Shown here: piece by piece, positions 1 to 64,000 of the stretch | How positions within the stretch are numbered: position 1 is the first letter of the stretch | How the letters are laid out: every line of letters starts with the position of its first letter | Source of the DNA: Nocardioides okcheonensis | GTDB lineage: Bacteria; Actinomycetota; Actinomycetes; Propionibacteriales; Nocardioidaceae | Length of the DNA: 64,000 nt | NCBI RefSeq assembly: GCF_020991065.1 | Contig: NZ_CP087710.1 | Coordinates: 868,001-932,000, forward strand | Reading direction: 5' to 3' | The notes under the pieces: generated by a model | What the model was told of the DNA's origin: nothing | What the model saw: the letters and a program-made list of their open reading frames with translations, nothing else | Database searches by the model: none | Position numbers and translations under genes: made by a program

Positions 1-435
1 TCCACGCTGGCCGCCGGGTGGGTCGTCCTCTACCTCGGCACCGTCGTCACGGGTGCCGGCCCCCACGCCGGCGACACGGACTCCCCGCGCAACGGGCTCG
101 ACCCCTCGACCGTGTCTCACCTGCACGCCTACGCCGTCTACGTCCTCGTCGCGCTCACCGTGGCGCTGCTCGTCGTCGCGCTGCGCGGCGGCCACCGGTG
201 GCTGGCGACCGTCACCGCGCTCGTGCTGCTGGTCGAGGTGCTGCAGGGCGTGCTGGGCTGGGTGCAGTACTGGCTGGACCTGCCGGTCCTGCTCGTCGCG
301 CTGCACATGCTCGGCGCGGGGCTGCTCGCGGCCGGGCTCGCCCGCGCGGCCCTCGCGGTGCTGCCGCACCACGCCGCGCGCGAGGCACGCCCCGACGCTG
401 AGCACCAGGCCGACCCGGCAACCCGGCTCCCGTAG
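1..435 (+). CDS. ctaA: Heme A synthase, C-terminal part (partial at window start)
   Basis: The window opens inside this gene, leaving 144 codons before the TAG. It encodes the end of the CtaA/COX15 membrane enzyme, which oxidises the C8 methyl group of heme O to a formyl group to make heme A for aa3-type cytochrome oxidase. The fragment begins with a hydrophobic helix, then shows the family loop TGAGPHAGD, a His pair in SHLHAY and a further His in the last helix (ALHMLG), which fit the heme-binding histidines. The partner gene ctaB lies about 5 kb away on the other strand; five unrelated genes separate the two. The tail after the last helix is short and charged. Confidence 0.9.
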   Translation, partial: STLAAGWVVLYLGTVVTGAGPHAGDTDSPRNGLDPSTVSHLHAYAVYVLVALTVALLVVALRGGHRWLATVTALVLLVEVLQGVLGWVQYWLDLPVLLVALHMLGAGLLAAGLARAALAVLPHHAAREARPDAEHQADPATRLP

Positions 436-456
436 CGGGACCGCCCCCTGCCGGGC

Positions 457-1350
457 CTACCAGCGGTGGGCCAGCTGCTCCGCGATCGTGCGGACCCGCG
501 CCACGAGCGGGGTGGCGTCCTCGTGCGCCCACAGCAGGTCGATGGTGAGCCGAGGGACGGGCGGCTCGATCCGCACGAGCGCCAGTCCGCGCGGCAGGCC
601 GACCGCGATCGAGGTGACGACGAGCCCGACGCCTGCGCCGTTGGCGATGGCGCCCCACACGGTCGCCCCGCTGGACGGCTCGCCGACGTGCGGCTCGAAC
701 CCCGCCTGCCGGCAGCTGGCCAGGACGGCGTCGTGGTAGCCCGGAGCCGTGTCCCGCCCCCACACGACCAGCCTCTCGTCCGCCAGCTCGGCCAGCGGCA
801 CCACCTCCCTGGTGGCCCAGGGGTGGTCGGCGCCGACGGCGAACACCAGCTCCTCGCGCCGGACCTCGACGCGGTCGATCCCCGCACCGACGACCGCGCG
901 GGGGCACAGCGCGACGTCGGCCCGTCCGTCGAGCAGGGCCTGCTCCATCTCGCTGGCGACCATCTCCCGCTCCTCGACCCGCACGTCGGGCGTCGCGTCC
1001 CGCAGCGCCTCCAGCAGGCGGGGCAGCGTCTCGTACACGGTGGCGAGCGAGTACGCGACGCGCAGGGTCCCGCTCAGGCCCTCGGCGGCCGCCCGGGTGC
1101 GCTGCACCAGTCGGTCGACCCCGGTGAGCACCCGCCGCGCCTCCTCGACGAAGACCTCGCCGGCGGCCGTGGGCTCGACGCCGCGGGCGGTGCGCAGGAA
1201 GAGCTGGACCCCGACCTGGTCCTCGACGTTGCGGACCTGTTGCGACAGGGCCTGCTGCGCCACGTGCATCCGCTGCGCCGCCCGGGTGAAGCTGCGCTGC
1301 TGGGCCACCTCGACCACCGAGCGCAGCTGCCTCAGGTCCAGGGTGCTCAC
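457..1350 (-). CDS. LysR-family transcriptional regulator
   Basis: 297-residue LysR-type regulator: an N-terminal winged helix-turn-helix (roughly residues 1-60, LRQLRSVVEVAQQRSFTRAA then AQQALSQQVRNVE) followed by a periplasmic-binding-protein-like effector domain. The GTG at 1350 is chosen because a TACATT box lies 7 nt upstream (leaderless pattern) and because it begins the conserved VSTLDLRQLR; an in-frame start at 1410 would swallow that promoter. The gene is divergent from the DJ-1-type gene at 1458, and a palindrome at 1415-1428 lies between them. By LysR convention it probably regulates that neighbour and itself. The effector is unknown. Confidence 0.93.
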   Translation of the reverse strand: MSTLDLRQLRSVVEVAQQRSFTRAAQRMHVAQQALSQQVRNVEDQVGVQLFLRTARGVEPTAAGEVFVEEARRVLTGVDRLVQRTRAAAEGLSGTLRVAYSLATVYETLPRLLEALRDATPDVRVEEREMVASEMEQALLDGRADVALCPRAVVGAGIDRVEVRREELVFAVGADHPWATREVVPLAELADERLVVWGRDTAPGYHDAVLASCRQAGFEPHVGEPSSGATVWGAIANGAGVGLVVTSIAVGLPRGLALVRIEPPVPRLTIDLLWAHEDATPLVARVRTIAEQLAHRW

Positions 1351-1357
1351 GAGGGGG

Positions 1358-1363
1358 AATGTA
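1358..1363 (-). promoter_or_regulatory. -10 box of the lysR gene, leaderless type
   Basis: TACATT on the minus strand, 7 nt upstream of the GTG at 1350. No Shine-Dalgarno sequence is present, so transcription probably starts at or next to the start codon. Confidence 0.55.
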
Positions 1364-1414
1364 GCCCTCGGGCGGGCGTGGTCCCACACCCGATTCGTGT
1401 AGCGGCACAACGCA

Positions 1415-1428
1415 GGACCTCTAGGTCC
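1415..1428. promoter_or_regulatory. Palindrome in the lysR/DJ-1 divergent promoter
   Basis: GGACCT-CT-AGGTCC, a perfect 6-bp dyad with a 2-nt centre. It lies about 17 bp upstream of the TAGCGT -10 box (1445-1450) of the DJ-1-type gene, i.e. over its -35 region. It is a candidate LysR operator; binding is inferred from position and symmetry only. Confidence 0.45.
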
Positions 1429-1444
1429 CGACCCGAGGCGTGCC

Positions 1445-1450
1445 TAGCGT
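1445..1450 (+). promoter_or_regulatory. -10 box of the DJ-1/PfpI gene, leaderless type
   Basis: TAGCGT followed by 7 nt and then the ATG at 1458. No ribosome binding site lies between. This decides the start codon over a possible ATG at 1440. Confidence 0.55.
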
Positions 1451-1457
1451 CACGGGC

Positions 1458-2228
1458 ATGACCCACAGCGACCTCAACCCCGTCGATCCCGGGCGTCCCC
1501 GACGAGCCGCCCTCGTCATCGCCAACGGTGCGGTGTCCACCTCGATCGGTTGGCCGGTCGGCTTCTGGTGGTCCGAGCTGACCCACCCGCACTACCTGTT
1601 CCGCGAGGCAGGCTGGGAGGTCGACCTGTACTCGCCCGACGGCGGGCCGTGCGTCCCGGACGCGATGAGTGATCCGGACGATCCGTCGCAGTGGCAGGCC
1701 GAGGACCAGATCTCGCGGGGCTACAAGTTCGACCCCCGGTTCACCGCGCAGGTGGCGTCGACGCGCGCCGTCCGGGACCTCGACGTGGATGCCTACGACA
1801 CGCTCGTCGTCGCCGGCGGCCAGTCGCCCATGTTCACCTTCGAGGCCGCGACCGACCTGCACGAGGTGTTCAGCGCCTTCCACGCCACCGGCAAGGTCAC
1901 CGCCGCGCTGTGCCACGGGACGGCGATCCTCGCCTTCGCCAAGGCCCCGGACGGCTCGCCCCTCGTCGCCGGGAGGACCGTGACCGGCTTCCCCAACGTC
2001 GAGGAGGACGCAGCGGACCGGATGACGTGGGAGGCGGGCCTGCTGCCGGAGGGACGCACGATCATGCCGTGGCGCATCGAGGACTCGCTCAAGGACCTGG
2101 GCGCCAACTACATCCAGGCCGGACCGTTCCGCTCCTTCGCCGTGCGCGACGGCAACCTCGTGACCGGCCAGCAGAACTTCTCCGGCGCCGAGACCGCACG
2201 GCTCGTCATCGAGGCTGTCGGTCGATGA
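1458..2228 (+). CDS. DJ-1/PfpI (type 1 glutamine amidotransferase-like) protein
   Basis: 256-residue protein of the Hsp31/YajL/PfpI branch of the DJ-1 superfamily. The nucleophile elbow ALCHG places the catalytic Cys at about residue 152, after a hydrophobic strand (YDTLVVAGGQSP). The GFWWSEL..P segment near the N-terminus is typical of Hsp31-like members. Family members include chaperones, glyoxalase-III/deglycase-type enzymes and proteases, so the exact reaction cannot be set from sequence. It is divergent from a LysR regulator that probably controls it. A four-residue linker region precedes the next gene, ltrA, 28 nt downstream on the same strand, so the two may be co-transcribed. Confidence 0.88.
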   Translation: MTHSDLNPVDPGRPRRAALVIANGAVSTSIGWPVGFWWSELTHPHYLFREAGWEVDLYSPDGGPCVPDAMSDPDDPSQWQAEDQISRGYKFDPRFTAQVASTRAVRDLDVDAYDTLVVAGGQSPMFTFEAATDLHEVFSAFHATGKVTAALCHGTAILAFAKAPDGSPLVAGRTVTGFPNVEEDAADRMTWEAGLLPEGRTIMPWRIEDSLKDLGANYIQAGPFRSFAVRDGNLVTGQQNFSGAETARLVIEAVGR

Positions 2229-2256
2229 CCGCCGCGGACCGCCTCCGACCGCCTCC

Positions 2257-3393
2257 ATGAGCGGCACGCGGGACGAGCAGCGGGTCACTCCCCTCGAGCT
2301 GTTCTTCGACCTCGTGTTCGTGTTCGCCCTCACGCAGGTCACCGGCTACCTCGGTGCCGGTGAGTCGTGGGGCAACGTCCTGCAGGGCATCGGGATCCTC
2401 CTCGCCCTGTGGTGGGCGTGGGTGGCCTACGCGTGGGTGGCCAACGCGGCCGGGTCGGAGGACGGTCCAGCTCGCGTGGCGCTCCTCGCCGCCGTGGCGG
2501 CGATGCTGGTGGTCTCGCTGGCGGTGCCGGACGCGTTCGGCGCCAGCGCCGTGTGGTTCGCGGGTGGCCTCCTCGTGGTCCGGTTGCTGCACCTGTCGCT
2601 CTACTGGATCCTCGGGCGCCACGACGCGGGGCTGCGCGCCGTCCTGCGTCGCCTGGCGGTGCCGTTGTCGGTCGGCCCGGCGCTGCTGGTCGCGGGCGCC
2701 CTGCTCGACGGTCCCCTGCGTGCGACCGCGTGGGTCGCCGCCCTGGCCGTCGACTACACCGGCCCCGTCCGCAGCGCCGGCGAGGGCTCACGGGTCGCGC
2801 CCGGCCACTTCGCCGAGCGGTTCGGCCTGATCGTCATCGTCGCGCTCGGCGAGTCGATCGTGTCCATCGGTGTCGGCGCGGACGGCGCGCCCCTGGACCT
2901 CGGGCTCGTCACGGCCGCGGTGGTGGCCGCCGTCGCGGCGGCGGCCCTGTGGTGGGCGTACTTCGACGTCACCGCCCTCGCCGTCGAGCGGCGTTTCGCG
3001 TCGGCCTCCCCGTCCGAGCAGGTGCGGGTGGCGCGGGACTGCTACATGTACCTCCACACCCTCACGGTGCTGGGCATCATCCTGTTCGCGCTCGGCGTGA
3101 AGAAGACCCTCGCCCACGTGGACGAGCCGCTCAGCGTCGTCGCGGCGGCCGCGCTCTGCGGAGGGGTCGCGCTCTACCTGGTCTCGCTCGCTGCGTTCCG
3201 GCGCCGCGGCACCGGGACGCTGCCGGCAGCACGCGTGGGTGCGGCCGCGGTGCTGGTGCTCGCGGCCCCCCTCGCCACCCGCGTCGACGCCACGGCGGCG
3301 CTGGCGGTCGTGGCGTCCGTCCTCGTCGCGCTGGTCGCCCATGAGACCGTCCGCGAACGGGAGCTGCGCCACGACCTGCGCGCGAGGACCTGA
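2257..3393 (+). CDS. Low temperature requirement protein A (LtrA) family membrane protein
   Basis: 378-residue polytopic membrane protein. The N-terminal motif TPLELFFDLVFVFALTQ, the internal HFAERFGLIVIVALGES and the following hydrophobic helices are diagnostic of the LtrA family. About ten membrane segments are visible along the length. LtrA was named from a Listeria locus required for growth in the cold; its biochemical activity is unknown. It follows the DJ-1-type gene on the same strand after 28 nt and ends 5 nt before a convergent sortase gene. The first ATG is used. Confidence 0.92.
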   Translation: MSGTRDEQRVTPLELFFDLVFVFALTQVTGYLGAGESWGNVLQGIGILLALWWAWVAYAWVANAAGSEDGPARVALLAAVAAMLVVSLAVPDAFGASAVWFAGGLLVVRLLHLSLYWILGRHDAGLRAVLRRLAVPLSVGPALLVAGALLDGPLRATAWVAALAVDYTGPVRSAGEGSRVAPGHFAERFGLIVIVALGESIVSIGVGADGAPLDLGLVTAAVVAAVAAAALWWAYFDVTALAVERRFASASPSEQVRVARDCYMYLHTLTVLGIILFALGVKKTLAHVDEPLSVVAAAALCGGVALYLVSLAAFRRRGTGTLPAARVGAAAVLVLAAPLATRVDATAALAVVASVLVALVAHETVRERELRHDLRART

Positions 3394-3398
3394 CCGCC

Positions 3399-3920
3399 CT
3401 AGGGACCGGCGACCCGTGCCGCCGCGACGTGGCGCGGGCCGAGCTTGCGCGCGAAGACGACCGTGCGGCGCGAGTAGTCGTCGGCCTTGCAGGCCACCAG
3501 CACGATCCGCGGCGGGCCGGAGACCGAGTAGAGCGAGCCCATCCGTCGGTCCGCCGACCAGAACTCGCGGCGGGTCACCTCGAAGCGGCAGCCGCCGACG
3601 CTGATCCGGTCGCCCTTGCGCAGGCGCCCCCAGCGGTCGGCGACGCCGTTGCCGGCCCGCCAGGCGTGACCGGCGTAGACGGTGCTGCCGGTCGGGTCGC
3701 ACGGCGGGTCGCCCTGCGACCAGGTGTAGACGGTCCCGCGGAGCTGGTTGCCCACCGCGAGCGTGTTGCCGCGCGAGGGCACCTCCACGACGGTGGCGTT
3801 GGTGCCGGTGCGAGCGATCCGGAGCCGGTCGGGGGCGGCGTGCGCCGCCCCCGCACCGGTCACCGGTATCGCGAGCAGTGCGGCCGCCACCGCGAGGGCG
3901 GTGCGGCGCACCGGGGTCAC
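3399..3920 (-). CDS. Secreted sortase-like transpeptidase (class E/F type)
   Basis: 173 residues with an N-terminal signal peptide (RRTALAVAAALLAIPVTGAG, then AAHA). The sortase fold is recognised by the catalytic His at about 85 (YAGHAW), Cys at about 144 (LVACK) and Arg at 151-152 (SRRTVVFA), with the usual 7-8 residue Cys-to-Arg spacing. Sortases cleave a sorting motif in secreted proteins and join them to the cell wall or to each other. The GTG start overlaps the stop codon of the upstream secreted-protein gene (GTGA at 3917-3920), so the two are translationally coupled. That neighbour is the obvious candidate substrate or partner but carries no LPXTG-type tail. There is no C-terminal membrane anchor. 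Confidence 0.85.
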   Translation of the reverse strand: MTPVRRTALAVAAALLAIPVTGAGAAHAAPDRLRIARTGTNATVVEVPSRGNTLAVGNQLRGTVYTWSQGDPPCDPTGSTVYAGHAWRAGNGVADRWGRLRKGDRISVGGCRFEVTRREFWSADRRMGSLYSVSGPPRIVLVACKADDYSRRTVVFARKLGPRHVAAARVAGP

Positions 3921-4909
3921 TGGCCCGTGGCGGGCGCGACCTCGGGAGCCCGCGAGCAGGACTTCGCCGAGAAGCGGATCTTCCACACCTGGCGTCCGCG
4001 CAGCTCGACACCGGTCTCGGAGGAGGCCGCACGGATCGTGACCTTCGGGGTGCGGGCCTTGATCCAGACGCCCTGGCGCACGACCTTGCCGTTGGCGGTG
4101 TAGGTGATCCCGGACCGCTTGCCGACCTTGAACAGGTCGCTGCGGCGGCCGCACTTGTCGATGTGGCGGGCAGCGGCGCGCACGATGCGGACCTCGGCCG
4201 GCAGCACCTCCGGCGGCGTCACGACGGGCGGCGTCGTCGTCGGCGGGGTCGTGGGCGGGGTGGTGGGCGGGGTGGTGGGCGGCGTCGGGCAGGCCACGTT
4301 GGAGTCGGCCGGCACCGGGTAGGTGACGACGGTCTGGCCGTTGGTGAAGACGTAGCCCTGCTGGGCGGTGACCGTGACGCTGCCGTCCGGGTTGGTCACC
4401 GAGGTCCAGGGACCGGTCGGGACCGTGCCGTAGTGGGCGTTGCCCGGGCCGCACTCGTCGACGACCGGGATGGTCGGGGCGTCGACCTTGGTCACGTTGC
4501 AGGAGTCGGAGAACGCCGCGACGGCGATGCTGCCCGAGTTGGTCGCCGTGGTGCCGTTGCTCCAGCGGGCGGCGAGGGTGAGCGTGAGCGGCGAGCCGGG
4601 CTTGGTGGTGACCGTCTCCTCGAAGGACCGCGCCTGGGCGGGGCCGAAGACGGTGCCGGCCGGGACGACGGGGCGGTTGGACGACGTCACCGTCTCGGTG
4701 CGCTGCTCGCTGTTGACGACGCGCCAGGTGACGAGCCAGCCTCCACCCTCGCGGCAGGAGACGGCGCCGGTGATCGTGTTGTGGTGCGCGCTCGACGGCG
4801 CGGCGAAGCCGATGACCGCGAGGCCGACGGCGACGGCGAGCGCCACGGCCCGCGCGATGGTCCGGGTGACCGAGCCCCCACGGCTCTGGTCGGTGTGCTG
4901 TGCAGGCAT
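3917..4909 (-). CDS. Secreted protein with Pro/Thr-rich linker, coupled to a sortase
   Basis: 330 residues: signal peptide (hydrophobic AVALAVAVGLAVIGFAAP, likely cleaved near SSAHH), an N-terminal Cys-containing beta-type domain of about 180 residues, a TPP-repeat linker (about 205-230) and a conserved-looking basic C-terminal domain of about 100 residues with Cys at each end (IDKCGRR and SAKSC). There is no LPXTG motif or hydrophobic tail, although an LPAEV segment follows the linker. The ATG at 4909 is preferred over an upstream in-frame start because the signal peptide then begins properly. The gene is in an operon with the sortase gene. Function unknown; presumably cell-surface. Confidence 0.75.
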   Translation of the reverse strand: MPAQHTDQSRGGSVTRTIARAVALAVAVGLAVIGFAAPSSAHHNTITGAVSCREGGGWLVTWRVVNSEQRTETVTSSNRPVVPAGTVFGPAQARSFEETVTTKPGSPLTLTLAARWSNGTTATNSGSIAVAAFSDSCNVTKVDAPTIPVVDECGPGNAHYGTVPTGPWTSVTNPDGSVTVTAQQGYVFTNGQTVVTYPVPADSNVACPTPPTTPPTTPPTTPPTTTPPVVTPPEVLPAEVRIVRAAARHIDKCGRRSDLFKVGKRSGITYTANGKVVRQGVWIKARTPKVTIRAASSETGVELRGRQVWKIRFSAKSCSRAPEVAPATGQ

Positions 4910-5027
4910 GGTGAGACAAACCCCCAAGACGAACGGGGACGCTGATCGCCCCCTCACGCACGATTCAACGGGACCGCGGCGCGAAAGACCCGGCAGGGAA
5001 TCTCAAGCATTCATCTAGTAATTCTCA

Positions 5028-5047
5028 AGTCCGAGACGTTTCGGACT
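5028..5047 (-). terminator. Intrinsic terminator-like hairpin downstream of ctaB
   Basis: A perfect 7-bp stem (AGTCCGA / TCGGACT) with a 6-nt loop, followed on the minus strand by the T-rich TTGAGAATT. It begins about 20 nt after the ctaB stop codon. The stretch 5001-5050 is unusually AT-rich for this genome, and on the minus strand it also carries TTGAGA twice, 22 nt apart, which could belong to the promoter of the secreted-protein/sortase operon. Confidence 0.6.
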
Positions 5048-5066
5048 GATTGGGCTACCGAATCGC

Positions 5067-6032
5067 TCAGCGCACCAGCAGGGGGTCCAGCGCGACCGCG
5101 ACGAAGAGCAGCGAGAGGTAGAGGTTGGAGGCGTGGAACAACCGCATCGGGTTGATCTCGGCGAGCACCTCGGAGCTCCGCGCACGGGCCCACATGCGGT
5201 GTGCCTCGACGAGGAAGACCGCACCGAGCACAGCGGCCGCGACCGGGTAGACCACGCTGGTCCCCGCGACCGGCCAGAGCAGCAGCGACGTCGCCACCAT
5301 CACCCAGCTGTAGACGACGACCTGACGGCCCACCTCGGCGGCAGGCTTCACGACCGGGAGCATCGGGACGTCGACGTTGCGGTAGTCCTCGCGATAGCGC
5401 AGCGCCAGCGCCCAGGTGTGCGGCGGCGTCCAGAAGAACACCACGAGGAACAGCACGACGGGGGTCCAGGCCAGCTCGCCGGTGACCGCCGTCCAGCCGA
5501 TCAGGGCCGGGAAGCAGCCGGCCAGCCCGCCCCAGACGATGTTCTGGGTCGTGCGGCGCTTGAGCAGCATCGTGTAGACGAACACGTAGAACGCGTTCGC
5601 GAGCACGGACAGGGCCGCCGAGAGGTAGTTGACCCACAGGGCCAGCACCACCGTCGACAGCACGGCGAGCACGGTCGCGAAGACGAGCGCCGAGACCGGC
5701 GAGACGATGTGGCGCGGCAGGGCCCGTCGTCGCGTCCGACGCATCTGCTCGTCGATGTCGCGGTCGTAGACGCAGTTGTAGGCCGACGCGGAGCCCGCGG
5801 ACAGCGCGCCACCGACCACGGTCGCGGCGACGAGCCCGAGCGCCGGGATGCCGCGCTCGGCGAAGAACATCACCGGCACGGTGGTCAGCAGCAGCAGCTC
5901 GATGACCCGCGGCTTGGTGAGGCCGACGTAGGCAGCGACGACGTCGCGCCAGGTCTTGGGGCCGTCGGCCAGGCCGTCGTCACCGGTCGGCTGCCGGTCG
6001 GACGCAGCAGCGTGCGGGCCGGCGTGGGACAC
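5067..6032 (-). CDS. ctaB: Protoheme IX farnesyltransferase (heme O synthase)
   Basis: 321-residue UbiA-superfamily membrane prenyltransferase that adds a farnesyl group to heme B, making heme O, the substrate of CtaA. The first helix motif YVGLTKPRVIELLLLT and the Asp-rich NCVYDRDIDEQMRRT loop (Mg-prenyl diphosphate site) are intact, as is the second loop around the WTPPHTWALA segment. GTG 6032 is proposed as start; an in-frame GTG at 6125 would add 31 low-complexity residues and cannot be excluded. The gene is divergent from the tkt operon. Confidence 0.93.
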   Translation of the reverse strand: MSHAGPHAAASDRQPTGDDGLADGPKTWRDVVAAYVGLTKPRVIELLLLTTVPVMFFAERGIPALGLVAATVVGGALSAGSASAYNCVYDRDIDEQMRRTRRRALPRHIVSPVSALVFATVLAVLSTVVLALWVNYLSAALSVLANAFYVFVYTMLLKRRTTQNIVWGGLAGCFPALIGWTAVTGELAWTPVVLFLVVFFWTPPHTWALALRYREDYRNVDVPMLPVVKPAAEVGRQVVVYSWVMVATSLLLWPVAGTSVVYPVAAAVLGAVFLVEAHRMWARARSSEVLAEINPMRLFHASNLYLSLLFVAVALDPLLVR

Positions 6033-6162
6033 GGTGGGAACCTCGGGGGAACGGGAGTGGGTGGGACGCGGACGTCGGGGAACCGGAGGGGACGAACCGC
6101 GGTCGGCACCAGCGTCCGCCACCACCCTCAGGCGGGGTCGAGTCTACTCGGCCACGGCGATA

Positions 6163-6168
6163 GGCTCG
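6163..6168 (+). promoter_or_regulatory. Probable -10 box of the pentose-phosphate operon
   Basis: TAGGCT lies about 80 nt upstream of the tkt start, so unlike many genes in this window tkt would have a leader of about 75-80 nt, consistent with its clear ribosome binding site. Confidence 0.35.
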
Positions 6169-6249
6169 CAGTCGAGGCCACCCCCGGGGCGCTGTGATCC
6201 CGACCGCACCCCGGCCGCCGCCAGGCTGCACCCCACGAGAGGAACTGCG

Positions 6250-8364
6250 TTGACCCGAAAGTCCGCCCTGCCCGCCACCCTCGAGTGGGACGAGATCGAT
6301 GCCTTGGCCGTCGACACCGCCCGCGTGCTGGCGATGGACTCGGTGCAGAAGGTCGGCAACGGCCACCCCGGCACCGCGATGAGCCTCGCCCCGGTCGCGT
6401 ACCTGCTGTTCCAGAAGGTGATGCGCCACGACCCCGCCGACCCCGAGTGGGCGGCGCGCGACCGCTTCGTGCTGTCGTGCGGCCACTCCAGCATCACGCT
6501 CTACACCCAGCTCTTCCTCGGCGGCTTCGGCCTCGAGCTCGACGACCTCAAGGCGCTGCGCACCTGGGGCTCGAAGACCCCCGGTCACCCCGAGCTCGGC
6601 CACACCGCCGGCGTCGAGGTCACCACCGGACCGCTCGGACAGGGCGTCGGCAACGCGGTCGGCATGGCGCTCTCGGCCCGCCGGGTGCACGGCATGCTCG
6701 ACACCGACGCCGCCCCCGGCGAGGGGCTCTTCGACCACCAGGTCTACGTCCTCGCCTCCGACGGCGACCTCCAGGAGGGCGTCAGCTCCGAGGCCAGCTC
6801 GATCGCCGGCACGCAGAAGCTCGGCAACCTGACGGTCGTCTACGACCGCAACCGGATCTCGATCGAGGGCGACACCGACATCGCCTTCACCGAGGACGTC
6901 GCGAAGCGCTACGAGGCCTACGGCTGGCACGTCCAGACCGTCGACTGGACCAACGGAGGCACCGACTACGTCGAGGACGTGCCGGCGCTCTACGCCGCGG
7001 TCCGCAAGGCCCACGGCGTCACCGACCAGCCCTCACTGATCGTCCTCGACACCGTCATCGCCTGGCCCGCCCCCAACGCCCAGGGCACCGAGGCCGCCCA
7101 CGGCAGCGCCCTCGGCGCCGACGAGGTCGCCGCGACCAAGAAGGTCCTCGGGTTCGACCCCGACCAGACCTTCGAGGTGCCGCCCTCGGTCCTCGAGCGC
7201 ACGCGCGGGCTGCGCGAGCGTGGCGCCGCCTGGGGTGCGGAGTGGGACGAGAAGTACGCCACCTGGGCCGAGGCCCACCCGGAGTCGGCCGAGCTGCTCC
7301 ACCGGCTCAAGCGTCGCGAGATGCCCACCGAGCTGGCCGCGACGATCCCGACGTTCCCCGCCGACGAGAAGGGCGTCGCGACCCGGTCGGCCTCCGGCAA
7401 GGTCATCAACGCCCTCGCGCCGCTGCTGCCCGAGCTGTGGGGCGGCTCGGCCGACCTCGCCGGCTCCAACAACACCACCATCACCAGCGCACCGTCCGTC
7501 GGCCCCGAGGTCGCCGAGGTCGGCGACTGGAGCACCGATCCGCACGCCGGGCGCGTGCTGCACTTCGGCATCCGCGAGCACGGCATGGGCGCGATCATGA
7601 ACGGGATCGCCGCCGACCGGCTGACCCGCGTCTTCGGCGGCACCTTCCTCACGTTCTCCGACTACATGCGCGGCTCCGTGCGCGTGGCGGCGCTCAGCAA
7701 GCTGCCGGTCACCTACGTGTGGACCCACGACTCGATCGGCCTCGGCGAGGACGGGCCGACCCACCAGCCCATCGAGCACCTCGCCGCGCTGCGCGCCATG
7801 CCCGGCCTCGACGTCGTACGCCCCGCAGACGCCAACGAGACCGCGGCCGCCTGGCAGGCGATCCTCAGCCACACCGACCGCCCGGCCGCGCTCGCGCTGA
7901 CCCGTCAGAACGTCCCGGTCTTCCCGCGCGGCGAGGACGGCTTCGCCCCGGTGGAGGGTGTCGAGCGAGGCGCCTACGTCCTCGTCGAGGCCGACAAGGG
8001 CACGCCCGACGTGATCCTCATCGGCACCGGGTCCGAGGTGCAGCTCGCCGTGGAGGCCCGCACGATGCTGGCCGCCGACGGGATCGACGCCCGGGTGGTG
8101 TCGATGCCGTGCATGGAGTGGTTCGACGACCAGGACCAGGCCTACCGCGACACCGTCCTGCCGCCCACCGTCAAGGCCCGCGTCTCGGTCGAGGCCGGGG
8201 TCAAGCAGGGCTGGCGCGAGGTCGTCGGCGACCAGGGCCGGATCATCTCGATCGACCACTACGGCGCGTCGGCCGACTACGCCCGGATCTACTCCGAGTT
8301 CGGCATCACCGCGCAGGCCGTGGCCGACGCGGCGCGCGACACCGTCGCCGTCGTGCGGGCCTGA
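6250..8364 (+). CDS. tkt: Transketolase
   Basis: 704-residue thiamine-diphosphate enzyme moving two-carbon ketol units between sugar phosphates in the non-oxidative pentose phosphate pathway. The TPP-binding motif GDGDLQEG is at about 170-177, the N-terminal [13 protein letters not shown] and the [11 protein letters not shown] loop are intact, and the length is normal. The start is a TTG at 6250, supported by GAGAGGAAC 6-8 nt upstream and by the start of family similarity; no ATG or GTG fits. It is first gene of a six-gene operon (tkt-tal-pgi-zwf-opcA-pgl) that holds nearly the whole pathway. Upstream ctaB is divergent. Confidence 0.97.
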
Positions 8365-8413
8365 CCTCCGGACCCCGAGCACCCCAACCCAGCCCCATCT
8401 CAGGAGGCAGCAC

Positions 8414-9529
8414 ATGAACGACCGTCTCAAGGCCCTGGCCGACGCCGGGGTGTCCATCTGGCTCGACGACCTCTCGCGCGAGCGGCTCGAGACCGGCAAC
8501 CTCGCCGACCTCGTGCAGACCAGCAACGTGGTCGGCGTGACGTCGAACCCGGCGATCTTCCAGAGCGCGCTGGCCAAGGGCGAGCGCTACGACGCCCAGG
8601 TGCGTGAGCTCGCCGGCCAGGGCGCCGACGTCGACCGGGCCACGCTCGTCATCACGACCGACGACGTGCGCGAGGCGTGCAAGGTCATGCGTCCGGTCTT
8701 CGACGCCACCGACGGCGTCGACGGGCGCGTCTCGATCGAGGTCTCCCCCGGCCTGGCCCACGACACCGAGCAGACCGTGGCCGAGGCCGCGGAGCTCTAC
8801 AAGACCGTGGGCGAGCCCAACGTGATGATCAAGATCCCCGGCACGAAGGAGGGCTGGCCCGCGATCACCGAGACGATCGCCGCCGGCATCTCGGTCAACG
8901 TGACGCTGATCTTCGGCCTCGAGCAGTACCGCAACGTCATGGAGGCCTACGTCGCGGGGCTCGAGCAGGCGGCCGACAACGGCCACGAGCTCGCCGACAT
9001 CCACTCCGTCGCGTCGTTCTTCGTCTCGCGCGTCGACACCGAGATCGACAAGCGGCTCGACGCCACCACCGAGGGCCCCGGCACCGACGCGGCGCTCAAG
9101 GGCAAGGCCGGCGTCGCCAACGCCCGCCTGGCGTTCAAGATGTACGAGGAGTTCTTCTCCGGCCCCCGCTGGGAGGCCCTCGAGGCCAAGGGCGCGCGCA
9201 GGCAGCGCCCGCTGTGGGCCTCGACCGGCGTCAAGAACCCCGACTACGACGACACCATGTACGTCGTCGACCTCGTCGTCGAGAACACCGTCAACACCAT
9301 GCCCGAGGCCACGCTCGAGGCCGTCGCCGACCACGGCGAGGTCCGCGGTGACCGGGTCCGCCCGTTCTACGACGACGCCGAGGCCCACATGGCCGCGCTG
9401 GCCGAGGCCGGCATCGACTACGACGACGTCATCGAGGTGCTGCTCCAGGAGGGCGTCGAGAAGTTCGTCGTCGCCTGGGACGAGCTCCAGACAACGCTCG
9501 GCGCGTCGCTCGAGGCTGCCCGCTCGTGA
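8414..9529 (+). CDS. tal: Transaldolase
   Basis: 371 residues, the long actinobacterial type of transaldolase, which transfers a dihydroxyacetone unit from sedoheptulose 7-phosphate to glyceraldehyde 3-phosphate. The Schiff-base Lys is K140 in [10 protein letters not shown]. The N-terminal [12 protein letters not shown] and TSNPAIF motifs are typical. AGGAGG sits 7 nt before the ATG. The stop codon overlaps the GTG of pgi (GTGA), coupling their translation. Confidence 0.97.
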
Positions 9530-11187
9530 GCACCGGCGGGCCGGTGGATCCCACGTCCACGCCGGCCTGGGCGGAGCTGTCCGCGACCGCGGACGGCTTC
9601 GCCCCGGACCTGCGCGGCTGGTTCGACGCCGATCCCGAGCGCGCGACGGCGCTGGCCCGCGAGGCCGGCGACCTCCACGTCGACCTGTCCCGCACCTTCC
9701 TGCACGGCGACCTGCTCGAGCGCCTGCTCGCGCTGGCCGAGCAGACCCGCGTGCTCGAGCGCCGCGACGCGATGTTCGCCGGCGAGCACGTCAACCCGAC
9801 CGAGGACCGCGCGGTGCTCCACACCGCGCTCCGCCTCCCGGCCGACGCCACCCTCGAGGTGGACGGCCAGGACGTCGTCGCCGACGTCCACGAGGTGCTC
9901 GAGCGGGTCTACGCGTTCGCCTCGAAGGTGCGCTCGGGCGAGTGGACCGGCGTCACCGGGCGCCGGATCGAGACCGTGGTCAACATCGGCATCGGCGGCT
10001 CGGACCTCGGGCCGGTCATGGCCTACGAGGCGCTCGCGCCCTACCGCCAGGACGGCCTGTCCTGCCGGTTCATCAGCAACATCGACCCGACCGACGCGGC
10101 GCAGTCGCTCGAGGGGATCGACCCCGAGACCACGCTGTTCATCGTCTCGAGCAAGACCTTCGGCACCCTGGAGACCCTGACCAACGCCCGGCTGTGCCGG
10201 GCGTGGCTGCTCGACCACCTGCCCGCCGGCACCGACCGGGAGGCCGCGGTCGCGCAGCACTTCGTCGCGGTGTCGACGGCGCTCGACAAGGTCGCCGACT
10301 TCGGCATCGACCCCGACAACGCGTTCGGCTTCTGGGACTGGGTCGGCGGTCGCTACTCGATGGACTCGGCGATCGGGCTGTCGCTCGTCGTGGCCATCGG
10401 GCCGGAGCGCTTCGCCGAGATGCTCGACGGCTTCCACGCCATGGACGAGCACTTCCGGACGGCGGCGCCGGCCACCAACGTGCCGCTGGTGATGGGCCTG
10501 CTCAACGTCTGGTACACCACGTTCCTCGGTGCCCAGACCCACGCGGTCCTCCCCTACGCCCAGCAGCTGCACCGCTTCCCGGCCTACCTCCAGCAGCTGA
10601 CCATGGAGTCCAACGGCAAGGGCGTGCGCTGGGACGGCTCCCCGGTCACCACCGACACCGGCGAGGTGTTCTGGGGCGAGCCCGGCACCAACGGCCAGCA
10701 CGCCTTCTACCAGCTGATCCACCAGGGCACCCGGCTGATCCCGGCCGACTTCATCGCCTTCGCGCAGCCGGCCTACGCGTTGAGGGATGGCGACACCGAC
10801 GTGCACGAGCTGTTCCTGGCGAACTTCCTGGCCCAGACCCGCGCGCTGGCGTTCGGCAAGACCGCCGACGAGGTGCGTGCGGAGGGCGTCGACGAGGCGC
10901 TGGTCAGCGCCCGTACCTTCCCGGGCAACCGCCCCACCACGTCGATCATGGCGCCCGCCCTGACGCCGTCGGTCCTCGGCCAGCTGGTCGCCCTCTACGA
11001 GCACATCACCTTCGTGCAGGGCGCCGTGTGGGGCATCGACAGCTTCGACCAGTGGGGCGTCGAGCTCGGCAAGCAGCTCGCCCAGCAGGTCACACCCGCC
11101 GTCGCCGGCGACCCGTCCGCGCTCGACGAGCAGGACCCCGCCACCCGATCCCTCATCGCCTACTACCGGGAGCACCGCAGCCGATGA
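9526..11187 (+). CDS. pgi: Glucose-6-phosphate isomerase
   Basis: 553 residues; interconverts glucose 6-phosphate and fructose 6-phosphate. Visible family signatures include [18 protein letters not shown], the [13 protein letters not shown] phosphate-binding segment and the catalytic [12 protein letters not shown]. Start GTG overlaps the tal stop by four bases, and the stop overlaps the zwf ATG by four bases. Its place inside the pentose-phosphate operon lets fructose 6-phosphate be recycled into the oxidative branch. Confidence 0.97.
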
Positions 11188-12710
11188 CGCCCTCCACGAA
11201 CCCGCTCCGCGACCCCGAGGACCGCCGACTCCCCCGCATCGCGGGCCCCTGCGGCATGGTGCTCTTCGGCGTCACCGGCGACCTGTCGCGCAAGAAGATC
11301 ATGCCGGCGATCTACGACCTGGCGAACCGCGGCCTGCTGCCGCCCGGCTTCAGCCTGGTCGGCTTCGCCAGGCGCGACTGGGCGGACCAGGACTTCGCCC
11401 AGATCGTCCACGACGCGGTCCGCGAGCACGCGCGTACGCCGTTTCGCGAGGAGGTCTGGAACCAGCTGTCCGAGGGCTTCCGGTTCGTCCCGGGCGACTT
11501 CGACGACGACGTCGCCTTCGACCACCTCCGCCGCACCGTCGAGGAGCTCGACCAGCTCCGCGGCACCGGCGGCAACATGGCGTTCTACCTCGCGATCCCG
11601 CCCGGCTTCTTCGGGACGGTCGTCGGCCAGCTCAAGGAGCACGGCCTCACCGACCACCGCCCGGACCAGTGGCGACGCGTGGTCGTCGAGAAGCCGTTCG
11701 GCCACGACCTCGAGTCGGCGCGCGAGCTCAACGACATCCTCGGCGACGTCTTCCCGTCGGGGTCGATCTTCCGGATCGACCACTACCTCGGCAAGGAGAC
11801 GGTCCAGAACATCCTGGCGATGCGCTTCGCCAACAACATGTTCGAGCCGATCTGGAACGCCAACTACGTCGACCACGTGCAGATCACGATGGCCGAGGAC
11901 ATCGGCATCGGTGGCCGCGCGGGCTACTACGACGGCATCGGCGCCGCCCGCGACGTGATCCAGAACCACCTGCTCCAGCTGATGGCGCTGGTGGCGATGG
12001 AGGAACCGATCGCCTTCGACGCCGAGAGCCTGCGCATCGAGAAGCAGAAGGTGCTGGCCTCGGCCCAGCTGCCGGCCCGGCTCGACCTGACGACCGCACG
12101 GGGGCAGTACTCCCCCGGCTGGGCAGGCGGCGAGAAGGTCAAGGGCTTCCTCGAGGAGGAGGGCATCAAGGCCACCTCCACCACCGAGACCTTCGCCGCG
12201 ATCACCGTCAACGTCGAGACCCGGCGCTGGGCGGGCGTGCCGTTCTACCTGCGCACCGGCAAGCGGCTGGGCCGCCGGGTGACGGAGGTCGCGGTGGTGT
12301 TCAAGCGCGCCCCGCACCTGCCGTTCACCCAGACCGCGACCGAGGACCTGACCCACAACGCGCTGGTGATCCGCGTCCAGCCCGACGAGGGCATGACGAT
12401 GCGGTTCGGCTCGAAGGTCCCGGGCACCGCGATGGAGATCCGCGACGTCAACATGGACTTCGCCTACGGCGGGTCCTTCACGGAGGCCAGCGCCGAGGCC
12501 TACGAGCGACTCATCCTCGACGTCCTGCTCGGCGACCCGCCGCTCTTCCCCCGCCACGAGGAGGTCGAGCTGTCGTGGAAGATCCTCGACCCGGTGCTCG
12601 AGCACTGGGCGAGGAAGGGCAAGCCCGAGGCGTACGACTCGGGCACCTGGGGACCGGCCTCCGCCGACGCGATGCTCGCGCGCGAGGGCCGCACGTGGAG
12701 GCGGCCATGA
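11184..12710 (+). CDS. zwf: Glucose-6-phosphate 1-dehydrogenase
   Basis: 508 residues; oxidises glucose 6-phosphate to 6-phosphogluconolactone with NADP. The dinucleotide motif [10 protein letters not shown] is near residue 32, and the active-site RIDHYLGKE is at about 196-204. ATG 11184 overlaps the pgi stop (ATGA). In actinobacteria the enzyme needs the OpcA protein encoded next for full activity or assembly. Confidence 0.97.
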
Positions 12711-12735
12711 CGACCACCCGCGAAGGAGTGCTCCG

Positions 12736-13653
12736 ATGATCGAGCTCACCGACACCACGTCGGCCCGGATCGCCGCGGAGTTCGTCCGCGCCCGCACCCG
12801 CGCCGGCAGCCCGGCGATGGGCATGGTGATGACCCTCGTGATCGTCGCCCCCGAGGAGGACGCGGCCGAGGCGATGCAGGCGGCCAAGCGTGCCTCGCGC
12901 GAGCACCCGTCGCGGGTGCTCGGCGTGATCCTCGGCGACGTCCGGGGCGCCGGCCACGTCAACGCGCAGGTCGGCAGCGGTGACGGGTGGGGCGGCGAGA
13001 CCGCGCTCATCCGGCTCAAGGGCGAGGTGGTCAAGCACGCCGAGTCCGTGGTGCTGCCGCTGCTGCTGCCCGACTCCCCGGTCGCGATCTGGTGGCCCAC
13101 GCAGGCCCCGCACGACCCCGCCGCCGACCCGCTCGGCGCCCTGGCCCAGCGCCGGATCACCGACGCCGCCGCCGTCTCCCGCGGCAAGTCGACGGCGATG
13201 CTGAACCAGTGCCGGTCCTACGCGCCCGGCAACACCGACCTGGCCTGGACCCGGCTGACGCCGTGGCGGGCGCTGCTGGCCGCCGCGCTCGACCAGCACC
13301 CGCTCAAGGTGACCCACGCCAAGGTCACGGCCGAGAAGATCAGCCCCAGCGCCGACCTGCTCGTCGCCTGGCTGTGCGACCGGCTCAAGGTCGTCGTCGA
13401 CCGCGCCACCTCCGCGGGACCGGGCATCACCGAGGTCACCCTGGAGACCAAGGAGGGGCCGATCCGGATCGCCCGCAACGACGGCCGGCTGGCGACCTTC
13501 ACCTCGCCGAACCGCCCCGACCGACCCGTCGCGCTCAAGCGGCGCGAGATCCCCGCACTGCTGTCCGAGGAGCTGCGCCGCCTCGACGAGGACGACACCT
13601 ACGCCGCGACCGCCGCCAAGCTGGTGCGGCTGCACGACGGGGCGAAGAAGTGA
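12736..13653 (+). CDS. opcA: Glucose-6-phosphate dehydrogenase assembly protein OpcA
   Basis: 305-residue OpcA, an actinobacterial/cyanobacterial protein that activates or helps assemble glucose-6-phosphate dehydrogenase. The VWWPTQAPHDPAADPLGALA-like segment (seen here as SPVAIWWPTQAP) and the RRITDAAA motif are typical. AAGGAG precedes the ATG by about 7 nt. It lies 25 nt after zwf and its stop overlaps the GTG of pgl (GTGA at 13650-13653). Confidence 0.95.
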   Translation: MIELTDTTSARIAAEFVRARTRAGSPAMGMVMTLVIVAPEEDAAEAMQAAKRASREHPSRVLGVILGDVRGAGHVNAQVGSGDGWGGETALIRLKGEVVKHAESVVLPLLLPDSPVAIWWPTQAPHDPAADPLGALAQRRITDAAAVSRGKSTAMLNQCRSYAPGNTDLAWTRLTPWRALLAAALDQHPLKVTHAKVTAEKISPSADLLVAWLCDRLKVVVDRATSAGPGITEVTLETKEGPIRIARNDGRLATFTSPNRPDRPVALKRREIPALLSEELRRLDEDDTYAATAAKLVRLHDGAKK

Positions 13654-14378
13654 GCGGCCCCGTGGAGATCCGCCGCCACGACGACGCCGACCTGCTCGTC
13701 GGCGACGTCGCCTCCGCCCTGCTCGACCGGCTCGAGGCCGCGCAGGCCCGCGGCGAGGTGCCGCAGGTCGGGCTGACCGGCGGCACCATCGCCGACGCGC
13801 TGCACCGCGAGCTCGCCCGCCGCGCCCAGGACTCGGCCGTCGACTGGTCGCGGGTGGTCTTCTGGTGGGGCGACGAGCGCTTCGTCGAGGCCGGCTCCCC
13901 CGACCGCAACGCACGCCAGGCACGCGAGGCACTGCTCGACCACGTCGACGTCGACCCCGCCCACGTCCACGAGGTTCCCGCCAGCGACGAGGTGGCGACC
14001 GCGGAGGACGCCGCCACGGCGTACTCCGAGGCGCTGCGCGACCACGGCGCGGGCTTCTTCGAGGTGCTGATGCTCGGCATCGGCCCCGACGGCCACTGCG
14101 CCTCGCTCTTCCCCGGCCACCCCGCCCTGCGAGCGACCGACGCCATCGCGGTCGCGGTCCACGACTCCCCCAAGCCGCCGCCCGACCGGGTCAGCCTGAC
14201 CTTCGAGGCGATGGAGCGCTGCCGCGCGGTCTGGTTCCTCGCCAGCGGCGAGGGCAAGGCCGACGCCGTCGCCCGCGCGCTCGCCGACGACGGGTCGGTC
14301 GAGGAGACCCCCGCCCGCGGCGTGCGCGGCGAGGAGACGATCTGGTGGCTCGACGAGGACGCCGCCTCCGCCCTCTGA
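13650..14378 (+). CDS. pgl: 6-phosphogluconolactonase
   Basis: 242-residue SOL/DevB-type lactonase, hydrolysing 6-phosphogluconolactone to 6-phosphogluconate. GLTGGTIADALHREL near residue 40 is the sugar-phosphate loop, VVFWWGDERFV and MLGIGPDGHCASLFPGHP are family motifs. GTG start is coupled to opcA. It is the last gene of the operon; three bases after its TGA the left 31-bp repeat array begins (14381). Confidence 0.95.
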   Translation: MSGPVEIRRHDDADLLVGDVASALLDRLEAAQARGEVPQVGLTGGTIADALHRELARRAQDSAVDWSRVVFWWGDERFVEAGSPDRNARQAREALLDHVDVDPAHVHEVPASDEVATAEDAATAYSEALRDHGAGFFEVLMLGIGPDGHCASLFPGHPALRATDAIAVAVHDSPKPPPDRVSLTFEAMERCRAVWFLASGEGKADAVARALADDGSVEETPARGVRGEETIWWLDEDAASAL

Positions 14379-14380
14379 CC

Positions 14381-14556
14381 GACCGGGCACTTCCTCGCGC
14401 TGGAACACGCCGAGCGGGCACTTCCTCGCGCTGGAACGCGCTGAGCGGGCACTTCCTCGCGCTGGAACGCGCTGAGCGGGCACTTCCTCGCGCTGGAACA
14501 CGCCGACCGGGCACTTCCTCGCGCTGGAACACGCCGACCGGGCACTTCCTCGCGCT
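14381..14556. repeat. Left array: six direct repeats, 31-bp period
   Basis: Six copies of a 21-bp core, beginning GACCGGGCAC (GAGCGGGCAC in copies 2-4) and ending TTCCTCGCGCT. Five 10-bp spacers (GGAACACGCC or GGAACGCGCT) separate them. Full units start at 14381, 14412, 14443, 14474 and 14505; the sixth core (14536-14556) is cut at CGCGCT, exactly where the nuclease gene ends, so the TAG stop of that gene (complement of 14555-14557) uses its last two bases. The array is the mirror image of 15601-15776. The period is close to three helical turns, so identical sites would face the same side of the DNA. Confidence 0.95.
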
Positions 14557-15544
14557 AGCGAGCCAGGTCGATGACTGTCGCCATGCGGGTGGCGTACGTC
14601 GCGCGTGCCCGCTCGAAGCCGCGGCCCAGACGGTCGCCGGCGAGGAGTTCCGGTCCGTACACGTCGATCTTCGTGAACACGTCCATGTCCCAGGCACGTC
14701 GGCTGCTCAGCCACTCGAGCCGGGTCTCGTCATCCTCCCGCTCGTCATCGCCGTGGAACTCCTCGCCGAAGTACTCGGCGCCGTACTTCACGTCGACACA
14801 TCCGACGTCGATGCGGAACCTGGGCGTGCCCAGGTCGTCGTGGACCCAGATCTGCGTCTGGGGTGGGACGGGGATGCCCGACTCGTGCCAGTGCAACCTC
14901 AGCGCGCTCTCCGGCTGTGACTCGGCACCGGTGTCGCCCAGTGGCGCGAGGTGGCGCAGCTGGACGACTCCTCGAAAACCCTTGAACCTGTCGACCTCGG
15001 CGACGAGCCGCTGCTGATCGACCCCGAGTCGCAGGAAGCCGTCGATCGCACCCAGGGCGTCGTACCTCCAGAGCAGCCGCCCGAGATCGCACGCCGTCCG
15101 GAGGCGCGTCGTCAGGCGCACGCCATCGATCTCCTCGATGTCACGAGCGAGCAGGCCGCGGACGCCGCTGCTGATGCCCGCACGGCGGATCCGGCTGCCC
15201 GACGAACTGAACAGGTCGAGCGACGGCATCTGGTGGATCGCGCTGCGCGGCAACGCGTCGACCCCGTGGATCCAGGCTGCGGTGCGGTCGACGACCACCA
15301 CGTGCGGCGGAGCGACGAGCCTGACGGCAGACACCCGGAGTCGGAACGAGTCCTGGACCTGCGCGGCCACGAACACCCCTCGGACCAGGGGCCGGACCAG
15401 TCCTCGTGCGACCAGCTTCGCGCGCAGGCTGGCTGGTACGCCGAGGAGGTCGGCCTCGGCGGACGAGAACACGCGGTCGATCGGGATCGGTGCGGACCCG
15501 TCGAGCAGGGCGACGTCGCGGCACCACGTGGGCAGCTTCGGCAT
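14555..15544 (-). CDS. AbiEi-type winged-helix plus DUF559/Vsr-like putative endonuclease
   Basis: 329 residues if started at ATG 15544; in-frame starts at 15556 and GTG 15598 exist, the last two bases from the right array. N-terminal part (about 10-60) resembles the AbiEi antitoxin winged helix (LLGVPASLRAKLVARGL, then VRGVFVAA); a central region follows (DRTAAWIHGVDALP, TTRLRTACDLGRLL). The C-terminal 110 residues fit the DUF559/very-short-patch-repair PD-(D/E)XK fold: ESALRLHWHESGIP, RIDVG, AEYFGEEFHG and a final WDMDVFTK strand, giving candidate acidic residues E, D and E. No partner toxin gene is next to it. It reads away from rbpA and against pgl, and sits alone between the arrays. Function unknown; nuclease activity is inferred. 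Confidence 0.7.
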   Translation of the reverse strand: MPKLPTWCRDVALLDGSAPIPIDRVFSSAEADLLGVPASLRAKLVARGLVRPLVRGVFVAAQVQDSFRLRVSAVRLVAPPHVVVVDRTAAWIHGVDALPRSAIHQMPSLDLFSSSGSRIRRAGISSGVRGLLARDIEEIDGVRLTTRLRTACDLGRLLWRYDALGAIDGFLRLGVDQQRLVAEVDRFKGFRGVVQLRHLAPLGDTGAESQPESALRLHWHESGIPVPPQTQIWVHDDLGTPRFRIDVGCVDVKYGAEYFGEEFHGDDEREDDETRLEWLSSRRAWDMDVFTKIDVYGPELLAGDRLGRGFERARATYATRMATVIDLAR

Positions 15545-15570
15545 GGTCCCGACCATGCCCGGTCCCGACC
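15541..15570. promoter_or_regulatory. Paired GGTCCCGACC sites at the 5' end of the nuclease gene
   Basis: GGTCCCGACC occurs at 15545-15554 and again at 15561-15570, 16 bp apart. The first is embedded in a longer perfect dyad, GCATGGTC-CC-GACCATGC (15541-15558). They overlap the candidate start codons of the nuclease gene, suggesting autoregulation by its winged helix. This is inference from symmetry. Confidence 0.4.
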
Positions 15571-15600
15571 GATCGTGCGCAGCGCTGTCCACAGCCACGC

Positions 15601-15776
15601 AGCGCGAGGAACTGCCCGGTCAGCACGATCCAGCGCGAGGAACTGCCCGGTCAGCACGATCCAGCGCGAGGAACTGCCCGGTCAGCACGATCCAGCGCGA
15701 GGAACTGCCCGGTCAGCACGATCCAGCGCGAGGAACTGCCCGGTCAGCAGGTTCCAGCGCGAGGAAGTGCCCGGTC
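15601..15776. repeat. Right array: six direct repeats, 31-bp period, inverted relative to left array
   Basis: Read on the minus strand, six 21-bp cores begin GACCGGGCAG (GACCGGGCAC in the outermost copy) and end TTCCTCGCGCT, with spacers GGATCGTGCT four times and GGAACCTGCT once at the outer edge. The plus-strand units start at 15601, 15632, 15663, 15694, 15725 and 15756. The innermost core (15601-15621) is truncated at CGCGCT next to the nuclease gene, matching the left array. The outer end runs into the rbpA stop codon (complement of 15775-15777). The outer unit resembles the left array more than its own neighbours do. Confidence 0.95.
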
Positions 15777-16137
15777 AGAAGATGATCTCGCCGGCCTTGC
15801 GGCGGCTGCGCAGGAGGGCGACGGCCTCGTCGAGGATGTCGGCCGCCTCCGTCTCGCTGCGACGCTCCTTCACGTAGGCGAGGTGCGTCTTGTAGGGCTC
15901 GATCTTCGGCGCCGGCGGCGGGTTCTCGCTGTCGAGGCTGGCCGGCAGGCCGCACTTGGGGCAGTCCCACGACTCCGGCACGGCGGCCTCGATCGCGAAG
16001 GTCACCACCGAGCGGTGGTCATGACTGCAGAAGTAGGTGACCGTCTGCCGGGGCGCGGCCTCGCCACGCTCGGCCTCACCCATCGGCCCCGCTCCGACCC
16101 GACTACCGCGGATCGCGTTTCCACCACCACCGGCCAC
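15775..16137 (-). CDS. rbpA: RNA polymerase-binding protein RbpA
   Basis: 120-residue RbpA, an actinobacterial general transcription factor that binds RNA polymerase and the principal sigma factor and stabilises the open promoter complex. It shows the N-terminal tail, the zinc-ribbon-like core (YFCSHDH then WDCPKCG), the basic linker and the C-terminal sigma-interaction helix (ADILDEAVALLRSRR). GTG 16137 has AAGGAG about 7 nt upstream. The stop codon TGA is shared with the first bases of the right repeat array, so the 3' end of the mRNA must run into the repeats. Confidence 0.93.
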   Translation of the reverse strand: MAGGGGNAIRGSRVGAGPMGEAERGEAAPRQTVTYFCSHDHRSVVTFAIEAAVPESWDCPKCGLPASLDSENPPPAPKIEPYKTHLAYVKERRSETEAADILDEAVALLRSRRKAGEIIF

Positions 16138-16175
16138 GAGGACTCCTTCGGCTCACTTCACAAGGGGGGAGTTGT

Positions 16176-16415
16176 TCAGTTGCCCTGGTAGGCCTTGAGC
16201 AGGCCCAGGGCGATGATGCAGGCAAACCAGATGATGCCGGTCCCGATCGTGAACCGGTCGAGGTTGCGCTCGGCCACCGACGATCCCCCCAGGCTGCTGG
16301 AGACGCCGCCGCCGAACATGTCGGACAGGCCGCCGCCACGCCCCTTGTGGAGGAGCACCAGCAGGATCATGATCGCGCTCGTCGCAACGAGCAGGATGGT
16401 GAAGAGCAGAATCAC
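16176..16415 (-). CDS. secG: Preprotein translocase subunit SecG
   Basis: 79 residues with two membrane helices flanking a Gly-rich loop (LLHKGRGGGLSDMFGG), the hallmark of SecG, which assists SecYE/SecA protein export. It follows tpiA after 44 nt and has its own TAGGCT box 7 nt before the GTG, so it may be transcribed alone as leaderless mRNA as well as from the glycolytic operon. Confidence 0.93.
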   Translation of the reverse strand: MILLFTILLVATSAIMILLVLLHKGRGGGLSDMFGGGVSSSLGGSSVAERNLDRFTIGTGIIWFACIIALGLLKAYQGN

Positions 16416-16422
16416 GATGCGA

Positions 16423-16428
16423 AGCCTA
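16423..16428 (-). promoter_or_regulatory. -10 box of secG, leaderless type
   Basis: TAGGCT on the minus strand, 7 nt before the secG GTG at 16415, in the short tpiA-secG gap. Confidence 0.5.
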
Positions 16429-16459
16429 CGTCACGACCTGGGGCGACCGGTGAGGGGCC

Positions 16460-17263
16460 TCACAGCACCGGCATGTCGCGGAAACGGCAGATTCCGCCGA
16501 ACTCCTCGACCTGCAGGCTGGCGCCACCGACGAGGCACCCGTCGACGTCCGGCTTCTCCATGATGCCGGCCACGTTGGCCGCCTTCACCGAGCCGCCGTA
16601 GAGGATCCGCAGGCCATCGGCGGCCCCGTCACCGTGCACCTCGCGCACCCGCTCGCGGATCGCCGCGCAGACCTCCTGCGCGTCGTCCGGGGTGGCGACC
16701 TCGCCCGTGCCGATCGCCCAGACCGGCTCGTAGGCCACCACGAGCCCGGCCACCTGCTCGGCGGTGAAGCCGTCCAGGGAGCCGTCGACCTGCGTCAGGG
16801 TGAAGGGGACGTGCTCCCCCGCCTGGCGCACGTCGAGGCCCTCGCCGACGCAGACGATCGGCGTCATGCCGGCCTGCAGCGTCTTGTGGGCCTTGGCGTT
16901 GACCAGCTCGTCGCTCTCCTGGTGGTACATCCGTCGCTCGGAGTGGCCCACGACGACGTAGGAGCAGCCGAGCTTGGCGAGCATGCCGGCGGAGATCTCA
17001 CCGGTGTAGGCGCCGCTGTCGTGCACCGAGACGTCCTGCGCGCCGTAGCCCAGCGACAGGCGGTCGCCGTCGACGAGCGTCTGCACCGACCGCAGGTCGG
17101 TGAACGGCGGCACCACGACGACCTCGACGGCACTGAAGTCGTGCCGCTTGTCCGACAGCGTCCACGCGAGCTTCTGGACCAGCACCACCGCTTCCTGGTG
17201 GTTGAGGTTCATCTTCCAGTTGCCCGCCATCAGCGGGGTGCGGGTGTTCTTCGTGGCAGCCAC
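16460..17263 (-). CDS. tpiA: Triose-phosphate isomerase
   Basis: 267 residues; interconverts dihydroxyacetone phosphate and glyceraldehyde 3-phosphate. Catalytic Lys17 (GNWKMN), His107 (VVVGHSERR) and Glu179 ([11 protein letters not shown]) are present. It starts 3 nt after the pgk stop, as third gene of gap-pgk-tpiA. Confidence 0.97.
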
Positions 17264-17266
17264 GGA

Positions 17267-18481
17267 TCAGTCCCTCTCGAGTACGGCGATGCCCGGGAGC
17301 TCCTTGCCCTCCAGGAACTCCAGCGACGCGCCACCGCCGGTGGAGATGTGACCGAACGCGGCCTCGTCGAAGCCGAGCGTGCGGACCGCGGCGGCGGAGT
17401 CGCCGCCGCCGACCACCGACAGGCCGTCGACCTTGGTCAGCGCCTCGGCGACGGCGCGGGTGCCGTCGGCGAACGCGTCGACCTCGAAGACGCCCATCGG
17501 CCCGTTCCAGAAGACCGTGCGGGCGTCGGCCAGGGCGGCCGCGAAGGCCGCCGACGAGTCGGGGCCGATGTCGAGGCCCAGGGCGTCCGCCGGGATCTCG
17601 CCGGCGGCCACGACCCGGGGCTCGGGCTCGCGGTCGCCCGACGGGAACGCCGTGTCGACCACGACGTCGGTGGGGAGCAGGATCTCGACGCCGCGGTCCT
17701 CCGCCTCGCGGAGGTAACGGGTGCAGGTGTCGAGCTGGTCGGCCTCGAGCAGGCTCTTGCCGACCTCGTGCCCCTGCGCCTTGAGGAAGGTGAACACCAT
17801 CCCGCCGCCGATGAGCAGCTTGTCGGCCTTGTCGATCAGGTTGTCGATGACGCCGAGCTTGTCGGAGACCTTCGACCCGCCCAGCACGACCACGTAGGGC
17901 CGGTCCGGGTGCTCGGTGAGGCGACGCAGCACGTCGACCTCCGCCGCGACCAGCCCGCCCATCGCGGACGGCAGCCGGAGCGCGACGTCGTAGACGCTGG
18001 CCTGCTTGCGGTGCACGACGCCGAAGCCGTCGGAGACGAAGGCGTCGGCGAGCTGGGCGAGCTGGTCGGCGAAGGACGCGCGGACGGCGTCGTCCTTGCT
18101 GGTCTCGCCGTCGTTGAAGCGAACGTTCTCCAGCAGCGCGACGTCGCCGTCGCCGAGGCCCTCGACCGTCTCGGTGGCGCTCGCCCCGACCGTGTCGGTG
18201 GCGAAGGCGACCGGCCGGCCGAGCAGCTCGGAGAGCCGCTCGGCGACCGGACGCAGCGAGTACGCCGGGTCGGGCGCTCCCTTGGGCCGGCCCAGGTGGG
18301 CGGTGACGACCACCCGGGCGCCCGCCTCGGCGAGCCGGTCGATGGTCGGGACGCTCGCGCGGATCCGGCCGTCGTCGGTGATGGTGGTGCCGTCGAGGGG
18401 CACGTTGAGGTCCGAGCGGACCAGGACGCGCTTGCCCCTCAGGTCACCCAGCGACTCGATGCCTGCAGTGTGGTCGGTCAT
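17267..18481 (-). CDS. pgk: Phosphoglycerate kinase
   Basis: 404 residues; makes ATP from 1,3-bisphosphoglycerate. N-terminal [15 protein letters not shown] and the C-terminal nucleotide loop [12 protein letters not shown] are typical, and the [18 protein letters not shown] hinge region is intact. It lies 4 nt after gap and 3 nt before tpiA, indicating a single operon. Confidence 0.97.
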
Positions 18482-18485
18482 CGAT

Positions 18486-19712
<1,227 letters not shown>

Positions 19713-20699
19713 TCAACCCTCGTCGACGAGCATCTCCGGCGTCAGCGAGGCCTCGGTGTCGGGGATGCCGAGCTCCTCGGCGCGCTTGTCGGCCATCGCG
19801 AGCAGCCGGCGGATCCGGCCGGCGATCGCGTCCTTGGTGAGCACCGGGTCGTGCAGCTGCCCGAGCTCCTCGAGCGACGCCTGCTTGTGCTCGAGGCGCA
19901 GGTGGCCGGCCTGGCGCAGGTGGTCGGGGATCTCCTCGCCGAGGATCTCCAGGGCGCGCTCGACCCGAGCCCCCGCGGCCACCGCCGCACGGGCCGAGCG
20001 GCGCAGGTTGGCGTCGTCGAAGTTGGCGAGCCGGTTGGCGGTCGCGCGCACCTCGCGCCGCATCCGCCGCTCCTCCCAGGCCATCAGCGACTCGTGGGCC
20101 CCGAGACGGGTCAGCAGCGCGCCGATCGCGTCGCCGTCGCGGATGACGACCCGGTCGACGCCGCGCACCTCGCGCGCCTTGGCCGAGATCCCGAGGCGGC
20201 GGGCCACGCCGACGATGGCGAGGGCGGCCTCCGGGCCGGGGCAGGTGATCTCCAGGGAGGAGGACCGGCCGGGCTCGGTGAGCGAGCCGTGGGCCAGGAA
20301 CGCGCCGCGCCACGCGGCGACGGCGTCGCAGCCACCGCCGCTGACGACGGCCGGCGGCAGGCCACGCACCGGGCGCCCGCGCTGGTCGAGCAGGCCGGTC
20401 TGGCGCGCCAGCGCCTCGCCGTCCTTGGTCACCCGGACGATGTAGCGGCTGCCCTTGCGGATGCCGTTGCCCTGCACCATGACGACGTCGGAGGTGTGCC
20501 CGTAGACCTCGGAGATGTCCTTGCGGAGCCGGCGCGCGGCCGCCCCGGTGTCGAGCTCGGCCTCGACCACGATCCGTCCGCTCACGATGTGGAGACCGCC
20601 CGCGAAGCGGAGCATCGAGGCGACCTCGGCCTTGCGGCAGCAGGTCTTGGTGATCTGGGTGGAGGCGAGCTCGGCCTTCACCTGTGCCGTCATTGCCAT
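19713..20699 (-). CDS. whiA: Sporulation/cell-division regulator WhiA
   Basis: 328-residue WhiA. It has an N-terminal degenerate LAGLIDADG homing-endonuclease-like domain ([21 protein letters not shown]) and a C-terminal helix-turn-helix ([22 protein letters not shown]). In Streptomyces WhiA works with WhiB to start sporulation septation; it is conserved in non-sporulating Gram-positives too. It ends the conserved uvrC-rapZ-yvcK-whiA gene group. Two Met codons are possible (MAMTAQ); the first is used. Confidence 0.95.
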
Positions 20700-20768
20700 G
20701 GCCCGAATCCTGCCATGGAGGTCAACGACCCTCGGCGGGCTCGTCGAGGACCCCCGCGCGGACGTGAC

Positions 20769-21737
20769 TCAGGCCTCGTCGACGATCCGCCGGAAGGCCT
20801 CGGCGAGCCGGTCGGGGTCGTGACGCGGCTCCCCCGGCACGCAGACGTCGGCCACGACCAGGCGCCCGCCGCGGTCGGCGACCACCTTCTCCAGCTGCTC
20901 GCGGTCCTCCCCGACCGACGCCGCGTCGGCGAGCACGGTGTGGACGGTGAGGTCGGGCGCGTGCTCCCAGAGCGCGGCCAGGTGGTCCTCGGCGCCGAAG
21001 CCGGTGGTCTCCCCCGCCTGGGCCTCCAGGTTGAGGACGACCACCAGCCGGGCGTCGGTCTCGGCGAGCGCGCGGCGCAGGCCGGGGACCATGAGGTGCG
21101 GGATCACCGAGGTGAACCACGACCCGGGCCCGAGCACCACCCACTCGGCCGCGAGGATCGCCTCGACCGCCTCCGGGCAGGCCTGCGGGTCCTCGGGGAC
21201 GAGGGAGACGGACTCGATCTGACCGGGCGCGGTCGCGACCTCGACCTGGCCCTGCACGACCTGCACCCGGGTGGGGTCGTCGGGGTCGCCGCCGCGGACG
21301 CGACCGGTGATGTCCATCGGCGTGGTCGCCATCGGCAGCACCCGTCCGTGGGCGCCGAGGAGGCGTCCGACCCAGTCGAGCGCGCGCACGTGGTCGCCCA
21401 TCAGCTCCCAGAGCGACACGATCAGCAGGTTGCCGACGACGTGGCCGTTCATCTCGCCGTCGCCGGCGAAGCGGTGCTGGACGACGTCGGCCCAGGTCCG
21501 GCCCCACTCGTCGTCGCCGCAGAGCGCGGCCAGCGCCATCCGGAGGTCGCCGGGCGGGAGCACGCCGAACTCGCCCCGGAGCCGACCGGAGGACCCGCCG
21601 TTGTCGGCGACGGTCACGATCGCGGTGAGGTCGTCGATGGTGAGGTCGTCGTGGAGGCGTCGCAGCGCCGACAGGGTCGCGGCCAGCCCGTGCCCGCCGC
21701 CGAGCGCGACCGCGGCCTGCGCGGTCTCGCGGGCCAC
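20769..21737 (-). CDS. yvcK: YvcK/CofD-like UDP-sugar-binding protein
   Basis: 322 residues of the gluconeogenesis factor (YvcK/YbhK) group of the CofD superfamily. Motifs ALGGGHGLAATLSALRRL, TVADNGGSSGRLRGEFG and LGPGSWFTSVIPHLMVPG are diagnostic. Family members bind UDP-activated sugars and influence central carbon metabolism and cell-wall growth. It starts 2 nt before the end of rapZ region boundary (rapZ stop 21739-21741) and is followed by whiA after 69 nt. Confidence 0.92.
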   Translation of the reverse strand: MARETAQAAVALGGGHGLAATLSALRRLHDDLTIDDLTAIVTVADNGGSSGRLRGEFGVLPPGDLRMALAALCGDDEWGRTWADVVQHRFAGDGEMNGHVVGNLLIVSLWELMGDHVRALDWVGRLLGAHGRVLPMATTPMDITGRVRGGDPDDPTRVQVVQGQVEVATAPGQIESVSLVPEDPQACPEAVEAILAAEWVVLGPGSWFTSVIPHLMVPGLRRALAETDARLVVVLNLEAQAGETTGFGAEDHLAALWEHAPDLTVHTVLADAASVGEDREQLEKVVADRGGRLVVADVCVPGEPRHDPDRLAEAFRRIVDEA

Positions 21738-21738
21738 G

Positions 21739-22617
21739 TCACTCCCTGCCGAGGTCGCGGTGCGCGGTGCTGACGTCGTGGCCGGACTCGCGGAGCAGGC
21801 CCGCGATCGCCTCGGTCATCGCGACGCTGCGGTGCTTGCCGCCGGTGCAGCCGACCGCCACCTGCATGAAGCGCTTGCCCTCGACGAGGTAGCCCTCGGC
21901 GACGGTCCGCAGCACGGGGAGGTACTGGTCGAGGAACTGTCCCGCTCCGGGCTGGGAGAGGACGTACGCCGAGACGTCGGGGTCGCGACCGTTCTGCGGG
22001 CGCAGCTCGGGGATCCAGTGGGGGTTCGGGAGGAACCGCATGTCGGCCACCCAGTCCGCGTCGACGGGGATGCCGTACTTGAAGCCGAAGCTGATGACGG
22101 TCACCTTGAGCCGGGTGGAGGCCTCGGTGCCGAAGAGCCCGGCGATCCGGTCCTGGAGCTGGTGGACGTTGAAGTTGGAGGTGTCGAGGAGCACGTCGGC
22201 GTCGCCGCGGAGCTCGGCCATCACCTCGCGCTCGCGGCGCAGCCCGTGGAGCAGCCGCCCGCCCGCCTGCAGCGGGTGGGGACGGCGCGCGGCCTCCTGG
22301 CGCCGGACCAGCACGTCGTCGGTGGCCTCGAGGAAGAGCAGCGTCGTGGGGCGACCGGTGACCTGCTGGTGCCGGTTGGCCTGGAGGGAGTCGAAGAACG
22401 AGCCGGAGCGCACGTCGACCACGACCGCGATCGGCTGGGTGATGCCGCGGCTGTCGTCGACGAGGCGCACGACGTCGCGCACCAGCGTCGGCGGCAGGTT
22501 GTCGACGACGAAGTAGCCGAGGTCCTCGAGCTCCTTGGCCGCGGTGCTGCGCCCGGCGCCGGTCATGCCGGTGACGATCACCAGCTCGCCGGGGGTCGGC
22601 TCGCTCACGTGGGACAT
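21739..22617 (-). CDS. rapZ: RapZ (YvcJ) nucleotide-binding RNase adapter protein
   Basis: 292 residues. The P-loop reads GMTGAGRSTA (Arg in place of the usual Lys, as often in actinobacteria), followed by a Walker-B-like VVDVRSG segment and the C-terminal GCTGGKHRSV domain that in E. coli RapZ binds RNA. In proteobacteria it controls the sRNA GlmZ and thereby amino-sugar synthesis; the actinobacterial role is less clear. It begins 3 nt after the uvrC stop. Confidence 0.92.
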   Translation of the reverse strand: MSHVSEPTPGELVIVTGMTGAGRSTAAKELEDLGYFVVDNLPPTLVRDVVRLVDDSRGITQPIAVVVDVRSGSFFDSLQANRHQQVTGRPTTLLFLEATDDVLVRRQEAARRPHPLQAGGRLLHGLRREREVMAELRGDADVLLDTSNFNVHQLQDRIAGLFGTEASTRLKVTVISFGFKYGIPVDADWVADMRFLPNPHWIPELRPQNGRDPDVSAYVLSQPGAGQFLDQYLPVLRTVAEGYLVEGKRFMQVAVGCTGGKHRSVAMTEAIAGLLRESGHDVSTAHRDLGRE

Positions 22618-22620
22618 GAC

Positions 22621-24615
22621 CTAGTCCTCCTCCAGGATCTCGCCGGTGGCGGTGTTGACCACCGGTGCGGTGGCTGCAGTCTTGCGGCTCGCGTCGCCCT
22701 TCGCGACCGCGTCCTTGATGGCGGCGGCGGTGCGGGGCCCGATGCCGGGCACCAGCGCGATGTCGTCGACCTCGGCCTCGCGGAGCTTCTTCAGCGAGCC
22801 GAAGTGCTTGAGAAGCGTCCGACGCCGCACCTCGCCGAGCCCGGGGACGTCGTCGAGCAGGCTCTCCACCATCGACTTGGAGCGGCGGTTGCGGTGGTGG
22901 GTGATCGCGAAGCGGTGGGCCTCGTCGCGGATCCGCTGGAGGAGGTAGAGGCCCTCGCTGGTGCGGGCCATGATCACCGGGTCCTCCTCGTCGGGCAGCC
23001 ACACCTCCTCGAGCCGCTTGGCGAGCCCGCAGACGGGGATGTCGTCCATGCCGAGCTCGGCGAGCGCCTGCTGGGCCGCCGCGACCTGCGGCGGGCCGCC
23101 GTCGACGACCACCAGGGAGGGGGCGTACGCGAACTTGCGCGGGCGGCCCGTCTCCGGATCGACGAGCATCGGACCCGCGTCGGTGCTGACCGTCTCGCTC
23201 CTGCCCTGCTCGTCCTGGAGCCGCTTGAAGCGCCGGGTGATCACCTCGTGCATCGAGGCGACGTCGTTCTGCCCGTCGACGCCGCGGATCACGAACCGGC
23301 GGTACTCCGACTTGCGGGCCAGGCCGTCCTCGAAGACGACCATCGAGGCGACGACCTCGGTGCCCTGGAGGTTGGACACGTCGTAGCACTCGATGCGCAG
23401 CGGCACCTCGTCGAGCGACAGCGCCTGCTGGATCTCCTCGAGCGCGCGGTTGCGGGTGGTGAGGTCGCTGGCCCGCTTGGTCTTGTGGAGCGCGAGCGCC
23501 TGGGCGGCGTTCGAGGCGACGGTCTCCTGCAGGTCGCGCTTGTCGCCGCGCTGCGGGACCCGGATCGCGACCCTGCTGCCGCGCCGCTCCCCCAGCAGCT
23601 CCTCGAGGACCTGGTGGTCCGGCGGCAGCGCCGGGACCAGCACCTCCCGCGGGATCGCGTCGCGGCCCTCGTCGCTGGTGACCCCGCCGTAGAGCTGGAG
23701 CAGGAAGTCCTGGACGAGCTCGGCGGTGCCGCCCTCATCGGTGCGGTCGGCGACCCAGCCGCGCTGGCCGCGGATCCGGCCGCCGCGGACGTAGAAGATC
23801 TGCACCGCCACCTCGAGCGGGTCCTCCGCCAGCGCGATCACGTCGGCGTCGGTGCCGTCGCCGAGCACGACCGCCTGCTTCTCCAGCGCCTTGGTCAGCG
23901 CCCCGAGGTCGTCGCGCAGCCGGGCCGCCTTCTCGAAGTCGAGCGCCTCGGAGGCGGCGTACATCTCCTTCTCGATGCGACGCGTGAAGGCCGAGGTGTT
24001 GCCGGCCATGAAGTCGCAGAAGTCGTCGACGATCTCGCGGTGCTGCTCGGCGCTGACCGTGCCGACGCAGGGCGCCGAGCACTTGTCGATGTAGCCCAGC
24101 AGGCAGGGGCGGCCGATCTGGGCCGAGCGCTTGAACACGCCGTTGCTGCACGAGCGCATCGGGAAGACCCGCAGGAGCAGGTCGACCGTCTCGCGGATCG
24201 CCCACGCGTGGCTGTAGGGGCCGAAGTAGCGCGTCCCCCGGCGCTTCGCGCCGCGCCCCACCATCACGCGGGGGAACTCCTCGCCGACCGTGACCGCGAG
24301 CCAGGGGTACGACTTGTCGTCGCGGTACTTGACGTTGAAGCGCGGGTCGAACTCCTTGATCCAGCTGTACTCCAGCTGGAGGGCCTCGACCTCCGTGTCG
24401 ACGACCGTCCACTCCACGCTCGCGCCGGTGGTCACCATGGTGGCCGTGCGCGGGTGCAGGTTGCCGATGTCCTGGAAGTACGACGACAACCGCGGACGCA
24501 GGCTCTTGGCCTTGCCGACGTAGATCACGCGGCCCTTGGCGTCACGGAACCGGTAGACCCCCGGCTTGGTCGGGATCGACCCCGGCGCAGGTCGGTAGGA
24601 GCTCGGCGTGGCCAC
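22621..24615 (-). CDS. uvrC: Excinuclease ABC subunit C
   Basis: 664 residues; makes both incisions of nucleotide excision repair. GIY-YIG domain at the N-terminus ([20 protein letters not shown]), UVR domain near residue 215 ([14 protein letters not shown]), RNase H-like nuclease region ([20 protein letters not shown]) and C-terminal helix-hairpin-helix pair ([20 protein letters not shown]). The start is GTG 24615, with TAGGGT 6 nt upstream. All three uvr genes lie in this window, at three separate places. Confidence 0.97.
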
Positions 24616-24621
24616 CGGACA

Positions 24622-24627
24622 ACCCTA
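24622..24627 (-). promoter_or_regulatory. -10 box of uvrC, leaderless type
   Basis: TAGGGT on the minus strand, 6 nt before the GTG at 24615. No LexA-like palindrome is visible near it. Confidence 0.55.
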
Positions 24628-24671
24628 CGGGCGACCCCCGACAGCGCCCGCCGCGTGGTGGCGGGTGAGGG

Positions 24672-25136
24672 TCAGGCGCGGGTGATGGAGTCGCCGTCGA
24701 CCGCGATCTGGACCTCGGCCAGCCCCGACGTCGCCGGGCCCTGGATGACCGAGCCGTCCTCGATCGAGAAGGTGCTGCCGTGGCAGGGGCACGGGATCTC
24801 CCCGTCGGTGCTCGACTCGACCGAGCAGCCCTGGTGGGTGCACGTCGCGGAGAACGCCTTGAAGTCGCCCTCGGTCGGCTGGGTGACGACGACCTTGGCG
24901 GCCGCGACCACGAAGCAGCCGCCCACCGGCACGTCGGCCGTGGTCGCGAGCGCCTCGGCCGTCGCACCGTCGCTGCTGCTCGAGCCGGAGTCGCTCGGCT
25001 CGCTGGAGCCGGACGAGGAGTCGGACGGGGAGGAGTCGCTCGCGGTGTCGTCCGAGCCGCAGGCGGCCAGCAGGGGCACGCCCACGGCGACGGCAGCGGA
25101 TCCGGCGAGGGCACGACGTCGGTTGATGGCTGTCAT
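24672..25136 (-). CDS. Rieske [2Fe-2S] lipoprotein
   Basis: 154 residues. The N-terminus combines a twin-Arg-like RRRALAG with a lipobox (LLAAC26), so it is probably exported folded and lipid-anchored. A Ser/Asp-rich spacer (about 28-58) follows. The Rieske cluster ligands are C99/H101 (CTHQGC) and C116/H119 (CPCHGS), with C104 and C118 as the disulfide pair. It is a small soluble-type Rieske protein, not the cytochrome bc1 subunit; its redox partner is unknown. It has its own leaderless-type promoter and sits between uvrA and uvrC. Confidence 0.9.
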   Translation of the reverse strand: MTAINRRRALAGSAAVAVGVPLLAACGSDDTASDSSPSDSSSGSSEPSDSGSSSSDGATAEALATTADVPVGGCFVVAAAKVVVTQPTEGDFKAFSATCTHQGCSVESSTDGEIPCPCHGSTFSIEDGSVIQGPATSGLAEVQIAVDGDSITRA

Positions 25137-25142
25137 GGCGCG

Positions 25143-25148
25143 AGACTA
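25143..25148 (-). promoter_or_regulatory. -10 box of the Rieske lipoprotein gene, leaderless type
   Basis: TAGTCT on the minus strand, 6 nt before the ATG at 25136. Confidence 0.55.
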
Positions 25149-25187
25149 GCCAGCAGCCCTGTGAAAACCCTGTGAGATGCCGCCGAG

Positions 25188-28208
<3,021 letters not shown>

Positions 28209-28237
28209 AGTGGTCCTCGTTCTGGCGTGAGTCGGGG

Positions 28238-28253
28238 TCGAACAGATGTTCGT
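28238..28253. promoter_or_regulatory. LexA (SOS) box upstream of uvrA
   Basis: TCGAAC-AGAT-GTTCGT matches the actinobacterial/Bacillus-type LexA operator TCGAAC-N4-GTTCGA at all but the last base. It is 30-45 nt upstream of the uvrA start codon, the right place for repression. Confidence 0.75.
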
Positions 28254-28358
28254 CCCAGTGTCCCGGTCGGGTCAAGCCGACAGACCGTGACACTTTCTCA
28301 CGCACCTCCGACAGCGCACCCATCGTCCACCCGGCAGGGTGGGTGGCACGATGGCCGC

Positions 28359-29063
28359 GTGACCGAGACCACGCCCACCGTCGGCGACCTGCTGCACGCG
28401 GCCGACGGCGCCCTCGTCCGCACGGTCGACGGGCTCGACGCGACCGCGCTCGCCGATCCGTCCCTGCTCCCGGGGTGGACCCGCGGGCACGTGGTCGCCC
28501 ACCTGGCGCTCAACGCCGAGGCGCTGGCCGGCGTCCTGCACGGCGCCCACGTCGGCCGGCCGCAGCCCATGTACCCCTCGCAGGAGCGCCGCGACACCGA
28601 CATCGACGACCTCGCCGTCGCCGCCCCCGCGGAGCTCCGCCAGCGTCTCCTCGCCGGCACCGGCGCCTTCGCCGAGGCCCTCCGGTCGATGGGCGACGCG
28701 GACTGGGACGGCAGCTTCGAGCGCACCCCGGGCGCGCGGGTGATCCGGGTGGCGGCGGTGCCGCTGATGCGGCTGCGCGAGGTGGAGATCCACCACGCCG
28801 ACCTCGGCAGCGGCTACACCCACGCCGACTGGAGCGCCGACTTCGACCGGGTCCTGCTCGACTCGCTCACGAAGTTCGACACCCCGACGCCGATCACCGT
28901 CCGTCCCACCGACCTCGACGGCGAGTGGCGCTACGGTCCGGAGGGCGACGGCCCCGTCGTGTCCGGCCCCGCCGGCGCGGCCGCCTGGTGGCTCACCGGC
29001 CGCGGGTCGGGCGAGGGCCTCACGTCCAGCACGCACGAGCTCCCGGAGATGGAGGCATGGTGA
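28359..29063 (+). CDS. Maleylpyruvate isomerase-like, mycothiol-dependent enzyme family protein
   Basis: 234 residues of the DinB/MDMPI superfamily: an N-terminal four-helix metal-binding domain (GWTRGHVVAHLALNAEAL, and EIHHADLG providing the metal-ligand histidines) and the C-terminal MDMPI-type domain. Family members use mycothiol, the actinobacterial thiol, in isomerisation or conjugation. The substrate is unknown. GTG 28359 is chosen from the start of similarity. The stop codon overlaps the start of the metallo-hydrolase gene, so the two are coupled. Confidence 0.88.
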   Translation: MTETTPTVGDLLHAADGALVRTVDGLDATALADPSLLPGWTRGHVVAHLALNAEALAGVLHGAHVGRPQPMYPSQERRDTDIDDLAVAAPAELRQRLLAGTGAFAEALRSMGDADWDGSFERTPGARVIRVAAVPLMRLREVEIHHADLGSGYTHADWSADFDRVLLDSLTKFDTPTPITVRPTDLDGEWRYGPEGDGPVVSGPAGAAAWWLTGRGSGEGLTSSTHELPEMEAW

Positions 29064-29749
29064 ACGACCACACCTACACGGGGGACGTGTCCCCCGGCGG
29101 CACCCCCGACGTACGCACGCTGGGGTCGCTCACGATCACCAAGGTGGCCGTGGACCCGGAGATGTCCAACAACTGCTACCTCCTGCACTGCGGGGAGACC
29201 GACGAGCTGGTCCTCGTCGACGCCGCCGCCGAGCCGGAGCGGCTGCTCGGGCTGATCGGCGACCGCTCGCTCACCTCGGTCGTCACGACCCACCAGCACT
29301 GGGACCACCACCGCGGCCTCGCCGCAGTGGTGGCCGCGCACCCCGGCGCGACCGTCGTCGCCGGTGCGCCCGACGCCGACGCGATCGAGGAGCAGACCGG
29401 GGTCCGGGTCGGTCGCCGGGTCGGCGACGGCGACAAGGTCGCGGTCGGCACCTGCGACCTGCAGGTCGTGGCGATCGCCGGGCACACGCCGGGCTCGATC
29501 TGCCTGCTGCTCGACGACGGGCAGGTCGCACCCACGCCGCACCTGTTCACCGGCGACTCGCTCTTCCCGGGCGGCGTCGGCAACACCTTCGGCGACGCCG
29601 ACGCCTTCGTGCAGCTGCTCGGGGAGGTCGAGACCAAGCTCTTCGACCGGCTGCCCGACGAGACCTGGTTCTACCCCGGCCACGGCAACGACGGGCGCAT
29701 CGGCGACGAGCGCCCGCACCTCGCGGAGTGGCGCGAGCGGGGCTGGTGA
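29057..29749 (+). CDS. MBL-fold metallo-hydrolase (glyoxalase II-like)
   Basis: 230 residues. The metal site TTHQHWDHHRG (HxHxDH) is followed by downstream His ligands in GHTPGS and by the Asp in TGDSLFPGG, and ends with a FYPGHGNDG motif. This arrangement resembles glyoxalase II/hydroxyacylglutathione hydrolases. Overlap with the mycothiol-family gene suggests a shared thiol-detoxification role, e.g. hydrolysis of a mycothiol thioester; this is inference. Confidence 0.88.
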   Translation: MVNDHTYTGDVSPGGTPDVRTLGSLTITKVAVDPEMSNNCYLLHCGETDELVLVDAAAEPERLLGLIGDRSLTSVVTTHQHWDHHRGLAAVVAAHPGATVVAGAPDADAIEEQTGVRVGRRVGDGDKVAVGTCDLQVVAIAGHTPGSICLLLDDGQVAPTPHLFTGDSLFPGGVGNTFGDADAFVQLLGEVETKLFDRLPDETWFYPGHGNDGRIGDERPHLAEWRERGW

Positions 29750-29795
29750 CGCCCGGCCGCACCGGGGTCCACGGCCGGCGTGGCAGGCTGGGTGC

Positions 29796-30476
29796 ATGAG
29801 CACGCGTGACCTGACCCTGGCCGACTTCGAGCAGACCGTGAGCGGCGAGGGCATCGTCCTGGTCGACTTCTGGGCCTCCTGGTGCGGTCCGTGCCGCCAG
29901 TTCGCCCCGGTCTACGAGAAGGCGTCGCAGGACAACCCGGACATCGTCTTCGGCAAGGTCGACACCGAGGCCGAGCAGCAGCTGAGCCAGATGGCGGCGA
30001 TCACCTCGATCCCGACGCTGATGCTCTTCCGCGACGGGGTCCTGCTGTTCAACCAGGCCGGCGCGCTGCCGCCGCAGGCGCTGGCCGGGGTCATCGAGCA
30101 GGCCCGCGAGCTCGACATGGACGCCGTGCACCAGGAGGTGCAGGCCGCCCAGGAGGCCGCCGCCAACGGGCCGCAGGACGAGGTCGACCTCGACCAGTTC
30201 GCCGCCGCGCACAGCCAGGGCGCGTACGTCGTCGACGTCCGCGAGGCCGACGAGGTCGCCGGCGGCCGGGTGCCCGGCGCCGTGCACATCCCGATGAACG
30301 AGGTGCCCGGCCGCGTCGCCGAGCTGCCGCAGGACACCCCCTTCTTCGTCATCTGCGCCGCCGGGGGCCGCAGCCGCCAGGTGGTCGACCACCTGCGCGC
30401 GCAGGGCCTCCCCGCCATCAACGTGGCCGGCGGCACCGGCGGCTGGGCGCAGCGCGGCTGGCCGCTGGAGTCCTGA
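29796..30476 (+). CDS. Thioredoxin-rhodanese fusion protein
   Basis: 226 residues. Residues 1-105 are a thioredoxin domain with active site WCGPC (29-33) and the cis-Pro loop SIPTLMLF. A helical linker (about 108-128) leads to a rhodanese domain (about 130-225) with VVDVRE, a catalytic Cys at 187 (ICAAGGRSRQ) and a C-terminal GGTGGWAQRGWP. The fusion suggests thiol-persulfide exchange within one polypeptide. It lies 46 nt after the metallo-hydrolase. A CAGGCT box 6 nt before the ATG fits, imperfectly, the leaderless pattern. Confidence 0.92.
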   Translation: MSTRDLTLADFEQTVSGEGIVLVDFWASWCGPCRQFAPVYEKASQDNPDIVFGKVDTEAEQQLSQMAAITSIPTLMLFRDGVLLFNQAGALPPQALAGVIEQARELDMDAVHQEVQAAQEAAANGPQDEVDLDQFAAAHSQGAYVVDVREADEVAGGRVPGAVHIPMNEVPGRVAELPQDTPFFVICAAGGRSRQVVDHLRAQGLPAINVAGGTGGWAQRGWPLES

Positions 30477-30501
30477 GCCCGGCCCGTCCCGACCGTTGGG
30501 A

Positions 30502-30507
30502 TAGCCT
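30502..30507 (+). promoter_or_regulatory. -10 box of first sulfotransferase gene, leaderless type
   Basis: TAGCCT, 6 nt before the GTG at 30514; no Shine-Dalgarno sequence. Confidence 0.55.
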
Positions 30508-30513
30508 CGGCGC

Positions 30514-31155
30514 GTGCTGATCAGCGACTCCAAGCAGGTGCTCTTCGTCCACGTCCCCAAGACGGGTGGCGTGTCGGTCGAGGACACCGTGCGGGAGGCC
30601 TGCCCGGACGCCCGCAAGGCCCGTCCCGCGCTGGGCCGGCACGCGACCCTGGGCAAGATCCTCAAGCACGAGCCGCAGGTCGCCGACTACTGGACCTTCG
30701 GGTTCGTCCGGAACCCGTGGGCCCGGATGGTGTCGTGGTACTCGATGATCTCGCAGTGGGACCGCCGCCACGGGCCGGCCAGCGGCAAGCCGCAGGACGT
30801 CAAGCACGGGTCGATGCGCGACGGCAACGAGATGTGGCGCGCCGCGGCGGCCTACTCCGGCTTCGACGAGTTCGTCCTGCGCGGCACCGAGGAGCTGCCC
30901 CGCGTCGGCACCCCGCAGATCCGCTACCTGCGTGCCCCGAAGCACGGCCGCGAGGTCGACTTCATCGGCCGCACCGAGAACTTCGTCGCCGACCTCCAGC
31001 GCGTGCAGGTCCAGCTCGGCCTCGAGCCGTCGACGCCGGTGCACAAGAACAAGTCGAAGCACGGCACCTACCACGACTACTACACCGACGAGACGCGCGC
31101 GAAGGTCGCCGAGGTCTACGCCGAGGACATCGACCTCTTCGGCTACACGTACTGA
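30514..31155 (+). CDS. Sulfotransferase family protein (paralogue 1)
   Basis: 213 residues of the sulfotransferase-2-type superfamily. LFVHVPKTGGVSVE is the 5'-phosphosulfate (PAPS) loop and FVRNPWARMVSWYSM the 3'-phosphate motif. Such enzymes transfer sulfate from PAPS to a hydroxyl or amine acceptor, often a glycan or lipid. It is strikingly similar along its full length to the gene at 31909-32550, including a shared FGYTY/FGYTF C-terminus, so these are a recent duplication. Acceptor unknown. Confidence 0.87.
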   Translation: MLISDSKQVLFVHVPKTGGVSVEDTVREACPDARKARPALGRHATLGKILKHEPQVADYWTFGFVRNPWARMVSWYSMISQWDRRHGPASGKPQDVKHGSMRDGNEMWRAAAAYSGFDEFVLRGTEELPRVGTPQIRYLRAPKHGREVDFIGRTENFVADLQRVQVQLGLEPSTPVHKNKSKHGTYHDYYTDETRAKVAEVYAEDIDLFGYTY

Positions 31156-31193
31156 CCCGGCCCGCGGCCGACCGCGCGCACAACCGGTCGGGC

Positions 31194-31835
31194 CTACGGC
31201 TCGAGGCGGGTCCCGCGTGCGCCCGCCCACTCGCCCGTGTCCTGCAGCCGGCTCCACACGGCGTACTCCGGGGCGAAGTGGACGACGAGCGCGGACCGGG
31301 TGGCGTCGGACAGCTCGCCGCGCTCGGCGCCCGAGGCGTTGCGCCGCTCGAACTCCAGCGGTGCGCCGACGCGCGCGCTGAACCACGGCTCCCAGACGTC
31401 CGGGCGGTCGACCGCGAAGATCCGGTCGACCGCGATCCCGCCCTGGGCCCGGATGAACTTCGCCGGACGCCCCCGCGGGACGGGCGCGTCGTCGTCGCCG
31501 GCCAGGTAGCGCTGCGCGAACTCCTCGAACGTCATGTCGGCCGTCGAGCGCCGGCTGTCGTCGCGGGCGCGGTAGCGCCACCACGACTCGAGCCACGCGA
31601 GCGGCTCGCGGAACATCGTGACGAGCTCGTAGGAGTCGCGCGGGTGTCCCTGCGCGGCGAGCTCGTGGGCCCGGGTGTGCACGAAGCCCCGCGCGGGGAG
31701 GTGCTTCTGGGCGGGCGGAGCGCCGACCACCTCGGTGGCGTACGGCGCCAGCGACCGCTCGAGGGTGGTGCTGGCGGTCTTCGGGAGGGCCAGGAGCACG
31801 AAGTCGCGACCGGGCCCGAGACCGAGGAACGTCAT
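31194..31835 (-). CDS. Sulfotransferase-like protein, divergent, between two paralogues
   Basis: 213 residues, starting at ATG 31835. The N-terminal FVLLALPKTASTTLERSL is a PAPS-loop-like motif and TMFREPLAWLESWWRYR corresponds to the 3'-phosphate-binding R-x-P motif. It is more distantly related to the two flanking genes and lies on the opposite strand between them. Start 31835 is preceded by GGGGGTG; a long in-frame extension to 32030 overlaps the next gene and is rejected. Acceptor unknown. Confidence 0.78.
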   Translation of the reverse strand: MTFLGLGPGRDFVLLALPKTASTTLERSLAPYATEVVGAPPAQKHLPARGFVHTRAHELAAQGHPRDSYELVTMFREPLAWLESWWRYRARDDSRRSTADMTFEEFAQRYLAGDDDAPVPRGRPAKFIRAQGGIAVDRIFAVDRPDVWEPWFSARVGAPLEFERRNASGAERGELSDATRSALVVHFAPEYAVWSRLQDTGEWAGARGTRLEP

Positions 31836-31895
31836 CACCCCCCGATCATCGCGCACCGGGGGGCGGTCGGCCCCACCTGCCACCGGTGCGTGGGC

Positions 31896-31901
31896 TAGCC
31901 T
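31896..31901 (+). promoter_or_regulatory. -10 box of second sulfotransferase paralogue, leaderless type
   Basis: TAGCCT, 7 nt before the GTG at 31909. The same hexamer precedes paralogue 1 at 30502, so the promoter was duplicated with the gene. Confidence 0.55.
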
Positions 31902-31908
31902 CGCGCCC

Positions 31909-32550
31909 GTGCTGATCTCCGACGCCCGCCGCGCGCTCTTCGTGCACGTGCCGAAGACCGGCGGCGTCTCGGTCGGGGTCACCTTCACGCGCACCTGCCC
32001 GGACGCGCGCAGCAAGGCGCCGGGGGTCACTCCGCCGCTGGGACGGCACGCCCCGTACGCCCGGATCCTGCGCGCCGAGCCGCACGTCTCCGACTACTGG
32101 TCGTTCGCCTTCGTCCGCAACCCGTGGGCGCGGATGGTGTCGTGGTGGTCGATGATCGACGACTGGAACCGCGAGTGGGGCCCGGCCAGCGGACGGCCGC
32201 AGGAGGGCGCGACCCGGATGCGCGGCAACGACCTGTGGCGCGCGGCCGCGACGTACTCCGGGTTCGAGGAGTTCGTGCTGCGCGGCACCGAGGAGCTCCC
32301 CCGGCTCGGGCGGCCGCAGGTGCACTACCTGCGCGCCCCCGGGCGGGAGGTCGACTTCGTCGGCCGGACCGAGACGTTCGCCGAGGACCTCGCGGAGGTG
32401 GAGCGCCGCCTCGGCGGCGACCCGACGCGCGTGCCGCACCGCAACCGGTCGCCGCACGGCAGCTACCGCGACTACTACACCCCGGCCACCCGGGACCGGG
32501 TGGCCGAGGTGTACGCCGACGACCTCGAGGCCTTCGGCTACACGTTCTGA
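31909..32550 (+). CDS. Sulfotransferase family protein (paralogue 2)
   Basis: 213 residues, paralogue of the gene at 30514. LFVHVPKTGGVSVG (PAPS loop) and FVRNPWARMVSWWSM (3'-phosphate motif) are conserved, as is the end of the protein (RDYYTPATRDRVAEVY). GTG 31909 is chosen by alignment with paralogue 1 (both begin VLISD) and by the -10 spacing. It ends 5 nt from a convergent protease gene. Confidence 0.87.
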   Translation: MLISDARRALFVHVPKTGGVSVGVTFTRTCPDARSKAPGVTPPLGRHAPYARILRAEPHVSDYWSFAFVRNPWARMVSWWSMIDDWNREWGPASGRPQEGATRMRGNDLWRAAATYSGFEEFVLRGTEELPRLGRPQVHYLRAPGREVDFVGRTETFAEDLAEVERRLGGDPTRVPHRNRSPHGSYRDYYTPATRDRVAEVYADDLEAFGYTF

Positions 32551-32554
32551 GCCG

Positions 32555-33496
32555 TCAGCGGGCCCGGTACTGCTGCCAGGCGTCACTCATCCGCGTGACC
32601 TGACCGGGCGTGAACTGGTACATGCAGGAGTCCTGCGTGTAGTCCATGTAGTTGTGGATCGGGTCCAGGCCGGGCGCGGCGCAGGTGTCGGCCCCGACCG
32701 GGCAGTCGAACTGGGCGGTGGCCTCCGCCGCGGTGTCGGCGACCTGGTCGCCCTGACCCTTGCAGCCGCCCTGGAACGTGTGGAACAGCGCGAGCCAGTG
32801 ACCGACCTCGTGGGTGAGGGTGTCGCCGAACGCGTACTTGCCGGCCGTGCCGCCGGGCATCGACTCGTCGAGGATCACGACGCCGTCGTTGCTGCTGAGC
32901 CTCTTCGTCGGGAACGTCGCCCAGCCGAGCAGGTCGTCGCCGATGTCGGCGGTCCAGACGTTGAGGGTGTTCTTGCCCCCGACGCGGGTGGCTGCCTTCA
33001 TCTCCTTCTCGACCGGTCCGGGCGTGACCGTGGACCACGTGTCGTTCTCGAAGAAGTCGACCTTCGCCAGCGAGAAGCGGAACGGCGTCGCCGTGGAGGC
33101 CTCGGCGCCGGTGCGCCCGGCGTACGCCTCGTTGAGGACGCCGACCTGCGCCTGCACCAGCTGGCCGAGGCGATCCTTGGCGGCCTGCGTGGTGCCGACG
33201 GGGACGACCACGTGGAAGTACGTCGGGACGGTGACCGACCCGGCCGGGAGCAGCCCGGCGGGCTCGAGCGCGGAGTACTGCGACGCCGAGCCCTGGAAGA
33301 GGGCGGGCTCGAGCTGCTTGGAACCCTTGCGGACCCGCGCCGCGGCAGCGTGGCCGTGGTCGTCGGCGCAGGCGGCGACCCCGGGCGACGGCGCCTGGGC
33401 GGAGGCCGGGACCGCGGCGGTGGCGGTCGTCGCGGTGCCGACGATCGCGAGGCTGGCGGCGAGGGCGAGGGTGCGGAGGGGACGGTGGTGGGACAT
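32555..33496 (-). CDS. Secreted zinc metalloprotease (M43/pappalysin-like)
   Basis: 313-residue secreted protease. A signal peptide (TLALAASLAIVGTATTATAA) is followed by a pro-region and the metzincin-type zinc site HEVGHWLALFH (His229, Glu230, His233, His239), with the Met-turn in NYMDYTQDSCMYQFT. These fit the M43B pregnancy-associated plasma protein A family of bacterial secreted proteases. ATG 33496 starts directly at the signal peptide; a TAGGTT box about 40 nt further upstream suggests a leadered mRNA, unlike many neighbours. Confidence 0.9.
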   Translation of the reverse strand: MSHHRPLRTLALAASLAIVGTATTATAAVPASAQAPSPGVAACADDHGHAAAARVRKGSKQLEPALFQGSASQYSALEPAGLLPAGSVTVPTYFHVVVPVGTTQAAKDRLGQLVQAQVGVLNEAYAGRTGAEASTATPFRFSLAKVDFFENDTWSTVTPGPVEKEMKAATRVGGKNTLNVWTADIGDDLLGWATFPTKRLSSNDGVVILDESMPGGTAGKYAFGDTLTHEVGHWLALFHTFQGGCKGQGDQVADTAAEATAQFDCPVGADTCAAPGLDPIHNYMDYTQDSCMYQFTPGQVTRMSDAWQQYRAR

Positions 33497-33597
33497 CCGA
33501 GAATCACCTTGTCTGTGGGGGGGTCGGGCAACGGACAGCAACCTAGACCGGCGTTCGGACACTGAACAGGCCTTGACAGGCCTGCGAGCCTGCGCAG

Positions 33598-34338
33598 GTG
33601 GACGCACTCGAGACCTGGACCCGATCCGAGCACACCGCCGACGTCGACGGCTCGCCGACGACGCACCCGGTCTGGCGCAAGGGCTCCGGCCCGGGCGTGG
33701 TGGTCGTCCACGAGGTCCCGGGGCTGACGACCGGGGTCATCGCCTTCGGCGAGGAGCTGGTCGAGGCCGGCTACACCGTGCTCCTCCCCCACCTCTTCGG
33801 CCCCGTCGGGCGCCCGTTCGGCGGCGGCGACGTGCTGCGCACCCTGCCCCGCCTCTGCGTGAGCCGCGAGTTCACCATGCTCGCGACCGGCGTCACCACG
33901 CCGGTCGCCGGCTGGCTCCGGTCGCTCGCGCGCGAGCTCCACGCCGAGCTCGGCGGTCCGGGCGTCGGCGCCCTCGGCATGTGCTTCACCGGCGGCTTCG
34001 CGCTGGCCATGATGGTCGACGAGTCGGTGGTCGCACCGGTCGTGTGCCAGCCGAGCGTCCCCTTCCCGGTCGGGGGCAGGCGCGCAGCCGACCTCAACCT
34101 GTCGCCCGCCGACACCGAGGCCGTGCGCCGCCGCGCGTCCGGCTGCCAGGTCCTCGGCATCCGCTACGCCGCCGACCCCGCCGTCGGCACCCGCTTCGAC
34201 ACCCTGACGTCGCTGATCGGCGACGACTTCGTCCGCGTCGAGCTGCCCGGCAAGGGCCACTCCACCGTCACCGAGCAGCGCTCGCAGGTCGCCGTCGACG
34301 CGGTGCTGGAGTTCTTCGGCGAGCGGCTGCGCGCCTGA
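33598..34338 (+). CDS. Dienelactone hydrolase family protein
   Basis: 246-residue alpha/beta hydrolase. GVVVVHEVPGL near residue 38 carries the Glu of the dienelactone-hydrolase type, the nucleophile is Cys in LGMCFTGGFAL, and the His is in GKGHSTVTEQ near the C-terminus. The Cys nucleophile places it with true dienelactone hydrolases rather than esterases, but no aromatic-degradation genes are nearby. Start GTG 33598. Confidence 0.88.
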   Translation: MDALETWTRSEHTADVDGSPTTHPVWRKGSGPGVVVVHEVPGLTTGVIAFGEELVEAGYTVLLPHLFGPVGRPFGGGDVLRTLPRLCVSREFTMLATGVTTPVAGWLRSLARELHAELGGPGVGALGMCFTGGFALAMMVDESVVAPVVCQPSVPFPVGGRRAADLNLSPADTEAVRRRASGCQVLGIRYAADPAVGTRFDTLTSLIGDDFVRVELPGKGHSTVTEQRSQVAVDAVLEFFGERLRA

Positions 34339-34350
34339 CCCGCCGCCCGG

Positions 34351-34475
34351 CCACCGGTGGTCGAGGAGGGACGGAGTCCCGTCACGAGACCCGCCCACCC
34401 GGGTCTCGTGACGGTCGCTGCGCGACCTCCTCGACCAGCGGATCGCCCGACCACCGGTGGTCGAGGAGGGTCAGT
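34351..34475. repeat. REP-like palindromic repeats with GGTGGTCGAGGAGG arms
   Basis: CCACCGGTGGTCGAGGAGGG occurs at 34351-34370 and again at about 34452-34471; an inverted partial copy (CCTCCTCGACCA) ends at about 34437. Between them CGTCACGAGACCC and GGGTCTCGTGACG form a perfect 13-bp stem (34380-34392 / 34401-34413) with an 8-nt loop. The stop codon of the phosphotransferase gene is inside the last copy. This resembles the short intergenic palindromes common in Nocardioides-type genomes; it may also act as a bidirectional terminator between the two convergent genes. Confidence 0.75.
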
Positions 34476-35361
34476 CCAGCGAGGCGACGAGCTGGCGGAC
34501 GGTCCGCAGGCCGAGCCCCGACATCCGCGGGGAGGTCTCCCGGTAGTAGGTGAAGCCGCTGATCGCCGGGGCGAGCGCGAACCCGCGGCCTCGCCGGTAG
34601 GCGGCCTCGTCGAGGCCGGTCGCCTCGCGGTAGGGCTCGGCGGCGGCCCGGGGCAGGTCACCCCACATCGCGTTGAGCTCGATGGCCGGGTCGCCACGCC
34701 CGGCGCAGCCCCAGTCGATGACCGCGGCGAGCCGGCCGTCGCGCACCAGCAGGTTGCCCTCGTGCAGGTCGCCGTGGAACCAGCGGGGCTCGCCGTCGTA
34801 CGCCGGCGCCGCGAGCGCGTCCTCCCAGACCGCCAGCACCGCGGCGTGCGACACCTCAGCCGGGTCGGCACGCGCGGTCCAGCGGCGTACCCACTCGTCC
34901 ATCGACGCCAGGGGCGCGCCGCGCCCGTCGGTGGCGACCGGGCCGTCCATCCCGGGCACGTCGCGGCAGGCGCGGACGAACGCCCCCAGCGACGCCGCCC
35001 ACTCCTCGGGGTCGAACGTGGCCGGCGTCGGCGTGCTCCCCTCGACCCACGGCACGACCGTCCACGCGAAGGGATACTCGTGGCCGGGCTCCCCGAGCGC
35101 CAGCGGCGCCGGGACCACCACCGGCAGGTGCGGCGCGATCCGGGGCAGCCAGGCGTGCTCGAAGGCCACGCCCTCCGCCGGTCCGGGGATCCGCGGCATC
35201 CGCACCAGGAGCTCGTCGCCGAGCCGGAACAGCTGGTTGTCGGTGCCCACCGGGGGCAGCCGCCGCACCGGCAGACCGGCCCACTCCGGGAGCTGGTCGG
35301 CCACGAGCCGGCGGACCGTCTCGTCGGTGATCGTGATCTCGTCGTCGTGCATCCTGGTCAT
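34471..35361 (-). CDS. Phosphotransferase (aminoglycoside/choline kinase-like)
   Basis: 296-residue APH-fold kinase. WFHGDLHEGNLLV is the catalytic loop (Asp base) and AVIDWGCAGRGDPAIEL the metal-binding DxG-type motif. The N-terminal lobe begins near PPVGTDNQLFRLG. The closest described relatives phosphorylate small molecules including macrolides or aminoglycosides, but resistance cannot be inferred. ATG 35361 is chosen; a -10 TAGCGT lies 8 nt upstream. It is divergent from the esterase gene, sharing a 38-bp promoter region. Confidence 0.87.
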   Translation of the reverse strand: MTRMHDDEITITDETVRRLVADQLPEWAGLPVRRLPPVGTDNQLFRLGDELLVRMPRIPGPAEGVAFEHAWLPRIAPHLPVVVPAPLALGEPGHEYPFAWTVVPWVEGSTPTPATFDPEEWAASLGAFVRACRDVPGMDGPVATDGRGAPLASMDEWVRRWTARADPAEVSHAAVLAVWEDALAAPAYDGEPRWFHGDLHEGNLLVRDGRLAAVIDWGCAGRGDPAIELNAMWGDLPRAAAEPYREATGLDEAAYRRGRGFALAPAISGFTYYRETSPRMSGLGLRTVRQLVASLD

Positions 35362-35369
35362 CGCCCGCG

Positions 35370-35375
35370 ACGCTA
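35370..35375 (-). promoter_or_regulatory. -10 box of phosphotransferase gene, leaderless type
   Basis: TAGCGT on the minus strand, 8 nt before the ATG at 35361. Confidence 0.45.
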
Positions 35376-35376
35376 G

Positions 35377-35388
35377 TACTGGTCGGTA
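35377..35388. promoter_or_regulatory. TACTGGTCGGTA site in divergent promoter
   Basis: Twelve bases differing at one position from TACCGGTCGGTA, the core of the perfect palindrome at 40507-40526. It overlaps the -10 box of the esterase gene. A common TetR-type regulator for both sites is possible; no such gene is in the window. Confidence 0.4.
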
Positions 35389-35392
35389 GATT
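35387..35392 (+). promoter_or_regulatory. -10 box of esterase gene, leaderless type
   Basis: TAGATT, 7 nt before the GTG at 35400. Confidence 0.55.
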
Positions 35393-35399
35393 CGGGCAC

Positions 35400-36683
35400 G
35401 TGAGTTTCCTCGGTCGCCAGAGCATCGTCGCCGCCCTGACCGCCAACGGCCTGCGTCCCGCACGCGGGCGACGCAGCGGCTTCGGGTCGTTCCTCGCCGG
35501 CTTCGTCTTCAACGAGACCGCGCCGCAGGTGCTGGCGCTCACCGCCGTCGACGCGGCCGTGCACCTCACCCGTGCCCGCCGCGGCGGGGTCCGCGCCAAG
35601 GCCGGGCTGGCGCTCGCCGGCGCGAGCGCGCTGGGCCTGGCCCACATGGTCCGCCAGAGCCGCCGGGCCGAGCAGGTCCTCGAGGACGCGCTGGAGGAGG
35701 GCCTCGGGGTCGACTACGTCGAGCAGCTCGACCGGGTGCCCGACCCCGCCGACCTCGCCACGTCGGTGCGCCACCTCGCCAGGCCGTTCGACTTCCGCGA
35801 CGACGGGGTGCGGGTGATCAGCGACGTGCCCTACACCGAGGCGGGCCGCCGGGGCACCCTCGACCTCTACCTCCCGGCCGGCGAGGACCGCATCGAGGGA
35901 GCGCCGGTGCTGCTCCAGGTCCACGGCGGGGCGTGGGTCTACGGGACCAAGGAGAAGCAGGGCCGGCCGCTGATGAACCGGATGGCCGCGCAGGGATGGG
36001 TCTGCGTCGCGATCAACTACCGGCTCGCGCCCCGCGATCCCTGGCCCGCGCACGTCGTCGACGTGAAGCGCGCCATCGCCTGGGTGCGCGAGCACATCGC
36101 GGAGCACGGCGGCGACCCGGACTACGTCGTCATCACCGGCGGGTCCGCGGGCGGCCACCTCGCCGCGCTCGCCGCGCTCACGCCCGGCGACCCCGCGTTC
36201 CAGCCCGGCTTCGAGGACGCCGACACCAGCGTGCAGGCGGCCGTGCCGTTCTACGGCGTCTACGACTTCGCCGGCTCGACCGGCCTCGCGAACGCGATCA
36301 GCATGCGCGACGCGTTCCTGGGGCCGCGGGTCATGCAGACCACGTGGACCGACGCCCCCGACGTCTACGAGGCGGCGTCCCCGATCCTGCGGGTCACCCC
36401 GGACGCACCCGACTTCTTCGTCGTCCACGGCGAGCTCGACAGCCTCGTCGCGGTCGACCAGGCGCGCCTCTTCGTCGCCGAGCTGCGCCGGACGTCGCGG
36501 AGGTCGGTCGTCTACGCCGAGCTCCCCGGCGCCCAGCACGCCTTCGAGGTCTTCCACTCGATCCGCAGCGAGCACGCCGTCCGGGCGGTCGACCGCTACC
36601 TGTCGTGGCACTGGAACACCTGGCGCCACGGACTGGAGGCCGACAGCGGCGTCGAGCCCGAGGCGCTGGACGACTCGGCCTGA
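35400..36683 (+). CDS. Alpha/beta hydrolase (hormone-sensitive-lipase-type esterase) with N-terminal membrane region
   Basis: 427 residues. The first 110 or so contain weakly hydrophobic helices that may anchor it in or on the membrane. The catalytic domain has the oxyanion HGGAW (His175), nucleophile Ser249 in GGSAGG, an Asp in VVHGELDSLV and the His in PGAQHAFEVF. These features place it in the HSL/BFAE esterase family. Substrate unknown; lipid or short-chain esters are likely. It is followed by a methyltransferase gene 33 nt downstream that has its own promoter. Confidence 0.9.
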   Translation: MSFLGRQSIVAALTANGLRPARGRRSGFGSFLAGFVFNETAPQVLALTAVDAAVHLTRARRGGVRAKAGLALAGASALGLAHMVRQSRRAEQVLEDALEEGLGVDYVEQLDRVPDPADLATSVRHLARPFDFRDDGVRVISDVPYTEAGRRGTLDLYLPAGEDRIEGAPVLLQVHGGAWVYGTKEKQGRPLMNRMAAQGWVCVAINYRLAPRDPWPAHVVDVKRAIAWVREHIAEHGGDPDYVVITGGSAGGHLAALAALTPGDPAFQPGFEDADTSVQAAVPFYGVYDFAGSTGLANAISMRDAFLGPRVMQTTWTDAPDVYEAASPILRVTPDAPDFFVVHGELDSLVAVDQARLFVAELRRTSRRSVVYAELPGAQHAFEVFHSIRSEHAVRAVDRYLSWHWNTWRHGLEADSGVEPEALDDSA

Positions 36684-36703
36684 GCCCCCGGCCGCGCCGG
36701 CAC

Positions 36704-38460
<1,757 letters not shown>

Positions 38461-38464
<4 letters not shown>

Positions 38465-39210
38465 GAGGCCTCGGGCTTGCGGAAGTAGAGCACCATGCTC
38501 TTGCCGATCAACGGATCGAGGACCTTGCCGGCCGCCCGCAGCGCACGGGGGTTCTCCATGATCTCCCAGACCAGCAGCCTGTGGTACGCCCTGGCGAGCG
38601 GGTGCTCGTCGTTGGTCACGCCGACCGCGCACTTGATCCACCAGTACGGCGCGTGCAGCCCGTGGGCGTAGCCCTTGCCGACGAGCTCCATCGCGTCGCC
38701 GGGGGTGCCGTCGTTGTGGCGACCGGCCTTGGTGACCTTGTCGACGAGCTCCTCGGCCGTGTAGATCCGGACGTGGCCGCCCTCGGCGTTGTGGTAGTCG
38801 TCGGACAGCTTCCAGTTGATCACCTCGGGCAGCCACCGCGGCACCGAGACGGCGAGCGTCCCGCCCGGGCGCAGCACCCGGACGAGCTCCTTGATCGCGT
38901 CGACGTCGGCGTGGATGTGCTCGAGGACCTCGGCGGCGACGATCCGGTCGAACTCGCCGTCGGCGAAGGGCAGCGCGAGCGCGTCGCCCTCCTTGACGTC
39001 GGCCTCCGCGCCCTCGGGCACCTCGCCGGCCTCGCGCATGGCGGTGAACCACTCCCGCACGGTGGCGAGCTCGTCGGCGTCCTGGTCGAACGCGATCACG
39101 TCGGCGCCCCGCTTGTACATCTCGAACGCGTGCCGACCGGCACCGCAGCCCATGTCGAGCACGCGGTCGCCCGGGCGCAGCCCGAGGCGGTCGAAGTCAA
39201 CGGTCAGCAC
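38461..39210 (-). CDS. Class I SAM-dependent methyltransferase
   Basis: 249 residues. Motif I is VLDMGCGAGRHAFEMYKRGADVIAFDQD (shown here in parts: VLDMGCGAGRH, then VIAFDQD), followed by FDRIVAAEVLEHI and the LRPGGTLAVSVP motif of methyltransferase-11 enzymes. GTG 39210 has AGGAGAAGGAG upstream and overlaps the end of the glycosyltransferase gene by 14 bp. Middle gene of the glycosyltransferase operon. Confidence 0.88.
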
Positions 39211-40468
39211 GGCGGTTCTCCTTCTCCTGCCGCTTCTCCGCGTGGAAGTCGGCGATGGTCTCCTCGTAGGCGGCGGCGGTGGCCTCGGCCACCGCGCGCC
39301 AGCTGAACAGCTCCTGCACCCGCGCGCGTCCGGCCGCACCCATGGCCGTACGCCGCTCGGGGTCGTCGAGCAGCGCCGCGAGGGCCTGCTCGAGCTCGCC
39401 GACGTCGCCGGGGGTCACCAGGTCGGCGCACTCGCCGTCGGGACCGACGACCTCGGGGATGGCGCCGGCGCGGGAGACGACGAGCGGGGTCGCGCACGCC
39501 ATCAGCTCGGCGGTCGGCAGGGAGAAGCCCTCGTAGAGCGACGGCACGCACGCGACCTCGGCGGACCCCATCACGGCGACGAGCTCCTCGTCGCTCACGC
39601 CGCTGACGAAGCTCACCCGGTCGGTGATGCCGAGCTGGTCGACGAGCTGCTCGGTGCGACCGCCCGGCTCCGGCTTCGTGACGAGGACGAGCGAGACGTC
39701 GCGCTCGACGCTGAGCTTGGCGAACGCCTCGAGCAGCGTGGCGATGCCCTTCATCGGGGCGTCGGCGCTCGCCATCGCGAGGATCCGGCCGGGGACGCGC
39801 GGGACGCTCGGCGGTGCGAACACGTCGTCGACGCCGAGCAGGACCGTACGCATCCGGGCCGGGTCGACGCCGAAGTCGCGGGCGACGTCGCGCCGCGAGG
39901 ACTCCGACGGCGTGAGGATCCTGCGGTAGCGCTTGGCCGTGCGCGACTGCATCCGCAGGAAGCCGTACCAGCGACGCAGCGTCAGCCGCTTGCGCCACGT
40001 CGGCGCGGTCTGCAGGTCGATCCGGCGGTCCATCGTGATCGGGTGGTGGATGGTGGCGACGACGGGCAGGCCGTAGTCCTCGAGGTCGAGGATCCCGGTG
40101 CCGAGCACCTGGTTGTCGTGGGCGACGTCGAAGTCGCCGGCGCGGTCCTTCATCAGTCGCGAGATGCGCGAGCTGAAGGTCTTCGGCTCGGGGAACCCGG
40201 CCGTGCACATGGTGAGGAACTCCTCGACGTCGATCCGGTCGCGGAACTCGCGCAGGTGCGGCACGCGGAACGGGTCGGGCTCGCGATAGAGGTCGAGGCT
40301 CGGGACCTTGGTGAGCCGGACGCCCTCGTCGAGCTCCGGGTAGGGCTGACCGGAGAACACCTCGACCTCGTGGCCGAGGCGGACGAGCTCCCGGCTCAGG
40401 TGGCGGACGTAGATGCCCTGCCCGCCGCAGTGCGGCTTGGTCCGGTAGGACAGCATGGCGATGCGCAC
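39197..40468 (-). CDS. Glycosyltransferase family 4 (GT-B)
   Basis: 423 residues. The N-terminal acceptor domain starts RIAMLSYRTKPHCGGQGIYV, and the donor domain holds the retaining-GT4 motif PSLYEGFSLPTAELMACATP with its catalytic Glu pair. It should transfer a sugar from a nucleotide-sugar to a membrane-linked or small-molecule acceptor. GTG 40468 is chosen because similarity begins at VRIAML and GAGAGG is just upstream. First gene of the operon with the methyltransferase and toroid protein, under the palindrome at 40507-40526. Confidence 0.9.
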   Translation of the reverse strand: MRIAMLSYRTKPHCGGQGIYVRHLSRELVRLGHEVEVFSGQPYPELDEGVRLTKVPSLDLYREPDPFRVPHLREFRDRIDVEEFLTMCTAGFPEPKTFSSRISRLMKDRAGDFDVAHDNQVLGTGILDLEDYGLPVVATIHHPITMDRRIDLQTAPTWRKRLTLRRWYGFLRMQSRTAKRYRRILTPSESSRRDVARDFGVDPARMRTVLLGVDDVFAPPSVPRVPGRILAMASADAPMKGIATLLEAFAKLSVERDVSLVLVTKPEPGGRTEQLVDQLGITDRVSFVSGVSDEELVAVMGSAEVACVPSLYEGFSLPTAELMACATPLVVSRAGAIPEVVGPDGECADLVTPGDVGELEQALAALLDDPERRTAMGAAGRARVQELFSWRAVAEATAAAYEETIADFHAEKRQEKENRRADR

Positions 40469-40506
40469 GTGGTTGCCTCTCGATGGCGCTCGTGGAACGG
40501 CCATTA

Positions 40507-40526
40507 TGCCTACCGGTCGGTAGGCA
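40507..40526. promoter_or_regulatory. Perfect TetR-type palindrome upstream of glycosyltransferase operon
   Basis: TGCCTACC-GGTC-GGTAGGCA: perfect 8-bp arms with a 4-nt centre, 39 bp upstream of the glycosyltransferase start. The CCTACCGGTCGGTAGG core is characteristic of TetR/AcrR-family operators. It is the only long perfect operator-like dyad of this type in the window, apart from a one-armed relative at 35377-35388. Confidence 0.65.
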
Positions 40527-40535
40527 CTCGCGGGC

Positions 40536-41507
40536 TCACCCCTCGCTGGAGTGGCCGGGGAAGACGTGGGCGGTCGGGTCGATCGCCACGGCGGCGTTGT
40601 TGACCGCCGTCGCGGCCTCGCCGAAGCCGACCGCGATCAGCCGTACCTTGCCCGGGTAGTCGGTGATGTCGCCGGCGGCGAACACCCGCGGCAGGTTGGT
40701 CCGCATGGCCGAGTCGACGACGACGTGGCGCTTGGACGTCTCGAGGCCCCACTGCTGGATCGCCCCGAGGTCGGCGATGAACCCGAGCGCCGCGACGAGG
40801 GCCTGCGCCTTCAGCGCGCGGGGCTCCTCGCCGTCGACGGTGACCTCGACCTCCTCGAGCAGCGGGTCGCCGCGCAGCGCGGTGACCTGCGCGTTGGTGA
40901 CGATCTCGACGCTCGACGCCTGCACGGCGGCGACGGTGCGCTCGTGGGCGCGGAACGCGTCGCGCCGGTGGACCAGCGTCACGGACGCGGCGATCGGCTC
41001 GAGGTGCTGGGCCCAGTCGAAGGCGCTGTCGCCGCCGCCGACGACGACCACGTCCTTGCCGGCGTAGGGCGCGAAGCTCGGCACGAAGAACTCCATGCCC
41101 CGCCCCACCCAGCCGTCGCCGGCGGGCAGCGGGCGGGGGCTGAACTTGCCGATGCCGGAGGTGATCAGCACCGCGCCGGCGGTGATCCTGGTGCCGTCGT
41201 CGAGGGTGACCACGACGTCGTCGTCGCGGTGCTCGAGCGTCGACGCGGTGCGGTCGAGGAGGTAGCGCGGGTCGGCGCTCGCCGCCTGCTCGACGAGCCC
41301 CTCGACGAGGTCGCGTCCCTTGACGCTCGGGAAGCCCGCCACGTCGAGGATCGCCTTCTCGGGGTACATCGCGGTGATCTGGCCCCCCAGCTCGGGCAGC
41401 GAGTCGACCACCGTCACGTCGAGGCCGCGGAACCCCGCGTAGTAGGTGGAGTACAGGCCCGTGGGGCCGGCCCCGATCACCAGCAGGTCGGTCGTCACGT
41501 CGTCCAC
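40536..41507 (-). CDS. Ferredoxin--NADP reductase (thioredoxin-reductase-like type)
   Basis: 323 residues. FAD-binding VIGAGPTGLYSTYYAGFRG at the N-terminus, LPELGGQITAMYPEKAILDVAGFP next, NADP-binding [14 protein letters not shown] in the middle, and the ending FAAGDITDYPGKVRLIAVGFGEAA. There is no CxxC redox pair, which separates it from thioredoxin reductase and fits the YumC-type ferredoxin/flavodoxin reductase. GTG 41507 has a CAGGAT box 6 nt upstream. Confidence 0.9.
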   Translation of the reverse strand: MDDVTTDLLVIGAGPTGLYSTYYAGFRGLDVTVVDSLPELGGQITAMYPEKAILDVAGFPSVKGRDLVEGLVEQAASADPRYLLDRTASTLEHRDDDVVVTLDDGTRITAGAVLITSGIGKFSPRPLPAGDGWVGRGMEFFVPSFAPYAGKDVVVVGGGDSAFDWAQHLEPIAASVTLVHRRDAFRAHERTVAAVQASSVEIVTNAQVTALRGDPLLEEVEVTVDGEEPRALKAQALVAALGFIADLGAIQQWGLETSKRHVVVDSAMRTNLPRVFAAGDITDYPGKVRLIAVGFGEAATAVNNAAVAIDPTAHVFPGHSSEG

Positions 41508-41562
41508 GCGGCGATCCTGCCCATCGCCGGCCCGCACCACAAGGGCCGCGACCGGGGCGCGG

Positions 41563-42078
41563 TCACAGCGCGTCGAGCTCGCTGACCCGCCACAGGCCGT
41601 CGACCCGGCTCAGCGTGACCAGCACCCGGTCGAGGTCGGTGCGTGGCTGGTCGAGGTCGTCGGCGCTCGTGCGCTGGTTCACGAACACCAGCACCCGGGC
41701 GTACGACGTGGCTGCGTGGACCACGCCGCTGCCGACGACCGTGGCGGTGACGACCCGGTGGTCGCGCCGCGCACCCGGCGCGACGCCGGCCATCGTCCGG
41801 TCGTAGCGGTCCACCACCGGTGCGACGAGCAGCTGTCGAGCCGCGGCCCGGTCGTCGGACAGGGTGCGCCAGGAGTAGGTGTAGACCCGGGTGGCCGCCT
41901 CCTCCGCGGCCGCGAGCACGTCGTCGCGGACGCCGGCCGAGGCGACGAACGCGGCACCCGAGTCGGCTGCGGTCAGGTCCTCGGCCGACCCGTCGGCGGG
42001 CGCGCGGGCCACCAGCCAGCCGAGCACCGCCGCGGCGACGAGCACCAGGGCCGCCAGCGCGGCGACGACGCGCCTCAC
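41563..42078 (-). CDS. Membrane-anchored protein, Mce-associated-like (paralogue B)
   Basis: 171 residues: one N-terminal membrane helix (VVAALAALVLVAAAVLGWLV) and an extracytoplasmic NTF2-like domain ending VTLSRVDGLWRVSELDAL. The plan matches Mce-associated membrane proteins of actinobacteria, but no mce transport genes are nearby. GTG start overlaps the stop of the preceding paralogue (GTGA at 42075-42078). Function unknown. Confidence 0.72.
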   Translation of the reverse strand: MRRVVAALAALVLVAAAVLGWLVARAPADGSAEDLTAADSGAAFVASAGVRDDVLAAAEEAATRVYTYSWRTLSDDRAAARQLLVAPVVDRYDRTMAGVAPGARRDHRVVTATVVGSGVVHAATSYARVLVFVNQRTSADDLDQPRTDLDRVLVTLSRVDGLWRVSELDAL

Positions 42079-42566
42079 CGGACGAACTCCAGGCTGCTCG
42101 TGAGCCAGCGGCCGTCCACGCGCTCGAGGCGCAGGCGCAGGCGGTAGTAGCGGGTCTGCGGCTGCTCCGTCGAGGAGTTGGAGACCGAGCTGTTGGCTGC
42201 GACCACCACGGTGGCCGCGTCGTCGGACAGGTCCGCGACCCCGAGCGAGACGACCTCCCCGGTCGAGGTGGCCCGGGTCCGGACCGTCTCGCGCACCAGC
42301 CGGTCGCGCTGCGAGCCGTACTGCTCGGCGAAGTCGCCCGTCGCGCCGTCGAGCACCGCCTCGACCAGCGGCTCCATGTCGCGGTGGTCGACCCGCAGGA
42401 AGGCCAGCGCCTCCGTCCGCGCGGCCGCCGCGACCTCCTGCTGCTCGGCGGTCAGGTCGTCGTCGACGCTCCCCGAGCCGCGGACCGCGAGGACGATGCC
42501 GACGACGAGCACGACGAGGACGACCGCCAGCGCCGCGGCCAGGGCCCTCCATCCCCGTGCTCCCAC
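42075..42566 (-). CDS. Membrane-anchored protein, Mce-associated-like (paralogue A)
   Basis: 163 residues with one N-terminal membrane helix (AAALAVVLVVLVVGIVLAV) and an extracytoplasmic domain with a C-terminal LRLERVDGRWLTSSLEFV strand, the same plan as the next gene. GTG 42566 lies 6 nt after TAGGTT, so leaderless. The pair probably forms a hetero-complex; function unknown. Confidence 0.72.
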   Translation of the reverse strand: MGARGWRALAAALAVVLVVLVVGIVLAVRGSGSVDDDLTAEQQEVAAAARTEALAFLRVDHRDMEPLVEAVLDGATGDFAEQYGSQRDRLVRETVRTRATSTGEVVSLGVADLSDDAATVVVAANSSVSNSSTEQPQTRYYRLRLRLERVDGRWLTSSLEFVR

Positions 42567-42572
42567 GACGCG

Positions 42573-42578
42573 AACCTA
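42573..42578 (-). promoter_or_regulatory. -10 box of Mce-associated-like pair, leaderless type
   Basis: TAGGTT on the minus strand, 6 nt before the GTG at 42566. Confidence 0.55.
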
Positions 42579-42630
42579 GCCCAGCGAGGCGTTCCGGTGC
42601 CGGTGGAACGCCTGCCTAGACTCCCGTGTC

Positions 42631-43287
42631 GTGACCCGGCCGCTCCAGCACCTCACCGCGCACCCGTCCGCGATGCTGCTGGCGGCCCAGCTGCTGCAGG
42701 TGCTCGCCTGGCCGTTCCTGGGCGGCTCCACGCCGGGACGCGCGTTCCTCGGCGTCATCGGGATGCTGGCGGTCGGATCGGCGGTCCTCGCGGTCCGGCG
42801 GACGCCGAACGTGAGCCGGGTGGTGTTCTTCCTGGGTGCCCCGACCATCGTCTTCACGCTGCTCGACGCGGTCTTCCGCGACACCGACTGGATCACCCTG
42901 ACCTCCGGCCTGCTGCACGCACCGTTCTACTTCTACGTCTCCTACGCGATGCTGCGCTACCTGTTCCACGACGACGTGATCACCACCGACGAGTACTACG
43001 CGACCGGCGCCGCGTTCACCGTCGTGGCCTGGGGCTTCGCGTACGTCTTCTCGGTCGTGCAGGTGGTGTGGCCCGACTCGTTCTCCAACGCCGGCGGGTT
43101 CGAGCACTCGTGGTTCGAGCTGCTCTACCTGTCGTTCTCGACGCTCACGAGCGTCGGCCTCTCCGACATCGTCGCGGTCGGCGAGCAGGCGAGGTCGGTG
43201 GTGATGGTCGAGATGATGGTGGGCGTGTTCTACGTCGCGATGGTGGTCGCCCGGATGGTCGGGCTCACGATGATGCGGCGACGCTGA
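42631..43287 (+). CDS. Ion-channel-like membrane protein with altered selectivity filter
   Basis: 218 residues with about six hydrophobic helices. The C-terminal third has the pore architecture of two-helix potassium channels: a pore helix LLYLSFSTLTSVGLSDIVAV followed by an inner helix. The filter reads TSVGLSD instead of the canonical T-x-GYGD, so ion selectivity is uncertain or lost. A TAGACT box lies 8 nt before the GTG. The last 23 bp overlap the end of the convergent YjbR-type gene. Confidence 0.78.
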   Translation: MTRPLQHLTAHPSAMLLAAQLLQVLAWPFLGGSTPGRAFLGVIGMLAVGSAVLAVRRTPNVSRVVFFLGAPTIVFTLLDAVFRDTDWITLTSGLLHAPFYFYVSYAMLRYLFHDDVITTDEYYATGAAFTVVAWGFAYVFSVVQVVWPDSFSNAGGFEHSWFELLYLSFSTLTSVGLSDIVAVGEQARSVVMVEMMVGVFYVAMVVARMVGLTMMRRR

Positions 43288-43654
43288 CCGCGTCCCAACC
43301 GTCGGGCCGGTCCCGCTTCGGCAGCCGCGAGACCACCAGCCGGTAGGACTCCTCGACCGCCTCCACGAGCTCGTCGTCGGGGATCGCCCCGGCGAGGGCG
43401 AGGTCGTTCCAGCCCGAGCGGCCGATGTAGGCCATCACGGCGGCGTCGTCCGGGTAGCGCTGGAGCCACTCGTCGGCGATCTCGCGGGTCGCGCCGGCCT
43501 TCACCCCGACGGTCTCGGCGGCGAGGAACGCGAAGATCTTGCCGCGCTCCCCCGGACCGACCTTGAAGACCGGGTGCTCGTGGTCCCACGGGTTGTCCGG
43601 CCAGGCGCCGGGGAAGGTGGCGCAGACCTCGTGCATCGCGGCGACGTCCACCAC
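43265..43654 (-). CDS. MmcQ/YjbR-family protein
   Basis: 129 residues of the YjbR/MmcQ family: start MHEVCATFPGA, the HPVFKVGPGERGKIFAFL strand pair and the WNDLALAGAIPDDEL segment are typical. The fold resembles a DNA-binding double-wing; the biochemical role is unknown. Convergent and overlapping with the channel gene. Confidence 0.85.
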   Translation of the reverse strand: MVDVAAMHEVCATFPGAWPDNPWDHEHPVFKVGPGERGKIFAFLAAETVGVKAGATREIADEWLQRYPDDAAVMAYIGRSGWNDLALAGAIPDDELVEAVEESYRLVVSRLPKRDRPDGWDAVSVAASS

Positions 43655-43681
43655 GCACCCCCTCCCGGCGGCCGAGGCCGC

Positions 43682-44248
43682 TCAGTCGTCGGAGTCCTCG
43701 TCCTCCTCGTCGTCGAGGAGGCCCTCCTTCTCGGCAGCCTGCACGATCCGGCGGACGTTGTCGATCGACCCGCAGTCGGCGTCGAGCTGGGCGTTGCGCT
43801 CGGTGGCGAACGCCTCGCCGAGCGTGGCGCGCACCTGCTCGCCGACCTCCTCGCGGGCCGGGTTGAGGATGGTGAGCTCCTCCTCGGTGAGGTGGTGGTT
43901 GAGCACCTTCGCGAGCTCCTCGACGGCGTCGTCGAAGGCCTGCGTGTCGGTGCCCTTGAGCTCGAGCACCGCCAGCATCGCCTCGTGGCCCTCGGCGTGC
44001 TCCTCCTCGCCGTGCTCCGCCTCGTGGTCGGTGATCGCGTCCTTGCGCTGGAGCTTGGGGTAGACGTGCTTCTCCTCGGCCTCCGCGTGCGCCACGTGCA
44101 GCGCGGCGAGCGCCTTGCGGACGGCGTCGCGGTCGGAGCTGCTGTCGCGCAGGTCGCGCAGCAGCGCCTCGAAGCGGCGGTGGTCGTCGAGGATCAGGTC
44201 GATGACGTCGCCGGAGACCGGGCGACCGAGGTCGATGGAGGTGTTCAT
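43682..44248 (-). CDS. Hemerythrin-like (HHE) protein
   Basis: 188 residues. Metal-ligand His/Glu residues occur at helix positions typical of the HHE family: DDHRRFEALL, HVAHAEAEEKHVYP, the His-rich HEAEHGEEEHAEGHEAML, and LNHHLTEEELTIL. Such proteins bind a di-iron centre and sense or scavenge oxygen, nitric oxide or iron. The C-terminus is very acidic. ATG 44248 lies 6 nt after TAGCGT. Confidence 0.9.
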   Translation of the reverse strand: MNTSIDLGRPVSGDVIDLILDDHRRFEALLRDLRDSSSDRDAVRKALAALHVAHAEAEEKHVYPKLQRKDAITDHEAEHGEEEHAEGHEAMLAVLELKGTDTQAFDDAVEELAKVLNHHLTEEELTILNPAREEVGEQVRATLGEAFATERNAQLDADCGSIDNVRRIVQAAEKEGLLDDEEDEDSDD

Positions 44249-44254
44249 GCGGTG

Positions 44255-44260
44255 ACGCTA
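44255..44260 (-). promoter_or_regulatory. -10 box of hemerythrin gene, leaderless type
   Basis: TAGCGT on the minus strand, 6 nt before the ATG at 44248. Confidence 0.55.
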
Positions 44261-44405
44261 GCGACGATGCGCCGAGGCGGTCCTCACCCCTCGAGGTCGT
44301 GACGCTCAATTTCTGCAGGTTCTCCTGCGGGAGGGAGGGACCGTCCCTAGGGTCGCGTCCGAGGCGTCCGACACAGGACGCACACGACAACGGGGGAACA
44401 CCTAC

Positions 44406-45380
44406 ATGAAGCTGCACCACACCTACCGCGCCGTCGCGGTCAGCCTGCTGGCCGGCGCGCTCGCCGTGACCGCCCAGCCGGCGCAGGCCGTCAGCGCCAG
44501 CGAGGGATTCGAGTCGGGCGCGACACCCGCCGGATGGCAGACCGTCAACCTCAGCTCGCCGATCGGTGACGCGGGCTGGAGCCAGGGCAGCCCCGACGCC
44601 TTCCCCGCGCAGGCGGGCAGCCCGGGCTCCTACTTCGCCGCGAACTTCGAGAGCGGCTCCAGCACGGCCACGCTGAGCGACTGGCTCGTCATGCCGAGGC
44701 AGACCAGCCTGAGCAGCACCGACACGCTCGAGTTCTGGACCCGCACGCTCCAGTACGACGCGGGGAACACCATCTACCCAGACCGGCTCGAGGTGCGCAT
44801 GTCGACGAACGGGTCGTGCAGCCCCGGGACGACCGCGGACGGCGTCGGCGACTTCACCACGCTGCTCACCACGGTGAACCCGCAGCTCACGGTCGACGGC
44901 TACCCGCAGGCGTGGACGAAGTACGCGGTCTCGCTGACCGGGCTGGCCACGACGAACGTGGCCGGGTGCATCGCCTTCCGCTACCACGTGACCGACGGCG
45001 GCCCGTCCGGTGACAACAGCAACTTCATCGGCCTCGACTCGGTCGTCTACACCGACAACGCGTCCGTCGCGTGCACGACGGCGCAGGCCTCGGTGACGGC
45101 GGCCCAGACCCAGGTCACCACTGCGACCGCGACGTTGACATCCACCAGCGCTGCCGCCTCCAAGGCCGCGAAGGTGGTCAAGAAGGCGACCAAGAAGCTG
45201 AAGAAGGCCACGAAGGCGGGCAACCCGACCAAGGTGGAGAAGGCCAAGAAGAAGGTCAAGAAGGCCAAGAAGTCGCTGCGCCAGGCCAAGAAGCGGGTCG
45301 CCAGCGCCAAGACCGTCCTGACCGCCGCCCAGACCGCGTTGACCACCGCGCAGACCAGCTCCACCACCAGCTGCCCCTGA
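44406..45380 (+). CDS. Secreted protein with choice-of-anchor-J-like domain and Lys-rich coiled coil
   Basis: 324 residues. A signal peptide (AVAVSLLAGALAVTAQPAQA) precedes a jelly-roll domain (about 30-215) with FESGATPAGWQTVN and WLVMPRQTSLSSTDTLEFWT, the hallmarks of choice-of-anchor-J/MAM-like modules. The last 105 residues form a heptad-rich, strongly basic helix (KKATKKLKKATKAG, KKVKKAKKSLRQAKKR) ending in Thr/Ser and a terminal SCP. A TAGGGT box at about 44349 gives a leader of roughly 50 nt. The palindrome at 45396 follows directly. Function unknown; adhesion or binding of acidic polymers is plausible. Confidence 0.8.
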   Translation: MKLHHTYRAVAVSLLAGALAVTAQPAQAVSASEGFESGATPAGWQTVNLSSPIGDAGWSQGSPDAFPAQAGSPGSYFAANFESGSSTATLSDWLVMPRQTSLSSTDTLEFWTRTLQYDAGNTIYPDRLEVRMSTNGSCSPGTTADGVGDFTTLLTTVNPQLTVDGYPQAWTKYAVSLTGLATTNVAGCIAFRYHVTDGGPSGDNSNFIGLDSVVYTDNASVACTTAQASVTAAQTQVTTATATLTSTSAAASKAAKVVKKATKKLKKATKAGNPTKVEKAKKKVKKAKKSLRQAKKRVASAKTVLTAAQTALTTAQTSSTTSCP

Positions 45381-45395
45381 CGGGGACGACGTGAA

Positions 45396-45433
45396 CCACT
45401 GCGGCGGACGGCCTCGGCCGTCCGCCGCAGTGG
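45396..45433. terminator. Perfect 18-bp palindrome, terminator of the secreted-protein gene
   Basis: CCACTGCGGCGGACGGCC, two bases, then its exact complement: a 38-nt hairpin 16 nt after the stop codon at 45380 and 12 nt upstream of the next gene's -10 box (45445-45450). No U-tract follows. It can insulate the two genes. Confidence 0.75.
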
Positions 45434-45444
45434 CCGCCCCTGCC

Positions 45445-45450
45445 TATGCT
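45445..45450 (+). promoter_or_regulatory. -10 box of DUF1707 gene, leaderless type
   Basis: TATGCT, 6 nt before the ATG at 45457. Confidence 0.55.
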
Positions 45451-45456
45451 GGGATC

Positions 45457-46008
45457 ATGTCGTCCGGCGTGTGGGGTCGCTTCGAGCAGGACCCCCGATC
45501 TCCCCAGGCCGCCCGGCTGCGCGCCTCCGACCGCGACCGTGACGTCGCGCTCGAGGTGCTGGGCCAGGCGTTCGCCGAAGGCCGCCTCGACCACGAGGAG
45601 TACGACGCCCGCTCGACCGCCGTCACCTCCGCGAAGGTCCTCGGTGACCTCACGGCCCACCTCGACGACCTGGTGCCCGACGTCCCGGCGGGCGCGCTCG
45701 CGCACCGACCGCCCGGCTCGCTCACCCAGGCCGACGTGCACCAGCAGGCCGTGCGGAAGTGGGAGAAGAGCCGCCGCGAGGCCGCCACCGGGTTCCTGAC
45801 CGTCTCGCTGATCTGCTGGACGATCTGGGCGGTCGTCATGTTCGGCGAGTTCGCGTGGCCGGTCTTCCCCAGCCTTGCCGCGCTCGCCAACCTGGTCCGC
45901 ACCCAGGTGCAGAAGCAGGACATCATCGAGGAGCACGAGCAGGAGCTCGTCCGCCGCGAGGAGAAGCGGCTGCGCAAGCGCGAGCTGGGCTCCGGCTCGT
46001 CGGACTAG
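45457..46008 (+). CDS. DUF1707 domain membrane protein
   Basis: 183 residues. Residues about 15-70 are the DUF1707/SHOCT-like module (LRASDRDRDVALEVLGQAFAEGRLDHEEYDAR shown in part: ASDRDRDVALEVLGQA), an actinobacterial domain of unknown function usually placed before membrane segments. Two adjacent hydrophobic helices follow at about 115-150, and the C-terminus is a charged helix (EEHEQELVRREEKRLRKRE). Start set by the -10 spacing. Confidence 0.87.
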   Translation: MSSGVWGRFEQDPRSPQAARLRASDRDRDVALEVLGQAFAEGRLDHEEYDARSTAVTSAKVLGDLTAHLDDLVPDVPAGALAHRPPGSLTQADVHQQAVRKWEKSRREAATGFLTVSLICWTIWAVVMFGEFAWPVFPSLAALANLVRTQVQKQDIIEEHEQELVRREEKRLRKRELGSGSSD

Positions 46009-46017
46009 GCGCCGGGG

Positions 46018-46166
46018 CCGGGCGTCTACCTGGTCGCCGGCGTGCGGACGTCCACCCGCACAAGGAGGCGTCCGGTGCGTGCGATGGCAAGGCCGAGGAG
46101 CGAAGCTGGCCCGGGTTTGGCCTGCGAGCGACGAGAACGCCGCCAGCGTGCGTACCGGGCGTCTAC
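46018..46166. repeat. 12-bp direct repeats flanking a 125-bp intergenic segment
   Basis: CCGGGCGTCTAC occurs at 46018-46029 and 46155-46166; the second copy contains the uvrB stop codon. The 125 bp between them has no gene and includes a GTGCGG/CCGCAC hairpin and a purine-rich GATGGCAAGGCCGAGGAGCG stretch. The arrangement looks like a short non-autonomous insertion with target duplication, or a dispersed repeat. Neither can be proven here. Confidence 0.45.
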
Positions 46167-48292
46167 TTCGTCGCTTCCATCATCTGGCGGAGCTCCTTCT
46201 TGAGGTCCGAGATCTCGTCGCGCAGGCGCGCCGCGACCTCGAACTGCAGCTCGGCGGCCGCCGTCCGCATCTGGTCGGTCAGGCCCTGGATCAGCTCGGC
46301 CAGGTCGGCGCTCGGGATGCCGGCGGTGTCGGGAGCCTCCGAGTGGATCCTCGACAGGGCGGGGGTCGGCGACTTGCCGGCCTTCACGCCGCCGGCGCGA
46401 CCCTTCTGCCCGACGTCGGCCCAGGTGCGGAGCAGCTCCTCGGTGTTCTCGTCCTCGCGGGCGAGCATCTCGGTGATGTCGGCGATCTTCTTGCGCAGCG
46501 GCGTCGGGTCGATCCCGTGCTCGGTGTTGTAGGCGACCTGGATCGCGCGGCGGCGGTTGGTCTCCTCGATCGCGTTCTCCATCGACGGGGTGATCTTGTC
46601 GGCGTACATGTGGACCTGGCCGGACACGTTGCGGGCCGCGCGGCCGATCGTCTGGATGAGCGACTTGTCCGAGCGCAGGAAGCCCTCCTTGTCGGCGTCG
46701 AGGATCGAGACCAGCGACACCTCCGGGAGGTCGAGGCCCTCGCGCAGCAGGTTGATGCCGACGAGCACGTCGTACTCGCCCATCCGCAGCTCGCGCAGCA
46801 GCTCGATGCGTCGCAGCGTGTCGACCTCGGAGTGGAGGTAACGCGTGCGGATGTTGGCGTCGAGGAGGTAGTCGGTGAGGTCCTCGGACATCTTCTTGGT
46901 CAGCGTGGTGACCAGCACGCGCTCGTTCTTCTCCGCACGGGTGCGGATCTCGTGGATCAGGTCGTCAATCTGGCCCTTGGTCGGCTTGACCACGACCTCG
47001 GGGTCGATCAGGCCGGTCGGGCGGATGATCTGCTGGACCGTGTTGTCGACGCCGCCGACCCGGTCGAGCTCGTAGTTGCCGGGGGTGGCGGAGAGGTAGA
47101 TCGTCTGGCCGATCCGGTCGACGAACTCCTCCCACTTCAACGGCCGGTTGTCCATCGCGCTCGGCAGCCGGAAGCCGTGGTCGACGAGGTTGCGCTTGCG
47201 GGACATGTCGCCCTCGTACATGCCACCGATCTGCGGGACCGCGACGTGTGACTCGTCGACGACGAGCACGAAGTCCTCGGGGAAGTAGTCGAGCAGCGTG
47301 TTGGGCGCGCTGCCGCGGGTGCGGCCGTCCATGTGCATCGAGTAGTTCTCGATGCCGGAGCACGACCCGACCTGCCGCATCATCTCGACGTCGTAGGTGG
47401 TGCGCATCCGCAGCCGCTGGGCCTCCAGCAGCTTGCCCTGCTTCTCGAACGTCGCGAGCTGGTCGGCCAGCTCGAGCTCGATGCCCTGGATCGCCCGCTC
47501 CATCCGCTCGGGGCCGGCGACGTAGTGGGTGGCGGGGAAGACGTGCAGCTCGGTGTCGTCGGAGATCACCTCGCCGGTGATCGGGTGGAGCGTCATCAGC
47601 CGCTCGATCTCGTCGCCGAAGAACTCGACGCGGATCGCGAGCTCCTCGTAGACCGGGAAGATCTCGAGGGTGTCGCCACGGACCCGGAAGGTGCCGCGGG
47701 TGAACGACATGTCGTTGCGGGTGTACTGGATCTCGACGAGCCGGCGCAGCACCGAGTCGCGGTCGTGCTCCTCGCCGACCTTGAGCCGCAGCATCCGGTC
47801 GACGTACTCCTGCGGGGTGCCGAGGCCGTAGATGCACGACACCGTCGAGACCACGATGGTGTCGCGCCGGGTGAGCAGGCTGTTGGTGGCGCTGTGGCGC
47901 AGCCGCTCGACCTCCTCGTTGATCGAGGAGTCCTTCTCGATGTAGGTGTCGGTCTGGGGGACGTACGCCTCGGGCTGGTAGTAGTCGTAGTAGGACACGA
48001 AGTACTCGACCGCGTTGTCCGGGAACAGCTGGCGCAGCTCGTTGGCGAACTGGGCCGCGAGCGTCTTGTTGGGCTGGAGCACCAGCACCGGTCGCTGGAG
48101 CTGCTCGGCCACCCACGCGACCGTGGCGGTCTTGCCCGTGCCGGTGGCGCCGAGGAGCACGACGTCCTGCTCGCCGCCCTGGATGCGCCCCACGATGTCC
48201 TTGATCGCGGTCGGCTGGTCGCCGGACGGCTCGTAGTCGGAGACGACCTTGAAGGGGGCCACCCGGCGCTGGAGATCGGTGACTGGACGCAT
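46163..48292 (-). CDS. uvrB: Excinuclease ABC subunit B
   Basis: 709 residues; the helicase-like damage-verification subunit. Walker [15 protein letters not shown], the beta-hairpin region [12 protein letters not shown], motif DESHVAVPQ, and the C-terminal UVR domain ([18 protein letters not shown]) that binds UvrC. ATG 48292 is 6 nt after TAGTCT. Unlike uvrA no LexA-like palindrome is visible directly upstream. Confidence 0.97.
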
Positions 48293-48298
48293 GCGTCG

Positions 48299-48304
48299 AG
48301 ACTA
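48299..48304 (-). promoter_or_regulatory. -10 box of uvrB, leaderless type
   Basis: TAGTCT on the minus strand, 6 nt before the ATG at 48292. Confidence 0.55.
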
Positions 48305-48369
48305 CGCGGGGCCACCGACAGCGGGGTCCGCCGTCGTGCACCGGGGACCCGGACGGGCCCCGGCCGTCC

Positions 48370-48375
48370 TACGCT
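48370..48375 (+). promoter_or_regulatory. -10 box of the TIGR02569-like gene, leaderless type
   Basis: TACGCT followed by CGGCGC and the ATG at 48382. The same 12 bases precede the gene at 49213. Confidence 0.5.
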
Positions 48376-48381
48376 CGGCGC

Positions 48382-49196
48382 ATGCCCCACCCCGGCCAGC
48401 CGCCCGACCACGTGCTCGACCTGTTCGTGGCCGAGGGCGTCCTGGAGCCGCTGCCCGGCGGCCGGGGCACGACGTGGCGCGCCGGCGACCTCGCCCTCTC
48501 CCCCGGTCACGACGGGTCCGAGGCGTGGCTCGCCCCGGTCCAGGCCCGCCTGGCCGTGCGCCTCGACGAGGGTTCCCCGCGCTCCCTGCGCCTCGCCCTC
48601 CCCGTCCCCGCCCGCGACGGCAGCCTGGTCGTGGACGGCTGGTCGGCCACCCGGTTCGAGCCCGGCACGACACCGTGCCGCGACCTGCCCACGCTGCGGG
48701 CCACTGCCCACCTGCTCCACGCGCACCTCGCGACCGCCGTGCCCGAGCGCCCGCCGGGCTGGACGCCCAGCGCGACCGGTGGACGGCGGCCGAGCGGGCG
48801 GCGTACGACCCCGGGGTCGCGGTCGCGGCGACTGCCGGGCGCGCCGAGCCCGGGCTCGCCGACCTCGTCGCGCGACTCGTCGGCGGGCTGGACGACACCG
48901 ACGACGCCGACCTCGGCCGCGAGCAGCTCGTGCACCGCGACCTCGCCGGCAACGTGCTGCTCGACGCGTCCGGCGTGCCGTTCGTGATCGACTTCTCCCC
49001 CACCTGGCGCTCACCGCTGTGGGCGGAGGCCGTCCTGGTCCTCGACGCCGTGCTCTGGCACGGTGCCCCGACCGAGGCGCTGGAGGAGTGGCGGAGCGGC
49101 GCGCCGCGGCAGGCGATGCTCCGCGCCGCGCTCTTCCGGGTGCTCTCGGACCGGCCCTGCGACGTCGTTCGCTACGCCGCGCTCGACCTCGGCTGA
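48382..49196 (+). pseudogene. TIGR02569-like actinobacterial protein, frameshifted
   Basis: The N-terminal half (DHVLDLFVAEGVLEPLPGG, VVDGWSATRFEPGT, LHAHLATAVPERPPG) is in the frame of the ATG at 48382. The C-terminal half (LDAQRDRWTAAERAAYDPG, QLVHRDLAGNVLLD, VIDFSPTWRSPLWAEAV) is in the -1 frame and ends at 49196. The switch falls at about 48756-48760 in CCGCCGGGCTGGAC: one extra G in the GGG run would restore a continuous frame reading RPPGLDAQRDRW. The intact family is a phosphotransferase-like protein of unknown function. This may be a real lesion or a base-calling error; nothing else in the gene is decayed. Confidence 0.75.
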
Positions 49197-49200
49197 CCGT

Positions 49201-49206
49201 TACGCT
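49201..49206 (+). promoter_or_regulatory. -10 box of small membrane protein gene, leaderless type
   Basis: TACGCT, 6 nt before the ATG at 49213; an exact copy of the arrangement at 48370-48384. Confidence 0.5.
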
Positions 49207-49212
49207 CGGCGC

Positions 49213-49419
49213 ATGGAGACCGAGGAGGAACCCAGCGCCCCGAGCCGGCGCACGTGGACCATCCTCCTCGCCGCCGCGTGGATGTGTCTCGGCGCGTGGG
49301 CGCTCGACGGCGGACGGACGGCCCTCGGGGTCGGGCAGGTGCTGCTCGGCCTGGTCTTCCTCGTGACGGCCCTCGGCCCGCAGGCCGACGCCGGGCTGTT
49401 CCGCCGCCGCGGCAGGTGA
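49213..49419 (+). CDS. Small two-helix membrane protein
   Basis: 68 residues: acidic start (METEEEPSAP), two hydrophobic helices (WTILLAAAWMCLGAWAL and VLLGLVFLVTALGP) and a basic C-terminus (FRRRGR). I recognise no family. The ATG at 49213 is fixed by TACGCT 6 nt upstream. It ends 4 nt from the convergent reductase gene. Confidence 0.65.
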   Translation: METEEEPSAPSRRTWTILLAAAWMCLGAWALDGGRTALGVGQVLLGLVFLVTALGPQADAGLFRRRGR

Positions 49420-49422
49420 GGC

Positions 49423-50010
49423 TCAGCGCACCCGGTCGAGGGTGACGACCCGGACCCCGCCGGGCAGGTCGACCTGGTCGACGGACGCGAAGCGGGCCGG
49501 GGAGAACGGCCCGGCGAAGAGGCGTACGCCGTCGCCGATCACCGACGGGTTGACCTTGAGCACCAGTCGGTCGACCTCCGGCAGCAGCGCGTGCGCCAGC
49601 GTGCCGCCGCCGACGAGCCAGATGTCCTTGTCGCCGTCCTCGGCCTTGAGCTCGCGGACCCGCGCGACGGGGTCGCCGTCGACGACCTCGACCGGGAGGT
49701 CGGTGCGCCCGGCGAGCGAGCGCGAGACCACGAGGTGGCGCAGGTGCGGGTACGCGTCGAGCAGGCCGGCGGCGAGGCCGAGCTCGTAGGAGCCGCGCCC
49801 CTCGACGACCGTGTCGAAGTGGGTGCCGGGGTCGGTCACGCCCATCGCGTCACGCGCGGGCCCGGGGAGCGTCTCGGGCCAGGAGCCCACGAGGTGCTCG
49901 ACGAGGTCCGGGGTGACCGGGAGGAACTCCGACCCGCTGGGGTCACCGCCGTCCGGTCCGGCGATGAACCCGTCGAGGGTGACGGCGACGAGGTAGACGA
50001 GACGACGCAT
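49423..50010 (-). CDS. Dihydrofolate reductase-like (RibD C-terminal domain) protein
   Basis: 195 residues of the DHFR/RibD-C family: MRRLVYLVAVTLDGFIAGPDG start (given here in part, VAVTLDGFIAG), VVEGRGSYELG for NADP contact, and DIWLVGGGTLAHALLPEVD. Members are NADPH-dependent reductases of unknown substrate; it is not the housekeeping folA type. ATG 50010 begins the first strand. Confidence 0.87.
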   Translation of the reverse strand: MRRLVYLVAVTLDGFIAGPDGGDPSGSEFLPVTPDLVEHLVGSWPETLPGPARDAMGVTDPGTHFDTVVEGRGSYELGLAAGLLDAYPHLRHLVVSRSLAGRTDLPVEVVDGDPVARVRELKAEDGDKDIWLVGGGTLAHALLPEVDRLVLKVNPSVIGDGVRLFAGPFSPARFASVDQVDLPGGVRVVTLDRVR

Positions 50011-50062
50011 GGCCCGCATGGTGCCAGCCGGGTCGCACGCCGCGGCCATGGGGCCCCGTGGC

Positions 50063-50068
50063 TAGATT
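50063..50068 (+). promoter_or_regulatory. -10 box of phospholipase D-like gene, leaderless type
   Basis: TAGATT, 6 nt before the GTG at 50075. It touches the alternative GTG at 50069, which therefore cannot be the start of a transcript from this promoter. Confidence 0.55.
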
Positions 50069-50074
50069 GTGCGC

Positions 50075-51319
50075 GTGACCCTGACCCGCGCGCTGACCGC
50101 CGTCCGCCGCGGCCTGCTGGGGCTGCTCGGGCTGCAGGTCGGGCTGGCGATCGCACTGTCCCTCGTCGACTCCTACCGCCGGCGCGGCAAGAAGCCGAAG
50201 CCGTTCCCGGTGACCGCCCCCGAGCGCGTGGCGGTCGGCGACGGCGAGATCACGACGTACACCTTCGGGCGCGACCTCTACGACGACATGCTGGCCGCGA
50301 TCGACGGCGCCAAGAAGCAGGTCCTCTTCGAGACCTACATCTGGAAGGGCGACGAGATCGGCTGGAAGTTCAAGGCCGCCCTCACCGCCGCCGCCGACCG
50401 CGGCGTCGACGTGCACTGCATCTACGACGGCTTCGCCAACCTCGTCGTCTCGCCCGCCTTCAAGCGGTTCTCCCCGTCGCTGAAGGTGCTGCGCTACCCG
50501 GTGTGGACCGCGGGCCTGAAGTTCTGGGACCTGCGCCACTACGGCCGCGACCACCGCAAGATGCTCGTGGTCGACGAGGAGGTCGCCTTCCTCGGCGGCT
50601 ACAACATCGGCTCGCCCTACGCGACCGAGTGGCGCGACACCCACGTGCGGATCACCGGTCCCGGCGTGTGGGACCTCAAGCGGGCCTTCGCCGACTTCTG
50701 GAACCTCAACCGCCGCCACCGGATCAAGCGCGACGAGCGGCCGCTGCTGCTGGAGACCGCGTCCGACTGGGACCCGCAGATCCGGATCCACCGCAACATC
50801 CCGCGGCAGTGGAACTTCCCGATCCGCAGCATGTACCTCGAGGCGATCAACCGCGCGAGCCGCAACATCTGGATCACGACCGCCTACTTCCTGCCCGACC
50901 AGGACTTCGTCGACGCGCTGGTCGACGCGGCGCGGCGCGGGGTCGACGTCCGGATCCTGCTGCCGCTGAAGTCGAACCACATCGTCGCCGACTGGATCTC
51001 GCGCGGCTACTACGGCGAGCTGCTCGCCTCGGGCGCCCGGATCCTGCGCTTCCGCGACGCGATGGTGCACGCCAAGACCGCCACCATCGACGGGAGGTGG
51101 GCGACCGTCGGGACGGCCAACATCGACCGGCTCAGCCTGCAGGGCAACTACGAGATCAACCTCGAGGTGATCGACCCGGCGTTCGCGGCCGTGATGGAGC
51201 GGGTCTTCCGGACCGACGAGACCAACTGCCTCGAGCTCACCCTCGACGAGTGGGAGGCGCGCGACCTCAACCGCAAGTTCACCGAGAGCTTCCTCGCGCC
51301 CCTGCGCCCGCTGCTCTGA
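50075..51319 (+). CDS. Phospholipase D-like/cardiolipin synthase-type protein
   Basis: 414 residues. One N-terminal membrane helix (GLLGLLGLQVGLAIALSLV) and two HKD motifs: DHRKMLVVDEEVAFLGGYN in the first half and VHAKTATIDGRWATVGTAN in the second. This is the bacterial cardiolipin synthase arrangement, condensing two phosphatidylglycerols; other PLD-superfamily reactions are possible. GTG 50075 is chosen over 50069 from promoter spacing. Confidence 0.88.
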   Translation: MTLTRALTAVRRGLLGLLGLQVGLAIALSLVDSYRRRGKKPKPFPVTAPERVAVGDGEITTYTFGRDLYDDMLAAIDGAKKQVLFETYIWKGDEIGWKFKAALTAAADRGVDVHCIYDGFANLVVSPAFKRFSPSLKVLRYPVWTAGLKFWDLRHYGRDHRKMLVVDEEVAFLGGYNIGSPYATEWRDTHVRITGPGVWDLKRAFADFWNLNRRHRIKRDERPLLLETASDWDPQIRIHRNIPRQWNFPIRSMYLEAINRASRNIWITTAYFLPDQDFVDALVDAARRGVDVRILLPLKSNHIVADWISRGYYGELLASGARILRFRDAMVHAKTATIDGRWATVGTANIDRLSLQGNYEINLEVIDPAFAAVMERVFRTDETNCLELTLDEWEARDLNRKFTESFLAPLRPLL

Positions 51320-51332
51320 GCCCCGCTGCCCG

Positions 51333-52268
51333 TCAGCGCGTCGGGAGGTGCGTCGGCACGCTCATCCGCGGGCCCCGGCGGGGGCGGCTGCGTCCGCCGG
51401 CGATCGCGAGCATCGCCGCCCGTCCGCGCTGCGGACGGTAGGGCTCGAGGAGCGCGGCCATCTCGTCGTCGGTGATGTCGTGGCCCAGCAGCGCCCAGCC
51501 GACCCAGTTGGCGAGGTGGTAGTCGCCGAAGCTGACCGCGTCGGCGTCGCCGAGCACCCGCTGGCGCACCTCGGCGCTGGTCCAGACGCCGATGCCGCGC
51601 ACCGTGCGCAGCCGCCGGTCGGCCTCCTCGGGCGACACCTCGGTGATCCGCTCGAGCGACGACGCGAGCCGGCAGGCGGTGACGACCGTGCGGGACTGGG
51701 CGGGCTGGACGCCCAGGCGCAGCCACTCCCACGACGGGATCGTGGCGATCGTCGCCGGGGTGGGCTGGAGCATCAGCCGCAGCGGTGCGACCGGGCCGGG
51801 CGCGGTCTCGCCGTGGCGGCGCACGAGCTCGCGGAAGGACCCGAACGCCTGCTTGCCGGTGACCTTCTGCTCGAGGATCGACGGCACCAGCGACTCCATC
51901 ACCAGCCCGGTGGCACCGATCCGCCAGTGCGGGTGTCGGCGCCAGCCCTCGGCGACCTCGGGGTGGTGGTGCGGCTCGAACCCGGCGGGGTCGTCGTCGG
52001 CGCCCAGCAGCCGCGGGAGGTGCTCCAGCGCCCACTCGGCGCCCGGGCCCCAGGCCCGCCCGAGCACGTCGCCGGCGGACGGACGCGCCTGGACGCAGAG
52101 CGTCGCGGGGCCGACCGGCGTACGCATGGCGCGCCAGGTGCGGCCGGCGTCGTCCTCCCGGTGGGTCGGGTCTCCGGCGCCGCGCCGCTGCGGGCGCAGC
52201 ACCTGCGCGGGCGCACACGGCCACCCGGGCACCCAGGTGCGGGTGCGCTCGGCGTGGGGGGCGGCCAT
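51333..52268 (-). CDS. DNA-3-methyladenine glycosylase 2-like (AlkA/HhH-GPD) protein
   Basis: 311 residues. The helix-hairpin-helix/GPD module (LRTVRGIGVWTSAEVRQRVLG, then DAVSFGDYHLANWVG with the catalytic Asp in FGDYH) and LVPSILEQKVTGKQAFGSF are typical of alkylpurine-DNA glycosylases, which start base excision repair. ATG 52268 has TACCGT 7 nt upstream. The gene is divergent from tryptophan dioxygenase. A poly-basic C-terminus (GRSRPRRGPR) may aid DNA binding. Confidence 0.87.
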   Translation of the reverse strand: MAAPHAERTRTWVPGWPCAPAQVLRPQRRGAGDPTHREDDAGRTWRAMRTPVGPATLCVQARPSAGDVLGRAWGPGAEWALEHLPRLLGADDDPAGFEPHHHPEVAEGWRRHPHWRIGATGLVMESLVPSILEQKVTGKQAFGSFRELVRRHGETAPGPVAPLRLMLQPTPATIATIPSWEWLRLGVQPAQSRTVVTACRLASSLERITEVSPEEADRRLRTVRGIGVWTSAEVRQRVLGDADAVSFGDYHLANWVGWALLGHDITDDEMAALLEPYRPQRGRAAMLAIAGGRSRPRRGPRMSVPTHLPTR

Positions 52269-52308
52269 GCCCACGACGGTAGTCGAGCCGTCCGACGCAC
52301 GGGACGGA

Positions 52309-52314
52309 TAGGTT
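52309..52314 (+). promoter_or_regulatory. -10 box of kynA, leaderless type
   Basis: TAGGTT, 6 nt before the ATG at 52321. The divergent glycosylase gene has TACCGT at 52276-52281 on the minus strand, 7 nt before its ATG. Confidence 0.55.
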
Positions 52315-52320
52315 GCGGCC

Positions 52321-53175
52321 ATGGGCGACGACACCAACCAGCGTGACCTCGAGGCCGGCATCCAGCGCGACTTCTCGCGGTCCATGTCCTACGGCGACTA
52401 CCTCCGCCTCGACGTCCTGCTCTCCGCGCAGCAGCCGCTGTCCGACCCGCCGCAGCACGACGAGCTGCTCTTCATCGTCCAGCACCAGACCAGCGAGCTG
52501 TGGCTCAAGCTGATGGTGCACGAGCTGCGCTCTGCCCGCGCGCTGCTGCGCACCGACGACCTCTCCCCCGCCCTCAAGCGCCTGGCCCGGGTCAAGCACA
52601 TCCAGCACACCCTCACCGACCAGTGGTCGGTGCTGGCCACCCTGACGCCGAGCGAGTACGCCGAGATCCGCCCGTTCCTCGCGACCAGCTCGGGCTTCCA
52701 GTCGGCCCAGTACCGCGAGGTCGAGTTCCTCCTCGGCAACAAGAGCGCCGACATGGTGAAGGTCCACGCCCACGACGGGACCGCCCGCGCGACGCTCGAG
52801 GAGCTGCTGCACGAGCCGTCGCTCTACGACGAGTTCCTCGCCCACCTCGCCCGCCAGGGGCACGCCGTCCCGCAGCGGCTGCTCGCGCGCGACTGGTCGA
52901 AGCCGCACACGACCGACCCGGAGCTGGTCGAGGTGTTCGCGCGGGTCTACGCCGCGCCCGCCGAGCACTGGGGCGTCTACGAGACCTGCGAGGAGCTCGT
53001 CGACGTCGAGGACTCCTTCCAGCAGTGGCGCTTCCGGCACCTGCAGGTCGTGCAGCGCACGATCGGCCACAAGGTCGGCACCGGCGGCTCGTCGGGCGTC
53101 GACTTCCTGCGCCGCGCCCTCGACCTGACGTTCTTCCCCGAGCTCTACGAGGTCCGCACCCGCATCGGGCAGTGA
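52321..53175 (+). CDS. kynA: Tryptophan 2,3-dioxygenase
   Basis: 284-residue heme dioxygenase opening the indole ring of tryptophan to N-formylkynurenine, first step of the kynurenine pathway. YGDYLRLDVLLSAQ, FIVQHQTSELWLKLM (substrate pocket) and the C-terminal GTGGSSGVDFLRRAL are diagnostic. No kynureninase or formamidase gene is adjacent in this window. Confidence 0.95.
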   Translation: MGDDTNQRDLEAGIQRDFSRSMSYGDYLRLDVLLSAQQPLSDPPQHDELLFIVQHQTSELWLKLMVHELRSARALLRTDDLSPALKRLARVKHIQHTLTDQWSVLATLTPSEYAEIRPFLATSSGFQSAQYREVEFLLGNKSADMVKVHAHDGTARATLEELLHEPSLYDEFLAHLARQGHAVPQRLLARDWSKPHTTDPELVEVFARVYAAPAEHWGVYETCEELVDVEDSFQQWRFRHLQVVQRTIGHKVGTGGSSGVDFLRRALDLTFFPELYEVRTRIGQ

Positions 53176-53264
53176 CCGACGTCACTCCTGTCCGCGGGTC
53201 GGCCTAGGCTGCTGGAGGCCGCCCGTCCCGGGCGGCGGCCCCGACCCGAGTGAGGACCACACCC

Positions 53265-55697
53265 GTGCCCGTCCGCAGCCTGCGACAGGAGGAGGCCGTC
53301 GAGCGTGCGGCCCTCCTGTCGGTCTCGTCCTACGACATCGCCGTCGACCTCACCGCCCTGCCCGACGGGCCGGCGTTCCGCGCGGTCAGCACCGTGCGCT
53401 TCACGGCCACCGCGGGCGCCGCGACGTTCGTCGACTGCTGCGCCGAGGTCGAGTCGGCCACCCTCAACGGCGAGCCGCTCCCGCCGGCCGAGGAGGGTCG
53501 GATCGTGCTGGACGGCCTCGCCGACGACAACGTCCTCGTCGTGGCGAGCGTCCAGGCCGACACCACCCACGGGCGCGGCGTGCACCGCGCGGTCGACCCG
53601 GCCGACGACAACGTCTACCTCTGGACCACCTTCGAGCCGGACGAGGCGCGCTACGCCTGGGCCTGCTTCGACCAGCCCGACCTCAAGGCGCCGCACGCGT
53701 TCACGGTCACCGCGCCGTCGGGCTGGACCGTGGTCAGCAACTCGGGCGACCCGCTCGTCGAGGACGTCGACGGCGCCCGCCGCTGGACGTTCGCGCCCAC
53801 CCCGGCGCTGTCGACGTACAACCCCGTCGTGGTGGCGGGGCCGTTCGTCGAGGTCCGGCGCGAGGTCGACGGCTTCGACCTCGGCCTCTACGCCCGCCAG
53901 ACCCTCGCGGACGCGCTGCGGCGCGACGCCGACCAGCTCTTCACCCTCACCGCCCAGGGCCTGGAGTTCTTCGGCGAGCGGTTCGGGATGCCGTTCCCGC
54001 AGCGCAGCTACGACCAGGTGTTCCTGCCGGAGTTCGGCGGGGCGATGGAGAACTACGGCTGCGTCACCTGGAGCGACGACATCATCCGGCGCCACGAGCC
54101 GACCACGGCGGAGTGGCAGGTCTTCACCAACGTGCTGCTGCACGAGATGGCGCACATGTGGTTCGGCAACATCGTGACGATGCGCTGGTGGGACGACCTC
54201 TGGCTCAACGAGGCCTTCGCCGAGTTCGCCTGCATGTGGGCGGCCGAGCGCGCCACGGCCTACGGCGACACGGCCGCCAACAACCTGGTCGGCGACAAGC
54301 TCCACGCCTACCTCGCCGACCAGGGGCCTGCGTCGCACCCGATCCGCCAGAGCGTGCCGAGCGTGGCCGACGCCGAGTCGATCTTCGACTCGATCACCTA
54401 CCCCAAGGGCGCCGCGGTCCTCAAGCAGCTCATGCACTTCGTCGGCGAGGACACCTTCGGCGTCGGCATGTCGGCCTACTTCGCCGAGCACGCGTGGGGC
54501 AACACCACGCTCGACGACCTCGTCCGCGCCCTCGAGCAGGCCAGCGGCCGCGACCTCCAGCCGTGGCGCCGGGCTTGGCTGGAGACCGCCGGGGTCGACC
54601 GGCTCGGCATCGAGCGCACCGGCGACGACCTGGTGCTCACCGCCGCCGGCGCCCACGGAACCCCGCACCCGCAGGTCGTCGGCGTCGCCGCGTACCGCTG
54701 GGCCGGCGATGTCCTCGAGGAGGTCGGCGCGGTCCGCGTCGAGGTCGACGGCGAGCGCACCCCGGTCGAGGGGCTCCCCGATGCCGACCTCTACCTCGTC
54801 AACCACGACGACGCCACCTTCGCCACCACCCGTCCCGACCCCTCCGGGCGCGAGGTGCTCCTCGGCCGTCCGTCCGCGCTGCCCACGACGCTGGCGCGAG
54901 CGGTCGCGATGGCCACCGTGTGGGACATGCTCTCGGAGGGCGACGCGACCGCCGCCGAGGCGGTCGGTGCGCTCACCGACGTGGTGCGGGTCGAGACCGT
55001 CGAGACGGTCGCCGAGCCCTGCCTCCAGCTGGCGCTGACCGCCGCCCAGCAGTGGGCACCCGACGCCGAGCGTGCGGGGCTCGAGGCGCGCGTCGCGGAT
55101 GCGGCGCGCGGCCTGCTGGGGTCGGGGATCGCCCGGCAGACGGCCCTGCGCACACTGGCACGGACGGCCACGGGCGACGACGACCTCGCCGCGGTGCTCG
55201 CCGCTGCCGACGGTGACGTCGACCTCGAGTGGTACGTCCTGCAGCGCCGGGCCGAGCTCGGCGAGGTCGACGCAGCCGCCGTCGCGGCTCTGGAGGAGCG
55301 CGACCCCGATCCCGACTCGTGGGTCCGTGCGCTCTGCGTCCGCGCGAGCTCGCCGTCGCCGGAGGCGAAGGACGAGGCGTGGACCGCCCTGGTGGAGCGG
55401 CGGGTGCCGATCCAGGCTGCGCGCACCGTCGGGCCGGCCCTGTGGCGGCCCGGGCAGGACGACGTGCTGGCTCCCTACGCGGAGCGCTTCCTAGCCGCGC
55501 TCCCCACCCTCCACGAGGGCGGCATGATCCCCGGTCTGGCGCTCACGTCCAGCCTCTTCCCGGTCCACGCGATCGACGAGGCGTGGATCCGCCGCGCCCG
55601 CGAGGTCGCGGCCGCCCAGGCGGCACCGGTCGTCGTCGGCGCGCTGACCGAGCGGTCGGAGGAGGTGCTGCGGATGGTGCGGGCGCGGGGTCTGTGA
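53265..55697 (+). CDS. pepN: Aminopeptidase N (M1 family)
   Basis: 810-residue zinc aminopeptidase. FGGAMENYG is the M1 exopeptidase motif and HEMAHMWFGN (His293) with a downstream Glu forms the HExxH-18x-E zinc site. The C-terminal helical ERAP1-like domain is complete. GTG 53265 is preferred to GTG 53250 because GTGAGGA then sits at the right distance as ribosome binding site; TAGGCT further upstream gives a leader of about 50 nt. This is the usual long actinobacterial PepN. Confidence 0.95.
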   Translation: MPVRSLRQEEAVERAALLSVSSYDIAVDLTALPDGPAFRAVSTVRFTATAGAATFVDCCAEVESATLNGEPLPPAEEGRIVLDGLADDNVLVVASVQADTTHGRGVHRAVDPADDNVYLWTTFEPDEARYAWACFDQPDLKAPHAFTVTAPSGWTVVSNSGDPLVEDVDGARRWTFAPTPALSTYNPVVVAGPFVEVRREVDGFDLGLYARQTLADALRRDADQLFTLTAQGLEFFGERFGMPFPQRSYDQVFLPEFGGAMENYGCVTWSDDIIRRHEPTTAEWQVFTNVLLHEMAHMWFGNIVTMRWWDDLWLNEAFAEFACMWAAERATAYGDTAANNLVGDKLHAYLADQGPASHPIRQSVPSVADAESIFDSITYPKGAAVLKQLMHFVGEDTFGVGMSAYFAEHAWGNTTLDDLVRALEQASGRDLQPWRRAWLETAGVDRLGIERTGDDLVLTAAGAHGTPHPQVVGVAAYRWAGDVLEEVGAVRVEVDGERTPVEGLPDADLYLVNHDDATFATTRPDPSGREVLLGRPSALPTTLARAVAMATVWDMLSEGDATAAEAVGALTDVVRVETVETVAEPCLQLALTAAQQWAPDAERAGLEARVADAARGLLGSGIARQTALRTLARTATGDDDLAAVLAAADGDVDLEWYVLQRRAELGEVDAAAVAALEERDPDPDSWVRALCVRASSPSPEAKDEAWTALVERRVPIQAARTVGPALWRPGQDDVLAPYAERFLAALPTLHEGGMIPGLALTSSLFPVHAIDEAWIRRAREVAAAQAAPVVVGALTERSEEVLRMVRARGL

Positions 55698-55767
55698 CCG
55701 TCCCTGTCGATCCGCGCCGCCGCCGCCGCCCGTCACCTGAGTGACGACCCTGACGAGAGGACGAGCG

Positions 55768-55893
55768 ATGACCGACTACGTGCGTCGCGGCCGCGTGCGT
55801 GCTCACGCGGTCGCACCCCGTGGTCGAGATCAGGCCCGTCGAGGACTGAGCGGCGTCACGGCGCGGGGACCATGTCGCGGATCAGGAAGCTGA
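55768..55893 (+). CDS. Possible small basic protein (uncertain)
   Basis: A 41-codon open frame (MTDYVRRGRVRAHAV start) with GAGAGGACGAGCG upstream of its ATG as a plausible ribosome binding site, in the gap after pepN. It is Arg-rich and runs 38 bp into the 3' end of the convergent secreted-protein gene. No family is recognised. It could be chance in this GC-rich gap. Confidence 0.25.
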   Translation: MTDYVRRGRVRAHAVAPRGRDQARRGLSGVTARGPCRGSGS

Positions 55894-56512
55894 CCTGCTT
55901 GACAGTCTGCGTGACGTGCGGTCCACCGACGCGGTGGCCGTCGAAGCGGCCCCACGCCTTCGCGGTCGGGAAGTACTCCCCATACTCGAGCCTGGTGCGA
56001 CCGGCCGAGTAGGTGCGGTGCTTCTCCGGGGTACCGGTCCCGACCAGGGTGACGTCGATCGCGACGGTGCCGACCGCCGCGCCCGTCGCGTCGACCTCCC
56101 GGAAGTCCCCGGAGAGGCGCAGCCGGTTGGTCGCGTGGTCGAAGACGGCGATGTCCCACGGGTCGAGCTGCTCGACGTAGGTCCCGCCGACGATCATGCA
56201 CGGCGTGGGCGGGACCGGCGAGAGGAGCGGGTCGGGCGGCCTGGCGCCGTCGGGGCAGCTCCAGTCGACGAGGCTCCCGGTGAGGACGTCGTCGTCCTCC
56301 TCGATGGTGAGGTCGCCGAGGTGCCAGTTGCCGGGGGCGCCCGCGTAGGACCCCTCGTGGACCCACCAGACCCGCCCGAAGTCGGCCTCCACCCCGCCCG
56401 TCCAGGCGCGGGGCGGGTCGGCGTCGGCGGCAGCGCCGCCGGTCATCACGGCGGCGCCCGCCAGGCCGACTGCCACGAGGAGCTGTCCGAGTCGCCGCGC
56501 CGCTGAGGTCAT
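55856..56512 (-). CDS. Secreted protein, paralogue of the one at 60727 (function unknown)
   Basis: 218 residues with a signal peptide (LLVAVGLAGAAVMTGGAAADA). A LTGSLVDWSCPDGARPPDP segment corresponds to VAGTVRDWFCPAGAVAPLD in the protein at 60727-61419, in similar positions, each followed by a second Cys about 20 residues on. Predominantly beta. ATG 56512 lies 6 nt after TAGCGT. Confidence 0.72.
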   Translation of the reverse strand: MTSAARRLGQLLVAVGLAGAAVMTGGAAADADPPRAWTGGVEADFGRVWWVHEGSYAGAPGNWHLGDLTIEEDDDVLTGSLVDWSCPDGARPPDPLLSPVPPTPCMIVGGTYVEQLDPWDIAVFDHATNRLRLSGDFREVDATGAAVGTVAIDVTLVGTGTPEKHRTYSAGRTRLEYGEYFPTAKAWGRFDGHRVGGPHVTQTVKQVSFLIRDMVPAP

Positions 56513-56518
56513 CCCTCG

Positions 56519-56524
56519 ACGCTA
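56519..56524 (-). promoter_or_regulatory. -10 box of secreted-protein gene, leaderless type
   Basis: TAGCGT on the minus strand, 6 nt before the ATG at 56512. Confidence 0.55.
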
Positions 56525-56603
56525 GGGACGACCCCTTCCCCCGCGAATCACCGATCGAGGGGAACTCGGTGCCCGGAGCGTGCTCCTCAGGGGCGCGGAC
56601 CGC

Positions 56604-57428
56604 TCAGAGGAGCCGGCCGCAGTTCGGCCACGGCGAGCGGCCGCGCTGCTGGTAGAGCAGCTTCGCGCGGTAGGTCTGCTCGGCCGCCGACGCGCTGGTC
56701 GGGAGGCCGGAGCCGCCCACGCTGCGCCAGGTGCCGGTGTCGAACTGGTAGAGCCCGTAGTAGCCGGCCGGGTTGACCGCGTTCGGGTTCCCGCCCGACT
56801 CGCAGCTCGCGAGGGCACCCCAGTTGAGGCCGTCGGCGCCGGGGACGGACCACGCCTCGCGGCCCACGAGCACGCGCCGCGGCCGCGACTCCTTCACGAC
56901 CTTCTTCTGCACCACGCGGTAGTTCACCGGCTCGCCGTCGTGCAGCGTCTTGATCGCGACGACCTTGCGCTGGCCGGCGCGGCCGGTGCTGACGACCTTG
57001 CGCGTGCCGGGCTCCAGCTTGGTGGTGAAGACCTCGACGGTGCCCTTGCGGATCTTCTGGGTCTTGACCTTGCGCTGCTCGACCACGTCGGTCAGCCGCA
57101 CGACGTCGCCCTGGCGCACCTTCTTGCGCTGGCCGTGGACCTTGTCGCCGCCGCGGAGCACCGCGACGACGTCGTTGCCGTCGACGCTGACCCCGTGGGC
57201 CTCGAGGACCTGGCCGGGCCAGGCCTGGGGCGTGGTGGCGACCTCGACCGGCGCCTGGCCGGCGAGCTTCAGGCTGACCTCGACGGGCTCGGCGTCGGCC
57301 TGCTGGGCGGACGCGCTGCCGGGCACGAGGCTGAGCGCGACGGCGGCCGCGGCGAGGCCGGCGGCGGCACCGCGCGCCCGGCTCGAGGGGGTGCGGGTGG
57401 ACGGGGTGGGTGTGGTGGTGGCACGCAC
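56604..57428 (-). CDS. Resuscitation-promoting factor-like protein (G5 plus transglycosylase-like domain)
   Basis: 274 residues. After a signal peptide (GLAAAAVALSLVPGSASA) comes a ubiquitin-like/DUF348-like segment, then a G5 domain (about 135-200) and the C-terminal Rpf/transglycosylase-like domain: WGALASCESGGNPNAVNPAG with the catalytic Glu, then GYYGLYQFDTGTW. Rpf proteins cleave peptidoglycan and wake dormant actinobacterial cells. The 254 bp to the next gene holds no recognised riboswitch; I looked for a c-di-AMP element and did not find one. Confidence 0.9.
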   Translation of the reverse strand: MRATTTPTPSTRTPSSRARGAAAGLAAAAVALSLVPGSASAQQADAEPVEVSLKLAGQAPVEVATTPQAWPGQVLEAHGVSVDGNDVVAVLRGGDKVHGQRKKVRQGDVVRLTDVVEQRKVKTQKIRKGTVEVFTTKLEPGTRKVVSTGRAGQRKVVAIKTLHDGEPVNYRVVQKKVVKESRPRRVLVGREAWSVPGADGLNWGALASCESGGNPNAVNPAGYYGLYQFDTGTWRSVGGSGLPTSASAAEQTYRAKLLYQQRGRSPWPNCGRLL

Positions 57429-57670
57429 GTGCTTCTGACCTCACGGGGGTTGGGGGTACGCCTCCGGGGCGCTCGGACGCGGCGCCTCGCGGGCACCGGC
57501 CGCGCTGCGCTGCTCGCCTCACGAGGGGAGGCGCGTCGGTCACGACGGGAGCACTGCTGCGGTCCCACCACCAGAACACGGCCGCCGCCGGCATGTCGAA
57601 TCGGGGTCGGGCCCGGCCGGGGCGTCCCCACCCACCCCTGTGAGGGAGGTCACGGCTCGGAGGCGCCGAC

Positions 57671-57676
57671 TAGGCT
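57671..57676 (+). promoter_or_regulatory. -10 box of CDP-glycerol transferase-like gene, leaderless type
   Basis: TAGGCT, 6 nt before the GTG at 57683. Confidence 0.55.
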
Positions 57677-57682
57677 CGGTCC

Positions 57683-58816
57683 GTGGAGGACGTACGCGTG
57701 CTCGCCCACTTCGCGGGCGACCCGACCCGGGCCTACCAGCTGGTCCAGTGGCTGGAGGTCCTCGAGGTGCTGGACGCCGCCCACCCGGTGGGGCTCGTGC
57801 TGCGCGACCCCGACTCGGCCGCGCTGGTCCGCGAGCGGACGCGGCTGCCGGTCCTCCTCGCCGAGTCGTTCGCCGAGCTCACCGACCTCTACGCCGCGCT
57901 CGGCGCCAAGGTCGTGCTCTACGTCAACAACTCCCCGACCAACTTCGAGTCCCTCGTCGACGCCCGGATGCTGCACGTCCACGTCAACCACGGCGAGAGC
58001 GACAAGCAGTCGATGGCGAGCAACAACGCCAAGGCCTACGACCGGGTGTTCGTGGCGGGCGAGGCCGCGGTCCAGCGCTACGTCACGGGCCTGCTCGACT
58101 TCGACGCGACCCGCCTGGTCCGGATCGGGCGGCCCCAGCTCGACCTGCCCCGCGCTCCCCTGCTGGCGCCCAGCCCGCGGCGCACGGTCCTCTACGCCCC
58201 GACGTGGGAGGGCGACGCGAGCTACAACGACTACACGTCGGTCGTCACGCTGGGCGAGGAGATCGTCCGGCAGGTGCTGCGGGTGCCGGACGTGCGCCTC
58301 GTCTACAAGCCGCACCCCAAGGTCACGACCAGCCTCGTGCCCGAGGTCGCGGAGGCCCACGGCGCGATCCTGCGCACCGTCGCGGAGGCCGCGCGCCGCG
58401 ACCCCGACGCCGGGCACACCGAGGTACTGGCCGGCGACATCCTCGCGATGATGGCGCAGTGCGACGCGATGGTCACCGACGTGTCGTCGGTCGGGCTCGA
58501 CTGGCTCTACCTGCGGACCGAGCGGCCGATCGTGATGACCGACCCGCACGACGACCTCGCGTCGCTGCACGAGCAGGCTCCGCTGAGCCGCTGCGCGGAC
58601 GTCGTCGACGCCCGCTCGGTCGGCACGCTCGCCGACCTGCTGGCCGACCGCCTCGACCACGACGAGCACCACCTCGCCCGGCTGGCGATGCGCCACCACT
58701 ACTTCGACGGCCTCCAGGTCGGCGAGAGCACCGGCCGGTTCCTCACCGCGGTGTCCGAGCTGGTGGCGCTCCGCGACCGGCTGCTCGACGACGGCGGCGG
58801 CGCGATCACCGCCTGA
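57683..58816 (+). CDS. CDP-glycerol:glycerophosphotransferase family protein (TagB/TagF-like)
   Basis: 377 residues. The C-terminal half carries the glycerophosphotransferase signatures RTVLYAPTWEGD, RLVYKPHPKV and CDAMVTDVSSVGLDWLYL, and an internal HVNHGESDKQSM corresponds to the acceptor-side His motif. Family members build teichoic-acid-type polymers or attach polyol phosphates. No other teichoic acid genes are nearby. Convergent with the helicase gene, 29 nt apart. Confidence 0.87.
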   Translation: MEDVRVLAHFAGDPTRAYQLVQWLEVLEVLDAAHPVGLVLRDPDSAALVRERTRLPVLLAESFAELTDLYAALGAKVVLYVNNSPTNFESLVDARMLHVHVNHGESDKQSMASNNAKAYDRVFVAGEAAVQRYVTGLLDFDATRLVRIGRPQLDLPRAPLLAPSPRRTVLYAPTWEGDASYNDYTSVVTLGEEIVRQVLRVPDVRLVYKPHPKVTTSLVPEVAEAHGAILRTVAEAARRDPDAGHTEVLAGDILAMMAQCDAMVTDVSSVGLDWLYLRTERPIVMTDPHDDLASLHEQAPLSRCADVVDARSVGTLADLLADRLDHDEHHLARLAMRHHYFDGLQVGESTGRFLTAVSELVALRDRLLDDGGGAITA

Positions 58817-58845
58817 GCGAGCCGGCCCTGGTCGGCCGCGCTTGG

Positions 58846-60573
58846 TCAGCCGGCGTCGGTGAGCGACGCGACCGGCAGCCAGTCGGCCCCCAGCAGCTCG
58901 GCGAGGTCCGTGAGCCCGGTGGTGTCGCTGCCGACCGTGTCGGACGCCGCGGCGATCCGCTCGACCATCACCTTGCCGACCTGCTCCTCGACGGTGCCCT
59001 CCGCGTAGGCGACGTGCCACGGCGAGACCTGGTGGTCGCGGTGCGTGCGGCCGGTGACCTGCCGCCCGGCGATGCCGGAGAACCGGGCCTGGTGGAACAC
59101 ACCGACCCGTGGCTCGCTGCTCGCCGTACGCCCCTCGGCGAGGGTCTCGCCGGCGTGCAGGCTGATGGAGGCCACCGTGGTGAAGACGCAGACCTTCGCC
59201 TCGCCGGTCTGGAATTTGAGCCGCTCCGCCTCGGGGTCGAACCGGTCGCGGCCGTAGATCGTGGCGACCGAGATGCCGGAGTCGCGCAGCCGGTCGGCGA
59301 TCGGGTCGGCGGCGGTCGCGACGAACTCGACCGAGCACGCCACCTGCCGGTCGCTCTCGACCTGCTGGGCGATCCAGGCCACCGTCGAGTCGACGCGCAG
59401 CAGGCCCGCCTTCTGGCGGAAGCGCAGCAGCGCGGCCCGACCCTTCGCCACGTTCCGGCCGCGCCGGGCGAGGTCCATCTCGCGGCAGAACTCGCCCCAC
59501 TCGGCCTCGTACGCCTCCCGCTCGGCAGGCGTCAGGGTGACCGGCATCCCGGAGATCGGCACCGGCCCCCACGGGGCGGCGCGGTGCAGCATCGCCGGCG
59601 GCCGCTCCTCGTCGAGCCAGCCGCGGACCAGCTTGAGGTCCGCGGCGCGCCGGGCGGGGTCGGCGGTCCAGCTCGCCCCGTAGCGTCCCGGCTCGACGCC
59701 GACACCGTGGCGCTCGAGCGCCTCGGCGAACGCCTCGGCCGGCTTCGTCGCCGAGGTCCACTGCCGCATCGGCTCGCCGAGCACCTGGGCGTAGGCCGGC
59801 GCGAGGTAGGGCAGCTCGAGCGGCGTGTGCCCGGGCGTCGCGGTCGTCGCGATGACGAAGGGGGCGGTGTCGTGCGGCTTCGCATGACCCGAGATCCGCG
59901 CCCAGCGCTTCCACCGCTTGGTCGTCGTCCGGCGCAGGGCGTGCGCCTCGTCCGCGATGATCACGTCCCAGTCGTGGTCCATGACCTTGTCCAGCCGGTC
60001 CCACGTGATCACCACCCACTCCAGCCCGCCGTCGCCGAGCGCGGCGATGGTGCGGCACCAGTGGCCGATCGTGATGGCCGCAGGCCGGTCGGCCACGACC
60101 AGCACGCGTCGCGCGTCACGCAGGTCGGCCACCGCCTGCGCCCCGAGCACCGCCGAGATCGTCTTGCCGACGCCGGGCTCGTCGGCGAGGAGGAACAGCC
60201 GACCCCCGGCCTCGGCGCACGCCGCGATCGCGTCGGCCGCCTCGAACTGCAGCCTGCGCGGCTCCAGGGCGTCGGTCGGCTCGGGGTCGGGCGCCCGGGC
60301 GCCTGGGTTGAGCGTGTTCTCGAGGAACCGTCCGAGGGTGTGGGGGCCCGGCGCGTAGGGCTCGAGGTGCGCGGGCAGCCGGTGTCCGACGTGGAGGTGC
60401 ATCTTCACCGCCGGGTGCCACGACGCGCCCTCGACCTGGGTGCCGTACGGCACGTCCAGCACCCACAGCCGCTCTCCCGGCCCCGCGACCGGGAGGGGGC
60501 GTGGCTGGCGCGCGCCGCCGCGGCGCGAGGTGCTGGCGCGTCGACGCGAGCTGGATCGACGGGTGCTGGCCAC
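58846..60573 (-). CDS. SNF2-type DEAD/DEAH helicase (phage-like, orphan)
   Basis: 575 residues. A basic Ser/Arg-rich N-terminus (about 20 residues) and a 90-residue N-terminal domain precede the helicase core: Walker A LADEPGVGKTISAVLG, DEAH box IIADEAHALRR, motif III ATTATPG, and motif VI GRQVTGRTHRDHQ. This compact form is common in actinophages and islands, yet no phage genes flank it. GTG 60573 is 6 nt after TAGCGT. Role unknown: DNA repair, chromatin-like remodelling or defence. Confidence 0.85.
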   Translation of the reverse strand: MASTRRSSSRRRASTSRRGGARQPRPLPVAGPGERLWVLDVPYGTQVEGASWHPAVKMHLHVGHRLPAHLEPYAPGPHTLGRFLENTLNPGARAPDPEPTDALEPRRLQFEAADAIAACAEAGGRLFLLADEPGVGKTISAVLGAQAVADLRDARRVLVVADRPAAITIGHWCRTIAALGDGGLEWVVITWDRLDKVMDHDWDVIIADEAHALRRTTTKRWKRWARISGHAKPHDTAPFVIATTATPGHTPLELPYLAPAYAQVLGEPMRQWTSATKPAEAFAEALERHGVGVEPGRYGASWTADPARRAADLKLVRGWLDEERPPAMLHRAAPWGPVPISGMPVTLTPAEREAYEAEWGEFCREMDLARRGRNVAKGRAALLRFRQKAGLLRVDSTVAWIAQQVESDRQVACSVEFVATAADPIADRLRDSGISVATIYGRDRFDPEAERLKFQTGEAKVCVFTTVASISLHAGETLAEGRTASSEPRVGVFHQARFSGIAGRQVTGRTHRDHQVSPWHVAYAEGTVEEQVGKVMVERIAAASDTVGSDTTGLTDLAELLGADWLPVASLTDAG

Positions 60574-60579
60574 CCCCGG

Positions 60580-60585
60580 ACGCTA
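60580..60585 (-). promoter_or_regulatory. -10 box of helicase gene, leaderless type
   Basis: TAGCGT on the minus strand, 6 nt before the GTG at 60573. Confidence 0.55.
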
Positions 60586-60726
60586 CCGGCGCAACGGGCG
60601 CTGCTCGTGGCGGCTCGCCCACGGCCGGGCACGCCGGACGGTCGCCCTGACCGGCGCCACGCGGTCCGGGTTTTCCTCAGATGATGGGATGTGCCGGACG
60701 CGGGGGTGCTGGTTGCGTGGGCAGGC

Positions 60727-61419
60727 ATGAAGCGTCTCGGTCGTCTCGTCCCCGTGGGAGCACTCGCGCTCGGGCTCCTGGTCGTCGGGGCACCGGCCGA
60801 CGCCGGATGCCCGGAGCCCGGCCAGGGTGCGCCGGGCTGTCACTCCGGCCCGGTGCCCGCGGAGTGGGGCGAGCCGACCTGGGAGCACGTCACCTTCGTC
60901 GTCGTCGCACGCCAGAAGGGCTACCTGCCCGAGCGGCTCGGCAACCAGCACCTCACCGAGGTGAACACCTGGGACGAGGAGGGCGTCGTCGCCGGCACGG
61001 TGCGCGACTGGTTCTGCCCGGCGGGCGCCGTCGCCCCTCTCGACCCCCAGGAAGCCTCGCCGTGCCGGTTGAGGGCGACGTCCTCGATCGACTACGACCA
61101 CTCCTACGTGTGGCCGGGCGAGACCGTCCAGCGGTGGGCCCCGACACTGAGGTACGTCAACGTCCGGCTCCCGGTCGTCGTGACCGCGGCGGATGCCGAT
61201 GCCGGCGGGGCGGGCCCCCAGCGCGGGTGGCTCTCGCTGCGCCTGAAGGCCGACGGCGCGGTGACGCAGTCCTGGTACGACGGCGACCACGCGGACGCCG
61301 TGGAGCGGGCGGGGGCGTACGTCTCCGGCGGGCGCCTCCTGGGCAAGCCGTGGCTGGCGACGGAGAGCGTCACCGTCGACACCTACGTCCTCCACCGCGA
61401 GTACGACCCCGCGGGCTGA
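60727..61419 (+). CDS. Secreted protein, paralogue of the one at 55856 (function unknown)
   Basis: 230 residues with a signal peptide (VPVGALALGLLVVGAPADA) and then a Cys-containing start (GCPEPGQGAPGCH). Mainly beta; the VRDWFCPAGA region aligns with the paralogue about 4 kb upstream on the other strand. ATG 60727 begins the signal peptide; a longer in-frame GTG start is less likely. Divergent from the helicase gene. Confidence 0.72.
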   Translation: MKRLGRLVPVGALALGLLVVGAPADAGCPEPGQGAPGCHSGPVPAEWGEPTWEHVTFVVVARQKGYLPERLGNQHLTEVNTWDEEGVVAGTVRDWFCPAGAVAPLDPQEASPCRLRATSSIDYDHSYVWPGETVQRWAPTLRYVNVRLPVVVTAADADAGGAGPQRGWLSLRLKADGAVTQSWYDGDHADAVERAGAYVSGGRLLGKPWLATESVTVDTYVLHREYDPAG

Positions 61420-61486
61420 GGCCCGGCGCCGGCACGGCGAGAGGCGGCCGGCCCCCGTCCCGACACGGCACCGCCGCCGCGCGCGG

Positions 61487-62302
61487 CTACGCGACCTCGG
61501 CACGACGGAGCGAGAGCAGCCCGGCGACGAGCGGCACGACGATCCAGATCAGCGTGGTCGAGCCGAGCATCGCCCACTCCTCGCCGGTGTCCGTGGCGCC
61601 GTCGAAGAGCACCACCTGGGTGGCGTTCCAGTCGACCCACGGCTGCAGGTCCTCGAACCACGAGCGCACCTGGGCCAGTAGCACGAGGATGCCCGGCATG
61701 ACCAGCGAGACGACGAAGTAGCCGACGATCGCGGCCGCCGAGCCGCGCAGCACGACGCCCAGCGTGAACCCGATGGCCATGCCCACCAGGTTGCCGAGCA
61801 CGATCTGGGGTGCGGCGCTCCACGACACGTCCCAGACGGTCTCGACACCGGCGATCGCGGCGCCGGCGAGGTTGCCGACGGCGCCCACCGCGAAGGCCAG
61901 GACCATCGAGCCGAGGCCGACCAGGAGCGCCGCGCTCGCCTTGGCGCCGATCACCCGGCCGCGGCTCGGCACCAGCGTGAACGTCGTGAGCCCGCTGCGC
62001 TGGCTCCACTCGCTCGTGACCGAGAGGATGGCGATCATCGGCAGGATGACCGACATGGGCAACCCGATCGCCGTCGCGAAGCTCTCGTAGGTGACGGCGT
62101 TGTCCGGGGCGAACGCGATGACGGACCCGGTCGCGACGACCGACAGGACGCCGATGCTGACGAGCATCCAGAACCCCGAGCGGGTGTCGAACATCTTGCG
62201 CAGCTCGACCTGGACGAGCCGCCCGGTCGGGATCGGGGGGACGGCCCGGCGCACCGCTTCGGCGTCCGTCGAGGCGGTCGACGGGACGGTCGCGGCGCTC
62301 AT
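61487..62302 (-). CDS. ABC transporter permease
   Basis: 271 residues with an N-terminal cytoplasmic stretch (VQVELRKMFDTRSGFW) and six membrane helices, of the ABC-2 type. It is coupled to the ATPase gene by an ATGA overlap (62299-62302) and forms the membrane part of an exporter. Substrate unknown. Confidence 0.9.
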   Translation of the reverse strand: MSAATVPSTASTDAEAVRRAVPPIPTGRLVQVELRKMFDTRSGFWMLVSIGVLSVVATGSVIAFAPDNAVTYESFATAIGLPMSVILPMIAILSVTSEWSQRSGLTTFTLVPSRGRVIGAKASAALLVGLGSMVLAFAVGAVGNLAGAAIAGVETVWDVSWSAAPQIVLGNLVGMAIGFTLGVVLRGSAAAIVGYFVVSLVMPGILVLLAQVRSWFEDLQPWVDWNATQVVLFDGATDTGEEWAMLGSTTLIWIVVPLVAGLLSLRRAEVA

Positions 62303-63198
62303 GCTGCCGCCCCTTCGCGCTGGGTGTCGGCCGTGAGGGACAGGAACATGTCCTCGAGCCCTGCGCCCTCGGCCGACCGGAGCTCGGTGAGGGCGATGCC
62401 GGCGGCGAGGGCCACGGCCCCCACCCGGGCGGGCTCGGCCTCCGTGCGGACCGAGCCGTCGCCGGCGAGCGTGCTCGCGATCCCGGCCCGCTCGAGCGCG
62501 TGCGCGAGGTCGCGCGGCGACGACGCACGGGCCAGCGTGCCGGCGGCCGCCAGGAGCTCCTCCTTCGTGCCGGACGCAACGATCCTGCCATGACCGATCA
62601 CGACCAGGTCGTCGGCGACGACCTCGATCTCGTGGAGCAGGTGCGACGACAGCAGCACCGTGCCGCCCCGGCTCGCGAAGCCGGTCAGCAGGTCGCGCAT
62701 CCAGCGGATCCCGGCCGGGTCGAGCCCGTTGGCCGGCTCGTCGAGGATCAGCACGTGCGGGTCGCCGAGCAGGGCGGTGGCGATGCCGAGTCGCTGGCGC
62801 ATCCCGAGCGAGTAGGCGCGCACCCGGCGCCCGGCCTCGGCGGGCGTCAGGCTGACCCGCTCGAGCATCTCGTCGACCCGCCCGCGGGGCAGGCCCATGG
62901 TGTGCGAGGCGACGGTGAGGACCTCGCGCCCGGTCCGACCGGCGTGCTGAGCCGAGGCGTCCAGCAGGACGCCCACCTCGCGTCCGGGGTTGGGCAGGTC
63001 GACGAACCGTGCGCCGTCGATGGTGGCGGAGCCGGACGAGGGCGCGGTCAGGCCCACCATCATGCGCATCGTGGTGGACTTCCCGGCGCCGTTCGGGCCG
63101 AGGAAGCCGGTCACGCGGCCGGGTCGGGCGGTGAAGGAGACGTCGTCGACCGCGGTGGAGCCGGCGTACGTCCGGGTCAGGGACTGGACTGTGATCAT
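62299..63198 (-). CDS. ABC transporter ATP-binding protein
   Basis: 299-residue DrrA/CcmA-type ATPase. Walker A GFLGPNGAGKSTTMRMM, signature YSLGMRQRLGIA, Walker B VLILDEPANGLDPAG and a C-terminal regulatory extension. With the coupled permease it forms an ABC-2 exporter, a family that includes drug, lipid and bacteriocin-immunity transporters. Confidence 0.93.
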   Translation of the reverse strand: MITVQSLTRTYAGSTAVDDVSFTARPGRVTGFLGPNGAGKSTTMRMMVGLTAPSSGSATIDGARFVDLPNPGREVGVLLDASAQHAGRTGREVLTVASHTMGLPRGRVDEMLERVSLTPAEAGRRVRAYSLGMRQRLGIATALLGDPHVLILDEPANGLDPAGIRWMRDLLTGFASRGGTVLLSSHLLHEIEVVADDLVVIGHGRIVASGTKEELLAAAGTLARASSPRDLAHALERAGIASTLAGDGSVRTEAEPARVGAVALAAGIALTELRSAEGAGLEDMFLSLTADTQREGAAA

Positions 63199-63283
63199 GG
63201 CTCCACCCTCGACGCGTCGCGTCGCGAGCGGATCGGCTCGATGGCCGGTCCTGCTGGCCGAAAGTACGAGGCCGGTCGACCGC

Positions 63284-63760
63284 CTACTCGCCGGAGCCGT
63301 CGGACCGCTCGCTCGGGGCCGGGACGGCGTCGAGCCGGCCGAGCATGTCGGTGAGGTGGCGGCGCAGCTGCTCGGAGTGCTCGGAGGCGACCCGCCGCAG
63401 GCGCGTGGCCTCCGACTCCTGCTGCGCGCGGTGCTGGTCGGCGTCCGCGCGGACGCTGTCGGCCTCGGCTCGCGCCTCGCCGATCGTCTTCTCGGCGGCC
63501 CGACGCGCGTCCTCGAGCATCGCGTCGGCGTCGCGCTGGGCGGCGCGCGTGACCTCGGCCGCCTCCTCCTTCGCGGCGGCGACGATCCCGTCGGCCTCGG
63601 CGCGGGCGTCGGCGCGCCACTGGTCGGTCTCGCGCGCGGTCATCTCGAGCAGCCGCGCCGCCGACGGCGAGCGCGGCGCGGGCACGTCGAGCTGCGCTCC
63701 GGGCTGGTCCTGCTCGCCCGCGTCGCCGCCGACGGTCCGGTCGAAGTCCTGGTCCAACAC
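63284..63760 (-). CDS. Coiled-coil protein, DivIVA-like, function unknown
   Basis: 158 residues, start GTG 63760 with GAGGAGG 5-7 nt upstream. Residues about 40-135 are one long amphipathic helix rich in Ala, Arg and Glu (ADGIVAAAKEEAAEVTRAAQ, AEKTIGEARAEADS), then a His/Leu-rich end (LRRHLTDMLGRLDAV). The pattern recalls DivIVA/Wag31-type or ATP-synthase-b-like coiled coils but lacks the N-terminal membrane-curvature motif. Confidence 0.7.
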   Translation of the reverse strand: MLDQDFDRTVGGDAGEQDQPGAQLDVPAPRSPSAARLLEMTARETDQWRADARAEADGIVAAAKEEAAEVTRAAQRDADAMLEDARRAAEKTIGEARAEADSVRADADQHRAQQESEATRLRRVASEHSEQLRRHLTDMLGRLDAVPAPSERSDGSGE

Positions 63761-63976
63761 GTGCGCCTCCTCTGTTGCCCCCGCAGTGATGTCTGCAGCA
63801 GCGTACGAGGTCAGCACCCCACCTGCCGAGGGCGGGCGGCAGATCAGTCTTCGTCCTCACCCACGGACGTGGTCCCCGCAGCGGTCGTGGAGCCCGTCCG
63901 GACCGCCCGGCCGACGCCTAGGATCATCGTCATCCACACGTTGGATCCCTGACCTCCGGCCCCTGGGAGAGCGACC

Positions 63977-64000
63977 ATGACGCACAGCGTTGCCTGGACG
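63977..64000 (+). CDS. Start of a gene cut by the window end
   Basis: ATG with GGGAGAG about 6 nt upstream and eight codons (MTHSVAWT) before the window ends. TAGGAT lies at about 63918. Too short to identify. Confidence 0.4.

Follow-up and report, generated by a model that had tools for sequence, protein, structure and literature searches.

Introduction

Among described systems, the closest to the locus analysed here is the REP/RAYT partnership. In the portions of two papers considered here (PMC3116915, PMC8266576), it is described as a single-copy gene adjoined by its own repeat, with dispersed extragenic copies that mostly form inverted pairs; the same portions report a largely vertical inheritance and propose co-evolution. 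Two kinds of protein also bear on the locus: AbiEi proteins, which according to part of PMC7319586 bind pairs of 23-bp inverted repeats, and the homing endonuclease I-Bth0305I, whose dimerisation on a target just under 60 bp long is reported in part of PMC3943268.

We analysed a locus of Nocardioides okcheonensis contained in a stretch of 64,000 nucleotides (the window); the genome of the window, of 4.47 Mb, is designated G000. An earlier note on this DNA had proposed a self-contained element, a nuclease with its recognition arrays, following a REP/RAYT-like logic with an unrelated protein. The analysis bears this logic out, as the gene is flanked by its own repeats in 73 of 76 loci and inverted extragenic copies are dispersed. 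We favour, with moderate confidence, the reading that gene and arrays form a REPtron-like unit, in which the head of the protein would bind the core of the repeat, the nuclease would cut and the repeats would disperse.

Results

Two mirror-image arrays enclose one gene between pgl and rbpA

The features of the locus are as follows (window coordinates).

13650..14378, + strand: pgl, the left neighbour, which converges on rbpA and encodes 6-phosphogluconolactonase (242 aa) from a GTG start
14381..14556, + strand: left array, six cores GACCGGGCACTTCCTCGCGCT or its GAG variant, 31-bp period
14381, 14412, 14443, 14474, 14505 and 14536, + strand: core positions of the left array
14555..15598, - strand: AbiEi-EDxHD nuclease gene, open frame of 347 aa
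15585..15593, + strand: DnaA-box-like motif CTGTCCACA, flanked by the nuclease start and the 5'-side array
15601..15776, - strand: right array, inverted, cores at 15601, 15632, 15663, 15694, 15725 and 15756
15775..16137, - strand: rbpA, right neighbour, its stop overlapping the last core of the right array

The neighbours were identified by Pfam (RbpA, E 1.5e-39; 6-phosphogluconolactonase, E 1.1e-67). As the earlier note had described, each array consists of five 31-bp units and a terminal 21-bp core, with CGCGCT at the inner end, and the two arrays are mirror images, their arms of 176 nt each being 87% complementary. The outer edges do lie at or beside the stop codons of the neighbours: the pgl stop TGA (14376-14378) precedes the first left-array unit by a 2-bp gap and the rbpA stop (15775-15777) overlaps the right array. 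The inner edge was also read correctly as sharing the nuclease stop, TAG at 14555-14557, which overlaps the left array by two bases. Because homologues align from codon 19, the conserved start of the nuclease is probably this codon, an ATG at 15544. The pairing of the arrays is not due to chance, since control blocks rarely pass the same threshold (1/151) and the core recurs elsewhere in the genome. The window also holds a 30-bp tandem repeat of ~3.3 copies at 25191-25288.

The gene encodes a predicted AbiEi-like head and a predicted Vsr-like nuclease domain

In the structural model, residues 21-222 match AbiEi and residues 227-333 match I-Bth0305I/Vsr, the modelled fold of the nuclease domain being nearest to that of I-Bth0305I. 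The AbiEi-like head also matches the PADLOC AbiEi profile (E 3.2e-7), and the Pfam matches among 21 homologues were AbiEi_4, MTES_1575, AbiEi_1 and DUF559. With the profile, no sequence match to a solved structure was obtained at E<=1, and a 106-aa piece compared to solved structures gave weak matches to enzymes of other kinds. Residues E230, E275, H282 and D290 are invariant among 70 homologues and D264 is conserved in at least 90% of them; E230, D264, H282 and D290 reproduce the E, D, H, D order of EDxHD enzymes (order only). The gene encodes no HUH/Y1 transposase, its matches being AbiEi and I-Bth0305I/Vsr, with Pfam run on 21 homologues; no transposase domain occurs among the Pfam matches of these 21, and no AbiEii nucleotidyltransferase gene adjoins, the neighbours being pgl and rbpA. 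Judged by its fold, the AbiEi-like head should bind the core, and the repeats bound by AbiEi proteins roughly resemble these cores in size and arrangement. The nuclease presumably makes its breaks in DNA at the cores or close to them.

Copies of the core are dispersed as inverted arrays with arm-specific spacers

When up to 3 mismatches were allowed, the core gave 69 matches in G000, compared to 1 for a reversed-pattern control. Outside the window, G000 carries 11 multi-unit arrays and two single matches; eight of the 11 arrays are two-armed, in + then - order around a centre of ~2-14 bp, and three are one-armed. Calls were made for 21 gene ends next to these arrays and in the window. In eight of them, the first GA of the unit belongs to the TGA stop, the caller being crude and one of its two calls with poor coding signal falling among these eight; the stop starts 5-15 nt ahead of the unit in another eight and 36-104 nt off in five. 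Among 20 half-arrays, the 10-bp spacers are 93% identical inside a half-array and 52% identical between half-arrays (48% between left and right of one locus), and the cores are 92% identical between half-arrays. Arm-specific spacers with constant cores therefore indicate that an arm lengthens in place, through duplications of 31 bp about a constrained core, and that whole arrays are not simply copies of the nuclease flanks. The core matches in G000 are confined to 733 kb-2834 kb, about half the genome.

Other kinds of element were considered for the locus. CRISPR was ruled out, since the spacers of a half-array are nearly identical and, of what lies between the arrays, the nuclease gene alone gave homologues. 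No Rfam match was obtained in 13000-17000 at gathering thresholds, as regards a structured RNA. A phage origin was likewise considered: at E<=1e-3, the 59 candidate stretches in viral contigs contained no gene for a relative. In a viral fold library, the top five matches were phage DUF559 proteins with partial alignments, and TMq was 0.20-0.29 in the 50 matches listed.

A second homologue is flanked by a second repeat family

Another homologue in G000 (438071-438856, in locus L193, 436500-440500) is flanked by a double-palindrome element of 80-95 bp. Once overlapping rows were merged by eye, ~31 near-full-length copies of this element were counted in G000, with 82-100% identity, two of which are the nuclease flanks; they are spread over 280 kb-4384 kb. 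At 733 kb (L312), an array of the first family abuts an element of the second, the two sharing one intergenic region. In G407, a genome of another family, 8 matches to the flank element of the homologue were obtained, four of which lie off-gene and are weak (E from 5e-5 to 0.008); five further genomes of the same genus gave none.

The nuclease-plus-arrays unit recurs

A homologue at E<=1e-10 was found in 102 of the 118 genomes of the genus. The best 80 of 113 homologous loci were named; they come mostly from Nocardioides and Marmoricola, with some metagenome genomes assigned to family or higher rank and one Microlunatus. Flanks were long enough for the inverted-match test in 76 of the 80, and the inverted left-right match exceeded the threshold in 73 of these, in agreement with the claim of a self-contained unit; 71 scored above the best of 151 control blocks, which were of the same length, were cut from homologous loci and passed the inverted-repeat threshold once. 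Tandem arrays were present on both sides in 53 of the 76 loci compared to none of the controls. The period was 21, 22, 31, 32 or 42-44 in 120 of the 123 flanks with a tandem signal; these values correspond to about 2, 3 and 4 turns of DNA and suggest helical phasing.

Beyond the genus, 49 of 296 Actinomycetota genomes gave a match at E<=1e-15. Across 29 loci of the wider Actinomycetota, an inverted or direct flank match exceeded the Nocardioidaceae threshold in 20 and was lacking in 9, the flanks being longer than in the Nocardioidaceae set and without a matched control; 20 further loci (three of them own-genome paralogues), judged by eye, were clear in 11 cases, weak in 4 and without match in 5. 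That only part of the homologues outside Nocardioidaceae have matching flanks weighs against the REPtron-like unit. Clustering with tblastx gave 28 groups when both flanks were required and merged 74 loci when either flank sufficed; as the two rules disagree, the number of distinct sites is approximate, the 80 loci representing about 8 sites shared by several loci and about 20 with one locus each. The orientation of the neighbours, scored by two GC-based callers, came out as convergent in 49 and 40 of 72 loci; as the callers disagreed and miscalled known pgl-rbpA loci, a genome-wide convergent count is not claimed.

Arrays co-occur and covary with the nuclease

Orthologue carriers were defined as 11 genomes with >60% identity together with G075 (57%, partial). 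A relaxed array pattern, drawn from this repeat family and blind to others, including those of the 47-52% homologues, was present in 20 of the 118 genus genomes. It was found in all 12 carriers and in 8 of the 106 other genomes (p = 1.5e-11), which confirms that arrays co-occur with the orthologue; when two or more matches were required, 5 of the 106 non-carriers were retained (p = 7e-13). The orthologue genomes contained 2-57 matches, with at least ten in ten of the twelve, counts that include the nuclease's own flanks (matches away from the gene are listed for 11 of the 12 carriers, not for G075). The noise of the pattern counts against the REPtron-like unit: a reversed pattern gave 1-7 matches in 22 of the 118 genomes, so that one or two matches carry little weight by themselves. 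The non-carriers with the pattern are G016, G021, G043, G057, G074, G088, G091 and G116. Judged by rbpA (96-99% identity), G016, G021, G088 and G116 among them are close kin, and they carry a different nuclease at the pgl-rbpA site; in two such kin the cores deviate more from the consensus (0.928 and 0.893, compared to 0.978 in G000, with rows thinned), as expected of decay. Wide occurrence of arrays with no such gene nearby had been named beforehand as speaking against the element: arrays without an adjoining gene are indeed common, but they occur mainly in orthologue genomes or their close kin.

Across eight genomes, gene-less cores agree in their 9-nt variable part with the genome's own flanks, a fit that shuffled labels reached in 0 of 5000 trials and that 174 of 40320 genome assignments equal, kinship being uncorrected. 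Three genomes, G086, G095 and G029, are fitted best by their own flank alone. In G000 the own flank shares first place with an identical consensus, in G070 it is nearly equalled, and a foreign flank fits better in G018 (that of G095), in G044 (that of G070) and in G045, whose gene-less cores are roughly half of its own type and half CCTCGCGCT. In 14 close orthologues, the left-right flank match averages 48.8 within a locus compared to 22.8 across genomes, and the own pair is the best in 46 of 77 loci overall. Counting against the REPtron-like unit, the own flank alone fits best in just 3 of the 8 genomes, the own left-right pair is best in only 5 of the 14 close orthologues, and genome relatedness could yield part of the core covariation. 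From this covariation we infer that the arrays are putative recognition sites of the nuclease.

A gene that is a passive passenger, sitting in intergenic repeat hot spots while another agent spreads the repeats, would agree with gene-less arrays outnumbering genes and with the arrays without orthologue in G016, G074, G088 and G116. This explanation is highly improbable given the two-sided repeats in 73 of 76 loci, the co-occurrence at p = 1.5e-11, the covariation of cores with the nuclease and the second repeat family of a second nuclease.

The pgl-rbpA site is occupied or empty in relatives

The pgl-rbpA site was read in 30 genomes that lack a homologue, carry arrays without the orthologue, or belong to ten further members of the genus. 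Empty sites, which the earlier note had proposed to look for, exist in relatives: 12 of the 30 are short, the rbpA stop and the pgl match lying 16-155 bp apart, and one of the 12 (G035) contains a small GCCGAGTCGGCGC-type palindrome. Seven carry a 36-39% identical homologue convergent with rbpA, opposite to the orientation in the window, and 11 are longer or rearranged, six of these without a pgl match and one transposase-like by eye. Among the 80 named loci, 24 are at pgl-rbpA (21 codirectional with rbpA, 3 opposite). Conservation of gene and arrays at this locus in all relatives had also been named beforehand as speaking against the element, and it holds in part: at least 11 sampled genomes keep the gene at pgl-rbpA, as vertical inheritance predicts. 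As for insertion at gene 3' ends, the location held true; insertion of the gene into a new site was not directly seen, which counts against the REPtron-like unit.

These data also bear on a free-standing homing endonuclease, for which the inverted array would be a target split by the gene and gene-less arrays would be uncut or resistant targets. The fold nearest to I-Bth0305I, a gene placed between the inner cores, the position at which gene-less arrays show a centre of 2-14 bp, the approximately 8 multi-locus and 20 single-locus sites with pgl-rbpA used in both orientations, and the empty pgl-rbpA sites all agree with it. We nevertheless hold it to be quite unlikely: intact gene-less arrays persist at many loci in gene-carrying genomes, each of the 11 orthologue genomes has one match at E<=1e-10, just one of the 12 empty sites holds a related-core palindrome, and homing accounts for the spread of the gene, not of the arrays.

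An orthologous array site varies between relatives

The comparison of array sites between genomes covers one site, the convergent intergenic site at G000 982525, which was located in 15 relatives with flanking DNA 84-96% identical. It is array-free, with 17-51 bp, in six of them (G016, G029, G073, G083, G088 and G116). It carries 4+5 units in G000, 2+2 in G007, 4+2 with CCTGCCCGTC in G095 and 3+2 (one degenerate) with GTGCCCGTC in G045; the core at the site is the core flanking the genome's own nuclease in G000, G095 and G045 and a close variant of it in G007. In G021, where the pgl-rbpA nuclease is of another subfamily, there are 3+3 units of GCCGAGTCGGCGCGAATGTCC, which matches the flank of that nuclease, GCCGAGTCGGCGCGAGTGTC, in 19 of 20 bases. 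Other sequence, in part repeats, occupies the site in G018, G044, G070, G086 and G112 (L285 being G086, L284 G018, L275 G044, L282 G070 and L283 G112), with repeats or palindromes such as GGACACGTGTCCGAGATATCGCCC in G112; these are possibly further repeat families.

A function for the host could have come first, the protein being a repeat-binding terminator roadblock, insulator or nucleoid factor at convergent 3' ends and the nuclease serving turnover or repair. Arrays beginning at or within ~15 nt of stops in 16 of 21 called gene ends, a helical phasing suggestive of cooperative binding, the same locus in 11 genomes and AbiEi relatives described as autoregulators in part of PMC7319586 are in line with this. 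It is unlikely, as the one compared array site is not conserved among close relatives, cores vary with the resident protein, catalytic-type residues are invariant or nearly so in 70 homologues, and the presence of the nuclease varies at pgl-rbpA.

A DnaA-box-like motif lies upstream of the gene

In 78 of 80 loci, TCCACA occurs on one strand or the other between positions -260 and +60 relative to the match start; random windows drawn from these loci gave 11.0 on average (at most 21), and the 320 bp after the stop gave 4. The copies nearest the gene, 39 per strand, have the consensus T(T/C)(A/G)TCCACAGG, which makes the motif a putative DnaA box. In 162-bp windows, the motif was present upstream in 71 of 78 loci, downstream in 2 of 78 and at random in 6.1 of 78; among remote homologues, it was present upstream in 22 of 47 and downstream in 1 of 47, with 6.2 expected. 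The longer motif stands exactly 41 bases ahead of the chosen start in 20 of 52 instances, the starts being picked by script. In a search for oriC to test the DnaA consensus, dnaA was not recognised at the contig ends. Iteron-type plasmid origins combine 21-22 bp iterons, a DnaA-like box and a gene for a winged-helix protein, and the DnaA-box-like motif, phased iterons and winged-helix protein seen here resemble such an origin.

Discussion

The anatomy of the locus, the co-occurrence, the covariation, the empty sites, the arm-specific spacers and the fold, as established above, are what a mechanism has to bring together. In the REPtron-like unit, the N-terminal AbiEi-like winged-helix head would recognise and bind each ~21-bp core as an iteron in helical phase, and the C-terminal EDxHD/Vsr-fold nuclease would nick or cut at or near the cores. 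As the broken DNA is repaired or replicated, new inverted core pairs could arise, preferably right behind stops between convergent genes; repair templating, cruciform resolution and end joining are candidate routes for seeding such a pair beside a stop codon. Each arm would then lengthen by local tandem duplication. The nuclease would remain single-copy and mostly vertical while the repeats disperse, drift of its specificity would re-template the repeats, and its loss would let them decay. The DnaA-box-like motif on the promoter side may couple expression to replication.

Tentatively, AbiEi-EDxHD nucleases may drive a whole class of actinobacterial dispersed repeats, as a second independent partnership of the REP/RAYT type with double-stranded phased iterons, re-templating and DnaA-box coupling. 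The unit ties a common actinobacterial protein family, annotated solely by AbiEi and DUF559-like domains, to dispersed intergenic repeats and offers many natural pairs of protein and DNA specificity from which to decode recognition. It provides an independent system for asking why bacteria retain single-copy enzymes that breed intergenic repeats, and the role of RAYTs for their hosts becomes testable by comparison with it.

We judge the unit to be of a new kind because, in the open-licence literature, no known kind compared pairs such an enzyme with dispersed repeats; in the titles and abstract openings of open-licence PMC, none of the matches listed links AbiEi/DUF559 nucleases with repeats. 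The catalytic fold of the model matches that of EDxHD homing endonucleases; unlike I-Bth0305I and DUF559/Vsr-like nucleases, the locus shows no intron or intein and has an AbiEi-like head, flanking arrays and dispersed repeats. An AbiEi-like head is shared with AbiE type IV toxin-antitoxin systems, but in contrast to AbiEi antitoxins the protein has an added nuclease domain, repeats on both sides and elsewhere, and no AbiEii partner. Unlike iteron plasmid origins, the unit is chromosomal, with inverted arrays on both sides and a nuclease domain. With REP/RAYT (TnpA-REP, 'REPtron') it shares a single-copy gene beside its own repeat, dispersed inverted pairs and a largely vertical inheritance. 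It differs in its enzyme, AbiEi plus an EDxHD/Vsr fold in place of the HUH tyrosine transposase of RAYTs, and in its repeats, which are helically phased tandem arrays and not single REP hairpins with GTAG; the REP tetranucleotide GTAG or CGTC is absent from both strands of the core GACCGGGCACTTCCTCGCGCT. It also differs in the DnaA-like box at the gene and in its host phylum, Actinomycetota; none of four actinobacterial names looked for appears in the text of a REP-family paper (PMC3733652). On the evidence so far, the unit is not a RAYT but works like one.
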